DNA from: Sphingobacterium thalpophilum
GTDB taxonomy: Bacteria; Bacteroidota; Bacteroidia; Sphingobacteriales; Sphingobacteriaceae
Direction: 5' to 3'
DNA: 64,000 nucleotides
NCBI GenBank assembly: GCA_945868825.1
Contig: CAMBMM010000001.1
Location: 248,001 to 312,000 of the forward strand
A program made the translations under genes and the position numbers. Within the stretch, counting starts at the first letter, position 1; each line of letters starts with the position of its first letter. The notes below the pieces were generated by a model. It was not told where the DNA came from. It saw nothing but the letters and a program-made list of their open reading frames with translations, and searched no databases. Shown in pieces: positions 1-64,000 of the stretch.

Positions 1-133
1 CATCGGAAGTGGAAGACCAATTGTAAATATTCTCGGGCATTAATTGTTGGTGATTGTTTAAATCGGCCAAAAATGTATAGACTTCTGCAATGGGTTTGTT
101 TAGTGTAACAGTGCTGGTGATGCTCGTATTCAT
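1..133 (-). CDS. SRPBCC family protein, N-terminal fragment (cut by window edge)
   Basis: The reading frame starts at the ATG at 131-133 and runs off the left edge, so only the first 44 residues are visible. The opening (MNTSITSTVTLNKPIAEVYT, then FLADLNNHQQLMP) is typical of the first beta strand and helix of SRPBCC / polyketide-cyclase-like proteins, which form a helix-grip fold around hydrophobic ligands. It lies 10 nt downstream of pyrE on the same strand and is probably co-transcribed with it. The ligand and function cannot be told from this fragment. Confidence 0.7.
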   Translation of the reverse strand, partial: MNTSITSTVTLNKPIAEVYTFLADLNNHQQLMPENIYNWSSTSD

Positions 134-143
134 GCTTATTAAT

Positions 144-785
144 TTATTTCCCCCAGGTTTCGGGTTTTATGCGCCAATCTTCCAATAGTTTCAGGTCTTC
201 GGGCTTTATCATTTGGTGTTCGGCGGCATAGCTAATAAGCGCCGAGTAATTGGATAAGGTAAAGTAAGGGCATTTGGCTTCTTTAAAGCTTTCATCGGCT
301 TTTTCAAAACCATAGGTAAAAATGGCGGCAAGCCCAGCCACTACGCAGCCAGCATCTCGTAGAGCATGCACGGCTTGTAAGCTACTTTTTCCGGTAGAAA
401 TTAAATCTTCAATAACCACTACCCGTTGCCCTTTTACTACTTCTCCTTCAATTAAGCTACCGGTACCGTGCTCTTTTGCTTTAGCTCGTACATAAATAAA
501 AGGTAACCCTAATTCTTGCGCAACCAAAACTCCTTGCGGAATTCCGGCAGTGGCTACACCGGCAATACAATCTACCGTGCCAAATTGATCTTGAATAAGG
601 ACCGTTAATTTCTGACGAATATAGGTTCTGATGCCGGGATGCGATAAGGTAATGCGGTTATCGCAGTAAATGGGAGATTTCCAACCAGAGGCCCAGGTAA
701 ACGGATTACTAGGTTGTAATTTTATTGCTTTTATTTGTAAAAGGGATTCTGCAATTTTCTGCTCTATTTCTAACTGGTTTACCAT
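144..785 (-). CDS. pyrE: Orotate phosphoribosyltransferase
   Basis: The 213-residue cytosolic enzyme transfers the phosphoribosyl group of PRPP to orotate to give OMP, the fifth step of de novo pyrimidine synthesis. The PRPP-binding loop is clear near residues 122-135 (VVVIEDLISTGKSS), and the N-terminal region has FTWASGWKSPIYCDNR, which matches the family's substrate-binding start. Length is normal for the family. The start codon lies only 7 nt from that of the divergent NUDIX gene, so its promoter must lie inside the neighbouring coding region. An SRPBCC gene follows after 10 nt. Confidence 0.95.
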   Translation of the reverse strand: MVNQLEIEQKIAESLLQIKAIKLQPSNPFTWASGWKSPIYCDNRITLSHPGIRTYIRQKLTVLIQDQFGTVDCIAGVATAGIPQGVLVAQELGLPFIYVRAKAKEHGTGSLIEGEVVKGQRVVVIEDLISTGKSSLQAVHALRDAGCVVAGLAAIFTYGFEKADESFKEAKCPYFTLSNYSALISYAAEHQMIKPEDLKLLEDWRIKPETWGK

Positions 786-792
786 AGCACAA

Positions 793-1395
793 ATGTATAG
801 AATTTATCTCAACGAAGTAAAACTGATTGTTGCCGAAGAGCTGCCCGAAGGTCTGCTTAATTATCAAGTACTTGAAGAAAAGGGCTTTAGCTTACCTAAT
901 TTTTTTCAAGAAAAATGCTCGGGAAGCCTTCCGCAGAGCTATGTGTTGGTGGTAGCTAATCCCGCAATTTTCTTAAAAAAAGCTAGGCAGCATTTTAAAT
1001 ACATTGAAGCCGCTGGAGGCTTGGTATACAACAATGAAGGTGCTTGTTTGTTTATCTATCGAAGAGATAAATGGGATTTACCAAAGGGCAAAATAGATGC
1101 TGGTGAAAGCCCTATAGAAGCCGCCCAGAGGGAAGTGGAAGAGGAGTGTGGGGTGGTAGTAACAGCGGTGAACGAATTGCTTGCCGAAACCTATCACCTG
1201 TATAGTTTAAAGAAAAAGGTGGTGTTTAAAAAAACCTATTGGTATGCCATGGCCGTTAGCGGAAAGCCCGACTTAATTCCGCAGGCGGAAGAAGATATTA
1301 CGGATGCTTGTTGGCTCTTGAAAAACCAGTTAGCCGAGGTAAAAGCGAATAGCTATCCGCTTATTTTAGACTTGGTAAACGAGCAGTTTAAATAA
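793..1395 (+). CDS. NUDIX hydrolase
   Basis: This 200-residue protein carries a full NUDIX box, G-x5-E-x7-REV-x-EE-x-G-V (GKIDAGESPIEAAQREVEEE then CGV), which binds divalent metal and cleaves a nucleoside diphosphate linked to another group. The substrate cannot be predicted. The roughly 70 residues before the NUDIX fold are an extra N-terminal segment (MYRIYLNEVKLIV onward). The ATG at 793 was chosen over an in-frame ATG at 670, because the longer start would lie deep inside pyrE and adds residues encoded by the pyrE antisense strand. Its 3' end overlaps the convergent coaD by 8 nt. Confidence 0.85.
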   Translation: MYRIYLNEVKLIVAEELPEGLLNYQVLEEKGFSLPNFFQEKCSGSLPQSYVLVVANPAIFLKKARQHFKYIEAAGGLVYNNEGACLFIYRRDKWDLPKGKIDAGESPIEAAQREVEEECGVVVTAVNELLAETYHLYSLKKKVVFKKTYWYAMAVSGKPDLIPQAEEDITDACWLLKNQLAEVKANSYPLILDLVNEQFK

Positions 1396-1849
1396 ACTCC
1401 AATACTTCTTTGGGTACAAATTGGCTGATATCGCCTTTGTTGCGTAAAATATCACGCACAATGGTAGAGCTGATGGATGAATAGCCCGGTTTACTCACAA
1501 TAAAAATGCTTTCAATTTCGGGTACCAAGGCATGGTTCATTTGCGCAATGGCTTTTTCGTATTCAAAATCAGATACGGTACGAATGCCTCGAATCATGTA
1601 GTTAGCCCCTAGTTGCTTGCAAAAATCAACGGTTAAGCCACTATAGGTTTGAATTTCCACCTTGGGTTCGTCGGCAAAAACTGCTTCTAGCATTTTTTTA
1701 CGAGCTTCAATGGACAATAAAGCCTGCTTGGTGCTATTTATGCCAATACCAATAACCACCTTGTCGAATAACGAAATAGAACGCTTGAGGATATCAACGT
1801 GTGCTTTGGTAACCGGGTCAAAAGAGCCTGGAAAAAGTGCGATTTTCAT
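1388..1849 (-). CDS. coaD: Pantetheine-phosphate adenylyltransferase
   Basis: The enzyme adenylates 4'-phosphopantetheine with ATP to give dephospho-CoA, the penultimate step of coenzyme A synthesis. The 153-residue length is normal. The N-terminus ALFPGSFDPVTKAHVDIL is the nucleotidyltransferase signature, and YSSISSTIVRDI near residue 125 is the ISSTxxR motif. The usual T/HxGH reads TKAH here, so the glycine is replaced by alanine while the catalytic histidine is kept. It lies 16 nt downstream of rsmD on the same strand, an arrangement that suggests co-transcription with rsmD and DUF3822. Confidence 0.93.
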   Translation of the reverse strand: MKIALFPGSFDPVTKAHVDILKRSISLFDKVVIGIGINSTKQALLSIEARKKMLEAVFADEPKVEIQTYSGLTVDFCKQLGANYMIRGIRTVSDFEYEKAIAQMNHALVPEIESIFIVSKPGYSSISSTIVRDILRNKGDISQFVPKEVLEFI

Positions 1850-1865
1850 AGTACTAAATTGAGGT

Positions 1866-2420
1866 TTATTTATCGGATTTTAAAACGGTTGGTGGCGCAA
1901 AAAAACTGAAGGAAGAAGAACCGTATACCCGTTGTTCTATAAAAAACGGATGACTGAGCTTTTTCATACTCGGATGTTCTACAATTAAATAGCCGCCAGC
2001 TTTTACCAAGTTACGTTCAAATACTCTTTCGGCAATGAGGTTTATTTGAGGCAAATCGTAGGGCGGATCGGCAAAGATGAGGTCGAATGGTTCGGTTTCT
2101 AATGCTAAAAACTTAAACACATCGGCTTGGTAAGTTTTAATCTGCTCCAGCTGATGCTTTTGTGCCGTAGTTTTTAAAAAGTGCACACAATTGCGGTCGC
2201 GATCTACCGAAAGTACTTCGGGTACCATCCGCGAAGCAAATTCTAAACTGATATTGCCGGTGCCCGAAAACAAATCGAGTACCCGAATGGCATCAAAATC
2301 GAATTGGTTGTGTAAAATATTAAATAAGGCCTCTTTGGCCATATCGGTTGTGGGGCGTACCGGTAAGTTTTGTGGAGCTTGCAAGCGCAAGCCTTTTAGT
2401 TTGCCGCCAATTATTCGCAT
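1866..2420 (-). CDS. rsmD: 16S rRNA (guanine(966)-N(2))-methyltransferase
   Basis: The 184-residue enzyme uses S-adenosylmethionine to methylate N2 of G966 in 16S rRNA of the assembled 30S particle. The N-terminal signature MRIIGGKLKGLRL, the SAM-binding loop DLFSGTGNISLE near residue 49 and the catalytic motif IV DPPY in FADPPYDLP near residue 117 all match RsmD. It overlaps the upstream DUF3822 gene by 2 to 10 nt and precedes coaD, the common Bacteroidota order. RsmD-coaD adjacency is also widespread in bacteria. Confidence 0.93.
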   Translation of the reverse strand: MRIIGGKLKGLRLQAPQNLPVRPTTDMAKEALFNILHNQFDFDAIRVLDLFSGTGNISLEFASRMVPEVLSVDRDRNCVHFLKTTAQKHQLEQIKTYQADVFKFLALETEPFDLIFADPPYDLPQINLIAERVFERNLVKAGGYLIVEHPSMKKLSHPFFIEQRVYGSSSFSFFAPPTVLKSDK

Positions 2421-3220
2421 AGGCTTAAGGCTGTTAGCAAGTAATATTGCTCAGGTGCCAAGCTAGAAAAAGTTTCTGAAACTCGAATAAAAGCTGTTTT
2501 ATCTGCTTTTTTCTGCGTGTTGCTGTATTTGCTTAAGCGTTCTAGCCAATCCATTTGTGCTTCGCCAGAGAGGATCCATTCCGTTTGTTTCATATCTAGC
2601 TTTAAGGTGTCTAACAACTGCAATAAAAAGTAGTTAAACTCATCGGGCGTACGGGCCGGAAAACTGTTGTGAAATTGAAATTTATCTTCCTTTAAATAAG
2701 TAGCATCAAAACTATCGGCGCTAAAATTTAAGGCAATAGATCCGCCTTCTTCTTTTTTATTGAATTTGCAGGCCGCCTCAATAAGCGGACTAGAGGCATG
2801 GTAAAAATGTGGCTGATGTACGCCTTGGTGTACCGCAGTCAACACCGTTTTTTCTACCGCAAAAACCACCACGCATTTGGCCGCCTTAATTACTTGTGTC
2901 AATATATCCTCATCTTCGTTGGCCTGAATAAACTTGCCATAAGACGCTAAATGTGCTGTTTCAAATAAGTCTTCGGGAATGTAGGTGAATTTGCTGGTAT
3001 GCACCGCCACTTTTACTTTGCGGTAGTAGAAACTAGCCAACACATCTTCTTTGGCAAAGGCGGCAAAATTGGCTGCTTCGCCAACAATTTTTAATTGATC
3101 TTGGCCAATATCCAATACGGCATAGTGGAGCGTATTGGGCAAAAGCTCTAGCAACAAATCGCATTTACCCGAGTGTTGTGTTTGAAAAGAAGGATCTTGT
3201 ATTTTGGTGGTTTGCATCAT
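2411..3220 (-). CDS. DUF3822 family protein
   Basis: The predicted cytosolic protein of about 269 residues matches the DUF3822 family, which Bacteroidota commonly carry just upstream of rsmD. The fold resembles the actin/Hsp70 type: CDLLLELLPNTLHYAVLD at the start, and a conserved C-terminal segment with YYLLTALSLCE. No catalytic motif is visible and the function is unknown. Two adjacent ATG codons (3218-3220 and 3215-3217) are the likely starts; a TTG further upstream would lie inside the candidate promoter at 3227-3234. It overlaps rsmD, so the two are translationally linked. Confidence 0.75.
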   Translation of the reverse strand: MMQTTKIQDPSFQTQHSGKCDLLLELLPNTLHYAVLDIGQDQLKIVGEAANFAAFAKEDVLASFYYRKVKVAVHTSKFTYIPEDLFETAHLASYGKFIQANEDEDILTQVIKAAKCVVVFAVEKTVLTAVHQGVHQPHFYHASSPLIEAACKFNKKEEGGSIALNFSADSFDATYLKEDKFQFHNSFPARTPDEFNYFLLQLLDTLKLDMKQTEWILSGEAQMDWLERLSKYSNTQKKADKTAFIRVSETFSSLAPEQYYLLTALSLCE

Positions 3221-3226
3221 CTTCAA

Positions 3227-3234
3227 CAAATGTA
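3227..3234 (-). promoter_or_regulatory. Candidate -7 element (TACATTTG) for DUF3822-rsmD-coaD
   Basis: The minus strand reads TACATTTG here, an exact match to the Bacteroidota sigma-ABfr -7 consensus TAnnTTTG. It ends 6 nt before the DUF3822 ATG, so the transcript would have almost no 5' leader. No clear -33 TTTG was seen at the right spacing. Confidence 0.4.
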
Positions 3235-3282
3235 AATTTTTTTTAGCATGAGAACATCAAAGCAATTGCGCATTTTTGAAAC

Positions 3283-4692
3283 ATGAGTAGCTTTCTCACC
3301 CTAATGCACCAAGAATTGGGCAATATTCCTACCACACAGCAGGAAGAAGCCTTTGTTTTGTTGGAGCGATTTATTCATGCACCCGAAGAAAAAGCCTGTT
3401 TGGTGCTTAAAGGCTATGCTGGTACGGGTAAAACCACGCTCATTAGTGCCTTGGTGAACGTATTGCCCAAATTTAATTTTAAATCGGTGTTGTTGGCGCC
3501 CACGGGTAGGGCCGCCAAAGTAATGAGCAGCTATTCTTCTAAAAAAGCAAGCACCATTCACAGGCGCATTTACCGTAAAAAATCGGCTATAAGCCACGAT
3601 ATGCAGTTTAGCTTAGGGCAAAATACCTTAGCCAATACCATTTTTGTGGTCGATGAGGCCTCCATGATTTCCGATGACTCCACCGATTACAGCCGCTCCG
3701 GATTATTGGAAGATTTAATCCGCTTTGTGTACGATACCCATCCCTGCAAACTCATTTTAGTGGGCGATACCGCTCAGCTGCCGCCCGTGGGCTCTACCGA
3801 AAGTCCTGCACTAGACGCTAACTATTTAAAAGATAAATACGACTTATCGGTCTATCAAACCGAGCTCACCGATGTGGTGCGCCAAGAAAAAAGTTCGGGT
3901 ATTTTGTACCATGCCACCCAATTGCGTGAATACATCAGGCAAGAAAAGGACCAAGTACCCGTACTTTCGGCCAAAGGCTATGCCGATTTATTTCACATGA
4001 CCGGCGAACGCCTCATTGAAGGCTTATCCTATGCTTACGATAAGTTTGGTATAGAAAATACCCTGGTGATTTGCCGATCCAATAAGGGCGCCAATAATTA
4101 CAACCAAAATATTCGCAACCGTATTTTGTATCGAGAAGAAGAACTCAGCGGTGGCGATTACATCATGGTGGTGCGCAACAACTATTTTTGGTTGGCCGAC
4201 GAAGAGAAAAAAGGCAATTTTATAGCCAATGGCGATATTGCTAAGATTCGGAAAGTAAAATCTATTTCCGAGCAATTTGGCTTCCGCTTTGCCGATGTGG
4301 TGTTGGAGTTTTTGGATTATCCGGATGAAGAGCCGCTTAATTGCAAAGTGATGCTAGATACGCTTTACACCGAAACGCCAAATCTTTCCTACAACGATAA
4401 TAAACGCCTTTACGAAGCTGTATCGGCAGATTATGCGCACATTGCTAGCAAAGCCCAGCGCCTAAAAGCCATAAAAGAAGACCCCTATTTTAATGCCCTG
4501 CAAATAAAATTTGCCTATGCCGTAACCTGCCATAAAGCCCAAGGTGGGCAGTGGAATGCGGTGTTTATAGACCAAGGCTACCTCACTGAAGAACTCGTTA
4601 ACACCGAGTTTTTACGCTGGCTTTATACCGCCATTACCCGTAGCACCACCGAATTGTTTTTGGTGAACTTCGGGCAGCAGTTTCAGGAATAA
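3283..4692 (+). CDS. RecD-like ATP-dependent DNA helicase (SF1)
   Basis: The 469-residue cytosolic protein is a superfamily 1 helicase of the RecD/Pif1-like type that Bacteroidota usually carry as a stand-alone gene. Walker A is GYAGTGKT at residues 44-51. Walker B is VVDEASM, motif III is GDTAQLPPVGS, and the C-terminal motifs V/VI are TCHKAQGGQW and YTAITRS. No nuclease domain or RecD N-terminal extension is present, so it is not part of a RecBCD complex here. A role in DNA repair or replication-fork processing is inferred from the family. It stops 11 nt before the end of the convergent DUF2911 gene. Confidence 0.88.
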   Translation: MSSFLTLMHQELGNIPTTQQEEAFVLLERFIHAPEEKACLVLKGYAGTGKTTLISALVNVLPKFNFKSVLLAPTGRAAKVMSSYSSKKASTIHRRIYRKKSAISHDMQFSLGQNTLANTIFVVDEASMISDDSTDYSRSGLLEDLIRFVYDTHPCKLILVGDTAQLPPVGSTESPALDANYLKDKYDLSVYQTELTDVVRQEKSSGILYHATQLREYIRQEKDQVPVLSAKGYADLFHMTGERLIEGLSYAYDKFGIENTLVICRSNKGANNYNQNIRNRILYREEELSGGDYIMVVRNNYFWLADEEKKGNFIANGDIAKIRKVKSISEQFGFRFADVVLEFLDYPDEEPLNCKVMLDTLYTETPNLSYNDNKRLYEAVSADYAHIASKAQRLKAIKEDPYFNALQIKFAYAVTCHKAQGGQWNAVFIDQGYLTEELVNTEFLRWLYTAITRSTTELFLVNFGQQFQE

Positions 4693-4703
4693 TGCGTATC
4701 GTA

Positions 4704-5546
4704 CTATTTTTTTTGCGCTTCAGTAATTAATTGTTGGTTCAACACCACGTAATCCTGATTTTTCTCTGCTTCGGCTAACGTACTAGAACGCTTTGCAGAT
4801 TCTATAGCTTCTGCTTTTAAACCCATTTTCAGTTCAATTTTAGCCTTCAAATGTTCCATCCAATACGCTTTCGGATTAGCCAAAGTAGCTTCCTGTATCC
4901 ATTCATACGCTTTGTTGAGGTCTTTGTTGGTATCAAAATAATAGGTAGCAGCTTGATAAAAAGGTTTAGAGGTACCTTGCATGGCTGCATCAATACCAGC
5001 CATTATTTTAGCATCCACATCGGTAGTAATTTTAACCGGCACCAAGGTTTTGTCCCACATTAACTGCAGTTCGCAGCTGTTGGCCATCACTCGTTCAAAG
5101 CCAATGCTAAAGCTCTCTACAGGCTTATTTAAGGCTACAGGTTTTACCGTTACTCTCAACAAATCATCCGTTTCTTGGTAACCCATGGCTCCCCAAAGTT
5201 TGGTATTCTTGCTTAAAATAATGGTCCATTCATCTTTGTCAGGAATGCTGTACAAGGCATATTCTCCCGCAGGAACCAATTTTCCTTCCAGCATCACATC
5301 ATCGCCAAAAGTAAGCTTGCTCGGAGCGTTTGCACCTGTGCGCCATACCTGCCCAAAAGGAATGAGCGTTCCGAAAATTTTGCGGCCTTTCACATTTGGC
5401 CTAGAGTAGGTAAGCTTGATGCTGCTCAATCCAAAATCTTGTTGAACAGATTGCGCAGTACTAGCTGCTGGTAAGCGAAGTGTTTGTGACTTGGCTATGC
5501 CGGCCATGCTGATGAGGCCGATACATATGATGATGATTTTTTTCAT
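4704..5546 (-). CDS. DUF2911 domain-containing secreted protein
   Basis: The 280-residue protein starts with a signal peptide (MKKIIIICIGLISMAGIAKS, cleavage near SQT), so it is exported. The DUF2911 domain spans about residues 25-180: it includes LTYSRPNVKGRKIFG, VWRTGANAPSKLTFGDD and PAGEYALYSIP. A short helical region that looks TPR-like follows (DLNKAYEWIQEATLANPKAY). The family is common in Bacteroidota, predicted periplasmic, and has no known function. It is a single-gene unit: the next gene on its strand is 253 nt upstream, and that spacer (5547-5799) holds nothing recognisable beyond AT-rich DNA. Confidence 0.85.
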   Translation of the reverse strand: MKKIIIICIGLISMAGIAKSQTLRLPAASTAQSVQQDFGLSSIKLTYSRPNVKGRKIFGTLIPFGQVWRTGANAPSKLTFGDDVMLEGKLVPAGEYALYSIPDKDEWTIILSKNTKLWGAMGYQETDDLLRVTVKPVALNKPVESFSIGFERVMANSCELQLMWDKTLVPVKITTDVDAKIMAGIDAAMQGTSKPFYQAATYYFDTNKDLNKAYEWIQEATLANPKAYWMEHLKAKIELKMGLKAEAIESAKRSSTLAEAEKNQDYVVLNQQLITEAQKK

Positions 5547-5799
5547 GCTGATGTTTTTTTTATAAAGATAGGGGCTAATTTCATTTAGGCGTCAGTAAAG
5601 TCTAATTTTTTGAATGGTAGCCTTTCTATACGCATCTCAATCGAGTAGGGTATAATGAGGTTTTAAATCATGTTTATTTTTTAGTTTGGTGGTACTTTTT
5701 AGTATAGAGTATTGCAGTCCAAATTCAGTTTCCTTGTTAACTTCCGCCGATTAAGAGTTTTGGCTCGTTGACGTCATTTAAATCTATTAAAAACCAATT

Positions 5800-6504
5800 T
5801 TAATGATCAAAATTTGGCAATTTTTTCTTTAAATAATTTACCCAAACTGCATATCCATTTTCATTTAAGTGTGTGCCATCGGTGGTGTAATCTTTTTTCA
5901 TAAGGCCCTCTCCATCCGTAAATAAGGGGTGAATATTAAGCAGGATGTAGATTTTTTGCCCTGCTTTTTCTTTCAGAAGCGAATTAGTTTGCTGAATTTT
6001 TTCTTTTATAGCACGGGTTGCACTGGGCAATACGGTTTGTACAAACAATTTGGTGTTTGGTGACGCTCTACGAATGTTTTTAGCAATAGCAATTATATTT
6101 CCGGCAACATACTCTGGCGTAGTAGAGTCGTTGAAGATATCATTTATCCCAATAAGTAAAAAAATGGCTTTTGGCTTCACATAGGTTATCTCATCGAGTC
6201 TCTTTAAAACTCCCTCACTTACATCTCCTGAAATGCCCCGATTTTTTACATTACTACTCCAGCCTAAGCGTTTACCCCAGTCACTGCCCTGCTCAGTAAT
6301 GCTGTTGCCCAAGAAAACGATATCCCCCATGGTTAAAGGATTTTTTTTAAACTCCTTTATTTTTTCATGGTAATGAGTTTTTGTCCATGCGGAGTGATGG
6401 CTAATAGATAAGGTATCAGGTGGATAAAGGCTTTCCGGAAGAGATTGAGCGGTAGCAAAACAAAAGAAGCTCATGAATATATAGGTTAGAAGGAATAGTC
6501 TCAT
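5800..6504 (-). CDS. Secreted SGNH/GDSL-type esterase
   Basis: The 234-residue protein has a signal peptide (MRLFLLTYIFMSFFCFATAQ) and the four SGNH blocks. Block I is GNSIT with nucleophile Ser68, block II is NRGISGD, block III is GIND at 119-122, and block V is DGTHL with Asp209 and His212. Members hydrolyse acyl or acetyl esters on sugars or lipids; being next to a GH43 glycosidase favours deacetylation of a plant-type polysaccharide, but that is inference. Base composition is visibly more AT-rich than that of the flanking housekeeping genes. It lies 148 nt downstream of GH43 on the same strand; that gap shows no terminator. Confidence 0.85.
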   Translation of the reverse strand: MRLFLLTYIFMSFFCFATAQSLPESLYPPDTLSISHHSAWTKTHYHEKIKEFKKNPLTMGDIVFLGNSITEQGSDWGKRLGWSSNVKNRGISGDVSEGVLKRLDEITYVKPKAIFLLIGINDIFNDSTTPEYVAGNIIAIAKNIRRASPNTKLFVQTVLPSATRAIKEKIQQTNSLLKEKAGQKIYILLNIHPLFTDGEGLMKKDYTTDGTHLNENGYAVWVNYLKKKLPNFDH

Positions 6505-6652
6505 TGCTATATTTTAGATTTAAATAGTTTTTGATTAGGAATTTGATAGCGCATTTCTGCTAACTAGTGATAACCTCAGCAAAACTCCTTTGAGCATATC
6601 CCTTAAATTTAGCATTTTAGCCCGCATGACGTTTATACAATGTTTTGGTATG

Positions 6653-8362
6653 TTATTTTTGTATTTTTTCAAATCCCTTGTATCTCACCCAATCAAAATC
6701 AACATAATCTCTTGAGTTTATTCCACTACTCGTAGTATAAATTCCTAAATAAGCTCCTGTGTATTTTTTACTCAAAATATGATTAGATTTAGTTTTCTCA
6801 AAGAGGTTGAACTCAGTTCCATCTAAAGAGTAGTAAAATGAATATCCGTAGTTTTCTGATTTAACATTAAATGTTATTTCTCCAGTGTAGTTAGGAATCG
6901 CTTGTTTTTTCAGGATAATAGGTTCAGCATTTGGCTCAGCTAGTTTTAATTGAAGCTTGAATTCCTTATCTTCTTTAATTACAGTAAGCGTAAAATAGTT
7001 ATCGTCTTTTTGAAAGAGACTTATACCTGCTTCGGAATTATTGGACTTAGGCTTGAAACTCATTTTTGCTTGAAACTCAAAATCAGTTTCAGTTTGCCTA
7101 AAACCAATTAAGCTTGCTCTACCACGTTCCTGGATAGTATTTGGATTCGTATACAATCTTAAATGGTCTTTTCTAGCACTTAAAGAGAAAGTATTTGGTA
7201 AAGGAACCCTTCTAAAGTTCCAATCAAGTTTTAAATTACTGCTTTCAAAATTGTCAATAAAGGATAAATTTCTTTTTTGTGTAGTACCTTTAAAAGGAAC
7301 AGGATTGGAACGTTCTACTTTCCCGGTTTGTGGTGCAACAACAGGCCATTCGTATTTTTTTTCTTTCCACCAAAAGGGCTCTCTTTCCCATTGCATTGGA
7401 ATTAGATGTGTTTCGCGTCCCATATTAGAACCTCTATCTTCCTCCCCTCTAATTCCTAAGGCAATCATATACCATCGTCCGTCATTAAGTTCTATTAAAT
7501 CGGCATGACCTGTGCTATGAACCCAATTATCGTATGAAAGTTGTCTAGTTGACAAGATAGGGTTTCTATCGTTTGGTATATATGGGCCTTTTATTGAGTC
7601 GCTTACAGCGATCATTACAGCATGGTTAAAACTTGTGCCCCCTTCAGCTACCATCAAATAGTAACGATTATCTCTTTTATACAGGTGAGGGCCCTCTACC
7701 CATACTCCCCCACAGGCTCCTCTCCATAAATAATGTCTTTCTCCAATTAATTTCCAGTTTTCAGCATCAATTTGTTGTAACCAAATTTCTCCTTCTCCCT
7801 CAAAGTTTGGATTTTCGGGTGAGTGCGTTCCTACATACCATACTTTACCATCGTTATCAAAAAATATGTCTGGGTCTATTCCAGGAGCACCTTCCAATAC
7901 ATGAGGTTCTGACCAAGGACCTTCTGGGTTCTTAGCCGTTAGAATGAAGTTTACAAAATCAGTAGTTTTTTTCTCCTCATTATAATAGACGTTTGTAGTT
8001 ATAATGTAAAACGTACCCTTATTGTATCTTATCGTTGGTGCGTGAATACCGCCATCAGATTGTACATCAACTAGATTCACTTCATCAGCGCATTGTTCAG
8101 CTCTATGAAGTCCGTAACCAATTAATTCCCAATTTATAAGGTCTTTACTTTTATGAATTGGCAAACCCGGAAAATATTCGAAAGAAGAATTTACTACATA
8201 AAATGTATCACCAACTTTACAAATTGACGGGTCAGGATATCCGCCAGGAATAATTGGATTTATAAAGGAATTTTGTTGAGACAGATTTTGACTCTTTATT
8301 TCCCGACTAAATATTGTTGTTAAACAAATAACGACTAGTAACGTTATCAATTTTTCTTTCAT
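6653..8362 (-). CDS. Glycoside hydrolase family 43 (beta-xylosidase/arabinofuranosidase-like)
   Basis: The 569-residue protein has a signal peptide and an N-terminal five-bladed GH43 propeller (about residues 35-330), then a C-terminal beta-sandwich resembling the beta-xylosidase concanavalin-like domain (about 365-565). The three acidic residues are visible: base Asp44 in GGYPDPS, pKa modulator Asp163 in PGIDPD, and acid Glu223 in WVEGPHLY. GH43 enzymes mostly cut beta-1,4-xylosyl or alpha-L-arabinofuranosyl bonds. It is probably periplasmic. The gene is AT-rich: a sampled 60-base row at 7141 has 18 G/C, against 28 in the row at 10681. It does not belong to the starch operon, which runs the other way from 8544. 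Confidence 0.88.
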   Translation of the reverse strand: MKEKLITLLVVICLTTIFSREIKSQNLSQQNSFINPIIPGGYPDPSICKVGDTFYVVNSSFEYFPGLPIHKSKDLINWELIGYGLHRAEQCADEVNLVDVQSDGGIHAPTIRYNKGTFYIITTNVYYNEEKKTTDFVNFILTAKNPEGPWSEPHVLEGAPGIDPDIFFDNDGKVWYVGTHSPENPNFEGEGEIWLQQIDAENWKLIGERHYLWRGACGGVWVEGPHLYKRDNRYYLMVAEGGTSFNHAVMIAVSDSIKGPYIPNDRNPILSTRQLSYDNWVHSTGHADLIELNDGRWYMIALGIRGEEDRGSNMGRETHLIPMQWEREPFWWKEKKYEWPVVAPQTGKVERSNPVPFKGTTQKRNLSFIDNFESSNLKLDWNFRRVPLPNTFSLSARKDHLRLYTNPNTIQERGRASLIGFRQTETDFEFQAKMSFKPKSNNSEAGISLFQKDDNYFTLTVIKEDKEFKLQLKLAEPNAEPIILKKQAIPNYTGEITFNVKSENYGYSFYYSLDGTEFNLFEKTKSNHILSKKYTGAYLGIYTTSSGINSRDYVDFDWVRYKGFEKIQK

Positions 8363-8543
8363 AGTATAAATATATTTAATCTACTACAACTAAGTATATA
8401 CCCTCAATTGAGCAAATAATTTATGGACTATACAGAGGCAATATAGAGAGATATACACAGTTAATCAACCTAAACTAATAAATTCCACAGAGCCTTTCCA
8501 AAATCACATTTTAAACTTAAATTAGAGGCTCAATTATACACAC

Positions 8544-10400
8544 ATGAAAATTACAAAAACCAACTTAATCTACCTGTTACTGCTTCTAACAAGTTCGGCA
8601 TTTGCCCAATTACCTGCTTTAGAGCGTATAGAACCTGCCAATTGGTGGGTAGGCATGAAAAACACCAAGCTCCAATTAATTGTACACGGTAACCAAATAG
8701 CCAACCGCAACGTAAGTATTAACTACCCTGGAGTAACCCTTCTAAAAACAAATAAAGTAGAAAATCCCAATTACCTCTTCCTCGATGTAGAAATTTCTGC
8801 AAGCACCCAGCAAGGAATTTTCCCCATCCGGTTCGAGAAAAAAGGAGCCAAGGCTATTGTTTCCAATTACGAGTTAAAAGCCCGTAATGTGAAGCAAGTA
8901 AAAGCACAAGGCGTAACTACCAAAGATTTGGTATACCTCATTATGCCCGATCGTTTTGCCAATGGCGATAAAACAAACGATATCGTACAAGGCATGACCG
9001 AAACTACACTGAATAGAGATTCTATGTACCACCGTCATGGCGGCGATATTCAAGGCATCATCAATAACTTAGATTATTTGCAAGACCTCGGCGTAACCGC
9101 CCTGTGGATTAACCCGTTGCTAACCAACGATCAACCCAAAACTTCGTATCATGGCTATGCTAATACCGAAAATTACCGCATAGATCCCCGTTACGGTACC
9201 AACGAATTGTATAAAAAACTCATCGACGAAATGCACAAACGAGGTATGAAAATGGTGAAAGATCTGGTACATAACCACGTAGGTAGCAGACATTGGACGG
9301 TTTTGGATTTGCCTTCGAAAGATTGGTTAAATCAATGGCCCACCTTTACCCGAACCACCTACCGCGAACAAACCCATTTCGACCCCTATGCTTCGGCAGC
9401 AGATAAAAAACAAATGGTAAAAGGCTGGTTCGATTTCCACATGCCCGATCCCAATCAACAAAACCCATACGTGCGCAACTACATTACCCAAAGTCACATT
9501 TGGTGGGTAGAATACGCCGGAGTAGATGCCTTCCGATTAGATACCTACGCTTACAACGATTTAGATTACATGGTCGAGTGGGCAAAAGCCATTAAAGCCG
9601 AATATCCAAACCTAAACTCTTTTGGCGAAACTTGGGTGCAAGGAGTACCGAGCCAAACCTATTTTACTGAAGGTAATGTAGTTAACCAAGGATTTGATAG
9701 CGGCCTTGATGGGGTAACCGATTTTCAAGCCTTGTGGGGCATAAATGAAGCCCTTAACGGAAAATTCGGTTGGACAGACGGCGTTGTTCGTTTATACAAT
9801 ACCCTAACGTACGATTACCAATATAAAGACGCTACCAAAAACGTAGTTTTCTTAGATAACCACGATTTAAACCGCTTTTACTCTGTAGTAAACGAAGATT
9901 TTTCGAAATACAAATCAGGTATCGCCTGGGTGCTAACCACACGAGGTATTCCGCAATTTTATTATGGAAATGAAATATTGATGACCGGTACCACCACCCC
10001 AGATGGCAAAGTTCGCTTAGATTTTAAAGGCGGCTGGCCAGAAGATAAAGTGAATAAATTTACAGCTGCCGGACGTACCGAAAAAGAAAACGAAGCCTTT
10101 AACTACGTACGTAAATTAGCCACCTACCGTAAAAACAATGAAGTACTGCAAACCGGTAAAATGATGCAATTTGTGCCTCAAGATGGTGTATACGTGTACT
10201 TCCGCTACAATGCCGATAAAACCGTGATGATGCTGATGAACGGCGAAGAAAAAGAAGTAGCCGTTTCAACGGCCCGTTTTGCAGAACGTACCAGCGGTTT
10301 TACACAAGCAGTGAATGTGGCTACCGATGAAGTACTAGCGGATATGAGCCAAATCAAAATACCAGCAAAAACAACCTTAGTATTGGAGCTAAAAAAATAA
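8544..10400 (+). CDS. susA: GH13 neopullulanase/cyclomaltodextrinase (SusA-like)
   Basis: The 618-residue protein has a signal peptide (MKITKTNLIYLLLLLTSSAFA) and an N-terminal cyclomaltodextrinase-N beta sandwich (about 23-115). A GH13 barrel and a C-terminal beta domain follow. Catalytic residues are visible: region I DLVHNH, nucleophile Asp333 in FRLDTY, acid/base Glu362 in FGETW, and Asp441 in FLDNHD. It likely acts in the periplasm on maltooligosaccharides, cyclodextrins or pullulan, releasing maltose or panose. It is the first gene of the starch operon; pgmB starts 1 nt after its stop. The 181-nt spacer from the divergent GH43 gene should hold the promoter, but no exact TAnnTTTG was found there. 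The symbol rests on family resemblance. Confidence 0.88.
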   Translation: MKITKTNLIYLLLLLTSSAFAQLPALERIEPANWWVGMKNTKLQLIVHGNQIANRNVSINYPGVTLLKTNKVENPNYLFLDVEISASTQQGIFPIRFEKKGAKAIVSNYELKARNVKQVKAQGVTTKDLVYLIMPDRFANGDKTNDIVQGMTETTLNRDSMYHRHGGDIQGIINNLDYLQDLGVTALWINPLLTNDQPKTSYHGYANTENYRIDPRYGTNELYKKLIDEMHKRGMKMVKDLVHNHVGSRHWTVLDLPSKDWLNQWPTFTRTTYREQTHFDPYASAADKKQMVKGWFDFHMPDPNQQNPYVRNYITQSHIWWVEYAGVDAFRLDTYAYNDLDYMVEWAKAIKAEYPNLNSFGETWVQGVPSQTYFTEGNVVNQGFDSGLDGVTDFQALWGINEALNGKFGWTDGVVRLYNTLTYDYQYKDATKNVVFLDNHDLNRFYSVVNEDFSKYKSGIAWVLTTRGIPQFYYGNEILMTGTTTPDGKVRLDFKGGWPEDKVNKFTAAGRTEKENEAFNYVRKLATYRKNNEVLQTGKMMQFVPQDGVYVYFRYNADKTVMMLMNGEEKEVAVSTARFAERTSGFTQAVNVATDEVLADMSQIKIPAKTTLVLELKK

Positions 10401-10401
10401 T

Positions 10402-11052
10402 ATGGCCACCATTACAGCTTGTATTTTTGATTTAGACGGCGTACTAGTAGATACCGCTATTTACCATTACAAAGCTTGGAAACGCTTGGCCAATCAGCTC
10501 GGCTTCGATTTTACTGAAGAAGAGAATGAAAAGCTGAAAGGCGTAAGCCGAGTGCGTTCCTTAGAATTAATTTTAGAATGGGGAGGGGTTTCTAAATCGG
10601 TAGAAGAACAAAAACAATTGGCCGATTTAAAAAACTCTTGGTACGTAGAAATGATTCAAGAAATGCAACCCGACGAAATTTTGCATGGTGCCAAAGAATT
10701 TTTAGAAGCAGTCCGAGCAGCCGGCTTAAAAACCGCACTAGGCTCTGCCAGTAAAAACTCCGAAACCATTTTGCAGAAAGTAGGGCTTACCCACTTATTC
10801 GATGTACTAATTGATGGTAATAAAGTAACAGCCTCCAAACCCAATCCGGAAGTATTTTTAAAAGGGGCCGAAGCCCTAGGGGTTGCCCCAGAAAACTGCT
10901 TAGTATTTGAAGATGCCCTAGCCGGAGTACAAGCAGCCTTAGCTGGTGGAATGAAAGTAATAGGTATTGGCACCGCACAAAATTTGCCCGGCGCAAACAT
11001 CGTGGTGGCCGGCTTGCACGAAGTAAGTATAGATTTAGTACAAACAGTATAA
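10402..11052 (+). CDS. pgmB: Beta-phosphoglucomutase
   Basis: The 216-residue cytosolic HAD-family enzyme interconverts beta-glucose 1-phosphate and glucose 6-phosphate. The motif I aspartates are Asp10 and Asp12 in FDLDGVLVDTA. Motif II is the serine of LGSASKNS. Motif III is the lysine in SKPNPEVF, and motif IV is FEDALAGVQAA. A helical cap (about residues 16-85) separates motifs I and II. Its substrate would come straight from maltose phosphorylase, encoded 34 nt downstream, which releases beta-glucose 1-phosphate. The gene begins 1 nt after the SusA-like gene, so the two are one transcription unit. Confidence 0.92.
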   Translation: MATITACIFDLDGVLVDTAIYHYKAWKRLANQLGFDFTEEENEKLKGVSRVRSLELILEWGGVSKSVEEQKQLADLKNSWYVEMIQEMQPDEILHGAKEFLEAVRAAGLKTALGSASKNSETILQKVGLTHLFDVLIDGNKVTASKPNPEVFLKGAEALGVAPENCLVFEDALAGVQAALAGGMKVIGIGTAQNLPGANIVVAGLHEVSIDLVQTV

Positions 11053-11086
11053 TACATAACAAGCCGTTAAGCTTGCAGAATAGCAG

Positions 11087-13408
11087 ATGAAGAAGTATAT
11101 CAAAATCGACGAGTGGAATATTATTGAAGAAGGATTCGATCCGCACTTAAACAAAATTTCGGAAAGTATTTTCAGTTTAGGCAACGGCCGTATGGGTCAA
11201 CGTGCCAATTTCGAAGAAACCTACTCAGGCGAAACCCTCCCCGGAAATTATGTGGCCGGAGTATATTATCCAGATAAAACTCGTGTGGGTTGGTGGAAAA
11301 ATGGCTATCCAGAATCCTTCGCAAAAGTGCTTAATGCCGCCAATTGGATTGGTATTGAGATTAAAATTGATTACGAAACCCTCGATTTAGACAACTGCAA
11401 AGTCACCGATTTTAAACGTGTACTGAACATGAAAGAAGGCTACTTGGAGCGTTCGTTTACAGCAGAATTAAAAAGCGGTAAAAAACTAAAAGTAAAAGCA
11501 ACTCGTTTTTGCAGCATTGTAGATGATGAAGCCGGAGCAATTCGCTACAGCATAACTCCACTAAACTTCGATTCGGCAGTAATTATTACTCCATTTATAG
11601 ATGGTGATGTGAAAAACCAAGACGCCAATTACGACGAAAAATTTTGGGATGAAGTACACAAAGAAACTCATCACGGTAGTGCATACTTAAACCTAAGAAC
11701 CAAAAAAACGGGTTTTCACGTGTGTACCGGAATGAAATTTGCTATTCAGCAAGATGGCAAAGCTGTAGAATTCTCATCGGCACCTGTAGAACGTGAAAAA
11801 TACGTGGCCAACAAAGTAACTCTATCGGTAAAAGAAAAGCAAGAAACCGTTATTTACAAGTATGCCGCAAACTTATCGTCAGAAAATCACGATAAAGAAC
11901 TATTGGTACACGAAACCAAAAAAGTAATAGAGCACATTAGCCAAAAAGGCTTTGCCCTAATGCTTAAAGAACAAGCACAAGCTTGGGCTGCCAAATGGGT
12001 AGAAAGCGATATTGTAATTGAAGGCGATGCCTCGGCACAACAAGGTATTCGTTTCAACATCTTCCAATTAAACCAAACCTATACCGGCGAAGATGCCCGC
12101 TTAAATATTGGTCCGAAAGGTTTCACCGGCGAAAAATACGGTGGTTCTACCTATTGGGATACCGAGGCCTATTGTGTGCCTTTTTACCTAGCCACCGCCG
12201 ATGAGCAAGTGACTAAAAACCTATTAATTTATCGCTATAAACAGCTTGATAAAGCCATTGACAACGCCAAAAAACTAGGCTTTAAAAACGGTGCCGCCCT
12301 ATATCCCATGGTAACCATGAATGGCGAAGAATGCCATAACGAATGGGAAATTACCTTCGAAGAGATTCATCGTAACGGTGCCATTGCCTTTGCCATTTAC
12401 AATTACATCCGCTATACCGGCGATGCGAAATATCTGAATGAATATGGTTTAGAAGTTTTGGTAGCCATTGCTCGTTTCTGGGCACAACGTGTAAATTGGA
12501 GTGCCGATAAATCGCAGTACGTGATGCTTGGCGTAACCGGCCCCAACGAATACGAAAATAACGTAAACAACAACTGGTACACCAGTACCATTGCAACCTG
12601 GTGTATGGAATATGCGCTAGAAGCCTTAGCTACTGTAAAAGCCAGCGATGGGTCAAAATATGTCGCTATTGTGAAGAAAATTCGCTTTAAAGAAGCCGAA
12701 GAATCGGAGCAATGGAAACACATTATAGACCACATGTACTACCCAGTAGATGAAAAATTGGGTGTGTTTTTACAGCAAGATGGCTACTTAGACAAAGAAC
12801 TTATTTTAGTGAAAGATTTGCCTGCAGAAGACCGCCCGCTAAACCAGAAATGGAGCTGGGATCGTATTTTACGTTCTTGCTACATTAAACAAGCCGATGT
12901 ATTGCAAGGTTTATATTTCTTAGAACATCGCTATGATTTAGAAACTATCCGACGCAATTTTGATTTTTACGAGCCACTTACCGTGCACGAAAGCTCTTTA
13001 TCGCCTTGTGTGCACGCTATTTTGGCCGCCAAATTGGGCGATGAAACTCGTGCCTACGAATTTTACTTGCGTACCGCTCGATTAGATTTAGACGATTACA
13101 ACAACGATACCGAAGACGGTTGCCACACCACCTCCATGGCCGGTACCTGGATGAGCGTAGTAGAAGGTTTCGGTGGTATGCGTGTGCGTGATAATCAATT
13201 GCAATTTCACCCATTTTTGCCTGGTAAATGGGCATCATTCTCTTTTAAAGTAGGATTTAGAGGTTCTTTACTCAATGTAAAAGTGAGCAAAGAGGGCGTA
13301 CAAATTATCAATCAGTCTGATAAAGCACTTTCGGTAAATGTATTTGATAAAGCTTACGAACTAGCGGGCAATGGCCAATTGAATGTAGAACATGCCCTTG
13401 CAAACTAA
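11087..13408 (+). CDS. GH65 maltose phosphorylase
   Basis: The 773-residue cytosolic enzyme cleaves maltose with inorganic phosphate, with inversion, to glucose and beta-glucose 1-phosphate. The N-terminal sandwich begins with IDEWNIIEEGFDPHL and SLGNGRMGQRANFEE. The (alpha/alpha)6 barrel carries the signature around residues 415-430, ECHNEWEITFEEIHRN, which contains the catalytic glutamate. The length fits GH65 phosphorylases (750-790). Kojibiose or trehalose phosphorylase is the main alternative, but the maltose-linked neighbours favour maltose. It lies between pgmB and an SDR gene whose start overlaps its end by 17 nt, so the three are co-translated. Confidence 0.9.
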   Translation: MKKYIKIDEWNIIEEGFDPHLNKISESIFSLGNGRMGQRANFEETYSGETLPGNYVAGVYYPDKTRVGWWKNGYPESFAKVLNAANWIGIEIKIDYETLDLDNCKVTDFKRVLNMKEGYLERSFTAELKSGKKLKVKATRFCSIVDDEAGAIRYSITPLNFDSAVIITPFIDGDVKNQDANYDEKFWDEVHKETHHGSAYLNLRTKKTGFHVCTGMKFAIQQDGKAVEFSSAPVEREKYVANKVTLSVKEKQETVIYKYAANLSSENHDKELLVHETKKVIEHISQKGFALMLKEQAQAWAAKWVESDIVIEGDASAQQGIRFNIFQLNQTYTGEDARLNIGPKGFTGEKYGGSTYWDTEAYCVPFYLATADEQVTKNLLIYRYKQLDKAIDNAKKLGFKNGAALYPMVTMNGEECHNEWEITFEEIHRNGAIAFAIYNYIRYTGDAKYLNEYGLEVLVAIARFWAQRVNWSADKSQYVMLGVTGPNEYENNVNNNWYTSTIATWCMEYALEALATVKASDGSKYVAIVKKIRFKEAEESEQWKHIIDHMYYPVDEKLGVFLQQDGYLDKELILVKDLPAEDRPLNQKWSWDRILRSCYIKQADVLQGLYFLEHRYDLETIRRNFDFYEPLTVHESSLSPCVHAILAAKLGDETRAYEFYLRTARLDLDDYNNDTEDGCHTTSMAGTWMSVVEGFGGMRVRDNQLQFHPFLPGKWASFSFKVGFRGSLLNVKVSKEGVQIINQSDKALSVNVFDKAYELAGNGQLNVEHALAN

Positions 13409-14108
13409 AATAGCTGTTGTTGCCGGTGCCTCTCGGGGTATAGGCAGAGCCATTGCCACACAACTGGCTGCGGCAGGCGCTCAGGTGATATTACTAGCCA
13501 GAAATCAAAGCGACTTAAACAAAGTGGTAGCCGAAATTACGCAGGAGGGTGGTTTATCTGCCGCTTTTGTATTAGATATTAGCGACGAACAAGCCGTAAA
13601 ATCGGTTTTCCAACAACTTATTCAGCAGTACAAACGCATCGATATTTTGGTGAACAATGCAGGTATTGGCCAATTTCAACCCGTGGCTGAAACTTCTGCT
13701 ACTTTTTGGGATGAGGTGATGAATACAAACGTAAAAGGCACTTTTTTGTGTAGCAAAGAAGCCGTTATGCAAATGCAAAAACAAGGGAGTGGACACATTG
13801 TAAGCATTGCTTCTGATGTGGCTAAACGCACTTTTGCCAACGGTGCCTTGTATTGTTCTAGCAAATATGCGCAAGATGCCTTTTCATCCGCCTTGCGCAA
13901 AGAAGTACGAAAAGACGGTATTAAAGTTAGCGTGGTGTACCCCGGTTTGGTAGATACCTATTTCAATAATAGCCAACCTGGAAACCCTGAAAATGCCACA
14001 AATTTAAAACCAGAAGATATTGCTGCTTCGGTACTCCATATCCTAACTGCACCCAAACATGTAGTTATAGATGAATTGATGATTCATCCCATTTCACAAG
14101 ATTATTAG
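13392..14108 (+). CDS. Short-chain dehydrogenase/reductase
   Basis: The 238-residue classical SDR has the nucleotide-binding GASRGIG at residues 12-18, the NNAG motif at 88-91, and the active-site Tyr154 and Lys158 in YCSSK, with a serine in VSIAS about residue 138. It should oxidise or reduce an alcohol or ketone using NAD(P). The substrate is unknown. Its start lies 17 nt inside the maltose phosphorylase gene and it ends 7 nt before a GH13 gene, so it is firmly inside the maltose operon. A direct role in maltodextrin breakdown is not obvious. The ATG at 13392 was chosen because it gives a complete Rossmann start. Confidence 0.85.
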   Translation: MPLQTKIAVVAGASRGIGRAIATQLAAAGAQVILLARNQSDLNKVVAEITQEGGLSAAFVLDISDEQAVKSVFQQLIQQYKRIDILVNNAGIGQFQPVAETSATFWDEVMNTNVKGTFLCSKEAVMQMQKQGSGHIVSIASDVAKRTFANGALYCSSKYAQDAFSSALRKEVRKDGIKVSVVYPGLVDTYFNNSQPGNPENATNLKPEDIAASVLHILTAPKHVVIDELMIHPISQDY

Positions 14109-14115
14109 TCTAAAA

Positions 14116-15846
14116 ATGAAAAAAAGCACCCTATTCCTAGCCCTTTTAGCCTTTAGTTTAGCTGCTAAAGCACAAGTAAACGAAGCTATAAGCAACCATA
14201 AATTGGTTATTTATCAATTATTACCCCGATATTTTGGCAATACCAATGCCACCAATAAACTATACGGTTCTAAAGAAGAAAATGGCGTAGGTAAATTCAA
14301 CGATATTACGCCCAAGGCCTTGCAAGAACTTAAAAAACTAGGCATTAACTACGTGTGGTACACCGGAGTGGTAGAACACGCTACCATGACCGACTATTCG
14401 GCCTACGGCATCATGCAAGACGACCCCGATATTGTGAAAGGCAAAGCCGGTTCGCCTTATGCCATAAAAGATTATTACGATGTCGATCCCGATTTAGCAG
14501 TAGATGTGAAAAATCGGATGGAGGAATACCAAAACTTAATCAATCGTACCCATTCCGAAGGCCTAAAAATGATTATGGATTTTATCCCAAATCACGTAGC
14601 CCGTACCTACCAATCGGATGCCAAACCTGCCGGAGTGATAGATTTTGGTGCCCAAGACGATAAAACAAAGGCCTACAGTCCGCAGAACGATTATTATTAT
14701 ATCCCTGGAAAAACCTTTGTAGTACCTGCCGGAACAGAGGCCGGAGGTGCGCTATTTAGCCATCCACTAAAAGATGGAAAATTCGATGAAAACCCTGCTA
14801 AAGTAACAGGGAATAATATTTTCTCAGAAAAACCAAGCATAGACGATTGGTACGAAACCATGAAATTGAATTATGGGTACGATTTGCAAAACGGTAAAAA
14901 TTATTTAGATCTTATGCCACCCGTATGGACCAAAATGAGAGACATCTTGGTGTTTTGGGCCAAAAAAGGAGTAGATGGTTTCCGCTGTGATGTGGCCGAA
15001 TTTGTTCCCGTAGAATTTTGGCATTGGGTAATTCCTGAAGTGCGCAAGATTAATCCAAACATGGTGTTTATTGCCGAAGCCTACGATCCTAGTAAATACG
15101 CAAACTATGTAAGCTACGGTGGTTTCAATTACATGTACGATAAAGTGGGTTTATACGATGCTCTAAAACGTTTAATTAAAAACGAGCCCAATGCTACCGT
15201 TGCCGATATTCGCAACGTAATACAATCGCAAGGGGGAGACCTTTCTAACCACATGTTACGTTTCTTGGAAAACCACGATGAAGAACGCCTAGCCTCTAAA
15301 GGTTTTGCGCAACAACCCGAGTTTGCCAAAGCAGCTATGGTAGTTTCCGCAACCTTGGGTAGCGGCCCGGTAATGATTTACTCGGGCCAAGAAGTAGGAG
15401 AGCAGGGTGCCGGTATAGAAGGCTTTGGTGGCAATGATAACCGAAGTACCATTTTCGATTATTGGGGCCAGCCTCAGCATCAGCAGTGGCTTAACGGTGG
15501 TAAATTTGATGGAGGTGGTTTAACACCTGCGCAGAATAACTTGAGAACCTTCTATCAGCAGCTATTAACACTGGTTCAATCGAATAAAGCCATTCAATCG
15601 GGTAAATTAACAGATGTATCTGCAGAACTAGGTTTAGGCAACACCGCAATGGCTTATATACGCTCTACCGACACCGAACGTGTTTTGGTATTAGCCAATT
15701 TTAATCGGGCCGACATGGTGAACATCTCAGCAAAAATGCTTCAGAAGGTTACCAAAAAAGCCAAGCTGAAAAATTTACTTACAGCTAAACCACAAGGGGC
15801 TTCGGTAAAACTTTTGCCCAACCAAGCCTCTATTCTCAGTTTTTAA
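14116..15846 (+). CDS. GH13 alpha-amylase family enzyme, secreted
   Basis: The 576-residue protein has a signal peptide (MKKSTLFLALLAFSLAAKA) without a lipobox, so it is probably periplasmic. The barrel starts directly (LVIYQLLPRYFGN) with no extra N-terminal domain. Region I is DFIPNHV; the nucleophile is Asp292 in FRCDVAEF, the acid/base is Glu321 in FIAEAYD, and the transition-state Asp388 is in FLENHDEER. A C-terminal beta domain of about 80 residues ends the protein. It likely hydrolyses alpha-1,4 bonds of maltooligosaccharides; the exact specificity cannot be read. It follows the SDR after 7 nt and precedes the sugar transporter by 58 nt. Confidence 0.87.
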   Translation: MKKSTLFLALLAFSLAAKAQVNEAISNHKLVIYQLLPRYFGNTNATNKLYGSKEENGVGKFNDITPKALQELKKLGINYVWYTGVVEHATMTDYSAYGIMQDDPDIVKGKAGSPYAIKDYYDVDPDLAVDVKNRMEEYQNLINRTHSEGLKMIMDFIPNHVARTYQSDAKPAGVIDFGAQDDKTKAYSPQNDYYYIPGKTFVVPAGTEAGGALFSHPLKDGKFDENPAKVTGNNIFSEKPSIDDWYETMKLNYGYDLQNGKNYLDLMPPVWTKMRDILVFWAKKGVDGFRCDVAEFVPVEFWHWVIPEVRKINPNMVFIAEAYDPSKYANYVSYGGFNYMYDKVGLYDALKRLIKNEPNATVADIRNVIQSQGGDLSNHMLRFLENHDEERLASKGFAQQPEFAKAAMVVSATLGSGPVMIYSGQEVGEQGAGIEGFGGNDNRSTIFDYWGQPQHQQWLNGGKFDGGGLTPAQNNLRTFYQQLLTLVQSNKAIQSGKLTDVSAELGLGNTAMAYIRSTDTERVLVLANFNRADMVNISAKMLQKVTKKAKLKNLLTAKPQGASVKLLPNQASILSF

Positions 15847-15904
15847 CGTAAATTTAAAAAGCCTTTATACTAACCATATAATTTATAAACCTTAATACTT
15901 TAAT

Positions 15905-17296
15905 ATGACTGCATTGCAAAAACCAAAATTATCTTTTTGGCAAATTTGGAACATGAGTTTCGGATTTTTAGGTATCCAATTCGGATTTGCCCTTCAAGGT
16001 GGATTCATGTCCCGTATTTTTCAAACCTTAGGTGCTAGCCAAGATAGTATTCCTGCACTTTGGATTGCAGCACCTCTAACCGGCTTGCTTGTACAACCTA
16101 TTATTGGTTACATGAGCGATAGAACGTGGAGTCCAACATGGGGAAGAAGAAAGCCTTTCTTTTTTATTGGAGCCATACTCAGCACCATCGTTTTATTTTT
16201 CATGCCACATTCACCCGTGTTGTGGGTAGCAGCAGGTTGTCTTTGGATTTTAGATGCCTCCATAAATATAACCATGGAGCCTTTTAGAGCCTTAGTAGCA
16301 GATAAATTGCCAGATTCGCAGCGTTCATATGGTTTTGTGATGCAAACGCTTATTATTGGTATTGGCACCTGGGTAGCCAGTAATTTACCGTGGTTGGTAA
16401 CCCAAATGGGCGTGTCTAATGAAGCACAACCTGGTGTAATCCCGCTTTCTGTGAAAATAGCTTTTGCCATTGGCGGTGTGGTATTTTTAGCTTCGGTTTT
16501 ATATACCATTTTCACCACAACGGAATATCCTCCCGAAGATTTGGATGCATTTAAAAAAGAAAACGAAAAGAGTAAGGGATTTTTTAAAGGATTCAATGAA
16601 ATTATTTCAAGTATTGGTGCAATGCCAAAAACCATGAAATTATTAGGTGTTATCCAATTTTTTAGTTGGTTTGCCTTTTTTGCCATGTGGAGTTTAGCTA
16701 CCCCAGCCTTAACAACACACGTTTTTCATGCACCAGCCCCTGTAGAATCTGCTTTTAATATGGCAGATGAAAATTCAAAAGCCTTATTTATGGTTGCAAG
16801 CAAGGCCTACAACGATGCAGCCGATTTGGTAGGATCTTATATGGGCATGTACGGATTATCCTCCATGGCATTCGCTCTCTTATTAACACTTTATGCCGCT
16901 AAACGCAGTATCAATAGAAAGTATATACACATGCTTAGTTTAATTGCAGGTGGTCTTGGTTTTATTTCTATGTACTACATTCAAGAGCCCTCACAATTAA
17001 TATATTCCTTTATTTTGATAGGAATTTCTTGGGGTAGCATCCTCTCCATGCCATATGCTATGTTGTCTAGCGCTATAAATCCCAATAAAATGGGCGTTTA
17101 CATGGGCATCTTCAATATGTTTATTGTAATCCCTCAAATTATTGCAGCAACCGGCGGCTTAAACTATTTATATCATATTATTTTTGGAGCCGATGTAATC
17201 AACGCCATGCTATTAGCCGGCTCCTCATTAATAGTGGCCGGATTGGCTAATTTTTTAATCACCGATAAAAACGTAATTACACAAACCGAATCCTAG
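15905..17296 (+). CDS. MFS sugar transporter (SLC45/GPH-like, probable maltose uptake)
   Basis: The 463-residue inner-membrane protein shows about 12 hydrophobic segments. Between helices 2 and 3 it has the MFS motif A-like loop GYMSDRTWSPTWGRRKPFF, which matches the glycoside-pentoside-hexuronide/SLC45 sucrose-maltose group. A large central loop precedes helix 7 (EYPPEDLDAFKKENEKSKG). It probably imports maltose or short maltodextrins into the cytosol, where maltose phosphorylase acts. The surrounding genes are the main support for the substrate. A 58-nt spacer separates it from the amylase gene upstream, and a lipoprotein gene follows after 19 nt. Confidence 0.87.
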   Translation: MTALQKPKLSFWQIWNMSFGFLGIQFGFALQGGFMSRIFQTLGASQDSIPALWIAAPLTGLLVQPIIGYMSDRTWSPTWGRRKPFFFIGAILSTIVLFFMPHSPVLWVAAGCLWILDASINITMEPFRALVADKLPDSQRSYGFVMQTLIIGIGTWVASNLPWLVTQMGVSNEAQPGVIPLSVKIAFAIGGVVFLASVLYTIFTTTEYPPEDLDAFKKENEKSKGFFKGFNEIISSIGAMPKTMKLLGVIQFFSWFAFFAMWSLATPALTTHVFHAPAPVESAFNMADENSKALFMVASKAYNDAADLVGSYMGMYGLSSMAFALLLTLYAAKRSINRKYIHMLSLIAGGLGFISMYYIQEPSQLIYSFILIGISWGSILSMPYAMLSSAINPNKMGVYMGIFNMFIVIPQIIAATGGLNYLYHIIFGADVINAMLLAGSSLIVAGLANFLITDKNVITQTES

Positions 17297-17315
17297 TAAT
17301 TTTAAAACACACACC

Positions 17316-18347
17316 ATGAAAAAAGGAATTCTTTACATCAGTATATTGCTAATGCTGTTAATCTCAGCATGCAGCAATTCTTCAAGCCCTACACTACAAA
17401 GTTATTTTGCACCCATAGATAGCGGCGTGCAAAGTGGAGGTGTAAAAATGGTAGAAATTAATACTCCCGCCGGAAAGTTTAAAGTATGGACTAAGCGAAT
17501 TGGTAATAACCCCCGAATCAAGGTATTACTATTACATGGTGGTCCCGCTATGACCCACGAATACATGGAGTGTTTCGAAAGCTTTTTCCCGCAACAAGGA
17601 TTTGAGTTGATAGAGTATGATCAGTTAGGATCATATTATAGCGATCAGCCAAAAGACAGCGTATTATGGACCATCCCTCGTTTTGTAGACGAAGTAGAGC
17701 AAGTACGTGTGGCCCTAAACTTAACTAAAGATAATTTTTACGTATTGGGCAATTCATGGGGCGGTATATTAGCCATGGAATATGCGTTAAAATATCAACA
17801 AAATTTAAAAGGATTAATTATTTCTAACATGGTTTCTAGTGCACCCGAATATGGCAAATATGCCGAGGAGGTTTTGGGTAAACAAATGAAGCCCGAAGTG
17901 CTGGCAGAAATTAAACAAATTGAAGCCAAAAAAGATTTTGCCAATCCACGTTACATGGAATTGCTCATACCGAACTTTTACAAAGAACACATATGCCGTT
18001 TAACCGAATGGCCAGATGCACTTAACCGTTCTTTAAAACACGCCAATAGCGATGTTTATGTGCGTATGCAAGGCCCAAGCGAATTTGGTATTAGTGGCTT
18101 ATTAGCCAATTGGGACATTACCAACAGATTGCCCGAAATCACCGTTCCAACTCTTATGATTGGTGCAAAATACGATACCATGGATCCTAAAGCCATGGAA
18201 AAACAAAGTAAATTGGTTCAAAATGGAGCCTATTTAGATTGCCCTAACGGAAGTCACTTGGCCATGTGGGACGATCAGCAAGTATATATGAACGGCGTAA
18301 TAAACTTTATTAAACAAGTTGACGGAGGAAATTTTAACAAGAAATAA
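17316..18347 (+). CDS. Alpha/beta-hydrolase lipoprotein, proline iminopeptidase-like
   Basis: The 343-residue protein has a lipoprotein signal (lipobox LISAC, acylated Cys19). Its hydrolase core resembles proline iminopeptidases: oxyanion-hole motif HGGP, nucleophile Ser147 in GNSWGG, Asp287 in KYDTMDP and His314 in GSHLAMW. The family removes N-terminal proline or cleaves related small substrates. Inside a starch operon, between the transporter and a lipid-anchored amylase, its true substrate is uncertain. Residues after the lipobox do not show the SDS-type inner-membrane retention signal of E. coli, but Bacteroidota rules differ. It is separated by 5 nt from the next gene. Confidence 0.83.
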   Translation: MKKGILYISILLMLLISACSNSSSPTLQSYFAPIDSGVQSGGVKMVEINTPAGKFKVWTKRIGNNPRIKVLLLHGGPAMTHEYMECFESFFPQQGFELIEYDQLGSYYSDQPKDSVLWTIPRFVDEVEQVRVALNLTKDNFYVLGNSWGGILAMEYALKYQQNLKGLIISNMVSSAPEYGKYAEEVLGKQMKPEVLAEIKQIEAKKDFANPRYMELLIPNFYKEHICRLTEWPDALNRSLKHANSDVYVRMQGPSEFGISGLLANWDITNRLPEITVPTLMIGAKYDTMDPKAMEKQSKLVQNGAYLDCPNGSHLAMWDDQQVYMNGVINFIKQVDGGNFNKK

Positions 18348-18352
18348 ACAAT

Positions 18353-20974
18353 ATGAAATTACATGTACTTGCCTATACCTTTTTTATTGGTCTATTGCTT
18401 ACTGGCTCAGCCTGTAAAAAAAGTCCTTCGGGTGCTGGAGGTGAACCCACTCCAGTTACACCTGTGCCAACCACTGATGTAGGCTTATTAACCGTAAGCC
18501 CTGCTTTCCCGGTAGATAATGCTCCAGTAACCTTAACCTTCGATGCCAGCAAAGGCAATGCAGCATTAAGTGGTTTTGCAGGTGATGTGTATATGCACAT
18601 TGGCGTAATTACTGATCAGAGTACTGGCCCAGTCAATTGGAAATACGTAAAAGTAAGTTCTTTTACCACGGCCGATGCTTCCGTAAAAATGACTTCAATA
18701 GGAGGAGGGAAGTACCAATTTACCCTAACACCCCGTACATTTTTTGGCGTACCTGCCGGCGAAAAAATCTTACAAATTGCCGTATTGTTTAGAAGTGCCG
18801 ATGGGGCTGTGGTAGGTAGAAATTCGGATGGAAGCGACATATTTACGCCTATTTACGAATCTGCGCCGCTACAAGTTAAATTCGCATCACCCGAATTTGA
18901 ACCGATGTTTGTTCCAAAAGCAGTTTTGGGCGTATTGACTGTAGGCGGGACTTTGCAGGTGAAAGCACTCTCTAGCCGAAGCGCAAACCTAACCCTTAGC
19001 CTTAATGGACAATCTTTTGCTACAGCCACCGCAGCTACCAGTGTAACGGGTACAGCTACAATCACCGCCAATGGCATTCAACAAGTTAAAATTTCTGCTG
19101 TAGAAAATGGAGTAACCGTTGAGCGAACCTTTGAGTTTATTATAAATGGTACCCCAACTATAGAAGCCTTACCTGCCGCAGCTACAAAAGATGGCGTAAA
19201 TATCATCAATAACGGTACCTCTGCTATTTTTAATTTTACCGCTCCTGGTAAGGGTTCAGTGTATCTTATTGGCGATTTTAACAATTGGGCACTCAGCAAT
19301 AGCTATGCCCTTAAACGCACCCCCGATGGCACCCGTTGGTGGATACAAATAGATAACTTAAACCCACAAACCGAATATGCCTACCAATATTTTGTGGATG
19401 GTAATTTGCGCATTCCAGATCCATATACCGAGAAAATTTTGGATCCTTCTAATGATGCCTATGTAACCGCATCGGTCTATCCGAATTTAAAAGCCTATCC
19501 AGCTGGTAAAACTAGCGGATTGGTTTCTACCTTTATACCTAGCCCTAGTGCTTATTCTTGGCAGATAGCTAATTTTAGTCGGCCAGCAAAAACAGATTTG
19601 GTGATTTACGAAATGCACATCCGCGATTTTGTAAGCGAACACAGTTATGCCGCCGCACTTGCTAAATTAACCTACTTAAAAAACTTGGGTATAAATGCCA
19701 TTGAACTAATGCCCGTAAACGAATTTGAGGGCAACAACAGTTGGGGATACAATACCTCCTTTTATTTTGCTGCCGATAAATATTACGGAACCAAACAAGC
19801 CCTCCAAAACTTTATAGACGAATGCCATAAAAAAGGCATCGCTGTAATTATAGATATGGTACTCAACCATTCCTTTGGCCAATCGCCTATGGTGCAATTG
19901 TATTGGGATTCTGCCAATAACCGCCCCGCAGCAAACAACCCCTGGTTTAATACCGCCGATAAGCACCCCTATGGTGTAGGCTACGATTTTAACCATGGCA
20001 GTGCCGATACCAAGTATTTTTCTAAAAAGGTGATGAAATTTTGGATAGAAGAATATAAGGTAGATGGTTTCCGTTTCGATTTATCCAAAGGCTTCACGCA
20101 AAACTTTACCAATGATGTAAACGCCTGGGGCCAGTACGACGCTTCTAGGATAGCCATATGGAAAGAGTACAATGCCTACATCAAATCGGTAGATCCGAAT
20201 GCATACGTAATTTTAGAGCACTTTGCAGCCGATAGTGAGGAGAAAGAATTGGCTGCAGATGGCATGATGCTTTGGAACAATGTTACTGGGCCTTTTAAAG
20301 AAGCCAGCATGGGTTGGTTGGCCAATTCTAATTTCGGACGCATTTTATTCGATCAGCACAGCGGATTCACCAGCAGCCAACAAGATAAATTAATAGGCTA
20401 CATGGAAAGCCACGATGAAGAACGTGCCATGTATAAAAATCTAAACTTTGGCAATCAAACAGGTACGTACAACATAAAAAATGATTTAAGTACCTCTTTA
20501 GCCCGTCAAGAAATGACTATGGCCTTTATGCTCTGCGCACCCGGACCTAAAATGATTTGGCAATTTGGCGAATTGGGCTACGATATAAGTATCGACCAAA
20601 ATGGCCGAACAGGAGAAAAACCCGTACTGTGGAATTATTTCAACGATGCATCAAGAAAAGCCCTCTATGATGCCTTGGCTAAAATTATCAAACTACGCAT
20701 AGCACAACCGGTATTTCAAACTACTAATTTCAACAGCGGTTTTGCAGCTGCCGACGGCATAAAATACCTCCGCTTATTTGGTAGCGGCGGGGTCAATGTA
20801 GTGGTAGTAGGTAATTTTAATGTAACGCCTCAAACGGCAAACTTTTCTTTCCCGGCAAACGGCACTTGGTACGATTTTATGAACCCAGGCCAAACAGAAA
20901 CCATTTCGGGTAATTACGCCAAAGTGCTTGCCCCAGGCGAATACCACATTTACACTACCGTAAACTATAACTAA
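18353..20974 (+). CDS. Lipid-anchored GH13 amylase with N-terminal DUF4961 and E-set domains
   Basis: The 873-residue protein has a lipobox (TGSAC, Cys21) and a Pro/Thr-rich linker. A DUF4961-like domain follows (about 45-175, including VSPAFPVDNAPVTLTFDASK). Next come an Ig-like stretch (about 185-265) and an isoamylase-N/CBM48-like domain (about 285-375: FTAPGKGSVYLIGDFNNW). The GH13 barrel spans about 410-780, with nucleophile Asp576 in FRFDLSKG, acid/base Glu622 in ILEHFA and Asp688 in YMESHDEER. A C-terminal beta domain closes it. The anchor suggests a membrane-attached enzyme, functionally like SusG though of different architecture. It is the last gene of the operon and is followed by a terminator. 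Confidence 0.87.
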   Translation: MKLHVLAYTFFIGLLLTGSACKKSPSGAGGEPTPVTPVPTTDVGLLTVSPAFPVDNAPVTLTFDASKGNAALSGFAGDVYMHIGVITDQSTGPVNWKYVKVSSFTTADASVKMTSIGGGKYQFTLTPRTFFGVPAGEKILQIAVLFRSADGAVVGRNSDGSDIFTPIYESAPLQVKFASPEFEPMFVPKAVLGVLTVGGTLQVKALSSRSANLTLSLNGQSFATATAATSVTGTATITANGIQQVKISAVENGVTVERTFEFIINGTPTIEALPAAATKDGVNIINNGTSAIFNFTAPGKGSVYLIGDFNNWALSNSYALKRTPDGTRWWIQIDNLNPQTEYAYQYFVDGNLRIPDPYTEKILDPSNDAYVTASVYPNLKAYPAGKTSGLVSTFIPSPSAYSWQIANFSRPAKTDLVIYEMHIRDFVSEHSYAAALAKLTYLKNLGINAIELMPVNEFEGNNSWGYNTSFYFAADKYYGTKQALQNFIDECHKKGIAVIIDMVLNHSFGQSPMVQLYWDSANNRPAANNPWFNTADKHPYGVGYDFNHGSADTKYFSKKVMKFWIEEYKVDGFRFDLSKGFTQNFTNDVNAWGQYDASRIAIWKEYNAYIKSVDPNAYVILEHFAADSEEKELAADGMMLWNNVTGPFKEASMGWLANSNFGRILFDQHSGFTSSQQDKLIGYMESHDEERAMYKNLNFGNQTGTYNIKNDLSTSLARQEMTMAFMLCAPGPKMIWQFGELGYDISIDQNGRTGEKPVLWNYFNDASRKALYDALAKIIKLRIAQPVFQTTNFNSGFAAADGIKYLRLFGSGGVNVVVVGNFNVTPQTANFSFPANGTWYDFMNPGQTETISGNYAKVLAPGEYHIYTTVNYN

Positions 20975-20991
20975 TAGCTATTATCTAACTA

Positions 20992-21028
20992 AAAAAAGCC
21001 TTTCCTCTATTCGGGGAAAGGCTTTTTT
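20992..21028 (+). terminator. Rho-independent terminator of the starch operon
   Basis: A perfect 14-bp inverted repeat (20992-21005 with 21015-21028) with a 9-nt loop contains GCCTTTCC paired with GGAAAGGC and ends in a run of six T. It lies 18 nt after the last amylase stop codon. Confidence 0.85.
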
Positions 21029-21057
21029 GGTTAAATATTTTTTAACGTGTTTGTTTT

Positions 21058-21235
21058 ACCTTTTTGCTTGATCAAAAAGGTAAGAAAAACTCAAGGCAGA
21101 ACGATGCTTCTGCGCTCAGGCCTTTACGCTGGCCCGCCGTTCTGCCAGGCTTGGCTTTTTATTGCTTGCCTTTTGTCACCCTGAGCTTGTCGAAGGTTAT
21201 TACCTGCTTCGATAGGCTTAGCATGATACATAGTC
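21058..21235. repeat. Multi-hairpin intergenic repeat element (REP-like)
   Basis: Three inverted repeats follow one another. ACCTTTTTG pairs with CAAAAAGGT at 21058-21081 around the palindrome TTGATCAA. GGCAGAACG at 21095-21103 pairs exactly with CGTTCTGCC at 21138-21146. A looser pair is CCTGAGCTTGTCGAAGG near 21179 with CTTCGATAGGCTTAGC near 21207. The wording (TTTTTGCTTGATCAAAAAGG and CCTGAGCTTGTCGAAGG) resembles intergenic repeats seen in many Bacteroidota genomes, as I recall them; copy number in this genome cannot be seen. The stretch codes for nothing recognisable and sits between two convergent operons. Confidence 0.6.
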
Positions 21236-21332
21236 AAGCTTTTTAACGAATAGTATCACCATCAACAGGGCTAGAACATCATTTTGGAAATAATCTACCT
21301 AGGAACAGTATGTTTGGATATTCTTTGGGCAC

Positions 21333-21368
21333 AAAAAAACCGCCCCAATTTCTCGGGACGGTTTTTTT
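21333..21368 (-). terminator. Rho-independent terminator of susCDE
   Basis: Inverted repeat 21333-21346 with 21355-21368 has one mismatch and an 8-nt loop. Read on the minus strand, it gives a GC stem followed by seven T, 15 nt after the susE stop. A run of seven A on the other side could let it act in both directions. Confidence 0.8.
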
Positions 21369-21383
21369 AGTAAATGCTAAGTC

Positions 21384-22508
21384 TTACAGTTTAGTTAACT
21401 TATATTTTTGTTTACCGTAATTTCTAAAGTCAACTTCAATTTTATAGCTTCCTGCAACGGTAACAGGAATGTTGTTGTTGCTTAAGCGATCTAATACACC
21501 ATCGGCATTACCATCTCCAACATCTTCTCCCCAACTATCATTAGGTCTGAATTTTAATTCACCTGCAACAAGGGCTATGGTAAGCTCTAATGTTCCTGTT
21601 ACCGGGTTGTAAACCAAGTCGGTATCACCGCCCCATCCTGTTGGAGTAGCACTTCCAATAACTCCCCAATTTTTTGGGCTAGCTTTGTAGGTATCGGTAT
21701 TGTCATCAAACTCTACTAAATAATAACCAGCACCTAGAATTTGGGCATTAGCGCCACCGCCTACAGTACCGGTATTTACACCACCAGCATCTACACCGGT
21801 ATTTACACCACCTAAATCACCAGACCAAGATGGTCCCGGTACAAATTTAAATTCGTTTACCGCATCAGGGAAATATGCAAAACCTTTGTAAACTTTATTG
21901 TCAAAAAGGCTCATAATTTGAGGCGCAGTTGCTGGATTCCAGCCGTAATCAGCTGTTGGGTTTGAATAGAAGCCTTTTACAACTACACCACCAACTGTTG
22001 GATCTTTTTGATGCGCACCGGCCAGATACCATGTAGGATATACGATGATGATTTCATACGGTGTAATGGCCACGGTTTTTACATTAGAATAAACAGGAGC
22101 AATGCTAGTGTTTACCACTGCTTTCACTCTAAATTCTACGTTGGTAGAAACTGCGTATGGGTAACCGGCAATATTTAACAAGGTGTTAATTTCCTCTACG
22201 GTATATCCAAGCGTTAATTTACCGGCATTAATAGCTACATCTTTTGGTGTAGCAAAGTTGGTGCCCGCTTTTGCAATTTGTAGCGTATAATTAACAGCAG
22301 ATTTAAATCCATAATCTGCGGCTGTCCACGTAAGGGCTACAGCAGCATTGGCTTTGTTAGCCGCTGTTAAAACTAGTGTGGTAGCAGATGAGCTTAGTAC
22401 AGGTGCCTTTGCATTGGCAATCGTAGTTAAGGTCTCATCTTTTTTACATCCCCATAGCGCTACGCTAAAGAATGTAAGTACGAGTAATTTATTGACTATT
22501 GTTTTCAT
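21384..22508 (-). CDS. susE: SusE-family outer-membrane starch-binding lipoprotein
   Basis: The 374-residue protein has a lipobox (ALWGC, Cys21). The SusE N-terminal domain follows (about 35-155, beginning APVLSSSATTLVLTAANKANAA with VALTWTAADYGFKSAVNYTL). Then come two beta-sandwich modules like the starch-binding repeats of SusE/SusF (about 155-270 and 275-374, each with a WYLAGAHQ- or WGVIGSATPTGW-type opening). SusE binds maltooligosaccharides at the cell surface and assists the SusCD complex. It is the last gene of susCDE, 51 nt after susD; no separate susF is present in the window. Confidence 0.88.
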   Translation of the reverse strand: MKTIVNKLLVLTFFSVALWGCKKDETLTTIANAKAPVLSSSATTLVLTAANKANAAVALTWTAADYGFKSAVNYTLQIAKAGTNFATPKDVAINAGKLTLGYTVEEINTLLNIAGYPYAVSTNVEFRVKAVVNTSIAPVYSNVKTVAITPYEIIIVYPTWYLAGAHQKDPTVGGVVVKGFYSNPTADYGWNPATAPQIMSLFDNKVYKGFAYFPDAVNEFKFVPGPSWSGDLGGVNTGVDAGGVNTGTVGGGANAQILGAGYYLVEFDDNTDTYKASPKNWGVIGSATPTGWGGDTDLVYNPVTGTLELTIALVAGELKFRPNDSWGEDVGDGNADGVLDRLSNNNIPVTVAGSYKIEVDFRNYGKQKYKLTKL

Positions 22509-22559
22509 ATAAACGTTGTTTAACCGGAGGATTTATGGCCTCCGGTAGTTTTACAATTT

Positions 22560-24137
22560 TTAGTTAGGGTTTTGGGTTAAGTTCGGGTTTGCTACCAACT
22601 CGTCTGACGGAATTGGGTATACACTTCTCCAGCTTTCAACACCTTTACCGGCCTTTAAATCACCTTTCCACGGCCATAAATACGTAGCATCGGTAAATTT
22701 ACCAAAACGAATTAAATCCGTTCTGCGGTGACCTTCCCAATACAATTCACGAGCACGCTCATCTAAAATGAACGGTAAGGTTAAATCAGCCTGAACAATT
22801 GCTGCAGCCACTGCACGTGTACGTAACATGTTGATGTACGTAACAGCTGTGGTTAAGCTACCACCAGATCCACCACGCAATGCAGCTTCGGCATAAATTA
22901 AGTATTGTTCGCCTAAACGGAATAGTGGAAAATCGATATCCATCCAGGTTAGATTTGATCCTGCAGTACCATCTGATTTAATGTTTTTAAATTTAGTTAC
23001 ACCATAGCCATCAGTAAAGGTTCCAATCTCATTAATTTCTATAGATTGACCTGCTGTATGGAATTGAGAACGTTGATCTAAAGTACCTGTAACATCAGGG
23101 AATAAGTTAGGCAGGTTTTTGGTTGTACGTAAACCACCCCAACCACCATCAACACCAAATGCTGCTGCTGACATACTTCCACCTACAGATGCGTGCGTTA
23201 GAAACGTAGTGCCGCCCCAGTTTTGGGTTTTTAAACCATCGAAGTTAATGGTAAAAATAGCCTCGGTATTGCCAACGTTGTTATCTGCACGCATAATTTT
23301 GCTGTAATTAGACAAAAGCGTATATCCACCTAGCGTAATTACTTTGCTAGAATAGGTAATGGCTTCGGTGTATTTAGGCGTACCGGTATATACGGCTGCA
23401 TTTAAATACAATCTGGCTAATAAAGCCCAAGCCGCTCCTTTATCTGCTCTACCGTATTCGTTGGTTTTTGGAGCAGGCAATAAAGGCTCAATAGCCAATA
23501 ACTCAGATTGTATATAATTAAACAAATCTGCTTTGGTGGCTTGTTGCGGTAAAGCAGCACCCAATGCATCAGCATCGGTTACAAATGCCGGGCGGCCAAA
23601 TAAATCTAATAAAGCCCAATATTGGAAAGCTCTAATGAAACGAGCTTCTGCTCTGTATTTACGAATATTATCCGCATCGGCTCCGCTAATGCCTCTTTCG
23701 GCTAATTTAGCGTCGCTAGATTGACGAATAAAGTCGTTAGCAACTGTAATTTGGTAGAATGAGCGGTAGTATAAGCCTTTTAAGAAAGGGTTATTGGCAG
23801 ACCAGTTCATTTTGTGTAAATCTGGCAATCCAGCATCGCCCCAACCAACTACCGCTTCATCTGTAGGTAATTCTTGGAACTTCCAGAATAAACGCAAGAA
23901 ATCAGAGAAACCTGCATCTATACCTTGGATATCACCACTATTAGGACCTTGGTTACCCGTGGTTGCAAAGGCACCGTAAACCTTAGCAAAGGCTGTTTTA
24001 TAACCTGCAGCCGTGCTGTATACTTGTGCCGAAGTAATGTCGTTTGTAGGCAACAAGTCTAATTTATTAGTACAAGCGGTTAAGCCAATGCTTAGGCCTA
24101 TGCTTACTAATGCTAATTTGAAATAATTCTTTTTCAT
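22560..24137 (-). CDS. susD: SusD/RagB-family starch-binding outer-membrane lipoprotein
   Basis: The 525-residue protein has a lipobox (IGLTAC, Cys22) and the SusD fold. The N-terminal TPR-like region follows a LDLLPTNDITSAQVYSTAAG opening. The C-terminal conserved segment is FILDERARELYWEGHRRTDL followed by IRFGKF. Members form the lid of the SusC barrel and capture glycans at the surface. It lies 27 nt after susC and 51 nt before susE. Starch as the ligand is inferred from the adjacent GH13 and GH65 genes. Confidence 0.93.
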   Translation of the reverse strand: MKKNYFKLALVSIGLSIGLTACTNKLDLLPTNDITSAQVYSTAAGYKTAFAKVYGAFATTGNQGPNSGDIQGIDAGFSDFLRLFWKFQELPTDEAVVGWGDAGLPDLHKMNWSANNPFLKGLYYRSFYQITVANDFIRQSSDAKLAERGISGADADNIRKYRAEARFIRAFQYWALLDLFGRPAFVTDADALGAALPQQATKADLFNYIQSELLAIEPLLPAPKTNEYGRADKGAAWALLARLYLNAAVYTGTPKYTEAITYSSKVITLGGYTLLSNYSKIMRADNNVGNTEAIFTINFDGLKTQNWGGTTFLTHASVGGSMSAAAFGVDGGWGGLRTTKNLPNLFPDVTGTLDQRSQFHTAGQSIEINEIGTFTDGYGVTKFKNIKSDGTAGSNLTWMDIDFPLFRLGEQYLIYAEAALRGGSGGSLTTAVTYINMLRTRAVAAAIVQADLTLPFILDERARELYWEGHRRTDLIRFGKFTDATYLWPWKGDLKAGKGVESWRSVYPIPSDELVANPNLTQNPN

Positions 24138-24164
24138 ATCTAATATTTTTTAATTCTATAGGGA

Positions 24165-27100
24165 TTAAAAATCAAGGTTCAAACCTAAAGACATAATACG
24201 AGGTCTTGGGTAGAAATTGTTGTCGATACCGCCACCAATTTCTGGATCTAAGCCTTTGTATTTAGTAATGGTAAACACGTTTTGAACGCTTGCATTTACA
24301 CGTAAGCTAGCTTTATTGCCTAATACCTTACCCACGTTGTAGCCAAAATTTAGGTTATCCATTTTTAAGAAGGAAGCATTTTGTACGTAATAATCACTTT
24401 GTAATTGATTTACGCCACCAGTAATTCCGTTAAATTTGGTGTCTAGGTAGTTTGAAGAAGCGTTGCCTAAATAAGTAGCTAAGCTAGATATAGAGGTATA
24501 ACGTCCTTGGGCACTGTATACGTTGTTATACATGTAGTTGCCAATGCTAGCCCTTAAAATAAAGCCCGCATTCCATTTTTTGTACGTAAAGTTTGAGGTT
24601 AAGCCCAAAAATGCTTTCGGATCAGCACTTTTATATTGGTACAAATCTTTATCGTTAATGGTACCATCACTATTTCTATCTACCAATAAGCCTTCAATAG
24701 GTTTGCCAGCTGCATCATAAACTTGTTGGTATACGTAGAATGCACCTCTGTTGAAACCAACCGAGTTAATTAAAATGGTATTACCTACACCACCAGAAAT
24801 ACCACCGAATTTATTTCCTGGGTAGTTCGGATCTGGAGCTATGGTTAAGTTAGTTATGGTGTTTTTGTTTACGGTAGCGTTTACACCTAAATCCCAAGTA
24901 AAGTTCGAATTGCGAATCACTTGACTGTTTAGGTTAATTTCTACCCCTTTGTTTTCCATATCACCTACGTTAGCTATCACTTGGTTAGAGAAGTTAGCAC
25001 CTGCCGGTTGGCCAATTAAGTTTAACAAATCAGAAGTTTTCTTGTTGTACACATCTACACTACCCGTAATGCGGTTGTTAAATAAACCGAAGTCTAAACC
25101 GGCATTAAAGGTTTCTGTTTGCTCCCATTTACGATTACTGTAATAGCCGCCTGGTGAGTACATGTTGTAGAAAGTGCTACCAAATTGATACATGCTCTGA
25201 TTAGAACTTAGGTTATAGTACGATAAGTAATCGTAGTTACCAATACCTTCTTGCTGACCGGTGATTCCGTATCCTAAACGTAATTTCAAATCAGAAATTA
25301 CTTTAGAGTTTTTCAAGAAAGATTCCTCGTTAATTTTCCAAGCAAAGGCTGCAGAAGGGAAAACCGCATAACGATTTTCTGGAGCAAAACGAGATGAACC
25401 ATCTCTACGAACCGAAGCAGTTAATAAGTAACGGCCTTTAAATGCATAGTTAACACGACCATACATAGATAACATTCTGTTTTCAGGAATGTCGAAAGCA
25501 AAGTTTGGAGTGTTTACAACGGTACCGTCAAATGTTTTGTCGGCAAAGTTGTTGTTTTTGGTTTTAAATTGTTGGTAAGACCATCCAGCCACAACATCTA
25601 ACTTACTTTCTATTGAAGGTAATTCTTTGCTGTATGCTAAATAGTACTCCATCAATATATCGGTACGAGTTTGCTTGTATTGGTTGTTTACACCACCTTT
25701 GTATACGCCGCCGCCAGCATTAAAGCGTTTGAAACTCGAAGCTGCGTATTCTGGAATAACTATGGTGCCACTACCTTCAGAGATATCGTAACCAATGTTT
25801 GCATGTGCACGTAAATCGGTTAAGAAAGGCATTTTTAGATCTAATTCTAAGTTACCAATACTACGTTTAGCGGTACCGTTATCTTGTCTTAAGTCTAATA
25901 AAGCCAATGGATTTCTTGGAGCTAATGCCGCAAGACCTGTAACTGCATTTGCTGCATCTAACCATTCGTAGTAACCGCCAAATCCGCCAATATAATTAGC
26001 TGGAGTAGCGAATACTGGTTTGGTTGGATCGAAAAATATAGCAGAACCGATAGCACCTTGATCAGCAAATCTGCTTTTGTTCACAGATCCTTTAAGGTTT
26101 AAATTTACTTTTAACAAATCGTTAAGGAACGTAGGGCTTAAGTTTAAACCTACCGAGTTACGCTCCAATTTACCCGTTTTTAAGGTTCCGTTTTGTTTTA
26201 AGAAACCATAAGAAACACGGTAAGGAATGTTTTTAAACGATCCAGAAATACCTAAATTATTATCGCTAGTTAAAGCGGTATTGTAAATTTCATTTTGCCA
26301 ATCGGTATTAGCAGAACCTAATAATGCTTTTTGAGCATTTGTACCATAGGTGTTTACCACATCGCGTAATTGACGGGCAGAAAGTACATCAACCGTGTTT
26401 ATGTTTTCAGAAACACTAGATTGAGAGCTGAACGTGAAGCTAGGTTTGCCAGCACTTCCTTTTTTGGTGGTAATCATAATTACACCGTTAGAAGCTCTAG
26501 AACCATAAATAGCTGCAGCCGAAGCATCTTTTAAGATGTTAAAGCTTTCGATATCGTTCGGGTTGATTAATGCCAAGGCATTGGCTGCACCAGCAACACC
26601 ACTTTCTGATAACGGAACGTTATCAATAACGATTAATGGGTTGTTACTTGCGTTTAATGAAGCACCACCACGAATACGAATCGTACTACCAGAACCCGGT
26701 GCACCACCATTTGAAGTGATTTGAACACCAGCTACTTTACCGGCAATTAATTGCTCTAGTGTAGTTATTTGGCCCTTAACGAAATCTTTTGAACTAACAG
26801 TAGTAATACTACCCGTTAAGTCAGATTTCTTTTGAGTACCGTAACCTACCACTACAATTTCGTTTAAGCTTTCAGCACTAAGTTGTAATGAAAACTCTAC
26901 GCGAACATCGCCTGTAACGTTTACTGTTTTTTCAGAGGAGGTATATCCAACAAAGCTGACTGTAAGGGTTACAGTACCATTGTTAACTCCACTTAATTTA
27001 AAATTACCATTAGCATCAGTTGAGGTGCTTGTGCCAGTACCTTTAATAGATACTGAAGCGCCGGGAAGTGTTTTTTTGGATTCATCCGTAACACGACCGC

Positions 27101-27188
27101 TGATACTTCCGGTCTGTGCTGTTGCTAACAAGGTAGCAAACAGGAATAAGCCAAGAAGACTAAGCTTCATGAAGTAAACTTTTTTCAT
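24165..27188 (-). CDS. susC: SusC/RagA-family TonB-dependent outer-membrane transporter
   Basis: The 1007-residue protein has a signal peptide, a carboxypeptidase-D regulatory-like domain (about 27-110: GSISGRVTDESKKTLPGASV), the TonB-box-like junction LNEIVVVGYGTQKKSDLTGS, a plug domain (about 120-235: AAAIYGSRASNGVIMITTKK) and a 22-strand-type barrel ending in LGLNLDF with a terminal aromatic residue. It would import maltooligosaccharides energised by TonB-ExbBD. It is the first gene of the minus-strand susCDE operon. There is no anti-sigma or hybrid two-component gene beside it, and no N-terminal STN signalling domain, so regulation through FecI/FecR is unlikely. Confidence 0.94.
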   Translation of the reverse strand: MKKVYFMKLSLLGLFLFATLLATAQTGSISGRVTDESKKTLPGASVSIKGTGTSTSTDANGNFKLSGVNNGTVTLTVSFVGYTSSEKTVNVTGDVRVEFSLQLSAESLNEIVVVGYGTQKKSDLTGSITTVSSKDFVKGQITTLEQLIAGKVAGVQITSNGGAPGSGSTIRIRGGASLNASNNPLIVIDNVPLSESGVAGAANALALINPNDIESFNILKDASAAAIYGSRASNGVIMITTKKGSAGKPSFTFSSQSSVSENINTVDVLSARQLRDVVNTYGTNAQKALLGSANTDWQNEIYNTALTSDNNLGISGSFKNIPYRVSYGFLKQNGTLKTGKLERNSVGLNLSPTFLNDLLKVNLNLKGSVNKSRFADQGAIGSAIFFDPTKPVFATPANYIGGFGGYYEWLDAANAVTGLAALAPRNPLALLDLRQDNGTAKRSIGNLELDLKMPFLTDLRAHANIGYDISEGSGTIVIPEYAASSFKRFNAGGGVYKGGVNNQYKQTRTDILMEYYLAYSKELPSIESKLDVVAGWSYQQFKTKNNNFADKTFDGTVVNTPNFAFDIPENRMLSMYGRVNYAFKGRYLLTASVRRDGSSRFAPENRYAVFPSAAFAWKINEESFLKNSKVISDLKLRLGYGITGQQEGIGNYDYLSYYNLSSNQSMYQFGSTFYNMYSPGGYYSNRKWEQTETFNAGLDFGLFNNRITGSVDVYNKKTSDLLNLIGQPAGANFSNQVIANVGDMENKGVEINLNSQVIRNSNFTWDLGVNATVNKNTITNLTIAPDPNYPGNKFGGISGGVGNTILINSVGFNRGAFYVYQQVYDAAGKPIEGLLVDRNSDGTINDKDLYQYKSADPKAFLGLTSNFTYKKWNAGFILRASIGNYMYNNVYSAQGRYTSISSLATYLGNASSNYLDTKFNGITGGVNQLQSDYYVQNASFLKMDNLNFGYNVGKVLGNKASLRVNASVQNVFTITKYKGLDPEIGGGIDNNFYPRPRIMSLGLNLDF

Positions 27189-27494
27189 GTAATTTATTGT
27201 TAGTTAATTGATTGGTTAATTTATGTAAATTGTTACATCTACACTAAGGAATAAAATTACGGCTATTTATAACAAATGCAAATTATATTTTATGATTTTT
27301 GATAATATTTTTCAACATCTCGTGTTTAAATAAATTTAGGTTTAGGCTATTTTAGTCCATTCTATATGGATTTTACTTTTTTGTAGAAATAAGTAAACAC
27401 GTTAGCATAGCATGCTCATACAATTAGCTGTGTGTGATTTTGTTGTATTTAGAACCTCCAAAGCTATGTAATTAAAGCTCTTTGTGTTAATCTA
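27189..27494. other. Intergenic region upstream of susC
   Basis: This 306-nt AT-rich stretch contains no gene or clear hairpin terminator. It should hold the susCDE promoter. The closest match to the -7 element on the minus strand is TATAATTTG near 27280, one base longer than TAnnTTTG, so it is not called. An 8-bp palindrome AGCATGCT lies near 27409. No regulator gene or convincing operator was recognised. Confidence 0.5.
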
Positions 27495-28487
27495 TTATTT
27501 CCAGGGGCAAACAATAGATTGGAACCGTTTATTTGATTGTCGAAAAATCAGAGATAATTCAAAACTACCCGGTAGACTGGTGTTTTGCACTTGTTTAGAA
27601 ATGCTAAAATCATAGCTTAAGCCCAGTTGCATATTACCCGTGAGAAGCCCTAAGTAGGGATAAATAGCATCATTATTTCGGTACCACATACCGGCCCAGA
27701 GCATGCGGTTGTTATCGCTATTTGGTAGTTGTATGCCTGTAGCTCCTCCGATTGAAAGATAGCTTTGGTTGCCCTGTTTTTGATAGATGCCACTCATATG
27801 GTAACTCCATTGACCTGATGGGCTGTAGGTGGCGCTTAGGTGTATAGATTGTTTGGCTGGAAGTACTTGTTCTGTATTGCTGGTAAAACTTTGTTTTGGC
27901 TTGTTTAAATGAAATAATGCAGCCCCCATATCCAGGTCTAATACATCTGTTTGAAAATTATAAAAAAGCCCTGCCGAGAGTGATAAAAATGGTTTTAACG
28001 TAGATAAACTGCTTTCTCCACTAGGTAGGCTTGTGTCAAAATTCTCTCCTACAAACTGTTCGCCAAAGGTTAATTTCGAAAAATCTAATTGCCTAGTTCC
28101 ATAGCTGGCTTGAATACCCATACCCAAGCGTTGATAGGTATTTACTTGCACATGATACGCCAGAGAAGTACTCGTGTAGGTGCTAGTAAATGCGCCATTC
28201 ATCGTTCTATCGGCTAAAAATGAAAGTCCCATTGCTAGGGTATTTTCTTGCGGATTAAGCCCCAAAAGTTTAACATCGGAAGTAAAACTAAAGCTGTTAA
28301 AGCGGGTACCAGAATTGGCCCATTGCTGCCTCACGTTACTTAGCGCTCTCCAAGTTCCTTGACTGGTACCTGTGTTTGCCGGATTGATGGCGTGTGGAGC
28401 AGTAAAAAATTGGGAAAAATGTGGATCCTGCCCAAAAACTGTGAGTGAGATAGAGGTAAATAGTAGTGATAATAAACGTTTAATCAT
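27495..28487 (-). CDS. PorP/SprF family type IX secretion membrane protein
   Basis: The 330-residue protein has a signal peptide (MIKRLLSLLFTSISLTVFG) followed by QDPHFSQFFTAPHAINPANTG, the PorP/SprF signature. The rest is amphipathic beta strands typical of an outer-membrane barrel. PorP/SprF proteins associate with the type IX secretion system and are often needed for secretion of a specific partner with a type B C-terminal domain. Its ATG overlaps the stop of the upstream sorting-domain gene (ATGA, 4 nt), so the two are translationally coupled, and the upstream product is its probable cargo. Confidence 0.9.
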   Translation of the reverse strand: MIKRLLSLLFTSISLTVFGQDPHFSQFFTAPHAINPANTGTSQGTWRALSNVRQQWANSGTRFNSFSFTSDVKLLGLNPQENTLAMGLSFLADRTMNGAFTSTYTSTSLAYHVQVNTYQRLGMGIQASYGTRQLDFSKLTFGEQFVGENFDTSLPSGESSLSTLKPFLSLSAGLFYNFQTDVLDLDMGAALFHLNKPKQSFTSNTEQVLPAKQSIHLSATYSPSGQWSYHMSGIYQKQGNQSYLSIGGATGIQLPNSDNNRMLWAGMWYRNNDAIYPYLGLLTGNMQLGLSYDFSISKQVQNTSLPGSFELSLIFRQSNKRFQSIVCPWK

Positions 28488-30844
28488 CGTATTAAAACTG
28501 TTTGCCCTCTTTTACGAATAATGGATCCGTCTACTCCAATTCCCTCAGCTGTCCATACAAATGTATCGGGGCCTTGCTGGATTCCCCCATTTGTGCCATT
28601 CCAAAGCTTTGTTAAATCACTTGTTTCAAATAGCATGTGTCCCCAGCGGTTAAAAATTCTGAAATAACTCAATTTTGTAATCCCAACAGCAAAAATATCT
28701 AGCAAATCATTGTGTCCATCGCCATTGGGTGTAAAGGCACTAGGTACTTCAAAGTCCATTTTTCGTAGCACCCGTACTACAACTCTATCCACTGTAACAC
28801 AACCAGTTGTACTTTCAATAGTTACTGTGTAACTGATGGTTTCGTTGTGCAGAAAAACAGGATTTGCACTAAACGGATTACTTAATCCGGTGCTAGGCAC
28901 CCAGGTATAAATAGTACCTAAAGGCCTTGCTTGTAGCGGCACAGATTGGCTTGGCTTGGTGAGTATAACCGGATAGGTAATGCCCGGAGCTGCAGCACTT
29001 ATTGTAATGTTTTTACGTACAGTAGCCGCTAAAGCCGCACAAGACATAGGTGTGGCTGTTAGTGTTATTTCATAATTGCCAGCGTTTGGGTAGGTATGTA
29101 TTGCCGAATTACTTGCGGATACTGCAGTTCCATCGCCAAAATTCCACAGCCAATTTACAGGGCCAGCATTACTCAAGGTGCTGGTATTGGTGAAATCAAT
29201 TGGTTTTCCTGCACAACTTTGAGTAAAATTAAAATTAGGACTTGGTTTATCAGCTAGATCTAAGCGAATGGTTCTTTCGGCGTAATTGCAAAGATTGCCA
29301 TATACCCTCACGGTGTACTCACCTACGTTTGCAATACCAAAGTTCGGAATGCTTAAATTGGGTGTATTCGATGTATAGCCATTTGGCCCCGTCCACGTAT
29401 AACTAATACCACTTTCGCTTAGCGCCTGAACCGTTACCGTTGATCCCGGACAATTTAGACTATTGAAATTACCTAGTTCTATAATGGTTTTTCCGAAATC
29501 ACTAAAATAGCCAAATCGGGTGGTAGAGCCTTGGTCTCCATGAATAATTCCCATGTGGAACTTGCCAAGTCCGTTCACAATTTGGGCATTCCCGCCAGCC
29601 GCCAAGTCACTTAACGGAACGGTAATTCGAGCTACTTTCCATGCTCCCGCAGTTCCGGGAACATCTGTAAAGTTAGAAGCTTGGATGATGCTAGCGGAAT
29701 TATTAAAACTAAAATTACCAATTATGGCACTTGGTGCTAATATATTGACAAAGAAATCTTGCACTGTTGCTCGAGTTACACTTACCGAACTGGAGCCATT
29801 GGTACGCATAGAAGGAATTACAGCCCCACCAACTTCGCAACCAAAGCCTGTTACTTGGAAAATGTGTGCCGCTTTGCTGGTTTTTATGTATGCAGATTGG
29901 TCGCTAAGTAAGCCGGTGTAATACTCACCAGCATTTAATGTGGCTACTAAGGTGTTGTTCACTCTTACCTCAGTTCCATTATCAATTGCAAAAACATAGT
30001 AATAATCTACACCATAGAAATAGCCTTTAATCACTACAAATTCATTACCAGCAATACAATCAGGTATCAATTGATCTCCGGCAGTATCGGCACATCCATA
30101 GCCAGGATAGTTTATAGAATCATCTTTGGTAGAGATGGCTATCGGCTTTGTTGATGTTACCACAGTACCACCTGGGCGTTCATTTGCAATACCGCTTACA
30201 CCCGCACAGGTATAGGTTTGGCCCTTGTTTAGAGTAATGTTAAATGCGATATCTTTTGGGTGACTTTGTAAGTCTTTTTTAGGGATGATGGTTACCGTGG
30301 TATTATCTTCTGTAGCCACTATGCTAAAGGTGCAGGTATAGTTAGGTGGGCCAGCACTGCTAAAACCTTGTTGAAAAGGCAATGTAAATTTGGTCCCAAG
30401 AGCATTGGCCCCTTTTAAAGCATACATATCACCATTAAGGTTATTAGCAATATCATAATAACACGAAATTGAAGCCGAGGATTCAACTAAAATTCCTTTA
30501 TTAGTTATACTATTAATTTCGCTATTCTCTATTAAATTAATATAGGTAGTCAGGTCGATAGATTGAGAGCTATTGGCATTAATATCAACTACTATTGGGA
30601 TAAAGCTTGGATTAGCCGGTATGCTGATACGTACAGTTGCTGCAGTGTTATTAGCGGCAATTCTTAAAAAAATGGGCCTATCGCCATGATTTTGTTGCAA
30701 ATCAGGAGCTGCAAACCAAAAGTTTGTGTCACTTTGGGCCCATACCAATTGATGGTGAAACGAGGCCAGTAAACAAAGTAGTAAAAATCTTTTCAAAGTT
30801 GGTTTGATGCGTGTATCTTTTATAAAAATACAATTAATAATCAT
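28484..30844 (-). CDS. Secreted IgGFc-binding/PKD protein with type B (CHU_C) sorting domain
   Basis: The protein of about 786 residues has a signal peptide (KRFLLLCLLASFHHQLVWA). An N-terminal region like the IgGFc-binding domain covers roughly the first 400 residues (TNFWFAAPDLQQNHGD). An Ig-like stretch and a PKD domain (NWLWNFGDGTAVSASNSAIH) follow, then a C-terminal type B sorting domain (VPSAFTPNGDGHNDLLDIF, with FRIFNRWGHMLFE). It should be exported by type IX secretion and kept at the surface; a gliding or adhesion role is inferred. The ATG at 30844 is used. A TTG at 30794-30796 would give a more usual signal peptide. The longer frame extending to 30952 runs into the tmRNA gene and was rejected. 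Confidence 0.82.
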   Translation of the reverse strand: MIINCIFIKDTRIKPTLKRFLLLCLLASFHHQLVWAQSDTNFWFAAPDLQQNHGDRPIFLRIAANNTAATVRISIPANPSFIPIVVDINANSSQSIDLTTYINLIENSEINSITNKGILVESSASISCYYDIANNLNGDMYALKGANALGTKFTLPFQQGFSSAGPPNYTCTFSIVATEDNTTVTIIPKKDLQSHPKDIAFNITLNKGQTYTCAGVSGIANERPGGTVVTSTKPIAISTKDDSINYPGYGCADTAGDQLIPDCIAGNEFVVIKGYFYGVDYYYVFAIDNGTEVRVNNTLVATLNAGEYYTGLLSDQSAYIKTSKAAHIFQVTGFGCEVGGAVIPSMRTNGSSSVSVTRATVQDFFVNILAPSAIIGNFSFNNSASIIQASNFTDVPGTAGAWKVARITVPLSDLAAGGNAQIVNGLGKFHMGIIHGDQGSTTRFGYFSDFGKTIIELGNFNSLNCPGSTVTVQALSESGISYTWTGPNGYTSNTPNLSIPNFGIANVGEYTVRVYGNLCNYAERTIRLDLADKPSPNFNFTQSCAGKPIDFTNTSTLSNAGPVNWLWNFGDGTAVSASNSAIHTYPNAGNYEITLTATPMSCAALAATVRKNITISAAAPGITYPVILTKPSQSVPLQARPLGTIYTWVPSTGLSNPFSANPVFLHNETISYTVTIESTTGCVTVDRVVVRVLRKMDFEVPSAFTPNGDGHNDLLDIFAVGITKLSYFRIFNRWGHMLFETSDLTKLWNGTNGGIQQGPDTFVWTAEGIGVDGSIIRKRGQTVLIR

Positions 30845-30880
30845 ATTTAAGCAGTGCAAGGCATCATCCAAATTTTTGAA

Positions 30881-30918
30881 AAAAACAAAGCCCCGATAAT
30901 CATCGAGGCTTTGTTTTT
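30881..30918 (-). terminator. Terminator of the tmRNA gene
   Basis: A 17-bp inverted repeat (30881-30897 with 30902-30918; one mismatch, 4-nt loop) contains ACAAAGCC paired with GGCTTTGT and continues into T residues on the minus strand. It begins 4 nt after the mature 3' end of the tmRNA. Confidence 0.85.
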
Positions 30919-30921
30919 GTG

Positions 30922-31286
30922 TGGAGTCGGAGGGATTCGAACCCTCGTCCAAACATGGTGCAAATTACGCTTTCTACATGCTTAGCAATTCTTTAATTGT
31001 AGAGAAGTGGAAGGTGAATCGCTTACCTATACCGGCTTCCGTAGGTGTTGTATTTCGCTCATTCATCACACCGCTAAACAAGCTAGTTCGGTAGTTCGAT
31101 GCCTCTAATGTTTAACTTACCAAACAGAAGTTAAACGAGACAAAAGCTGATCTAATTCTAAATTAGGCAGCTAAGGCGTAATTGTTTTCGCCAATTATAG
31201 GTTGAAAGTTCAGATTAAAGCGCTAGACTAACAATGCGCTGCATGCTTACATACTTACCGCCATCCTGTCAATTCCGGTCGACCCC
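30922..31286 (-). ncRNA. ssrA: Transfer-messenger RNA
   Basis: The 365-nt RNA rescues stalled ribosomes by trans-translation together with SmpB, whose gene is at 62104-62553. The 5' end GGGGTCGACCGGAATTGACA is the conserved tmRNA start. The 3' end has the T-arm GGGTTCGAATCCC and the strand CGACTCC, which pairs with GGGGTCG in a seven-pair acceptor stem with one G-U. The resume frame encodes GENNYALAA and a stop. CCA is not encoded (the bases after the discriminator are CAC), so it must be added. A candidate promoter and a strong terminator bracket the gene. Confidence 0.96.
31163..31192 (-). other. tmRNA tag reading frame, GENNYALAA
   Basis: Minus-strand codons GGC GAA AAC AAT TAC GCC TTA GCT GCC TAA give the proteolysis tag. 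The ending ALAA is the ClpXP/ClpAP degron. The resume codon is glycine (GGC) where many other bacteria use alanine. Confidence 0.93.
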
Positions 31287-31297
31287 ATATGTATGTA

Positions 31298-31305
31298 CAA
31301 AGATA
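31298..31305 (-). promoter_or_regulatory. Candidate -7 element (TATCTTTG) of ssrA
   Basis: An exact TAnnTTTG on the minus strand ends 11 nt before the mature tmRNA 5' end. That leaves about 5 nt of precursor for RNase P to remove. No matching -33 TTTG was seen. Confidence 0.5.
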
Positions 31306-31335
31306 CGAAGAAATGGCTGTTTTTTTATGAAAAAT

Positions 31336-32535
31336 TTAGGCGGTGCGCCCTGGGTAAACCTTTAAGGCTTCCGCTAAACAATCCATCGCCAAGTTTAAAT
31401 CCGTGGTGTTTAGCACATAAGCCATACGCACTTCTTTCTTGCCGGCGCCAGGTGTACTGTAAAAACCTGTAGCAGGCGCAAACATTACGGTTTGGCTTTG
31501 ATAGCTAAAATCAGAAAGAATCCATTGACAAAATACATCGGCATCATCAATAGGTAATTGGGCAACAACATAAAAGGCACCACCTGGGTTGGGGCAATAA
31601 ACGCCATCCATTTTATTTAATTGATTCACCAATAAGTCTCTGCGGGCTGTATATTCTTCAGTAACGGCTTCAAAATACGAATCGGGTGTATCAATGGCCG
31701 CTTCGCCAGCTAGTTGCGAAACCATAGCCGGGCTTAATCGGGCTTGGGCAAATTTTAATGCCGCGGCCATTACGGCTTTATTTTTGGTAATTAAACAACC
31801 CAAACGGGCTCCACAGGCACTATAGCGTTTGGATACGGTATCTAGCACGATTACATTTTCTTCCAAACCACTTAAATGCATGGGCGAAATAAATTCGCGG
31901 CCATCGTAGCAAAATTCACGGTAAGCTTCGTCAGAAAATAAAAATAAATCGTGTTTTAAGCAAAGCTCTTTTAAAGCCTCAAGTTCTTCTTTAGAATATA
32001 GATAACCCGTTGGATTATTTGGATTGCAAATAATTATAGCCTTGGTTTTTTGCGTAATTACTTTTTCAAACTCGGTAATAGCAGGTAAGGCAAAACCATT
32101 TTCAATGTGCGATAAAATGGGTTTCACCACCACGTCGCTCATGCAGGCAAAGCCATTGTAATTGGCATAAAAAGGCTCTGGAATAATAATTTCATCGCCC
32201 GGGTTTAAGCAGGTTTGCATGGCAATGGTAATGGCTTCGGAGCCTCCATTCGTTACCAAAATATCTTCTGCTTTTATGGCATAATGTAGCTTATTGTAGT
32301 ATTCGGCTAATTTCTTGCGGTATGATGCCGTACCTTCAGAAGCGGTATAGGCCCACACTTTTTCATCAAAATTTTTGATGGCATTAAGCATTAATTCGGG
32401 TGTTTCAATATCGGGCTGACCAATATTTAAATGAAATACTTTTTTGCCAGCAGCTTTAGCCGCTTCGGCAAATGGACTTAATTTACGAATAGGAGAGGCA
32501 GGCATCTGCACTCCTTTTAGAGATATGGTAGGCAT
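31336..32535 (-). CDS. Class I/II pyridoxal-phosphate aminotransferase (aspartate aminotransferase-like)
   Basis: The protein of about 399 residues is a fold-type I aminotransferase. KVFHLNIGQPDIETPE lies near the N-terminus, IIICNPNNPTGY in the middle, FSDEAYREF holds the PLP-binding Asp/Tyr, and the Schiff-base lysine is in DTVSKRYSACGARLGC; the substrate-carboxylate arginine region is near the C-terminus (VRMAYV). It likely transfers amino groups between aspartate or aromatic amino acids and 2-oxoglutarate. The ATG at 32533-32535 (MPTISLKGVQMPASPIRKLS) was chosen because upstream codons lie in the preceding gene's terminator. The shikimate operon nearby makes an aromatic role possible but unproven. 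Confidence 0.86.
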   Translation of the reverse strand: MPTISLKGVQMPASPIRKLSPFAEAAKAAGKKVFHLNIGQPDIETPELMLNAIKNFDEKVWAYTASEGTASYRKKLAEYYNKLHYAIKAEDILVTNGGSEAITIAMQTCLNPGDEIIIPEPFYANYNGFACMSDVVVKPILSHIENGFALPAITEFEKVITQKTKAIIICNPNNPTGYLYSKEELEALKELCLKHDLFLFSDEAYREFCYDGREFISPMHLSGLEENVIVLDTVSKRYSACGARLGCLITKNKAVMAAALKFAQARLSPAMVSQLAGEAAIDTPDSYFEAVTEEYTARRDLLVNQLNKMDGVYCPNPGGAFYVVAQLPIDDADVFCQWILSDFSYQSQTVMFAPATGFYSTPGAGKKEVRMAYVLNTTDLNLAMDCLAEALKVYPGRTA

Positions 32536-32539
32536 GCCC

Positions 32540-32568
32540 CAAAAATACAAAAACCCCGCTGTTTCCAA
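32540..32568 (-). promoter_or_regulatory. Candidate promoter of the aminotransferase gene
   Basis: On the minus strand, TTG (32566-32568), an 18-nt spacer and TATTTTTG (32540-32547) match the Bacteroidota -33/-7 arrangement. The -7 element ends 4 nt before the ATG, implying a leaderless or nearly leaderless mRNA. The promoter lies within the terminator hairpin of the upstream DUF1573 gene. Confidence 0.5.
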
Positions 32569-32580
32569 CGGGGTTTTTGT
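32547..32580 (-). terminator. Terminator of the DUF1573 gene
   Basis: A perfect 12-bp inverted repeat (32547-32558 with 32569-32580; ACAAAAACCCCG and its complement) has a 10-nt loop and T-runs on both strands. It lies 16 nt after the DUF1573 stop. Confidence 0.85.
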
Positions 32581-32596
32581 AAGATGTTTTTTAAAA

Positions 32597-32998
32597 TTAT
32601 TGTTTGGCCGGCGCCGCAGCCAATACTTCACCTTTAATGTATAGCATTTTTACAGGTGTTTTAGCATTTGACTTTACAGTAATTGCTTTACTGAAAGGCA
32701 TCACCGCTGCTGAATTGTAGGTAACCGTAATTACACCAGTTTCTCCTTTTTTAACAGGAGTAGAGGTAAATTTAGGTACGGTACAACCACAAGTAGATTC
32801 TACATTCGTAATAATAATGGGTGCTTCGCCAATGTTGGTGAATTTAAAATCCACAGTAACTGGTTTTCCTTGAGGAATTTTGCCGAAATCGTAGGTTTCT
32901 TTATCAAATTTAAACTCAGCTTCTTGCTGAAATTTCATGGCACTTAATCCTACAAACATGGTTGCAAGAGTAAATAAGAAGACTATTTTTTTCATCAT
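32597..32998 (-). CDS. DUF1573 domain-containing exported protein
   Basis: The protein of about 133 residues has a signal peptide (MMKKIVFLFTLATMFVGLSA) and one DUF1573 domain, an Ig-like fold of the ASPM-SPD-2-Hydin type: FDKETYDFGKIPQGKPV, FTNIGEAPIIITNVESTCGC and VTYNSAAVMPFSKAITVKSN. The STCGC pair of cysteines is typical of the family. It is periplasmic or surface-exposed, with unknown function; proteins of this type are very common in Bacteroidota. Two adjacent ATG codons (32996-32998 and 32993-32995) could serve as start. It has its own candidate promoter and a strong terminator, so it is monocistronic. Confidence 0.87.
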   Translation of the reverse strand: MMKKIVFLFTLATMFVGLSAMKFQQEAEFKFDKETYDFGKIPQGKPVTVDFKFTNIGEAPIIITNVESTCGCTVPKFTSTPVKKGETGVITVTYNSAAVMPFSKAITVKSNAKTPVKMLYIKGEVLAAAPAKQ

Positions 32999-33016
32999 TT
33001 TTTGATTATTTATACA

Positions 33017-33024
33017 CAAATATA
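33017..33024 (-). promoter_or_regulatory. Candidate -7 element (TATATTTG) of the DUF1573 gene
   Basis: Exact TAnnTTTG on the minus strand, 18 nt before the ATG pair. The -33 region shows no clear TTTG. Confidence 0.42.
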
Positions 33025-33098
33025 AACTATTTACACTATTCGTAAAAGGTTTTTAAGAAACCTTATAACGCTGCAACTTCGTATAGCGTATATTTTCT

Positions 33099-33106
33099 TA
33101 TTTTTG
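33099..33106 (+). promoter_or_regulatory. Candidate -7 element (TATTTTTG) of the E1 dehydrogenase gene
   Basis: Exact TAnnTTTG, 18 nt before the ATG at 33125, giving a predicted leader of about 12 nt. It is divergent from the DUF1573 promoter 75 nt away. Confidence 0.42.
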
Positions 33107-33124
33107 TGCAATTTAAAAACCACT

Positions 33125-35542
33125 ATGTCAGCACTAAACCATACCGAAACCACAGCCTTTGATGCTTCAGAGCTTAGCTTTGAGGACTTTAAGCAGGTAG
33201 TCATTCAGGATTATAAACTAGCTTACGAAAGCCGTCAGGCCAGTTTATTGGGAAGAAAAGAAGTGCTTACCGGCAAGGCTAAGTTTGGTATTTTTGGTGA
33301 TGGTAAAGAAGTAGCTCAATTGGCAATGGCTAAGGCATTTAAAGCCGGCGACTGGCGTTCGGGCTATTACCGCGATCAAACCTTTATGTTCGCTACCGGT
33401 ATGTTAAGCATTACCGAGTTTTTTGCGCAATTGTACGCCAACCCCGATGTGCTAGCAGAGCCGGCTTCGGCAGGCCGTCAGATGAATGGCCATTTTGCTA
33501 CCCGTACCTTACATGATGATGGTTCTTGGAAAGATTTAACCGCTACTAAAAATTGCTCGGCCGATATATCGCCTACCGGTGGTCAAATGGCCCGTTTGGT
33601 GGGTTTGGCTTATGCTTCAAAATTATACCGTCAAAATAAAGAATTAGACTATTTAAAAAACTTTTCGGTACAAGGTAACGAAGTTGCTTTCGGTACCATT
33701 GGCAATGCATCTAGCTCCGAAGGCGTATTTTTTGAAGCTATGAATGCCGCCGGAGTTTTACAAATACCAATGGCCGTTTCGGTATGGGACGATGCCTACG
33801 GCATTTCCGTTCCGGCCGAATTCCAAACAACAAAACAAGATATTTCGGAAATATTAAAAGGCTTTCAGCGTGATGAAAAAGGCGAAGGTTTTGAAATTTA
33901 TAAAGTAAAAGGTTGGGATTATCCCGCATTATGCCAAGTATATCAGGAAGCCATAGCGACTTGCAGGACCAAGCATGTACCTGCTCTAATTCATGTAACT
34001 GAACTTACGCAACCTCAGGGGCACTCCACTTCGGGTTCGCACGAACGGTATAAATCTGCCGAACGTTTGGCTTGGGAGCAAGAATACGATTGCCTGACGC
34101 AAATGCGCAAATGGATGCTTGAAACTGCCATGAGTAGCGAAACGGAACTTGCGACATTGGAAGAAACCGCTAAAAATTATGTGCGGGAATGTCAGAAAAA
34201 GGCCTTGGCCGATTTTTTAAGTGCCATACAAACCGAAGCAAATGAGGCTATTGCCCTCTTGCAAGCTACGCAGATGCCCGAGGTATTAGCCTTGGCCGAA
34301 ACCTTAGCTAAAACGAGCGAAGTTTCTCGTAAAGAGGTATACCAAACGGTGCGTAAAGCAGTACGCCATTTACGTTCGATGCAAAGCCTGGCCAAAACAG
34401 ACTTGCTGAATTGGTATAGACAACAACAAAAAAAGATGGCGGAGGCGTATAATTCTAAATTATTTACCGAAACCAGCCAAAGCCCGGCTAAGGTACCGCA
34501 TGTAGCCGTAGCATACGCTGCCGATGCTCCACTTTTGGACGGTCGCGAAATTTTAAATGCGTGTTTTGATGCCCATTTTAACCGCGATCCCAGAGTATTG
34601 GCCTTTGGAGAAGATGTAGGTAAAATTGGCGACGTAAACCAAGGCTTTGCCGGTTTGCAAGAAAAATACGGCGATTTGCGCATCACCGACACCGGTATTC
34701 GTGAAATGACCATTATTGGCCAAGGTATTGGTTTAGCCATGCGTGGCTTAAAACCTATTGCCGAAATTCAATACCTAGATTATTTATTATTTGCCTTAAA
34801 CATTTTGAGCGATGATTTGGCCACAGTTAGTTACCGTACCAAGGCCGGCCAAAAAGCACCACTCATTATTCGTACTCGTGGACACCGTTTAGAAGGAGTT
34901 TGGCATTCGGGTTCGCCAATGGGTATGATTGTAAACTCCTTAAGAGGCGTTCACGTATGCGTGCCTAGAAATATGACCCAAGCGGCTGGTATGTATAATG
35001 TGCTCCTTCGCGGCGATGAGCCTGCTTTGGTAATAGAATGCTTAAATGGCTATCGATTAAAAGAAAAACTCCCTCAAAATATTGCAGATTTTACGGTTTC
35101 TTTAGGTGCTGCCGAAATTATTCGCGAAGGGAAAGATGTAACTATTGTTTCTTACGGCTCTACGCTGCGTATTGTGCAAGAAGCCGCCGAAGATTTAGAG
35201 AAATTAGGCATTTCGGTAGAAATAGTAGATCCACAAACTTTATTGCCTTTTGATATAAACGGAATTTGTGCACAATCGCTTAAGAAAACCTCTAAATTAT
35301 TGGTGGTTGATGAAGATGTACCGGGTGGTGCATCGGCTTATATTTTACAACATGTGCTCGAAAATCAGAAAGGATATTATTGTTTAGATGGTCAGCCGAA
35401 AACCCTAACCGCAAAAGCACATCGGCCACCATACGGTTCTGATGGAGATTATTTCACCAAGCCTTCGGTAGAAGATGTGGTGGAAACGGTATATGCCATG
35501 ATGCACGATAGCAAACCGAATCAGTTTCCTGCTATATATTAA
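33125..35542 (+). CDS. 2-oxoacid dehydrogenase E1 component, fused alpha and beta subunits
   Basis: The cytosolic protein of about 805 residues joins the E1-alpha domain (about 20-360) to the E1-beta domain (about 475-800: [20 protein letters not shown] and [18 protein letters not shown]). It decarboxylates a 2-oxoacid, most likely branched-chain 2-oxoisovalerate or pyruvate, with thiamine diphosphate and passes the acyl group to E2. The alpha-domain cofactor motif reads GNASSSEG...WDDAYGIS; the usual aspartate of GDG/GDAS is Asn here. The ATG at 33125 was chosen over an upstream TTG that lies inside the promoter. Its end overlaps the convergent aroC by 4 nt. E2 and E3 genes are not in the window. 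Confidence 0.87.
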
Positions 35543-36630
35543 AGTTTAGCGGTTTTATTGCGTAAGTAGTGGTCGGCTAGCACCAACGCAGCCATGGCTT
35601 CTACAATAGCAACGGCTCTTGGTACTACACAAGGGTCGTGGCGCCCTTTGCCCGAAACATTTACTGCTTCGCCTGCTTTATTTACACTAGCTTGTGCTTG
35701 CATAATGGTGGCTACAGGCTTAAATCCAACTCGGAAATTAATTTCCATCCCGTTTGTAATGCCCCCTTGAATACCTCCAGAGAAATTGGTAAGGGTGTGT
35801 GCTTTTTCATTTGATGCAGCTACAAAGGCATCGTTATGTTCCGAGCCCTTCATTCGGGTTCCATCAAAACCAGAGCCATACTCAAAGCCGTGAACGGCAT
35901 TGATGCTCAGCATGGCTTTCCCTAAATCGGCATGGATTTTATCAAATACAGGTTCGCCTAAACCAGCTGAGCAATTGCGAATAATTGCCGAAATTTTTCC
36001 GCCAATAGTATCTCCATCTTTACGCATAGTTTCAATGCAGTCAATCATTTCCTTAGCCGTGGCCGGGTCTACACAACGAACGGGCGTAACCTCTCGTTGT
36101 TGGGTTAATACGTCAATTGATTCGTTGCCCAAGCCCGGAGCTTCTATGTTTCCTACGGCCGATACATGGGCAAAAATTTCGATACCAGCTTGGGCTAAAA
36201 GTAATTTGGCAATAGCTCCTGCAGCTACTCTTGCTGCGGTTTCTCTTGCCGATGAGCGGCCCCCGCCACGGTAATCGCGGTGTCCGTATTTGGCATCGTA
36301 AGTATAATCGGCATGCGACGGACGATAGACATCTTGTATATGGCCATAATCTGCCGAACGTTGATCTTCATTGGGAATAAGCAAGCAAATGGGCGTTCCG
36401 ATGCTTTTCCCTTCAAACACACCCGATAGAATTTGTACCGTATCGCTTTCTTTACGTTGGGTGGTTAGTTGCGACTGTCCCGGACGGCGTTTATCTAATT
36501 CGTGCTGAATAAAATCAATATCGATTGCCAAATTGGCCGGACAACCATCAATAATTACACCAATGGCCACTCCATGCGATTCGCCGAAAGTGCTTATTCT
36601 GAAGTGTTGTCCAAAAGTATTGCCTGCCAT
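35539..36630 (-). CDS. aroC: Chorismate synthase
   Basis: The 363-residue enzyme removes phosphate from 5-enolpyruvylshikimate 3-phosphate using reduced FMN to give chorismate. Signature sequences are clear: [17 protein letters not shown] at the N-terminus, [18 protein letters not shown] near residue 115-135, and the C-terminal [17 protein letters not shown]. Length is normal. It is the last gene of the aro operon, 11 nt after aroA, and its end overlaps the E1 gene by 4 nt. Confidence 0.96.
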
Positions 36631-36641
36631 AGGGGTTAAAA

Positions 36642-37883
36642 TTACATTTTTATTTCAAAACCAGCGGTTTTCAAATCGTCCCAAAAATGAGGATATGATT
36701 TAGCAACCACTTCGGGGTCTAAAATTTCCACTTCATCAATTAGTAAAGCCAAAGGGGCAAAGGCCATTGCCATGCGGTGGTCTTCGTATGTGGCTATTTG
36801 TATTTTTTTAGGCAATACTCGGTGTGTACAGTCTAGTTTATACGACAAGTTTTTTTCGATGAGCGTTACGCCAATTTTAGCCAATTCGGTTTGTAAGGCT
36901 TTTACTCGATTTGTTTCTTTAATTTTTAAGGTTTCTAAGCCAGTAAAAGTGGCTTCGTGTCCTATTGCAGCACAACATACAATTAGGGTTTGTGCTAAAT
37001 CGGGACATTCTTTTAAATCGAAAATTTTACGCTCGGGGGTTTTACTCTCTTTGGTTAAAAGGAGTTCTCCGTTTTTAAATTGAGAAGTAATGCCAAAATT
37101 GGCCATTAATTCTGTGATTTTACTATCTCCTTGTAAGCTGTATGCTTGTAAATAAGGCAAGGATACTATTGCTTCTTGGGCTAGTGCAGCTAGTGCATAC
37201 CAATAGGAAGCTGCACTCCAATCGGGCTCTACTATTAGTGTGCTCGGTTTAAATTCTTGTTTTTCTATGCAAATCTGGTTACTCTCCCAACTATGTTGAA
37301 TACCCACTTCTTGCAACATGGCCAAGGTCATTTCTAGATAGGGTTTGGAGATTAAATCGCCTTCAATTTCTAAGCATAAGCCTTTGGGCAGGATAGGGGC
37401 AATGAGTAGTAGGGCCGAAATATATTGGCTACTGGTATTGCCTTTAATACGAATGTGGTTTTCTTTTTGCTCAAATGGTCCTTTGATAAGGAGTGGCGGA
37501 AAGCCTTCTTTTTCGAGATAAGTAATGTGAGAGCCTAATTTTTGTAAGGCATCAACTAAAATACCGATAGGCCGTTCTTTCATGCGTTGGCTGCCGGTGA
37601 GTGTATATTCACCCGGCTGCGTGGCTAAGAGTGCCGTTAAAAAGCGCATGGCTGTTCCCGCTGGGCCTACATCAAAAACTTGTGTGATTTGAGTATGTTT
37701 TTGTGTGTTTAAAATACCAAAAAGCGTTTGCGTATCGGCTGCTTCGGATAGATTTTTTACACTCACGAGCCCATGGCTTAAGGCCTGCAAAATAAGGGCC
37801 CGATTACTTTCACTTTTAGAACCGGTGAGTGCAATATTAGCCTGTATTTTTTTGCTAGGATGGGAGAGCGTAATGGAAGCCAT
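36642..37883 (-). CDS. aroA: 3-phosphoshikimate 1-carboxyvinyltransferase (EPSP synthase)
   Basis: The 413-residue enzyme adds the enolpyruvyl group of PEP to shikimate 3-phosphate. The N-terminal motif is [18 protein letters not shown], the internal repeat motif is [15 protein letters not shown], and the C-terminal part has [12 protein letters not shown] and [14 protein letters not shown]. Family length is about 410-440. The ATG at 37881-37883 ([14 protein letters not shown]) was chosen because upstream codons lie inside the DAHP synthase gene, whose stop is 2 nt before. The glycine-rich loop reads AGTAMR, a class II-like variant of the class I sequence AGTAMR/GTAMRP; no class can be fixed with certainty. 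Confidence 0.93.
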
Positions 37884-37885
37884 GT

Positions 37886-39004
37886 TTAGCTGTTTGCTTT
37901 TTCTTGGTTCATGATTTCCGTTTGCTTGCGGATGGATTCGTTGTGTATGAGTTCTAATAATTTGCCTACAAAGGGAAGGTTCAAATTTAAGGCTTTCGCA
38001 AAATCGGAACGTTTGTGAATTATTTCGTCCCATCGTACCACTTGTAAAATGGTAACGCCACTATCTCGTTTGTATGCACCAATTTTTTCTACAATGCCCA
38101 TCCGCTCAGCCATTTTTTCGATAATTTGATCATCAATTTGATCAATTTGCTTACGCAACTCGGCCAATTTATCTACAAAATCAGCATCTTTTAACTCGGC
38201 TTTACGCAGGGTTAGGCGATCCATTAATTCGGCTAAGGCCGATGGCGTAAGTTGTTGATTAGCATCTGTCCAAGCTACCGAAGGGTCTATGTGCGACTCT
38301 ATCATTAAGCCCTGCATGTCTAAATCCAAGGCTTTTTGTGCAATGTAAGGAATGAGTTCGCGGTTACCGCAAATATGACTTGGGTCGTTTATGATGGGTA
38401 ATTCGGGGCAAATGGTTTTTAGCTGTATGGCTAGTTCCCACATGGGTTCGTTTCTGAAAGCTGATTTCTCAAAAGAAGAAAATCCACGGTGAATAGCAGC
38501 TAGTTTGGTAATGCCGGCTTGGTTGATGCGTTCTAAGGCGCCAATCCACAGCGATAAATCGGGGTTTAGCGGGTTTTTAACCAATACGGGAACATCTACA
38601 CCTTTTAGGGCATCGGCAATTTCTTGTACCGTAAATGGGTTTACGGTAGAACGGGCTCCTACCCAAAGCATATCTACGCCTGCGGCCAAGGCTTCATCTA
38701 CGTGTTTGGCATTGGCTACCTCTACAGCTGTGGGTAAACCGGTTTCGGCTTTGGCTTTTTTGAACCATTCGAGCCCAATACTACCAATTCCTTCAAATTC
38801 TCCAGGTCGGGTCCGAGGTTTCCAAATGCCCGCTCTTAATACAGCCACTTTGCCGGTAGCAGCTAATAAGCGGGCTGTGGCCAATACTTGCTCTTCGGTT
38901 TCGGCACTGCATGGGCCTGCAATTAAGCGTGGCTGGGTGCTGCCGGGGAACCACGAATCAAAAGGAGCAATGTTTAAAGATAATTTCATGTTATGCGTGG
39001 TCAT
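37886..39004 (-). CDS. Bifunctional DAHP synthase / chorismate mutase (type II)
   Basis: The 372-residue fusion joins an N-terminal DAHP synthase of the KDO8P-synthase-like subfamily (about 1-265) to a C-terminal AroQ-type chorismate mutase (about 275-362). The first part condenses PEP and erythrose 4-phosphate; its motifs are LIAGPCSAE, AGIWKPRTRPGEFEG and IINDPSHICGNR. The mutase turns chorismate into prephenate; helix 1 has LAELRKQIDQIDDQIIEKMA. In related fusions the mutase domain serves as the feedback sensor for prephenate. The start may instead be the ATG five codons later (MKLSLNIAPFDSW), which matches the usual family N-terminus. It has its own 105-nt upstream spacer after aroB. Confidence 0.92.
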   Translation of the reverse strand: MTTHNMKLSLNIAPFDSWFPGSTQPRLIAGPCSAETEEQVLATARLLAATGKVAVLRAGIWKPRTRPGEFEGIGSIGLEWFKKAKAETGLPTAVEVANAKHVDEALAAGVDMLWVGARSTVNPFTVQEIADALKGVDVPVLVKNPLNPDLSLWIGALERINQAGITKLAAIHRGFSSFEKSAFRNEPMWELAIQLKTICPELPIINDPSHICGNRELIPYIAQKALDLDMQGLMIESHIDPSVAWTDANQQLTPSALAELMDRLTLRKAELKDADFVDKLAELRKQIDQIDDQIIEKMAERMGIVEKIGAYKRDSGVTILQVVRWDEIIHKRSDFAKALNLNLPFVGKLLELIHNESIRKQTEIMNQEKANS

Positions 39005-39109
39005 TTTTTAGGTATTCGTCTAAAAAGCTAAGGTTAAAGGTATGTTTACTGATTTGGCTTTTTACTCTTTCCAAATCGCTTGAGTTTTTATTTTACCAAT
39101 TCTGCCGAA

Positions 39110-40174
39110 TTATATAATTGTTTTTTGGTAAAAGTGCAGACTTTGTGTTATTTCTTCGCTAGTGAGGTAGTGATTGTAACTACATACCCCAATGTTATCG
39201 AGCAAGGCAAAGCCGATTTGGTCGCCCAGGTTTTTCTTATCCTGTTTCATAAAGTTTAAGAGGTCACTTATAGCTACTTCGGGAATAGCCGCTAAAGGGA
39301 ATATATTTTTTAAAAGCTGAAAAATATCATCAGCCTCTGTTTCTGTAAGGCTATGGTGCTTTTGCGATAAATAGGTTTCGCAATACATGCCCATGGCCAA
39401 GGCTTCACCGTGTAAAAGGGGGCTCTTGCTTTGTAAAAAATAACTTTCGATAGCATGCCCAATGGTATGGCCAAAATTTAAAATTTTGCGTAGTCCTTTT
39501 TCTGCGGGGTCTGCTTTTACTATGTTATTTTTGATACAAATAGATTGCTCAATCCGATCGATGGAAATGTTTTTAGGGGAAGTAGTTTTTAAAATAGCTA
39601 GCTCTTTTGCATCGGCAATGAGCCCGTGTTTAATCATTTCGGCAAAGCCCGAAACCAATTGCCGCTCAGAAAGTGTTTTTAAGAAAATGGGGTCAATAAC
39701 TACGGCTTGTGGCTGGGTAAAGGTTCCAATGCAGTTTTTTACCTCATCCATATCGATGCCAGTTTTACCGCCTACCGAAGCATCTACTTGTGCTAGCAGG
39801 GTAGTGGGCACTTGCACAAAAGCAATGCCTCGTTTAAAGGTTGCTGCAGCAAAACTGCCCATATCGGTAACTACACCACCTCCTACATTTAGTATTAGGC
39901 TGTTGCGATCGGCTTCAAAATCCAATAACATTTTCCAAATGCCAATGCAAAAATCAATGTTTTTATTTTCTTCGCCGGGGTCAATAGTAATGATGTCGTA
40001 GCTTGTAACGCTGGGCAATTTTTTGAGTACGATAGGCAAGCAAAGTTCTTCGGTAGTACTGTCTACCAAGAAAAATAGTTTAGAGAAATTATTTTTTTGG
40101 ATGAACTGATCTAAAGCAGCTAAACCGTTTTCAATATAAATATCGTAGCCAGTACTTGCTATTTTTTTACTCAT
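39110..40174 (-). CDS. aroB: 3-dehydroquinate synthase
   Basis: The 354-residue NAD- and metal-dependent enzyme turns DAHP into 3-dehydroquinate. The NAD-binding GGGVVTDMGSFAAATF and the active-site VPTTLLAQVDASVGGKTGID are clear, as is the metal ligand region NFGHTIGHAIESYF. Length is normal. It overlaps the S4 gene upstream by 4 nt (ATGA-type) and is followed by a 105-nt gap before the DAHP synthase gene, so aroB and the rest may be separately promoted. Confidence 0.95.
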   Translation of the reverse strand: MSKKIASTGYDIYIENGLAALDQFIQKNNFSKLFFLVDSTTEELCLPIVLKKLPSVTSYDIITIDPGEENKNIDFCIGIWKMLLDFEADRNSLILNVGGGVVTDMGSFAAATFKRGIAFVQVPTTLLAQVDASVGGKTGIDMDEVKNCIGTFTQPQAVVIDPIFLKTLSERQLVSGFAEMIKHGLIADAKELAILKTTSPKNISIDRIEQSICIKNNIVKADPAEKGLRKILNFGHTIGHAIESYFLQSKSPLLHGEALAMGMYCETYLSQKHHSLTETEADDIFQLLKNIFPLAAIPEVAISDLLNFMKQDKKNLGDQIGFALLDNIGVCSYNHYLTSEEITQSLHFYQKTII

Positions 40175-40377
40175 GCTACTTTTATTTTTTGGCCCTCAAA
40201 TTCAATTACATCGCCTATTTTCACTTTTAAACGTTTACGGTATTCGGTTTCCCCGTTTACCAATACATCGCCTTGGCTCACCACAATTTGCGCTTCGCCA
40301 CCAGTTTGTACCAGATTACACGCTTTTAACAATTGAATGAGTGGAATGTATTCGCCTTCGAGTTTAAATTTGATCAT
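40171..40377 (-). CDS. Small S4-domain RNA-binding protein
   Basis: The 68-residue protein is almost entirely an S4 RNA-binding domain of the YbcJ/YaaA type: LIQLLKACNLVQTGGEAQIV and VNGETEYRKRLKVKIGDVIE. Such proteins bind RNA, but the target is unknown. It overlaps aroB by 4 nt and starts the aro gene cluster. Its start lies 72 nt from the divergent proline dehydrogenase gene. Confidence 0.85.
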   Translation of the reverse strand: MIKFKLEGEYIPLIQLLKACNLVQTGGEAQIVVSQGDVLVNGETEYRKRLKVKIGDVIEFEGQKIKVA

Positions 40378-40417
40378 GGGATAAAGGTATGAAACCTCTT
40401 ACTAAAATTAATATGCT

Positions 40418-40445
40418 TTTGATTTCCCTCAGTTGTGTAACTTTG
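40418..40445 (+). promoter_or_regulatory. Candidate promoter of the proline dehydrogenase gene
   Basis: TTTG (40418-40421), a 16-nt spacer and TAACTTTG (40438-40445) match the Bacteroidota -33/-7 pattern, with a spacer a little short. The -7 element ends 4 nt before the only plausible ATG, so transcription would begin almost at the start codon. Confidence 0.5.
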
Positions 40446-40449
40446 TTGC

Positions 40450-41646
40450 ATGCGCACGAATACTTCAGCGAACAGCAGTCCTTTATCTTTTGATAATACA
40501 GAAATTGCTTTTAAACATAAAACCAATGCCGAGCTTAGTCGTGCCTATTGGTTGTTTAGAGCTATCAACATTAATTTTCTAACTAAAATAGGTCCACCCT
40601 TGGTTAATTTGGCTTTAAAGCTACGTTTGCCCATTACAGGCTTGATTAAAAAAACCATTTTTGCGCATTTCTGCGGGGGCGAAACCATTGAATCGGCTGA
40701 GGGTAGCATTGCTCAACTGGCTGCAGGAAAGGTGGGTACCATTTTAGATTATTCGGTAGAGGGCGAAGAGGAAGAAGCCGTTTTTGAAGAAACCTGCAAA
40801 GAAATTATCCGCACCATTGAGCGTGCCCATGGCGATAAACGCATTCCGCTAACGGTATTTAAAGTAACGGGTGTAGCCCGCTTTGCGCTTTTAGAAAAAG
40901 TAACTGCCAAAGAAAAACTCGATAAAACGCTCCAAGCCGAATACGATAAGGTATGTGAACGTGTAAAACGAATTTGTTCTAGAGCATCTGAATTAGCTGT
41001 TCCGGTAATGATTGATGCCGAAGAAACCTGGATACAGGATGCTATTGATACCATGGCCTTAGACATGATGCATTTGTTTAACCGTAAAGAGGTTATCGTA
41101 TACACCACCTATCAACTGTACAGAACCGATAGCCTAGCCGCTTTAAAAGCCGATATGGATCTGGCCAAAAAAGATAAATTTAAGATTGGCGCCAAATTGG
41201 TACGAGGTGCTTATATGGAAAAAGAACGCTTGAGAGCGCAAGAATTCGGCTATCCATCGCCCATTCATGTAGATAAAGCCGCTACCGATGCCGATTACAA
41301 TGCAGCTTTGGATTTCTCTTTATCCCATGTAACGCATATCGCTTTTATTGCGGGTACCCACAACGAACATAGCTGTAAACTATTAACCGAATTGCTGCAA
41401 AAAAACAAGCTAGACCCTCAACACAAGCATGTATTTTTCTCTCAGCTATTGGGTATGAGCGATAATTTAAGCTTTAATTTAGCCAATGCTGGCTACAATG
41501 TGGCCAAATATGTGCCTTATGGTCCCGTAAAATCGGTGTTGCCTTATTTGTTTAGAAGAGCTGATGAAAACACCTCTATTGCCGGTCAAATGGGTAGAGA
41601 GTTGGGCTTAATTGTAAAAGAACGCACAAGAAGAAATTCAGCTTAA
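40450..41646 (+). CDS. Proline dehydrogenase
   Basis: The 398-residue FAD enzyme oxidises proline to pyrroline-5-carboxylate and passes electrons to the respiratory chain. The barrel motifs are present: [38 protein letters not shown] and [20 protein letters not shown]. This is the stand-alone enzyme; there is no P5C dehydrogenase domain, so the second step must be encoded elsewhere. It probably binds the membrane peripherally. A Tet-type efflux gene starts 1 nt after its stop, which suggests co-transcription. Confidence 0.92.
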
Positions 41647-41647
41647 T

Positions 41648-42865
41648 ATGCAATTAGGAAAATCGAAGTATGCGTTAAACTTCATCTTTTTAACCCTTCT
41701 TATTGATATTACTGGTTTAGGAATTATTATTCCGGTAATGCCTAAATTGATAGGCCAACTCACTGGCGAAGGGCTGAGCGTAGCTTCGGAGTATGGGGGC
41801 TGGCTTACCTTTGCCTACGCCTTTATGCAATTTATTTTTGCCCCCATTTTGGGCAATTTAAGCGATAAGTATGGCCGTCGCCCTGTACTCTTACTCTCTT
41901 TATTAGGCTTTGGTATCGATTATTTGTTTTTAGCTTTTGCACCTAGCATTTTCTGGTTATTTGTAGGCCGTATCATTGCGGGCATTGCAGGTGCTAGTAT
42001 GACCACGGCCATGGCTTATATTGCCGATGTTTCTACGCCAGAAAAGCGGGCACAAAATTTTGGACTTATTGGAGCTGCCTTTGGCTTGGGCTTTATTATT
42101 GGCCCGGTTTTGGGCGGAGTGTTGGGGCAATTTGGCACCCGAATTCCATTTTTTGCCGCTGCAGGTTTGGCTTTACTTAATTTCTTGTATGGCTATTTTA
42201 TTCTCCCAGAATCGCTTACTAAAGAAAATAGAAGACCTTTTAATTTTAAAACCGCCAATGCTTGGGCTTCGCTTTCTCGGTTAAAGCGCTACCCGAAAGT
42301 ATTGAGTTTAGCCGGAGCCTTAATTTTAGTGTATTTGGCTAGTTATGCTTTGCAAAGTGTGTGGACCTATTACAACATGTATAAATTTGGTTGGACTGAA
42401 GCACTCGTAGGCTATTCTTTGGGTTTTGTGGGTATTACTATTGCTGTGGTACAGGGTGGCCTAATCCGAATCATTATTCCCAAATTAGGGCAGGAGCGTA
42501 GTTTGTATATTGGTTTGGCTTTATACAGCTTTGGTTATATATTATTTGCTTTTGCTAGCGAAAGTTGGATGATGTTTGCCTTTATGATTCCGTACTCCTT
42601 GGGAGGTATTGCCGGCCCGGCCTTGCAGGGTATCATGTCTAATCAGGTACCCGACAACGAGCAAGGTGAATTGCAGGGAACCTTAACCGGATTGATGAGT
42701 TTAACTGCCATTTTTGGTCCATTACTCATGACCCATCTTTTTTCTGCCTTTACCGGCAAGCAAGCCTATTTCGAATTTCCGGGTGCGCCTTTTTTAGTTG
42801 GGGCAGTACTGCTTTCGGCAAGTAGCATTTGGGCCTATAGAAGTTTGCATGGTCCTAAGGCTTAA
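41648..42865 (+). CDS. TCR/Tet family MFS transporter
   Basis: The 405-residue protein has about 12 membrane segments and the MFS motif [17 protein letters not shown] between helices 2 and 3. The N-terminus [20 protein letters not shown] and motif C-like [13 protein letters not shown] match the TetA-like drug/H+ antiporters. A substrate cannot be named, and tetracycline resistance should not be assumed, since such homologues are normal in Bacteroidota chromosomes. It follows proline dehydrogenase after 1 nt and overlaps the convergent DUF962 gene by 11 nt. Confidence 0.87.
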
Positions 42866-43169
42866 ACTTCTGCTTTCCGCTCAATAAATCGAAAAACAAG
42901 ATAAAATCACTTGCTAGGCTGTATAAGGGGTGCTTAAACGTAGCAGGTTTATTCTTTTCGAAGAAAAAATGCCCCACCCAAGCAAAGCCGTAACCCACAA
43001 AAGGAACCGCAATAAGTAGCTGTATGTTGTGAAATAACAAAGCAGCGGCCGCAAGCGCCAGCACCAAACCCGTGCCTATAAAATGCAATACCCTGCTTGT
43101 ACAGTTTTTGTGTTCAGTAAGGTAAAAAGGGTAAAATTCTTGTAAAGAGTTAAAGCGTTTCTGTTCCAT
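42855..43169 (-). CDS. DUF962 / Mpo1-like family membrane protein
   Basis: The 104-residue protein matches the DUF962 (Mpo1-like) family: [48 protein letters not shown]. The conserved histidines (HKN, HFIG, GHFFFE, KHP) correspond to the iron ligands of the yeast dioxygenase Mpo1, which oxidises 2-hydroxy fatty acids. Two hydrophobic segments (about 33-52 and 53-70) suggest membrane insertion. The bacterial substrate is unknown. It lies 17 nt downstream of the HAD phosphatase gene. Confidence 0.86.
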
Positions 43170-43186
43170 AGTACGAATATAAAAAT

Positions 43187-43819
43187 TTAAAGTAATCCAG
43201 AGGTCTGTAAAAATCCGGGTAATGTTTCGCTTGGTAGCAATAAATGAGTGTGTAAACCCAACTCGCCAGCTGTTTTTAGGTGTTGCGGACTATCGTCAAT
43301 AAATAAAGTTTCGTTTACATCTAGCGCATGTTCCTTCAGTACAAATTCAAAAATATCGCGGTTGGGTTTGCGCATGCCCATCAGGTGAGAATAATAATCA
43401 TTCTCAAAAAAGATGCCGTTCGAATCGATATTAAATTCCCGTTTCAAATATGCTACAATCCAGTTGTAGTGAATTTCGTTGTTATTGCTCAATAAAAAAG
43501 TACGGTACTTGTCTTTGGCTTTTAATAAAGCTTCGTGGTTTCCGGGCGGAACGCCAATTAATAAACTGTTCCAAGCGGTATCAATATCGGTATCTGTTAA
43601 ACTCGGGTGCTGGGCAATATCACGTATGGCTTGCCTAAACTCTGCCGAAGAAATGGCGCCCATTTCAAATTGATTGAAAATAGGATGGTGGCCGCTATGC
43701 GCAAAAAAAGTCTCTATATTCTCAATTCCTAGATTCTCAAAAGCAGTTTGTGCCCGCTGAAAATCGATGTGAAAGATCACATTTCCATAGTCGAAGATTA
43801 TATTTTTGATATTTTGCAT
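43187..43819 (-). CDS. HAD-superfamily phosphatase (YihX-like)
   Basis: The cytosolic protein of about 210 residues is a HAD subfamily IA hydrolase. Motif I is FDYGNVIFHIDF, with nucleophile Asp and the DxGNV form of the YihX group. Motif II is the serine in TFLLSNNNE, the motif III lysine is in RKPNRDIF, and motif IV is FIDDSPQH. The YihX member of E. coli dephosphorylates glucose 1-phosphate; the substrate here is not established. The ATG at 43817-43819 (MQNIKNIIFDYG) was preferred to an upstream ATG nine codons earlier, as it places motif I normally. It precedes DUF962 by 17 nt. Confidence 0.88.
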   Translation of the reverse strand: MQNIKNIIFDYGNVIFHIDFQRAQTAFENLGIENIETFFAHSGHHPIFNQFEMGAISSAEFRQAIRDIAQHPSLTDTDIDTAWNSLLIGVPPGNHEALLKAKDKYRTFLLSNNNEIHYNWIVAYLKREFNIDSNGIFFENDYYSHLMGMRKPNRDIFEFVLKEHALDVNETLFIDDSPQHLKTAGELGLHTHLLLPSETLPGFLQTSGLL

Positions 43820-43883
43820 GGCTATGATTTTAGAATATGCCTGCAAATATGTAAAATTGCACTGTTAAAATTCAATTTTAACT

Positions 43884-43957
43884 GCGCCTATAGCTCAGTT
43901 GGTTAGAGTAGAAGACTCATAATCTTTTGGTCCCTGGTTCGAGCCCAGGTGGGCGCA
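43884..43957 (+). tRNA. tRNA with CAT anticodon (elongator Met, or Ile2)
   Basis: The 74-nt cloverleaf has acceptor GCGCCTA with TGGGCGC (one G-U), D arm AGCTCAGTTGGTTAGAG, anticodon loop CTCATAA and T arm GGTTCGAGCC, with discriminator A. CCA is not encoded. The first pair G-C and D arm exclude the initiator type. A CAT anticodon can read AUG, or AUA after lysidine modification; elongator Met is preferred, but Ile2 cannot be ruled out. Confidence 0.93.
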
Positions 43958-43963
43958 CTAAAG

Positions 43964-43993
43964 AAAACCTTCCCTAAATGGGAGGGTTTTTTT
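43964..43993 (+). terminator. Terminator of the tRNA gene
   Basis: An 11-bp stem (43964-43974 with 43980-43990; AAAACCTTCCC, one G-U) with a 5-nt loop is followed by T residues, 6 nt after the tRNA. The remaining region 43994-44211 is very AT-rich and shows no gene; it should hold the promoter of the PorP operon (nearest -7 match: TATGTTTA near 44178, not exact). Confidence 0.85.
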
Positions 43994-44211
43994 ATGACCA
44001 TTAGTCACTCCATTCTATCTTAATTAATTATTTTTTATTCACATTCACCTATTTTTCAAACCTTCATTTTAGGCTATGTTGCCTTTTTTTTAAAAAAAAG
44101 TGGAAGACATATTGACCACTATATTAATTCAATATTAAATAATTATTAAGCATATTTTTTTTCACAGAAAAAAGTTCTATGTTTAGAAAATTTTTTTAAA
44201 AAACTTAGAAT

Positions 44212-45105
44212 ATGACCAAAATAAAAGTCCGTTTAGCTATTGCCTGTTTTCTTTTACTAAACACCTCTTTATATGCGCAGCTAAACCCATTAAGTTCGCA
44301 ATACTTTCAAAATACCTATTTAGCCAATCCGGCTATGGCGGGTATGCAAAAAGGGTTGAGAGTAAATTTAGCTTACAGAAACCAGTGGAGCAGCATGCCC
44401 GGTTCGCCAAAAAATACGGTAGTTACCTCCGATTATCAAGAAAACCGCGTAGGCTTGGGTCTAAGCATGCTAAAAGATCAGGCCGGTTTGATAAATCGTA
44501 CCCAAGTGTTGGGCACTTATGCCTACCATTTGCCCTTAAACGGTAGCGAATCTGCCTTGCATTTTGGTTTATCGTTTGGATTTAACAGTCAACGCCTAAA
44601 TTCAATGGATGTGGTAGCCGCAGCCAATGACCCTTCTATTGCCAATTTTGAGAACAATATCGTACTTGACGGTGCTTTTGGAATGGCCTATACCAAGGGT
44701 AAATTTGGTTTAGAACTGGCTTTTAATAATCTTAAAAACCAATTTAATGTAGAGCTGCACAACAGCACTGATTATACCACATTTTACACTGCAGCAAGCT
44801 ATGCGCTTACTCTGCAAAACAATTGGGCGCTCAACACTAAATTTGCTTATAGAGGTGTAAAAGGCTATACCAATTTATTTGATTTAGGTGCCGAATTGAA
44901 AACCAGAGACCAACAATTGGGCTTTTTAGCCTTATACCATTCCAATAAGAGTAGTTCTTTTGGCCTCAGTTACGAAAATAAAACCGGCTGGCGCTTAGCC
45001 ACCATATATACTACCTCCGCAGCCAATTTACAAACATATGCCAATGGTGCCGTGGAATTTGCTTTACAAATTAATTTAACTAATAATACGAATGAAACGA
45101 ACTAA
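44212..45105 (+). CDS. PorP/SprF family type IX secretion membrane protein
   Basis: The 297-residue protein has a signal peptide (MTKIKVRLAIACFLLLNTSLYA) followed by QLNPLSSQYFQNTYLANPAMAG, the PorP/SprF signature, and a beta-barrel-like remainder (SFGLSYENKTGWRLATIYTT). It likely sits in the outer membrane and serves a type IX cargo. Unlike the other two pairs in the window, it comes first in its operon. Its end overlaps the next gene by 14 nt, so the downstream surface proteins are its likely partners. Confidence 0.88.
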   Translation: MTKIKVRLAIACFLLLNTSLYAQLNPLSSQYFQNTYLANPAMAGMQKGLRVNLAYRNQWSSMPGSPKNTVVTSDYQENRVGLGLSMLKDQAGLINRTQVLGTYAYHLPLNGSESALHFGLSFGFNSQRLNSMDVVAAANDPSIANFENNIVLDGAFGMAYTKGKFGLELAFNNLKNQFNVELHNSTDYTTFYTAASYALTLQNNWALNTKFAYRGVKGYTNLFDLGAELKTRDQQLGFLALYHSNKSSSFGLSYENKTGWRLATIYTTSAANLQTYANGAVEFALQINLTNNTNETN

Positions 45106-46450
45106 ACTATTTCTAGCTATTTTGCTTTTTGCTGGCTTTAGCAGCTTAGCACAAGCCCAAACCGGAATCAACTACCAAGGACTAGCCCGCAGAGCCAGCG
45201 GAGCCCCTGTAGCCGAACAAAACATCAAAATTAAATTAAGCATTCGCGATTTAACTGCTAGTGGTACCGTAGTTTATACCGAAACCCGCAGCACCGCCAC
45301 CAATAAATTTGGTTTGTTTAATGTGGTAATAGGCAGCACAGGCGCAGCCAGCCAAACCGGCACCTTAGCCAGCCTAAACTGGGCAACAGGAGCCAAATTT
45401 TTACAAGTAGAATTAGACCCCGACGGTGCCAATAACTTTGTAGATATGGGTACTATCCAATTGCAAGCTGTACCTTACGCTTTATATGCCAACGACGTAG
45501 CCAAACTACAAGGCAAAGCAATAAGCACTACCGCTCCGACGGCTAACCAAATTTTAAAATACAACGGCACCGCTTGGGCCCCTGCAAACGAAGGTGGTTT
45601 AAGCGTTGGTGCAGTAGCAACTACTGCTACGCCCAATGCAGCTAGCGTTACCAACGGCGTATTAAACTTAGCCCCTGCCGATGCTACAAATGCCGGTATT
45701 GTAAGCACCGGTACCCAGAGTTTTGCTGGTGCTAAAACCTTTAGTAGCGGCCTAACGGTTACTACTAAACCCTTTTTACCTACCAAATTAACTTCAACTC
45801 AAATTAGCGCTTTAGCTACTGTAGAAGAAGGTATGGTGGTGTACAACACCACGCAACAAAAATTACAGGTATATGCTAAACAAGAGGGTACAGACCCAAT
45901 TAATGAGACTTTTGTGGGAACTTATACCAATGGTGCCGATTTTATTTTCCAAACCTTTGTTTCACCTGTCTCAGGTACAGTAACTTCCATAGAACTTTAT
46001 ACCGCTGATCTGAGTAATGGTAGTATGGGGGGTGGTCCGTTTGGTGCTTATATCAGTCTAAGAATGGGAAAATCCGATGCTGAAGTCCAAATGAATATGT
46101 CAAGTGGAACTTGGTTTAGCGGTATGGGCATGTCATCCCAACTTACAAGCGCTCCGCAATGGGTAACTGTTACACTCAGTACGCCTTTGTCTGTTGTGGG
46201 TGGGGGAAGTTATGGCTTTAGAGTGAATGCCAGTAGTTTGTGTAGTGGTGGTATGATGGGTATGTCGGGGCACGTATTGGCAGTAAACAATTCCTATCCA
46301 AACGGTTCTGCATATTTTGACAATACTCCAGGTGCTTCAAGTTGTGGTTCTAAGATCATAAATGGCGATGATTTATTGTTTAAAGTACGCATTACCCCAA
46401 ATTCTGGATCCATCAATGCACCTAGTTTAAATTGGATAAACTTACATTAA
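45092..46450 (+). CDS. Secreted modular surface protein A (shared N-terminal half)
   Basis: The 452-residue protein has a signal peptide (MKRTKLFLAILLFAGFSSLAQ, cleavage before QTGINY). An N-terminal domain follows (about 24-145: INYQGLARRASGAPVAEQNI to VPYALYANDVAK), then a tail-fibre-like linker (SFAGAKTF). The C-terminal part (about 260-452) is unlike that of its paralogue and carries a Met-rich stretch. Residues 23-215 are nearly identical to the gene at 46985. No type B sorting domain is visible at its C-terminus, so how it is displayed is unclear. It overlaps the PorP gene by 14 nt. Function is unknown; adhesion is a guess from the architecture. Confidence 0.8.
   Translation: MKRTKLFLAILLFAGFSSLAQAQTGINYQGLARRASGAPVAEQNIKIKLSIRDLTASGTVVYTETRSTATNKFGLFNVVIGSTGAASQTGTLASLNWATGAKFLQVELDPDGANNFVDMGTIQLQAVPYALYANDVAKLQGKAISTTAPTANQILKYNGTAWAPANEGGLSVGAVATTATPNAASVTNGVLNLAPADATNAGIVSTGTQSFAGAKTFSSGLTVTTKPFLPTKLTSTQISALATVEEGMVVYNTTQQKLQVYAKQEGTDPINETFVGTYTNGADFIFQTFVSPVSGTVTSIELYTADLSNGSMGGGPFGAYISLRMGKSDAEVQMNMSSGTWFSGMGMSSQLTSAPQWVTVTLSTPLSVVGGGSYGFRVNASSLCSGGMMGMSGHVLAVNNSYPNGSAYFDNTPGASSCGSKIINGDDLLFKVRITPNSGSINAPSLNWINLH
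45151..45742 (+). repeat. Long direct repeat, copy 1
   Basis: This segment encodes the N-terminal domain and linker of protein A. It aligns base for base at very high identity with 47050-47652, with one 9-nt insertion in the second copy near the linker. The copies are about 1.9 kb apart, in the same orientation. Confidence 0.85.
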
Positions 46451-46468
46451 TATTTAGCATTAAATTTT

Positions 46469-46981
46469 ATGAAAAATAAAACTTTTTTAACGTTCCTGCT
46501 AGTAAGTTTTGGCTTAACGGCTTTTGCCCAAAACACGGCACATAAGGTGCTTAACAGCACCGGCGGAAGCAAAACCTACCTCAACATTACCTACGATTGG
46601 AGTGTAGGCGAATTGGCCTTGGTGCAAAGTGTATTTGCGGAGAAAACCACGCTAAACAATGGTTTTTTACAAACAGATAAACAAGTAGATACCTATGCTG
46701 GAGGCGGTATGAGCGTAATTGCAAACAATACCATGAGCCCCAACAACGATGGCAAAAACGATACCTGGGTGATTGAAAACCTGATAGATTTTCCGATAAA
46801 TGAGGTCATGGTATTCGATCGTGCTGGCCGTGTAGTTTTTCAAACCAAAAACTACCAAAACGATTGGAACGGACAATTTAACGGTAGCCCTTTGGCCGAA
46901 GACACTTACTACTTTGTATTAACCGTACCCCGCGAAGGTCGTATGGTTAGCAAAAAAGGATTTATTACTATTGTAAAATAA
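46469..46981 (+). CDS. Minimal secreted protein with type B (CHU_C) sorting domain
   Basis: The 170-residue protein has a signal peptide (MKNKTFLTFLLVSFGLTAFA), about 60 residues of passenger (YDWSVGELALVQSV and TTLNNGFLQ, a segment common near sorting domains), and a complete type B C-terminal domain of about 85 residues (NTMSPNNDGKNDTWVIENL to SKKGFITIVK). It should leave the cell by type IX secretion. It is almost only a sorting domain, so it may act as an anchor or partner for the neighbouring proteins; that is inference. It lies 18 nt after protein A and 3 nt before protein B. Confidence 0.86.
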   Translation: MKNKTFLTFLLVSFGLTAFAQNTAHKVLNSTGGSKTYLNITYDWSVGELALVQSVFAEKTTLNNGFLQTDKQVDTYAGGGMSVIANNTMSPNNDGKNDTWVIENLIDFPINEVMVFDRAGRVVFQTKNYQNDWNGQFNGSPLAEDTYYFVLTVPREGRMVSKKGFITIVK

Positions 46982-46984
46982 GTT

Positions 46985-48688
46985 ATGAACGCACTAAAAA
47001 ATGTACGCATACTAGCCTTGCTAGTTTTATGGACGCTTGGCAACAGCGCACAAGCCCAAACCGGCATCAATTACCAAGGTTTGGCCCGCAGAGCCAGCGG
47101 AGCACCCGTAGCCGAACAAAACATTAAACTAAAATTAAGCATTCGCGATTTAACTGTAAGCGGTACGGTAGTATATACCGAAACCCGCAGTACCACCACC
47201 AACAAATTTGGTTTGTTTAATGTGGTAATAGGCAGCACTGGCGCAGCCAGCCAAACTGGTACCCTAGCCGGTGTAAACTGGGCTACTGGAGCCAAATTTT
47301 TACAAGTAGAATTAGACCCCGATGGCGCCAATAATTTTGTAGATATGGGTACCACCCAACTGCAAGCTGTACCTTATGCGTTATATGCCAACGATGTAGC
47401 CAAGATACAAGGCAAAGCACTAAGCACTACCGCTCCAACGGCCAACCAAATTTTAAAATATAACGGCACCACTTGGGCCCCAGCAAACGAAGCGGCAGGT
47501 TCAAGTATTACGGTAGGTGCTGTGGCAGCTACTGCTACTCCCAATGCCGCTAGTATTACGAGTGGCGTATTGAATTTAGCCCCTGCCGATGCCACGAATG
47601 CTGGTATTGTCACTACTGCTGCGCAAAGTTTTGCTGGCGCTAAAACTTTCACTAATGACCTTGTAATTAATAGTGTAAAAATTGGCCGTGGAATTGGTAA
47701 TAATGACCAAAATACGGCAATTGGAGCTGCTGCATTAGGTACCGGCACGGGTACTAGAAATACAGCAGTTGGTTACGCTGCACTGTTAAATTATTCTGGT
47801 ACATCCTTCGATAATAATACCTCAGTAGGTTATTATAATTTTCCTTCATTAACCACCGGCCAGCAGAACACTTCTATTGGTGCCGAGGCCATGTTGCATT
47901 TAACCACGGGTAATCATAATACCGCTATTGGTGCACAAACTCTATTAAATACTACTGGAAACAACAATACCGCTATTGGTTACCGAGCTGGCGAAACATT
48001 GGCTGCCGGGAGTAGCAATACTTTGCTTGGGCACGGGGCCAATGTAGGGTCACCTACCTCAGATAATTCCACCGCTATTGGTGCTTTTGCCACAGTAACT
48101 ACCGATAATACCATTCAATTGGGAAACACCGGTATTACTAATGTAAAAACTTCGGGTAAGTTAACTACCGGAGCCATTACCTACCCCAATACCGATGGTG
48201 CTAGTGGCCAAGCCTTGGTTACCAACGGCACAGGCACGGCATCGTGGCAAACTGTTGGTGGTGCTGGTGGCGGACCTACCTATAAACAATCACGGGTAAA
48301 TCAATATTCTAATACTGCCACTACCGATTCTGAAATTGAAGTGGGTGGTATGGTGTTTAGATACAATTATCAAAGTCAAAAAATTGAAGTTAAACGTACT
48401 ACAAATCTAGAATCTGAGTGGGGAGCGTACAATACCTCCCGTATTGAGGGTGGGACATCGCAACCACTTCAAAGTCCATGGATAGTTTCTGCTTTCACTA
48501 CTGCGTTTTCAGAAATATATGGGACCTCAAGTGGTGGTCCTGCGTTAACAATTGCAGGAGCTTACAATTCCTATGAATTTGAACTCACTCCCTATTTACG
48601 TGGCCAAGCAAGCGACAACCATTCATTTAATATTAAAGTATTGTTAGATCCTTGGTCAGTTGTTACACTGCGGGTAGTGTATTACTAA
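46985..48688 (+). CDS. Secreted modular surface protein B with YadA-head-like repeats
   Basis: The 567-residue protein has a signal peptide (MNALKNVRILALLVLWTLGN). The N-terminal domain and linker (about 23-225) are nearly identical to those of protein A. A run of NTAIG-type repeats follows (about 243-380), as in the head of trimeric autotransporter adhesins. After a Gly-rich hinge (TVGGAGGGPT) comes a C-terminal domain of about 140 residues that I do not recognise. Neither a YadA membrane anchor nor a type B sorting domain is present. Trimeric, adhesin-like function is inferred from the repeat. It is the last gene of the operon and is followed by a terminator. Confidence 0.8.
   Translation: MNALKNVRILALLVLWTLGNSAQAQTGINYQGLARRASGAPVAEQNIKLKLSIRDLTVSGTVVYTETRSTTTNKFGLFNVVIGSTGAASQTGTLAGVNWATGAKFLQVELDPDGANNFVDMGTTQLQAVPYALYANDVAKIQGKALSTTAPTANQILKYNGTTWAPANEAAGSSITVGAVAATATPNAASITSGVLNLAPADATNAGIVTTAAQSFAGAKTFTNDLVINSVKIGRGIGNNDQNTAIGAAALGTGTGTRNTAVGYAALLNYSGTSFDNNTSVGYYNFPSLTTGQQNTSIGAEAMLHLTTGNHNTAIGAQTLLNTTGNNNTAIGYRAGETLAAGSSNTLLGHGANVGSPTSDNSTAIGAFATVTTDNTIQLGNTGITNVKTSGKLTTGAITYPNTDGASGQALVTNGTGTASWQTVGGAGGGPTYKQSRVNQYSNTATTDSEIEVGGMVFRYNYQSQKIEVKRTTNLESEWGAYNTSRIEGGTSQPLQSPWIVSAFTTAFSEIYGTSSGGPALTIAGAYNSYEFELTPYLRGQASDNHSFNIKVLLDPWSVVTLRVVYY
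47050..47652 (+). repeat. Long direct repeat, copy 2
   Basis: This second copy of the N-terminal module (see 45151-45742) lies in gene B. It is in direct orientation, so recombination between the copies would delete the intervening sorting-domain gene and fuse A's start to B's end. Confidence 0.85.
47711..48120 (+). repeat. Tandem YadA-head-type repeat coding region
   Basis: About seven imperfect copies of a roughly 14- to 20-residue unit occur in frame, each with an N-T/S-A/S-x-G core: NTAIGAAAL, NTAVGYAAL, NTSVGYYNF, NTSIGAEAM, NTAIGAQTL, NTAIGYRAG and STAIGAFAT. In YadA-like proteins such repeats form a left-handed beta-roll trimer. Confidence 0.8.
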
Positions 48689-48696
48689 AATTTTTT

Positions 48697-48723
48697 AAGG
48701 CCCCTAAATCGGGCCTTTTTTTT
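48697..48723 (+). terminator. Terminator after surface-protein operon
   Basis: Stem AAGGCCC (48697-48703) with GGGCCTT (48711-48717) and a 7-nt loop is followed by a T run, 9 nt after the stop of protein B. Confidence 0.8.
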
Positions 48724-48837
48724 GTTCAACCCACACCCTAGCTGGTGTTTTAAATACTGATTTTAACTTATTAAAGGGTATAAGTTTTAGTATTCGTAGC
48801 TAATTGCTAAATTTAGTGCTTCATTAATTCTAACACC

Positions 48838-51800
48838 ATGCAGTCCAGGTATCGGTTTTTGTATGCCTTTTTGTTTTTACTCTCCTTTTTGGTGTTCAGC
48901 AAACCTGCGTTTGCGCAAAACACTTCTAATGAGGGTACCGATTTCTGGGTGGCTTATACGGGCCACGTGGATGCTAAATCATCTCGTTTAACACTTTTTA
49001 TTACGGCTAAAGTAAACGCAACGGTAACGGTTGTAGCCGGTGGAGTGGCATTGGCCCCTGTAACGGTTACTGCGAATTCAGCTGTTCCAGTATACATTAA
49101 TCCCAATGTGTACACAACTTATAACGAGCAATCGGATGGTATAGCTGTGAATAGAGGCATACATGTTACTTCTACAGTGCCCATTATTTTATATTCTCAC
49201 ATATCGAATTCAGCCCGTTCTGCAGCTACCATGGTTTTGCCTACCAAAGCCCTTGGTAACGAATATTATACTATGGCTTACAATCAAATGTCAAGTTCGT
49301 TAGAGTATATGGTGTCGCAATTTACCATTGTGGGGGTAGAAGATAATACCCTTACCGAAATTACCTTACCTGCCGGTGTAAATAGCATTTCAAATGCCAG
49401 CCACACAGCAGGTTCTACCTATCAAATTACCTTAAACAAAGGCGATGTTTATCAATTTCAATCAAACAAAGATGTAACGGGTGTAAAAATTACCACGGTG
49501 GGTGCCTGTAAACCCCTTGCCGTTTTTTCTGGGAGTACAAAGTCTGGTTTTTGTGAACAGCCGGGTTCTGTTTCTGGGTCGGGCCAGGATAATTTATATC
49601 AACAGCTTTTCCCGCTCAGCACCTGGGGTAAAAACTACCTTACCGCTCCATTTTACAATGCCTTGCATGGGGTAAAAGATGTTATTCGTATTTTGGTGGG
49701 TAAAGACAATACCACCGTTACTGTAAACGGTTCTACTACTTCAGCCAATGGTGTTGCACTTGCCAATCCCTATGCCAAAGGCAGTATCATCACTTTTTCG
49801 AGTTCTGCCCCCAATACCATAAGTGCAAGCGAACCCATAAGTGTGGCACAAATTCAAGTGTCGGCCAGTTGCAATCCGAATAATATCAATTTAAACAATC
49901 AAACATACCCCGGTGATCCGGAGTTGACCATATTGAACCCCATAGAGCAAACCTTAAAAGATATTACGGTGTATTCTGCTGTTTCGGTTGCCGCAGCGCC
50001 AACCAATATTACCAAGCATTACATCAATGTTATTTTAAAAACAGCCGATATTCCGGTATTTACATTAGATAATGTTGCGGTTCCGTCTAGCCAGTTTACG
50101 GCTATTGATGCCACTTACAGTTATTTAATTAAAGATGTCACCGCCGCTTCGGCTACCAATCCAACGCATCGCATTAAATGTGCTGGAGATGGTTTTCTGG
50201 CTATTGCTTATGGCTATGGAAACTACGAGTCGTATGCCTATTTGGCGGGTGCCGATATTAAAAATTTAACTCAATTTATTGAAATTAAAGATCCGAACTC
50301 CAACCAAGTGGCTCCTAGTGGTTGTGCCAGTAAAAATTTCAATTTAGAAACTACCTTATCGTATCAAACCACCGAGTTGCGTTGGAATTTGGCCGATGGG
50401 CAGTCTGAAATTATTCAAGCAAACCCTACATTCGATAGGCAATATGTTCAAAATGGCGTAACCCTTTACGTCTATAAATTACAAACGGCCGTTAATTATC
50501 CCACAGCTGGAATCAAAAATATTATCGTAAAATCATTAAACCCAGGGGCTAGCCTTTGTGGCGATTACGACATTATTAATTTGAGTTTTGAGGTTTTTGC
50601 TTTACCCACAGCGGTGTTTAGCGCTAGCTTGCAGGCTTGTGTGAATTCGGGCGTAACATTTTCCGATCAAAGTACACCCAATGGCACTACCATTAAAAAA
50701 TGGATTTGGGATTTTAAAGATGGTACGGTATTAGAAAATACCGTTGCTGGAGCACCTTTTTCTCATGTGTATACGCTACCTGGAGATTATCTTCCGGTAT
50801 TAACATTAATAACTCAGAATGATTGTTCGATTACCAGTGCGCCAAAAGCCGTACATATCACTCCACTGCCTGTTGCTACCTTTAGTTCTAGTACGCCAAC
50901 TTGTGAGCAACGGGCCATACAATTTACCGATCAGTCTACCACAGTTGAAGGCACTATTACAGCTTGGAACTGGAATTTTGGCGATGGGCAAACCGCTACT
51001 ACGCAAAATCCTCAACACACCTATACCGCTGCAGGTTCTTACACGGTAAGCTTAACGGTTCGTACGAGTTTAGGTTGTGAACAAAGCTCATCTGCTACCG
51101 TAATCGTGGTAAATGCCCTGCCCATTGTAGATTTTATTACACCTTCGTTTTGTTTGTCAGATATCACGGCTTCTTTTCCCAATCAAACTACTAATGCCGA
51201 TGGTTCTACTACAAATTTAACCTATGCTTGGAACTTTGGCGATGCGCTAAAATCTACCCCAAGCAACCCAAATACCTCCACAAGTAGAAATCCAACGCAT
51301 AATTATTCGGATCCGGGCGATTATAGCATCTCCTTGGAAGTAACTACTGCCCAAGGATGTTCGGTTACGCAGACTAAAACATTTAGGGTAAATGGTATTA
51401 ATCCTATTGCTGATTTTGAAGTGGTTAATTCGTCTAATTTGTGTAGTAAAAATTCGGTTTCATTTATTAATAAATCGTATGTAGTGGGTTTTGGTAGCGT
51501 TACCCGATTAGAATGGTATTTTGATTATGGGAATAACCCCATTCAGGTGCTGGTAGATAATAATCCTAGCCCCGATAAAGTATACACGTTTAGCTATCCT
51601 ACTTTTCACACGCCGGCAACTAAGAATTATTCGGTGCGTTTAGTGGCTTACTCGGGTGGTGTATGTGTGAGTTTAGAAACTATTAAGACTATTGTTCTTA
51701 AATCGGTGCCCGAAGTAGCATTTAGTGCTTTATCGTCTGTATGCCAAGAAATTACGCCTTTCCAAATTACGCAAGCCACAGAATTGTATAATTTTAGCGG

Positions 51801-52449
51801 TACCTTCCGATTTAGTGGTACGGGAGTTACCAGTTCGGGTAGATTTAGTCCCTTACTTGCTGGTGTAGGTACACATCCAATTAAATACGTATTTACCGCC
51901 CAAAACGGTTGCGCCGATTCGGCAAGCCGGAGTATTACGGTATTTGCCACACCAACAGTAAATGCGGGTAGAGATACTATCATTTTAGCTGGAGGTACGG
52001 TTCAATTGCAAGCGCAAGCAGCCGGTATTGGTTTAGACTACCGATGGACTCCGATTTCATATTTAAGTGATCCGCAAATTGCCAATCCGATTGCATCTCC
52101 TAATCAAGATATACTGTATACGCTTACCGTTTCGTCTAATCAGGGCTGTTTAGCTGCCGATAATATATTTATTAAGGTATTGCAGTTGCCCGAAATTCCG
52201 AATGCGTTTACGCCTAATGCCGATGGCTATAACGATGTGTGGAACATTCGCTATTTACAAAGTTATACCAATGCTACCGTAGAGATTTTTAATCGTTATG
52301 GGCAACAAGTATTTTATTCGTTAGGCTATGCCAATCCTTGGGATGGTCGTTTTAAAAGCGAAGAATTGCCCATGGGCACCTATTATTATATCATCAATCC
52401 GGGAAATGGGCGTAAGGCCATGACTGGAGCAGTAACACTAATTAAATAA
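48838..52449 (+). CDS. Large secreted IgGFc-binding/PKD protein with type B (CHU_C) sorting domain
   Basis: The 1203-residue protein has a signal peptide (LFLLSFLVFSKPAFA). An IgGFc-binding-like region covers about residues 30-480 (SNEGTDFWVAYTGHVDA, TSTVPIILYSHISNSA). At least three PKD domains follow between about 590 and 870 (WIWDFKDG, WNWNFGDGQTATTQNPQHTY, YAWNFGD), and more Ig-like regions lie beyond. The C-terminal type B sorting domain covers about 1119-1203 (EIPNAFTPNADGYNDVWNIR). It should be exported by type IX secretion and attached to the surface, with adhesion or gliding as a probable role. A PorP/SprF gene starts 1 nt after its stop. Confidence 0.87.
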   Translation: MQSRYRFLYAFLFLLSFLVFSKPAFAQNTSNEGTDFWVAYTGHVDAKSSRLTLFITAKVNATVTVVAGGVALAPVTVTANSAVPVYINPNVYTTYNEQSDGIAVNRGIHVTSTVPIILYSHISNSARSAATMVLPTKALGNEYYTMAYNQMSSSLEYMVSQFTIVGVEDNTLTEITLPAGVNSISNASHTAGSTYQITLNKGDVYQFQSNKDVTGVKITTVGACKPLAVFSGSTKSGFCEQPGSVSGSGQDNLYQQLFPLSTWGKNYLTAPFYNALHGVKDVIRILVGKDNTTVTVNGSTTSANGVALANPYAKGSIITFSSSAPNTISASEPISVAQIQVSASCNPNNINLNNQTYPGDPELTILNPIEQTLKDITVYSAVSVAAAPTNITKHYINVILKTADIPVFTLDNVAVPSSQFTAIDATYSYLIKDVTAASATNPTHRIKCAGDGFLAIAYGYGNYESYAYLAGADIKNLTQFIEIKDPNSNQVAPSGCASKNFNLETTLSYQTTELRWNLADGQSEIIQANPTFDRQYVQNGVTLYVYKLQTAVNYPTAGIKNIIVKSLNPGASLCGDYDIINLSFEVFALPTAVFSASLQACVNSGVTFSDQSTPNGTTIKKWIWDFKDGTVLENTVAGAPFSHVYTLPGDYLPVLTLITQNDCSITSAPKAVHITPLPVATFSSSTPTCEQRAIQFTDQSTTVEGTITAWNWNFGDGQTATTQNPQHTYTAAGSYTVSLTVRTSLGCEQSSSATVIVVNALPIVDFITPSFCLSDITASFPNQTTNADGSTTNLTYAWNFGDALKSTPSNPNTSTSRNPTHNYSDPGDYSISLEVTTAQGCSVTQTKTFRVNGINPIADFEVVNSSNLCSKNSVSFINKSYVVGFGSVTRLEWYFDYGNNPIQVLVDNNPSPDKVYTFSYPTFHTPATKNYSVRLVAYSGGVCVSLETIKTIVLKSVPEVAFSALSSVCQEITPFQITQATELYNFSGTFRFSGTGVTSSGRFSPLLAGVGTHPIKYVFTAQNGCADSASRSITVFATPTVNAGRDTIILAGGTVQLQAQAAGIGLDYRWTPISYLSDPQIANPIASPNQDILYTLTVSSNQGCLAADNIFIKVLQLPEIPNAFTPNADGYNDVWNIRYLQSYTNATVEIFNRYGQQVFYSLGYANPWDGRFKSEELPMGTYYYIINPGNGRKAMTGAVTLIK

Positions 52450-52450
52450 T

Positions 52451-53464
52451 ATGAAATTGAGGTGCTGCATACTTATTTTTATGTGTTTAAGCAGGGATAT
52501 TTTTGCTCAGCAAGTGCCTCAATACACTCAATATAGTTTAAATAGCTTCTTAATTAATCCAGCTGTAGCGGGAATAGAAAACTATACCGATTTGCGTTTT
52601 GGCAACCGCATGCAATGGACGGGTTTAACAGGTGCTCCGCAAACCAAATACGTATCTATGCACACTGCTTTGGGTAAAAATTACTTGGGTGATAATGCAA
52701 ATTCTTTTTCGGGAACCGGAGAAAATCCCATGAGTAGAAGTTTTGTGCAAAGCTATCAAGCAGCCGCTCCACACCATGGTGTGGGTGTTATTGCTTTGGT
52801 TGATAAAACGGGACCCTTGAAAAATACCGAAGTGAAATTGAATTATGCCTATCATTTGGGTATTTCTAGTCAATTAAACCTTTCGGTTGGCGTATCTGCT
52901 GGCTTTAATCAAGTGGCTTTAGATGCAGCTAGTATTACCTTTGAAAACCCGGGTGATCCTTTCTTTTCCACAACAAATTTCCAAAAAGTGGTACCCACAT
53001 TGAGTATTGGTACTTGGGTATATGGATCGCGTTTTTATGGGGGTATAGCCATTCATCAGCTTTTACCTAATCGTACCTTGTTTTTAAGTAATACGATTGC
53101 ACGTTCTGAGAAGTTAAATCCTCAAATTCTAATTAATGCAGGTTATAAAGTGTCATTAAGTGAAGATATAGCTGCTTTCCCATCTGTTTTAGTAAATTAT
53201 ATGGGTAAAAATACAGGCATTGGCACCGATGCTAACTTGAAATTTGCATTTAAAGATAAATTTTGGTTAGGTGCTGGGTATCGTCGTGGCGATTCTTTTT
53301 CGGCAACGGCTGGTTTTACGCTCAGTTATTTGCTTAATGTGGGCTATTCGTACGATTTTACTACTTCCCGCTTGAATACCGTAAGCAATGGTTCGCATGA
53401 AATTGTAGTGGGTATTTTATTAAACAACAGGTACCGGGTAAATTGCCCTCAAATGAATTGGTAA
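52451..53464 (+). CDS. PorP/SprF family type IX secretion membrane protein
   Basis: The 337-residue protein has a signal peptide (MKLRCCILIFMCLSRDIFA) followed by QQVPQYTQYSLNSFLINPAVAG, the PorP/SprF signature, and beta-barrel strands (YRRGDSFSATAGFTLSY). It likely lies in the outer membrane and assists secretion or anchoring of the 1203-residue protein encoded just upstream. The gene is one nucleotide after that gene and stops 2 nt before the convergent rpoN, so there is no room for a terminator between them. Confidence 0.91.
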   Translation: MKLRCCILIFMCLSRDIFAQQVPQYTQYSLNSFLINPAVAGIENYTDLRFGNRMQWTGLTGAPQTKYVSMHTALGKNYLGDNANSFSGTGENPMSRSFVQSYQAAAPHHGVGVIALVDKTGPLKNTEVKLNYAYHLGISSQLNLSVGVSAGFNQVALDAASITFENPGDPFFSTTNFQKVVPTLSIGTWVYGSRFYGGIAIHQLLPNRTLFLSNTIARSEKLNPQILINAGYKVSLSEDIAAFPSVLVNYMGKNTGIGTDANLKFAFKDKFWLGAGYRRGDSFSATAGFTLSYLLNVGYSYDFTTSRLNTVSNGSHEIVVGILLNNRYRVNCPQMNW

Positions 53465-53466
53465 TT

Positions 53467-54927
53467 TTACAATTCTCTGCGAAGTCGGGCTACCGGAATA
53501 TTCATAGCTTCGCGGTATTTGGCTACCGTTCTTCGGGCAATGTTGTAGCCTCTTTCTTTTAAAATATCGGTCAGTTTTTCGTCGGGCAACGGATTATTTT
53601 TATCCTCGTTTCCAATGCATTCTTCTAAAATTTTCTTCACTTCTTTGTTAGAAACCTCTTCGCCGCTTTCTAGCTGTATGGCTTCTGAAAAGAATGATTT
53701 TAGCAAGAAAGTGCCAAATTCTGTTTGCACATATTTCGAATTGGCTACCCTCGATACGGTGGAGATATCCATATCAATTTGTTCGGCAATATCTTTTAAA
53801 ATCATGGGTTTCAGGTTGCGCTCATCGCCACTTAAAAAATAGGCATATTGAAAATGCATGATCGCATTCATGGTTTTTAGGAGTGTTTGTTGCCTTTGTT
53901 TAATGGCATCTATAAACCATTTTGCCGAATCGAGTTTTTGTTTTACGAATTGAACAGCCTCCCGCATTTTTTTATCCTTTTGTGCGGCTTGGTCGTAGTG
54001 GCTAAAAAGTTCTTGATATTCTCTACTTACTCGTAACTCGGGTGCGTTTCGGCCATTAAGGGTAAGGCTGAGCATACCTTCATTGTTTCGAATATGAAAA
54101 TCGGGGATAACCTGCAACTGTTTGCTGTTTACCTCGTTATTATCGCCCGGTTTTGGATTTAATTTTAAAATTTCTTGTACCGCTTCTTTAAGCTCTGATC
54201 CATTCATTTGGAGCGATCTTTCTAGCTTATCGTAGTGTTTTCGGGTAAACTCATCCAGGTGATGTTCTACAATTTCTATCGCCTTTAGCACAATTTTATT
54301 CGGCTCTTTTTTCCGCAATTGAATAAGCAGGCATTCTTGTAAATCTCGGGCGGCTATACCAGCCGGATCTAAACCTTGTACTAACTTCAGCACCTCTAAA
54401 ATATCAGCTTCTTCTACAAATACGTTTTGTGAAAAAGCTAAATCGTCCATTAAAGATAGAATAGGGCGTCTTAGGTAGCCGTCGTCATCTAAACTGCCAA
54501 TAAGTTGTTTTCCAATTTGGTAATCCTGGTCGGAGAGCGGTAATAAATCCAATTGAGCTTGTAAATTCTCGAAAAAAGAAGTTTGCATGGCAAAGGGAAC
54601 ATCTTTCGGGTTTTCATCGTCGTCGGTATTGTAATCGTAGCTAGTAGCGTAATCTTTTACATCGTCGTTTTGCAGGTAATCATCTACATTAAATTCAACG
54701 CTAGGTTCTTCCCCGCTAAATTGTTCGTCTGCATCTTTATCCGGGTATTCTTCCGGCACTTCGGTCATGTTGGCTAAACTTAAATCCTCTAAGGCCGGGT
54801 TTTCTTCCAATTCTTCTTTAATGCGGCTATCAAGTGCCACAGTTGGCACTTGCAGCAACTTAATAAATTGTATTTGCTGGGGAGATAGTTTCTGCAGAAG
54901 CTTCTGCTGTAGATGTTGCCTTAACAT
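53467..54927 (-). CDS. rpoN: RNA polymerase sigma-54 factor
   Basis: The 486-residue sigma factor directs RNA polymerase to -24/-12 promoters in concert with AAA+ activators. Region I (activator-interacting) is LLQKLSPQQIQFIKLLQVPT, followed by an acidic linker. The core-binding region has LQDQIGKQLIGSLDDDGYL-like sequence (QIGKQLIGSLDDDGYLRRPI). The C-terminal DNA-binding RpoN box reads ARRTVAKYREAMNIP. Length is normal. The gene stands alone on its strand, with no HPF or PTS genes after it as seen in Proteobacteria, and no AAA+ activator gene is in the window. Confidence 0.95.
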   Translation of the reverse strand: MLRQHLQQKLLQKLSPQQIQFIKLLQVPTVALDSRIKEELEENPALEDLSLANMTEVPEEYPDKDADEQFSGEEPSVEFNVDDYLQNDDVKDYATSYDYNTDDDENPKDVPFAMQTSFFENLQAQLDLLPLSDQDYQIGKQLIGSLDDDGYLRRPILSLMDDLAFSQNVFVEEADILEVLKLVQGLDPAGIAARDLQECLLIQLRKKEPNKIVLKAIEIVEHHLDEFTRKHYDKLERSLQMNGSELKEAVQEILKLNPKPGDNNEVNSKQLQVIPDFHIRNNEGMLSLTLNGRNAPELRVSREYQELFSHYDQAAQKDKKMREAVQFVKQKLDSAKWFIDAIKQRQQTLLKTMNAIMHFQYAYFLSGDERNLKPMILKDIAEQIDMDISTVSRVANSKYVQTEFGTFLLKSFFSEAIQLESGEEVSNKEVKKILEECIGNEDKNNPLPDEKLTDILKERGYNIARRTVAKYREAMNIPVARLRREL

Positions 54928-55005
54928 AGGTTATTACCCGCTAAATTACATTAAATCATGCAAATTCGATTCTTTATGTTTGCATTAGTAGATGAAAATA
55001 TCAAC

Positions 55006-55013
55006 TAGGTTTG
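55006..55013 (+). promoter_or_regulatory. Candidate -7 element (TAGGTTTG) of mscL
   Basis: Exact TAnnTTTG, 28 nt before the mscL ATG. A TTTG at 54979-54982 gives a 23-nt spacer, at the long end of the accepted range. A second exact match, TATGTTTG at 54975-54982, overlaps that -33 candidate. Confidence 0.42.
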
Positions 55014-55041
55014 GTAATTTAGAGCATTAATACGTGTTTTT

Positions 55042-55452
55042 ATGGGCTTTGTAAAAGAATTTAAAGAGTTTGCCATGCGTGGCAATGTAATTGATTTAGC
55101 GGTAGGAGTTATTATTGGTGCCTCTTTCGGTAAAATAGTTACGGCTTTGGTAGATGATGTATTGATGCCACCAATAGGATACATTACCGGAGGAATAGAT
55201 TTTGCAAATAAGAAAATTGTCCTCAAACCTGCAGATGAATTACATAAAGTAAGTGAAGTAGCCATTAAATACGGCAGTTTTATAAATACGGTTATTCAAT
55301 TTTTGGTGGTAGCTTTTTGCGTTTTTTTATTGGTTAAGTTTATCAATGCTTTACAGCGAAAAGAGGATGAACTCTTAGGAAAAGACGGCTTAAGCAAAGA
55401 TCAAAAGTTACTTATAGAGATTAGAGATTTATTAAAAAAGCAAAAAGCTTAA
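55042..55452 (+). CDS. mscL: Large-conductance mechanosensitive channel
   Basis: The 136-residue inner-membrane protein forms a pentameric pore that opens under membrane tension to release solutes during hypo-osmotic shock. The N-terminal helix and TM1 are [20 protein letters not shown] and [20 protein letters not shown], with the GASFGKI gate and MPP(I)G turn. TM2 is about residues 78-97, with a charged C-terminal helix ([12 protein letters not shown]). Length is normal. It is a single-gene unit between rpoN and rpmH. Confidence 0.95.
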
Positions 55453-55468
55453 AATTTGCGTCATAAAA

Positions 55469-55499
55469 TTTGAATTAAATAAAAACAACCCTATATTTG
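55469..55499 (+). promoter_or_regulatory. Promoter of rpmH-rnpA-yidD-tsaB
   Basis: TTTG (55469-55472), a 19-nt spacer and TATATTTG (55492-55499) are an exact Bacteroidota -33/-7 promoter. It is the best promoter match found in the window and predicts a leader of about 30 nt before rpmH. Confidence 0.65.
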
Positions 55500-55533
55500 C
55501 ACTCTTGTTTTCAAGAGCAAAATATATTAAGTA

Positions 55534-55692
55534 ATGAAAAGAACATTTCAGCCTTCCCAGAGAAAAAGAAGAAACAAACATGGGTTCAGAGAACGCATGA
55601 GCACCGCTAACGGAAGAAGAGTTTTAGCTTCTAGAAGAGCTAAGGGCAGAAAAAAATTGTCAGTATCCTCCGAACGTCGCCACAAAGCGTAG
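55534..55692 (+). CDS. rpmH: 50S ribosomal protein L34
   Basis: This 52-residue, strongly basic protein of the large ribosomal subunit starts [20 protein letters not shown] and continues with [20 protein letters not shown], the complete L34 signature, and ends in SSERRHKA. The usual length is 44-53. It is the first gene of the conserved rpmH-rnpA-yidD set. The gene has an excellent promoter 35 nt upstream. Confidence 0.97.
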
Positions 55693-55697
55693 TTTTT

Positions 55698-55761
55698 GGT
55701 TGCTTGCTTCCCCATGGTGGTTGTAGCAGCTCAGAATTATTCTGAACCAACGCAAGCAATC
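55698..55761 (+). repeat. Nested hairpins between rpmH and rnpA
   Basis: GGTTGCTTGC (55698-55707) can pair with GCAAGCAATC (55752-55761), including one G-U. Inside, TCAGAAT (55731-55737) and ATTCTGA (55739-55745) form a near-perfect palindrome. There is no T-run, so it does not look like a plain terminator; an RNA-processing or partial-attenuation site that keeps rpmH more abundant than rnpA is possible. Confidence 0.5.
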
Positions 55762-55766
55762 TATTC

Positions 55767-56162
55767 ATGCATACTTTTAAAAAAGAAGAACGGTTATGTA
55801 GTATAAAGCTTTTAGATAAGCTTTTTCATAGCGGTTCTTCTTTTCTTTTATACCCTTTCAGATTTACTTGGATGCCCATTGATGAGCAAGAGGCTCCTGT
55901 GAAGGTAGTTATACAAGTTTCTAAACGTAGGTATAAACGAGCGGTTGATCGTAACCTGATTAAACGCCGCATACGAGAACTGTATCGTATACATAAAGCA
56001 GACCACTTATATCATTTTATTTTAGCTGAACGGCCCATTGGCTTGAGTATGAGCTACATTGGTAAAGAACTCTTGCCTTCTAAAGAATTGGAGCCAAAAT
56101 TGCTTATTGCTTTAAAAACTCTCGTATCAGCATATCAGAAAGCAGAAGGAGGGCTATCATGA
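55767..56162 (+). CDS. rnpA: Ribonuclease P protein component
   Basis: The 131-residue protein binds the RnpB RNA and helps cleave the 5' leader of pre-tRNAs and of pre-tmRNA. The N-terminus FKKEERLCSIKLLDKLFHSG and the RNA-binding helix KRAVDRNLIKRRIRELYRIH (the RNR motif) match the family. Length is normal. It follows rpmH after 74 nt containing a hairpin, and overlaps yidD by 4 nt. Confidence 0.95.
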   Translation: MHTFKKEERLCSIKLLDKLFHSGSSFLLYPFRFTWMPIDEQEAPVKVVIQVSKRRYKRAVDRNLIKRRIRELYRIHKADHLYHFILAERPIGLSMSYIGKELLPSKELEPKLLIALKTLVSAYQKAEGGLS

Positions 56163-56380
56163 GGTATCTATTAGGTCGCTTGTTTTTAGGAATCATTCAA
56201 TTATATCGTTGGTTTTTATCCCCATTATTAGGAGCTGCTTGCAGGTACACACCCACTTGTTCGCAGTATGGTAAAGAATCTATTGAGAAATACGGCCCCT
56301 TTAAAGGCGGCTGGTTAACTATTAAACGCATTGGTCGTTGTCACCCTTGGGGTGGACATGGTCACGATCCAGTTCCTTAA
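56159..56380 (+). CDS. yidD: Membrane protein insertion efficiency factor YidD
   Basis: The 73-residue protein helps insert membrane proteins through YidC. The family pattern is complete: YRWFLSPLLGAACRYTPTCS, then QYGKESIEKYGPFKGGWLTI and RIGRCHPWGGHGHDPVP. The first 20 residues form an amphipathic, membrane-associated helix. It overlaps rnpA by 4 nt and is followed after 10 nt by tsaB. A yidC gene is not in this window. Confidence 0.95.
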   Translation: MRYLLGRLFLGIIQLYRWFLSPLLGAACRYTPTCSQYGKESIEKYGPFKGGWLTIKRIGRCHPWGGHGHDPVP

Positions 56381-56390
56381 TTAATCATAT

Positions 56391-57068
56391 ATGGCACTTA
56401 TCCTTCAACTAGAAACCGGTACCAGTTCTTGTTCGGTTGCCTTGGCATCCGATGGTCAAGTATTGGCCATTAAAGAGCAAAACGAAGCTAATATTCATGC
56501 TTCACATCTTACTTTGTTTATTGATGAGGTGCTAAAGGCGGCCAATAAAAGCTATAACGATTTGGATGCTGTAGCTGTAAGCATGGGCCCGGGCTCTTAT
56601 ACCGGTTTGCGCATTGGAGTATCTACGGCTAAAGGGCTTTGTTTTGCTTTAGATATTCCTTTAGTAGCCGTTTCTACCCTGCAGGCCATGGCGTCAGCTA
56701 AGCAAAGTTTAGCGAATGATAAAACCTTACTTTGTCCCATGATAGATGCCCGCCGTATGGAAGTGTACTTGGCCGTATATAACGCCAATTTAAGTCCTAT
56801 AGAAGACGTGAAGGCCGAAATTTTAGACGAGCATAGCTTTGCTGCTTTTGCTGATTACACCTTAGTATTATTTGGCGATGGAGCCGAAAAGTGTAAAGCG
56901 CTATATTCTGATGCAAAGCGATACCGCTTTGAACCGCATATAAATTCTGCCGAAGATATGACAAGCCTTGCTTTTGAAAAATTCACAAAAGGAGAGCTAG
57001 CGGATTTAGCCTATTTCGAGCCGTATTACTTAAAAGATTTTATGGTTACTCAACCCAAAAAGAAATAG
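56391..57068 (+). CDS. tsaB: tRNA threonylcarbamoyladenosine biosynthesis protein TsaB
   Basis: The 225-residue protein is the scaffold partner of TsaD and TsaE in forming t6A37 on ANN-decoding tRNAs. It is an ASKHA fold protein without a metal site. The start LILQLETGTSSCSVAL, the motif VSMGPGSYTGLRIGVSTAKG and LCPMIDARRMEVYLAVY are diagnostic. Length is normal. It ends immediately before the convergent DUF5723 gene (0 nt between them) and is probably the last gene of the rpmH operon. Confidence 0.95.
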   Translation: MALILQLETGTSSCSVALASDGQVLAIKEQNEANIHASHLTLFIDEVLKAANKSYNDLDAVAVSMGPGSYTGLRIGVSTAKGLCFALDIPLVAVSTLQAMASAKQSLANDKTLLCPMIDARRMEVYLAVYNANLSPIEDVKAEILDEHSFAAFADYTLVLFGDGAEKCKALYSDAKRYRFEPHINSAEDMTSLAFEKFTKGELADLAYFEPYYLKDFMVTQPKKK

Positions 57069-58484
57069 CTATTTCTTCCCAAATAGTTTCCGGAAGAAGC
57101 TGTTCTTACTGTCTTTAGGTTGCTCAATACCCGGAATACGATTCGCATTGAGCGGATGTTCCATTAAACGACCTATTTTGGCCGATAAGCCCATATAAAG
57201 GCCCATACTTAAACTACCTTTAATTGCAGTAGCATCCGAATTAATAGCGGCCTTGGCAAAAGAGATGGTTTGAACCAACTGATCACTGCCTATAAAAAAT
57301 TCAAAGTTGGGGGTTTTATACATATACTGCCCGCCTACATTCATAAACTTTAAAAAATTATACGAAGGTGTAAGACTTAATACATGGTTTTTAAACAAAT
57401 AATTATTAATCAGTGTGGCCTGCCCACCCGGATACCAAATGTTTTTAGACAGGAGCACATTGGGATGGTATGCACCGAAATTTTTACTTACCAATACCTC
57501 TAATTTGCCATTCATGGGGCTATAAAAACCCTCGTTTTGGAAGGTGCTATTGCTAAAAATAGTGCTAATAGTGTCGGCCAAGCGTTTATCGGCATTGCTT
57601 GCATCGGCTTGGCCCATACTAAAACTCTTGTTTAGGCGGTATACCTCTGTACTGTTCTTATTCCAATGAATAAATCCTAAATCTTTCACATTAGCCAATA
57701 GCATCCAACCTCTTTTAAACTTAAAATTAGCACTAGCCGTAAAGGCAATACCCGGATTTTTAAAAGTTGGGAGTACGGCTTGTTTTACAGCCGTATCGGC
57801 AATGGTAGTAGATCGGAATGTGCCCGCAAAATTCGCAGTATATTGGTTATTGGTACGATCAATAGTAATATCCGAAGATGTAATGTTGGCACCACTATAG
57901 GCAATACCACTTAGTAAACTCAATTTTACACCCAAGCCAACGGTCTTTGTGAAATTTTCTCGGTAGGTAAAAGCAAATTGATGAAAGGTTTGTTGATAAC
58001 CTTTATTATTGAAAATATTGGAGTAATTGTTGTCGGGAAAACGATTAAAGGTGTCGAAAATAGAAAACGTTGGATTACTTACTCTAGCCCATGAATCGTT
58101 TCGTATTTGCCAAGAAAAACCGGCTTCTTGTTGGTATTTTACTCGTTTAAACCATTTAAAACTCAATACATAAATATTGGTATTGCTTGCAAAATGGGTG
58201 AATTTTTTTCCATCAATGGGTAAATTTTCGCTATCGTTCAGGTTATTGAAAATCATTCCCTTAAGCGTGCTATTGGCTGCGCCAGAGGCCGAGCCACTAA
58301 AACTAATGGTTGGAAAAAAGAAGTTGAAGGCAAATTGTTTGCTACTATCGGTATAAAATGCTTTTTGTGCCGGATTCTCAAAGCTATCAAAAAGCGTTCT
58401 GCTATTGTATAACGAAACTTGAGCCACGTTAGGTTGAGCAAAAGCAAGGCAAAAAAGCAAAAAAAAGAGACTACGTTTCATCAT
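57069..58484 (-). CDS. DUF5723 family outer-membrane beta-barrel-like protein
   Basis: The 471-residue protein has a signal peptide (MMKRSLFFLLFCLAFAQPNVA) and then QVSLYNSRTLFDSFENPAQKA, the start seen in DUF5723 proteins. The body is rich in alternating aromatic strands like an outer-membrane barrel. The C-terminus is a short basic tail (SKNSFFRKLFGKK). Function is unknown; it may be a porin-like or type IX-associated protein. Two adjacent ATGs occur at the start. It has a candidate -7 element 8 nt upstream. Confidence 0.8.
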   Translation of the reverse strand: MMKRSLFFLLFCLAFAQPNVAQVSLYNSRTLFDSFENPAQKAFYTDSSKQFAFNFFFPTISFSGSASGAANSTLKGMIFNNLNDSENLPIDGKKFTHFASNTNIYVLSFKWFKRVKYQQEAGFSWQIRNDSWARVSNPTFSIFDTFNRFPDNNYSNIFNNKGYQQTFHQFAFTYRENFTKTVGLGVKLSLLSGIAYSGANITSSDITIDRTNNQYTANFAGTFRSTTIADTAVKQAVLPTFKNPGIAFTASANFKFKRGWMLLANVKDLGFIHWNKNSTEVYRLNKSFSMGQADASNADKRLADTISTIFSNSTFQNEGFYSPMNGKLEVLVSKNFGAYHPNVLLSKNIWYPGGQATLINNYLFKNHVLSLTPSYNFLKFMNVGGQYMYKTPNFEFFIGSDQLVQTISFAKAAINSDATAIKGSLSMGLYMGLSAKIGRLMEHPLNANRIPGIEQPKDSKNSFFRKLFGKK

Positions 58485-58492
58485 GTGTTAAA

Positions 58493-58500
58493 CAAATTTA
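58493..58500 (-). promoter_or_regulatory. Candidate -7 element (TAAATTTG) of the DUF5723 gene
   Basis: Exact TAnnTTTG on the minus strand, 8 nt before the ATG pair. TTTG at 58516-58519 on the same strand gives a 15-nt spacer, which is short. Confidence 0.4.
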
Positions 58501-58554
58501 AATTTTTATTAACAGCAAAAGAATTGTGTCCCTATTTATTAACTTAGCAAGACT

Positions 58555-58947
58555 ATGATTCTTTCAACTTCAGCCAGTAGAATACGTCAAATAGCGGCTA
58601 TTTTTGGTATTATAGCTGTTATTTTTGGAGCTTTTGGTGCACATGCATTAAAGGCACAATTAAATGCAACTGCACTAGAAAATTGGAAAACAGCTGTCAA
58701 TTATCAGTTTGTGCATGCCTTAGCCTTGTTGCTGTTGGCTACGCTACCAGCTAATACGTTTATTCGCCTATCGGCTTGGTTCTTTGGCTTTGGTATTTTA
58801 TTATTTTCCGGATCCTTATATCTACTTTCTCTGAAAAATATCTTAGGCATAAATGCAGGTTTTATTGGCCCCATTACCCCAATAGGGGGCTTATTTTTTA
58901 TTATAGGCTGGGCATTTTTATTTATTAGTGCTTTTAAAAAGAACTAA
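58555..58947 (+). CDS. DUF423 family membrane protein
   Basis: The 130-residue inner-membrane protein has four hydrophobic segments (about 10-30, 45-62, 70-90, 100-125). The DUF423 signature is AAIFGIIAVIFGAFGAHALK and WKTAVNYQFVHALALLLLA. Function is unknown; the family includes YgdD. Its TAA stop is directly followed by the priA ATG, so the two genes are co-transcribed. Confidence 0.9.
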   Translation: MILSTSASRIRQIAAIFGIIAVIFGAFGAHALKAQLNATALENWKTAVNYQFVHALALLLLATLPANTFIRLSAWFFGFGILLFSGSLYLLSLKNILGINAGFIGPITPIGGLFFIIGWAFLFISAFKKN

Positions 58948-61419
58948 ATGTTTGCTGAAAACGCCGAACGCCAAACCTTTTTTGTACAGGTAGTATTACC
59001 CTTGGCAATTAGCAAGACCTATACTTACCGCGTGCCCCAGAACTTAGCCGCCAACATAGCTATTGGTAAAAGGGTAGTGGTGCAATTTGGTAGAAATAGA
59101 GTGTATACGGCTATTATTTTTTCTATTTCAGATAAAGCACCCATTGGCTATGAAGCTAAATACATTTTAGATGTGCTAGATGAATTTCCCATAGTAACCG
59201 CCCAGCAATTGGCCTTATGGGAATGGATTTCGGCCTATTATCTGTGTACTTTAGGTGAAGTTATGCAGGCAGCCCTGCCATCGGCACTTAAATTGGCTAG
59301 CGAAACTAAGGTAACTTTAAACACTGATTCTGAATACGATAAATCTACCTTAACAGATAAGGAATTTTTGCTCTTGGATGCCTTAGAAATACAACCCGTA
59401 TTAGCCATCAGTGAGATTGTAAAAATTCTAGATCAAAAAATGGTATTTCCTATTCTTAGAGTACTTTTAGATAAAGGAATCATTACCATATCGGAAGAGT
59501 TAACCGAAAAGTATCGAGCAAAAACAAAAACATTTGTTCGACTAAACACTTTTTATGCCGATGCTACCAACCGTAAAGCATTGTTTGACCTGCTAGAACG
59601 AGCACCCAAGCAAGTAGACGTGTTGCAAGCCTATTTACAATTGTCCAAAACTCAATCCGAAATTCCCAAGAGCGATTTATTGGAGGCAAGTGGCGCTTCT
59701 TCGGCTACGCTCCAAGCTTTGGTAGCAAAAGAAGTGTTTATACTGGTTGAGCAAGAAGTGAGTCGCCTAAATGGCGTAGAGGCTGATTTGAATGCTGAGT
59801 TTACACTCAGCATTCCCCAGCAAGAAGCCCTAAATCAACTTAAGATAAGCCTGCAAGAAAAAGAAGTTTGCTTGGTGCATGGCGTAACCGCTTCGGGCAA
59901 AACCGAAATGTATATTCGCGTCATCGAAGAATATTTGGCAAAAGGCAAGCAGGTGTTGTACCTACTTCCCGAAATTGGCCTAACTACTCAGGTAATTCAG
60001 CGGTTACAAAAAATATTTGGCACCAAAATCGGCGTTTATCATTCTAAATTTAACGATAACGAACGGGCCGAAATTTGGCAAAAAGTAGGTAATGGCGACT
60101 ATCAGATTGTGTTAGGTGCCCGATCTGCCATTTTTTTACCATTTGCTAACTTAGGCTTGGTAGTGGTAGATGAAGAGCACGAAAATTCCTTCAAACAATT
60201 CGATCCGGCTCCACGCTACCATGCCCGAGATACCGCTATTTTTCTAGCATCGCTATTTAAAGCCAAAGTAGTATTGGGTTCTGCTACCCCAAGTTTCGAA
60301 TCATATTACAACGCTAAAATTGGTAAATACGGACTTATTACACTTTCTGAGCGTTATGGAGGGGTGCAGCTGCCCGATATTCAGGTGGTTTCCATTCCCG
60401 ACGAAACGAAGCGAAAAACCATGCAATCGCACTTTACCAGCGTACTTTTAAGCGAAATTAAAGGAGCATTGGGACGTAAAGAACAAATAATCCTCTTTCA
60501 GAATAGAAGAGGCTATGCTCCGGTGTTGTTGTGTGCTACTTGTGGGTACACCCCCAAATGCATTAACTGCGAAGTGAGTTTAACCTATCACAAAAGTAGC
60601 GGGAAACTCCATTGCCATTATTGTGGCTACCGACAAGATACGGTACCTCTTTGCCCAGCTTGCGGTTCTACCAAAATAGAGCATAAGGGCTTTGGTACCG
60701 AAAAAGTGGAAGATGAATTGAGCCTTATTTTTCCGGAGGCTCGAATTGCCCGTATGGATGTAGATGCTACTCGTACTAAATACGGTTTTCAGCAACTAAT
60801 AACTGATTTTGAAGATAAAAAAATAGATATTTTGGTGGGTACCCAAATGGTAGCCAAAGGTCTCGATTTTGCCAATGTGAGCACCATAGGTATTTTAAAT
60901 GCCGATTCGATGCTTAATTTCCCAGATTTTCGTGCTTTTGAGCGTAGCTTTCAACTCTTAGCCCAAGTTTCGGGTAGGGCAGGCCGCCGAGATATACGGG
61001 GGAAGGTGATTGTACAGGCCCATGATATTCACCATAGAGTATTACAACAAGTTATAGAGAATGATTACGAAGGATTATTTCAAACAGAACTAATAGAGCG
61101 TCGTAATTATCAATATCCGCCCTTATACCGCCTAATTGGTTTATGCATAAAGCATAAAGACCCGGTCAAGCTCAATCAGATATCCGAATATGTGGCGGTA
61201 CTCTTGCGTCAGCAATTTGGTGATAGAGTTTTAGGCCCCGAAGCCCCTTTTGTGAACCGCATTCGGAATTTTTATTTGCAGGATATTTTATTGAAGGTAG
61301 AAAAAGAAGGACTTTCTGCCCAAAAAGTGAAAATAGCCTTGCAGCAAATTTTGCAAAGCTTTGAGCAAGAGGTACTTTCAAAAGGTTACATCATTCAAGT
61401 AGATGTAGACCCCTATTAA
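58948..61419 (+). CDS. priA: Primosomal protein N' (replication restart helicase PriA)
   Basis: The 823-residue helicase restarts stalled forks by loading the replicative helicase. The N-terminal DNA-binding domain covers about 1-100. The SF2 core has Walker A GVTASGKTEMY near residue 311 and DEEH in VVVDEEHENSFKQ. The zinc-binding block has cysteines in CATCGYTPKCINC and CHYCGY/CPACGS. Motif VI is QVSGRAGRRD. Length is normal for Bacteroidota PriA. It starts right after the DUF423 stop and ends 27 nt before pcm. Confidence 0.95.
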   Translation: MFAENAERQTFFVQVVLPLAISKTYTYRVPQNLAANIAIGKRVVVQFGRNRVYTAIIFSISDKAPIGYEAKYILDVLDEFPIVTAQQLALWEWISAYYLCTLGEVMQAALPSALKLASETKVTLNTDSEYDKSTLTDKEFLLLDALEIQPVLAISEIVKILDQKMVFPILRVLLDKGIITISEELTEKYRAKTKTFVRLNTFYADATNRKALFDLLERAPKQVDVLQAYLQLSKTQSEIPKSDLLEASGASSATLQALVAKEVFILVEQEVSRLNGVEADLNAEFTLSIPQQEALNQLKISLQEKEVCLVHGVTASGKTEMYIRVIEEYLAKGKQVLYLLPEIGLTTQVIQRLQKIFGTKIGVYHSKFNDNERAEIWQKVGNGDYQIVLGARSAIFLPFANLGLVVVDEEHENSFKQFDPAPRYHARDTAIFLASLFKAKVVLGSATPSFESYYNAKIGKYGLITLSERYGGVQLPDIQVVSIPDETKRKTMQSHFTSVLLSEIKGALGRKEQIILFQNRRGYAPVLLCATCGYTPKCINCEVSLTYHKSSGKLHCHYCGYRQDTVPLCPACGSTKIEHKGFGTEKVEDELSLIFPEARIARMDVDATRTKYGFQQLITDFEDKKIDILVGTQMVAKGLDFANVSTIGILNADSMLNFPDFRAFERSFQLLAQVSGRAGRRDIRGKVIVQAHDIHHRVLQQVIENDYEGLFQTELIERRNYQYPPLYRLIGLCIKHKDPVKLNQISEYVAVLLRQQFGDRVLGPEAPFVNRIRNFYLQDILLKVEKEGLSAQKVKIALQQILQSFEQEVLSKGYIIQVDVDPY

Positions 61420-61433
61420 TCGCTTAAAACACC

Positions 61434-61441
61434 TATTTTTG
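61434..61441 (+). promoter_or_regulatory. Candidate -7 element (TATTTTTG) of pcm
   Basis: Exact TAnnTTTG ending 5 nt before the pcm ATG. No clear -33 partner. If used, the mRNA would be leaderless or nearly so. Confidence 0.38.
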
Positions 61442-61446
61442 TAAAA

Positions 61447-62103
61447 ATGGCCTATAAGTTTGTTGATAAGTATAGAGAGCAGGGTGCCCGTAAAAAATTA
61501 GTGGCCTTATTGCGTGAGCGTGGAATTTCCGACGAACGCGTATTAACCGCCATTGGTAAGGTACCCCGTCATTTTTTCTTCGACGAAACGTTTTGGAACC
61601 AAGCCTACAAAGACATTGCTTTCCCCATTGGCGATGGACAAACCATTTCACAGCCCTATACTGTAGCCTACCAAACCGAGCTAATCCATATTCAAAAAGG
61701 CGATAGGGTACTGGAAATTGGTACTGGGTGTGGTTATCAAACCTGTGTGCTTTTAGAATTGGGTGCAAAAGTGTTTACCATTGAACGGCAAGAAAACTTA
61801 TTTAGACGCACCATTCAAGTTTTACCTAAAATGGGCTACCACCCCCAGTTTTTTTTGGGCGATGGTTCTATGGGAATTGCCGAACAGGCTCCTTACGATA
61901 AAATAATTGTTACAGCTGGTGCTCCGCTGGTGCCCGAAATATTGCTTAAACAATTAAAAATAGGGGGTATTTTGGTCATTCCGGTTGGCGATGCCAACGA
62001 GCAAAAAATGGTTACCGTTTTGCGGGTAAGCGAAACCGAGTTTGAAAAAATTGTGTTAGATACTTTTCGCTTTGTGCCTTTATTAGGCGATCAAGCTTGG
62101 TAA
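61447..62103 (+). CDS. pcm: Protein-L-isoaspartate O-methyltransferase
   Basis: The 218-residue SAM enzyme methylates L-isoaspartyl residues in aged proteins to start their repair. The family motifs are VPRHFFFDETFWNQAYKDIA, the substrate loop IGDGQTISQPYTVAYQTEL, and the SAM-binding VLEIGTGCGYQTCVLLELGA. Length is normal. It ends directly at the smpB stop codon (0 nt between), in convergent orientation. Confidence 0.94.
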   Translation: MAYKFVDKYREQGARKKLVALLRERGISDERVLTAIGKVPRHFFFDETFWNQAYKDIAFPIGDGQTISQPYTVAYQTELIHIQKGDRVLEIGTGCGYQTCVLLELGAKVFTIERQENLFRRTIQVLPKMGYHPQFFLGDGSMGIAEQAPYDKIIVTAGAPLVPEILLKQLKIGGILVIPVGDANEQKMVTVLRVSETEFEKIVLDTFRFVPLLGDQAW

Positions 62104-62553
62104 TTAACGTTTCATTGCCCGATCTATCTCTATCTTAGAGTCGCGATCTTTTAGCGTTTCACGTTTATCGTAAATCTTTTTGCCCTGAGCCAATCCAATA
62201 AGCACTTTGGCAAATCCGCGATTGTTTACAAATATATTGAGAGGGATAATGGTAAAGCCTTTTTCTTCTGTTTTGGCTTTAAGTTTTGCTATTTCCTTTT
62301 TATTGAGCAATAAAATACGGTCTCTTTTGGCCTCGTGGTTGTAAAAAGAACCATGAGAATATTCGGCAATATGCATATTACGGATATACAATTGCTTGTT
62401 CAAAAAGGCACAAAAAGCATCGTTAATATTCGCTTTTCCATCACGAATAGATTTAATTTCGGTACCCAGCAACTGTACGCCAGCCGTAAACTCTTCGAGT
62501 ATGTGATACTCAAAGTAGGCTTTTTTATTCCGAATGTTTAAATCAGTGCTCAT
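62104..62553 (-). CDS. smpB: SsrA-binding protein SmpB
   Basis: The 149-residue RNA-binding protein carries tmRNA to stalled ribosomes. The OB-fold start NIRNKKAYFEYHILEEFTAG with GTEIKSIRDGKANI is diagnostic, as are the RNA-contacting HEAKRDRILLLNKKEI and the C-terminal tail GKKIYDKRETLKDRDSKIEI, which enters the mRNA channel. Length is normal. Its RNA partner, ssrA, is 31 kb away at 30922-31286. Confidence 0.96.
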   Translation of the reverse strand: MSTDLNIRNKKAYFEYHILEEFTAGVQLLGTEIKSIRDGKANINDAFCAFLNKQLYIRNMHIAEYSHGSFYNHEAKRDRILLLNKKEIAKLKAKTEEKGFTIIPLNIFVNNRGFAKVLIGLAQGKKIYDKRETLKDRDSKIEIDRAMKR

Positions 62554-62595
62554 GCCACAAATTTCGTGTTTATATCTGAATTTTAGGCTTTCCGC

Positions 62596-64000
62596 TTAAT
62601 TAATAATGAGGACAGGTATTTTTACTTGGTGGCGTACCTTATTTACGGTGGTACCAAACAATATATCTTTTATGTTTCGGTGGCCGTGGGCACCCATTAC
62701 CAACAAATCAAAGGCTTGGCTGTTTACAATTTGCACAATGGCGGTGGCAGCTGTTCCATAGCCCACTTTGATTTCAACTGTATAACCAAGGGTAATTAAA
62801 TTATCCTGATACTTTTTTAGATTCTCCATGTCTAAGCTTGTTTCCAAATCCATGACCTCATCGCCATGATAACGGGCACCGGCTGTTTCAACTACATGAA
62901 TTAAGGTGTAATGGGCTTTTTTACCACCTTGTAAAATGGCATGTTGTATGGTATTAATATCCTTAGCAGTAAAACCAATGGTTATACCAATATGACTATA
63001 GCTAGCTGGCTTATGTTCAGAAAAGGCAATTGCTTCTCCGTGTGGTAGGTTCGTTTTCTCTGCGAAACTATGTAGTAGCGGGTAAACTAAGATGTAAATA
63101 AGTAAACCAGCAATACTCACCGCTGCTGGAATTACCAAGCCATAAACCCACCAGGTATGCCCAGTACTTTGCAGCCAGGTATAAATCTCTTCCAGCACCA
63201 GTTTTGCATTTAAGCTAATGATAATGCCAGCGCTTAACCATGCTAGCACCTTCACCCAAGTTTTAATGGCGAAATTTCCCATTAATTTTTTGTTTGATGT
63301 GAAGTGAATAAGCGGAATTACGGCAAAGCCCAATTGTAAACTCAAAACTACCTGGCTAAATATGAGTAGTTTACCTAAAGCGCTTTCTCCGAAATAAAGG
63401 ATGGTGATAAAGGCAGGTATAATGGCTAATAGGCGGGTAAGCAGGCGTCTAATCCAAGGTTGAATGCGCAGGTTTAGATGGCCCTCCATTACAATTTGTC
63501 CGGCTAAGGTACCGGTGATGGTAGAACTTTGCCCGGCAGCAATTAAGGCAATAGCGAAAAGCGTAGGCGCCAAACTTCCAAATATATCGTTCAACAAACG
63601 GTGCGCATCCTGAATTTCGGCAACTTGGTATAAGCCATTTTTATAAAAGGCAGTGGCAGCTAAAATTAGAATGGCTGCGTTTACGAAAAATGCCAAGTTT
63701 AACGCAATGGTAGTATCCCAAAGGTTATACTTTAAAGCTTCTTTTAGCCCCGAATCTGTTTTTTCGATGCGCCTAGTTTGTACCAAAGACGAGTGTAAGT
63801 ATAAATTGTGGGGCATTACCGTGGCGCCAATAATCCCTATAGCAATATATAGGGCGCTTCCCGAAAGCATGCTTGGCTTAAAAGCCTCTAAAATTTCTAA
63901 ACCTGATGGTTTTGCAATAAACATTTCCAATAAAAAGGCAGCTCCAATCACAAAAACCATCGAAATAATAAAACCTTCCATAATTCTGATGCCTTTGTGC
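62596..64000 (-). CDS. NRAMP-family metal transporter fused to a universal stress domain (5' end outside window)
   Basis: The frame remains open to the right edge, so the N-terminus (TM1 with DPGN) is missing; the ATG at 63981 is internal. The visible part has NRAMP TM6 with the metal-site MPHNLYLHS, about 8 hydrophobic segments and AAGQSSTITGTLAGQIVMEG. A C-terminal universal stress protein domain covers the last 150 residues and has the ATP-binding pattern G-x2-G-x9-GT (GAHGHRNIKDILFGT). NRAMP proteins import Mn2+ or Fe2+ with protons. The fused cytosolic domain may sense nucleotide, but that is inference. At least 468 residues are visible. It lies 42 nt upstream of smpB, on the same strand. 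Confidence 0.9.
   Translation of the reverse strand, partial: HKGIRIMEGFIISMVFVIGAAFLLEMFIAKPSGLEILEAFKPSMLSGSALYIAIGIIGATVMPHNLYLHSSLVQTRRIEKTDSGLKEALKYNLWDTTIALNLAFFVNAAILILAATAFYKNGLYQVAEIQDAHRLLNDIFGSLAPTLFAIALIAAGQSSTITGTLAGQIVMEGHLNLRIQPWIRRLLTRLLAIIPAFITILYFGESALGKLLIFSQVVLSLQLGFAVIPLIHFTSNKKLMGNFAIKTWVKVLAWLSAGIIISLNAKLVLEEIYTWLQSTGHTWWVYGLVIPAAVSIAGLLIYILVYPLLHSFAEKTNLPHGEAIAFSEHKPASYSHIGITIGFTAKDINTIQHAILQGGKKAHYTLIHVVETAGARYHGDEVMDLETSLDMENLKKYQDNLITLGYTVEIKVGYGTAATAIVQIVNSQAFDLLVMGAHGHRNIKDILFGTTVNKVRHQVKIPVLIIN

Follow-up and report, generated by a model that had tools for sequence, protein, structure and literature searches.

The window analyzed here is a stretch of 64,000 nucleotides (G000:C1:248001-312000) within a 1.66-Mb genome that is 99.4% complete and whose closest named relative is a Sphingobacteriales metagenome-assembled genome (MAG) from Lac Pavin. 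It contains a cluster of four genes, all on the forward strand, in the order porP/sprF, A, a small CHU_C gene (the CTD stub), and B (table 1). The genes are tightly packed: porP and A overlap by 14 nt, and gaps of 18 nt and 3 nt separate A from the CTD gene and the CTD gene from B, respectively. Together with the terminator-like stem after B, this spacing is in keeping with an earlier note on this DNA, made from the sequence alone, which had placed the genes in a single operon. Promoter scans at the cluster gave motif counts no higher than those in shuffled sequence. The PorP/SprF protein that opens the cluster is a putative T9SS type-B shuttle or anchor, and the CTD stub is composed of a signal peptide, an S-V-G-E...GFLQ module, and a type-B CTD (CHU_C). 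SprA of the T9SS is encoded in the genome (SprA_N, E value 2.7e-154); a type-B CTD gene and a PorP/SprF gene are found here in one cluster of a SprA-bearing genome.

Table 1. Features of the fibre cluster and its downstream neighbours (window coordinates).
Feature	Position	Strand	Evidence
PorP/SprF family outer-membrane protein, first gene of the cluster	44212..45105	+	PF11751 E 4.3e-46; TIGR03519 above cut-off
Gene A, fibre-type, 452 aa	45092..46450	+	Open reading frame; NF053851 E 2.8e-11 (below cut-off); no Pfam family; no type-B CTD
Shared N-module copy in A (base domain and stalk segment)	45138..45753	+	Repeat coordinates
Module core of A, probably homogenised with B	about 45164-45580	+	Core/flank dS contrast
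Low-divergence island, tip of A and 5' part of the stub gene	about 45850..46650	+	A-tip dS 0.083; permutation p <=0.0016
CTD stub, 170 aa	46469..46981	+	PF13585 E 2.1e-25; TIGR04131 E 9.4e-20; both above cut-offs; motif
Gene B, fibre-type, 567 aa; low-divergence island throughout	46985..48688	+	Open reading frame; NF053851 E 4.5e-10 (below cut-off); dS 0.074
Shared N-module copy in B	47037..47661	+	Repeat search
Repeat-rich head of B, degenerate NTAIG-type repeats	47670..48146	+	Missing from B of the sister species; PHROG matches
Terminator-like hairpin followed by a T run, 3' of B	48697..48717	+	
IgGFc-binding/PKD protein with type-B CTD, downstream neighbour	48838..52449	+	Family profile matches
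Second PorP/SprF protein, downstream neighbour	52451..53464	+	Family profile matches

Neither A nor B contains a Pfam family, and a PDB sequence search returned no match for B and only chance-level matches for A; AlphaFold single-chain models of both, computed from 4-sequence alignments, were of poor quality. There is a weak profile match to NF053851, the N-terminal domain of the mosaic adhesive trimer (MAT) fibres of Bdellovibrio bacteriovorus (PMC10769870), which scores 43.5 bits in A and 39.6 bits in B, both below the family cut-off of 60; comparably strong matches recur in each of the six species of the genus (6/6). As in the MAT fibres, phage-like fibre segments are present, since the stalk and head of B match phage tail-spike and virion structural families (PHROG E values 1.3e-16 to 1e-8, B 147-385). 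A phage origin of the locus was considered and rejected because no relatives of the N-module were found among viral contigs and the genes surrounding the cluster are of ordinary housekeeping types. By analogy with the MAT fibres, the half shared by A and B would lie at the base, close to the cell surface, and the ends would serve as adhesive tips (PMC10769870). MAT fibres are intertwined trimers displayed on the surface, and A and B may be of this kind; they differ from the MAT fibres in that their host belongs to the Bacteroidota and in that they are paired with a T9SS CTD stub and PorP/SprF.

The two copies of the shared module form a direct repeat with 86% identity over 592/600 nt, far above chance, within which blocks of 300 nt and 149 nt reach 88% and 79% identity, respectively. 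At the protein level the base is 94% identical between A and B and the remainder only 27%, which is the constant base with variable C-terminal tips known from the MAT fibres and upholds the earlier description of two genes with a common N-terminal half and unrelated ends. That description had also called the copies near-identical, including at silent positions, and had taken this to suggest recent duplication or gene conversion. The silent sites do not agree: A and B differ by a dS of 0.61 across their 225 shared codons and nowhere match exactly for more than 35 bp in a row. A very recent duplication was therefore rejected. Divergence is uneven along the module, however. In its core (codons 27-165) the silent sites are unusually alike, with a dS of 0.46 between A and B compared with 0.46 for A between species (see below), whereas in the 3' flank the corresponding values are 1.0 and 0.34. 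For the flank, zero falls outside the bootstrap interval of the difference; for the core, it falls inside. On the simplest reading of these values, the cores of A and B were homogenised once, roughly when the two species separated; such an event would be old because the core dS equals the species divergence. What survives of the earlier proposal is thus an old, conversion-like homogenisation of the core; its recency does not, the paralogues having diverged too far. Four other species of the genus carry fibre genes elsewhere, with a module identity of only 35-47%, and the combination of the same base with different tips recurs, in more diverged form, in several other tandem pairs; the repeat itself is old paralogy in a family where this arrangement is common. 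Arrays of two or three fibre genes are seen at L104 (G038:C34), L134 (G056:C18), and L106 (G038:C26); at L104 identity is 65-77% in the bases and 25-38% in the remainder, but at L106 and L134 the remainder is more alike than the base.

Among 400 genomes of the family, of which the best two candidates per genome were scored, the only close DNA match to the locus came from a sister species (G001), a MAG that is 87% complete, and a scan of genome contigs likewise identified this MAG as the sole match. G001 is the only species with orthologues of A and B, and it has the same porP-A-CTD-B order. Orthologous genes on the shared contig have an interspecies dS of 0.25-0.74 with three exceptions, namely B (0.074), A (0.23 for the whole gene, owing to a tip at 0.083), and rnpA (0.11). 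The last of these, a 131-aa gene at 55767-56162 that is RnpA-like by eye, lies away from the fibre cluster. Sliding-window analysis resolved the low values in the cluster into two islands, one reaching from the tip of A into the start of the stub gene and one spanning B; the half of the stub gene between them has a dS of 0.68, stub-gene values flanking the islands are 0.5-0.85, and divergence returns sharply to background after B. Permutation gave p values of 0.0016 at 100 codons and <=0.0002 at 150-300 codons.

Gene content differs as well. B of G001 is without the repeat-rich head (about 161 codons), which is thus found in one of the two species only. Between B and the IgGFc/PKD gene G001 carries a 7.4-kb block (L033:8397-15512) that the window does not have and that was either inserted in G001 or lost from the window. 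Four proteins are encoded in this block: another CTD stub, a collagen-like fibre of 1422 aa whose base is related (61% identity), a protein of 274 aa in which the stalk segment recurs, and one of 479 aa. The tails of A and B have no close relatives in 295 genomes of the class, where only weak partial matches were found, those to the tail of B being mostly limited to its first ~50 residues. The earlier note had looked to differences in arrangement between strains; between these two species the head and the block vary and the porP-A-CTD-B order does not. The simplest reading of the islands is that the tip of A and B were exchanged between lineages later than the homogenisation of the core, and we read this exchange as ordinary homologous recombination of fibre tips rather than programmed switching. 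Over evolutionary time, related species seem to trade fibre tips with one another.

We surveyed 56 N-module genes at 50 loci, drawn from the window and from genomes of the genus, of other genera in its family, and of further families in the class, and defined a stub as a same-strand ORF of <260 aa with a T9SS CTD, of type A or type B unless stated; the search model was seeded with type-B CTDs and after iteration also picks up type-A CTDs. None of the 56 N-module proteins, A and B included, has a type-B CTD of its own (the family model also detects many type-A CTDs). A stub lies within three genes of 39/56 N-module genes; 34 of the placements are directly adjacent (offset -1 or +1), and offsets greater than 4 do not occur. 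The other 17 lack a stub at that distance, and none accompanies the short N-module genes of 297-350 aa found elsewhere in the genus. Conversely, all nine type-B CTD ORFs of <200 aa in the genus (9/9) adjoin an N-module gene. Larger CTD proteins in the genus are not beside N-module genes, the one exception being the IgGFc/PKD neighbour, which lies beyond B in the window and beyond the 7.4-kb block in G001. Stubs are also distinguished by a motif preceding the CTD, S-x-G-E/Q ... Q-G-F-x-Q: 29/38 stubs have it, compared with 1/22 larger CTD proteins and 0/635 other ORFs. Among the 29 motif-bearing stubs, the CTD resembles type B in 13 and type A in 16. Stub mini-genes adjoining fibre genes are seen across the class (window 46469-46981; L034, L038, L039, L040, L099-L137). 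This conserved pairing of fibre and CTD stub is a more interesting point than the repeat itself.

Taken together, we consider it probable that A and B belong to one adhesin family with a constant base and stalk and interchangeable tips that are exchanged between lineages, encoded in a four-gene T9SS cluster with a PorP/SprF protein and a CTD stub. The N-module would be the base, nearest the membrane, of a fibre that is probably trimeric; the stub would supply a sorting signal and surface anchor in trans, and PorP would act as the shuttle of the stub. The base may be kept alike by purifying selection and the old conversion event, and tips or whole fibre genes would change by homologous recombination between lineages and by gain and loss of modules, not by programmed switching within one cell line.

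The last point departs from the earlier note, which had proposed a phase-variable or antigenic cassette, comparable to those of pilin genes, in which the direct repeats recombine in a living population, delete the sorting-domain gene, and fuse the 5' end of A to the 3' end of B. Direct repeats within one cluster and the evidence of recombination in the module count in its favour. However, the repeats are only 86% identical with exact runs of <=35 bp, and the A-CTD-B order is intact in both species that have it. Silent-cassette antigenic variation, as in pilin genes, joins a constant and a variable part by homologous recombination. A and B resemble such systems in having constant and variable parts and in the contribution of homologous recombination, but their divergence is too high; moreover, a search for the additional module copies that the earlier note had envisaged found only A and B, and since the genome is 99.4% complete silent cassettes are absent. 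Inversion or shufflon-type switching is a similarly poor match because there are no pairs of inverted repeats in the 43-51 kb region of the window and the 16 neighbouring proteins that were scanned include no recombinase. The switching idea is thus probably wrong, a cassette of this kind being very improbable even if rare deletion forms may exist, and nothing suggests that the cell flips these fibres on and off. Recombination has nevertheless left its mark on the locus in the homogenised core, the two islands, the head found in one species, and the block gained or lost, and to that extent the earlier note was right.

Two further explanations would dispense with exchange between lineages. A simple tandem duplication of long ago, after which the tips diverged and uneven mutation or selection produced the islands and the similar core, would fit a family in which tandem fibre genes are common in related genomes, and the low dS of rnpA demonstrates that dS does vary from gene to gene. 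We nevertheless regard it as unlikely given that the islands are in silent sites and have sharp edges against stub-gene flanks of ordinary divergence, that the contrast between core and flank exceeds bootstrap noise in the flank, and that the head module is either present or absent. Alternatively, the sister MAG could be a strain chimera at this locus, in which case the interspecies mosaic would not be biological. We retain this explanation because the case for exchange rests on one genome pair, with one genome per species and one of the two an incomplete MAG, and because repeated modules are places at which an assembly can jump from one strain to another. The islands do differ from the window, however (dS 0.05-0.1), the reading frames are uninterrupted, and most of the A-tip island is outside the repeat, so that a chimera also seems quite unlikely. 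Exchange of tips on a constant base thus remains the reading that we favour.

Type-B CTD proteins are secreted and anchored with PorP/SprF-like partners (PMC9143113, PMC12618676), and the locus resembles the published pairs SprB-SprF and PG1035-PorP in that CTD and PorP/SprF genes are clustered in a genome with SprA. In those pairs, however, the CTD is part of the adhesin, whereas here it is on a separate 170-aa protein and the fibre has no type-B CTD. Because of the conserved pairing, the known partnership of type-B CTDs with PorP, and the PorP/SprF gene that opens the cluster, we propose, from gene neighbourhood, that the stub provides secretion or anchoring in trans for fibres without a type-B CTD. 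More tentatively, and less likely than not, the fibre and stub might constitute a split T9SS substrate in which a dedicated mini-protein attaches to the constant fibre base and, acting in trans, delivers or anchors the fibre by way of the T9SS. The mini-protein would then consist of a signal peptide, a docking module ("SxGE...QGFxQ"), and a CTD of type A or type B, and one anchor could serve several fibres with different tips. If the stub does work in trans, this would be a new way of handling T9SS substrates, and the stub would be a candidate for the sort of surface partner to which the MAT base domain is expected to attach; in Bdellovibrio that partner is stated to be unidentified (PMC10769870). 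More generally, the locus illustrates a way in which Bacteroidota may vary their surface fibres by means of a constant base, exchange of tips between species, and a separate sorting-domain mini-gene.

Two further observations concern other genes of the window. The second PorP/SprF protein has a cysteine near its C-terminus (...RYRVNCPQMNW) and the first has none there; a disulphide link to GldK has been reported for the twin cysteines of SprF (PMC12635249). In addition, an 826-aa ORF on the minus strand at about 28562-30736 contains several stretches that resemble the IgGFc/PKD/CHU_C protein.
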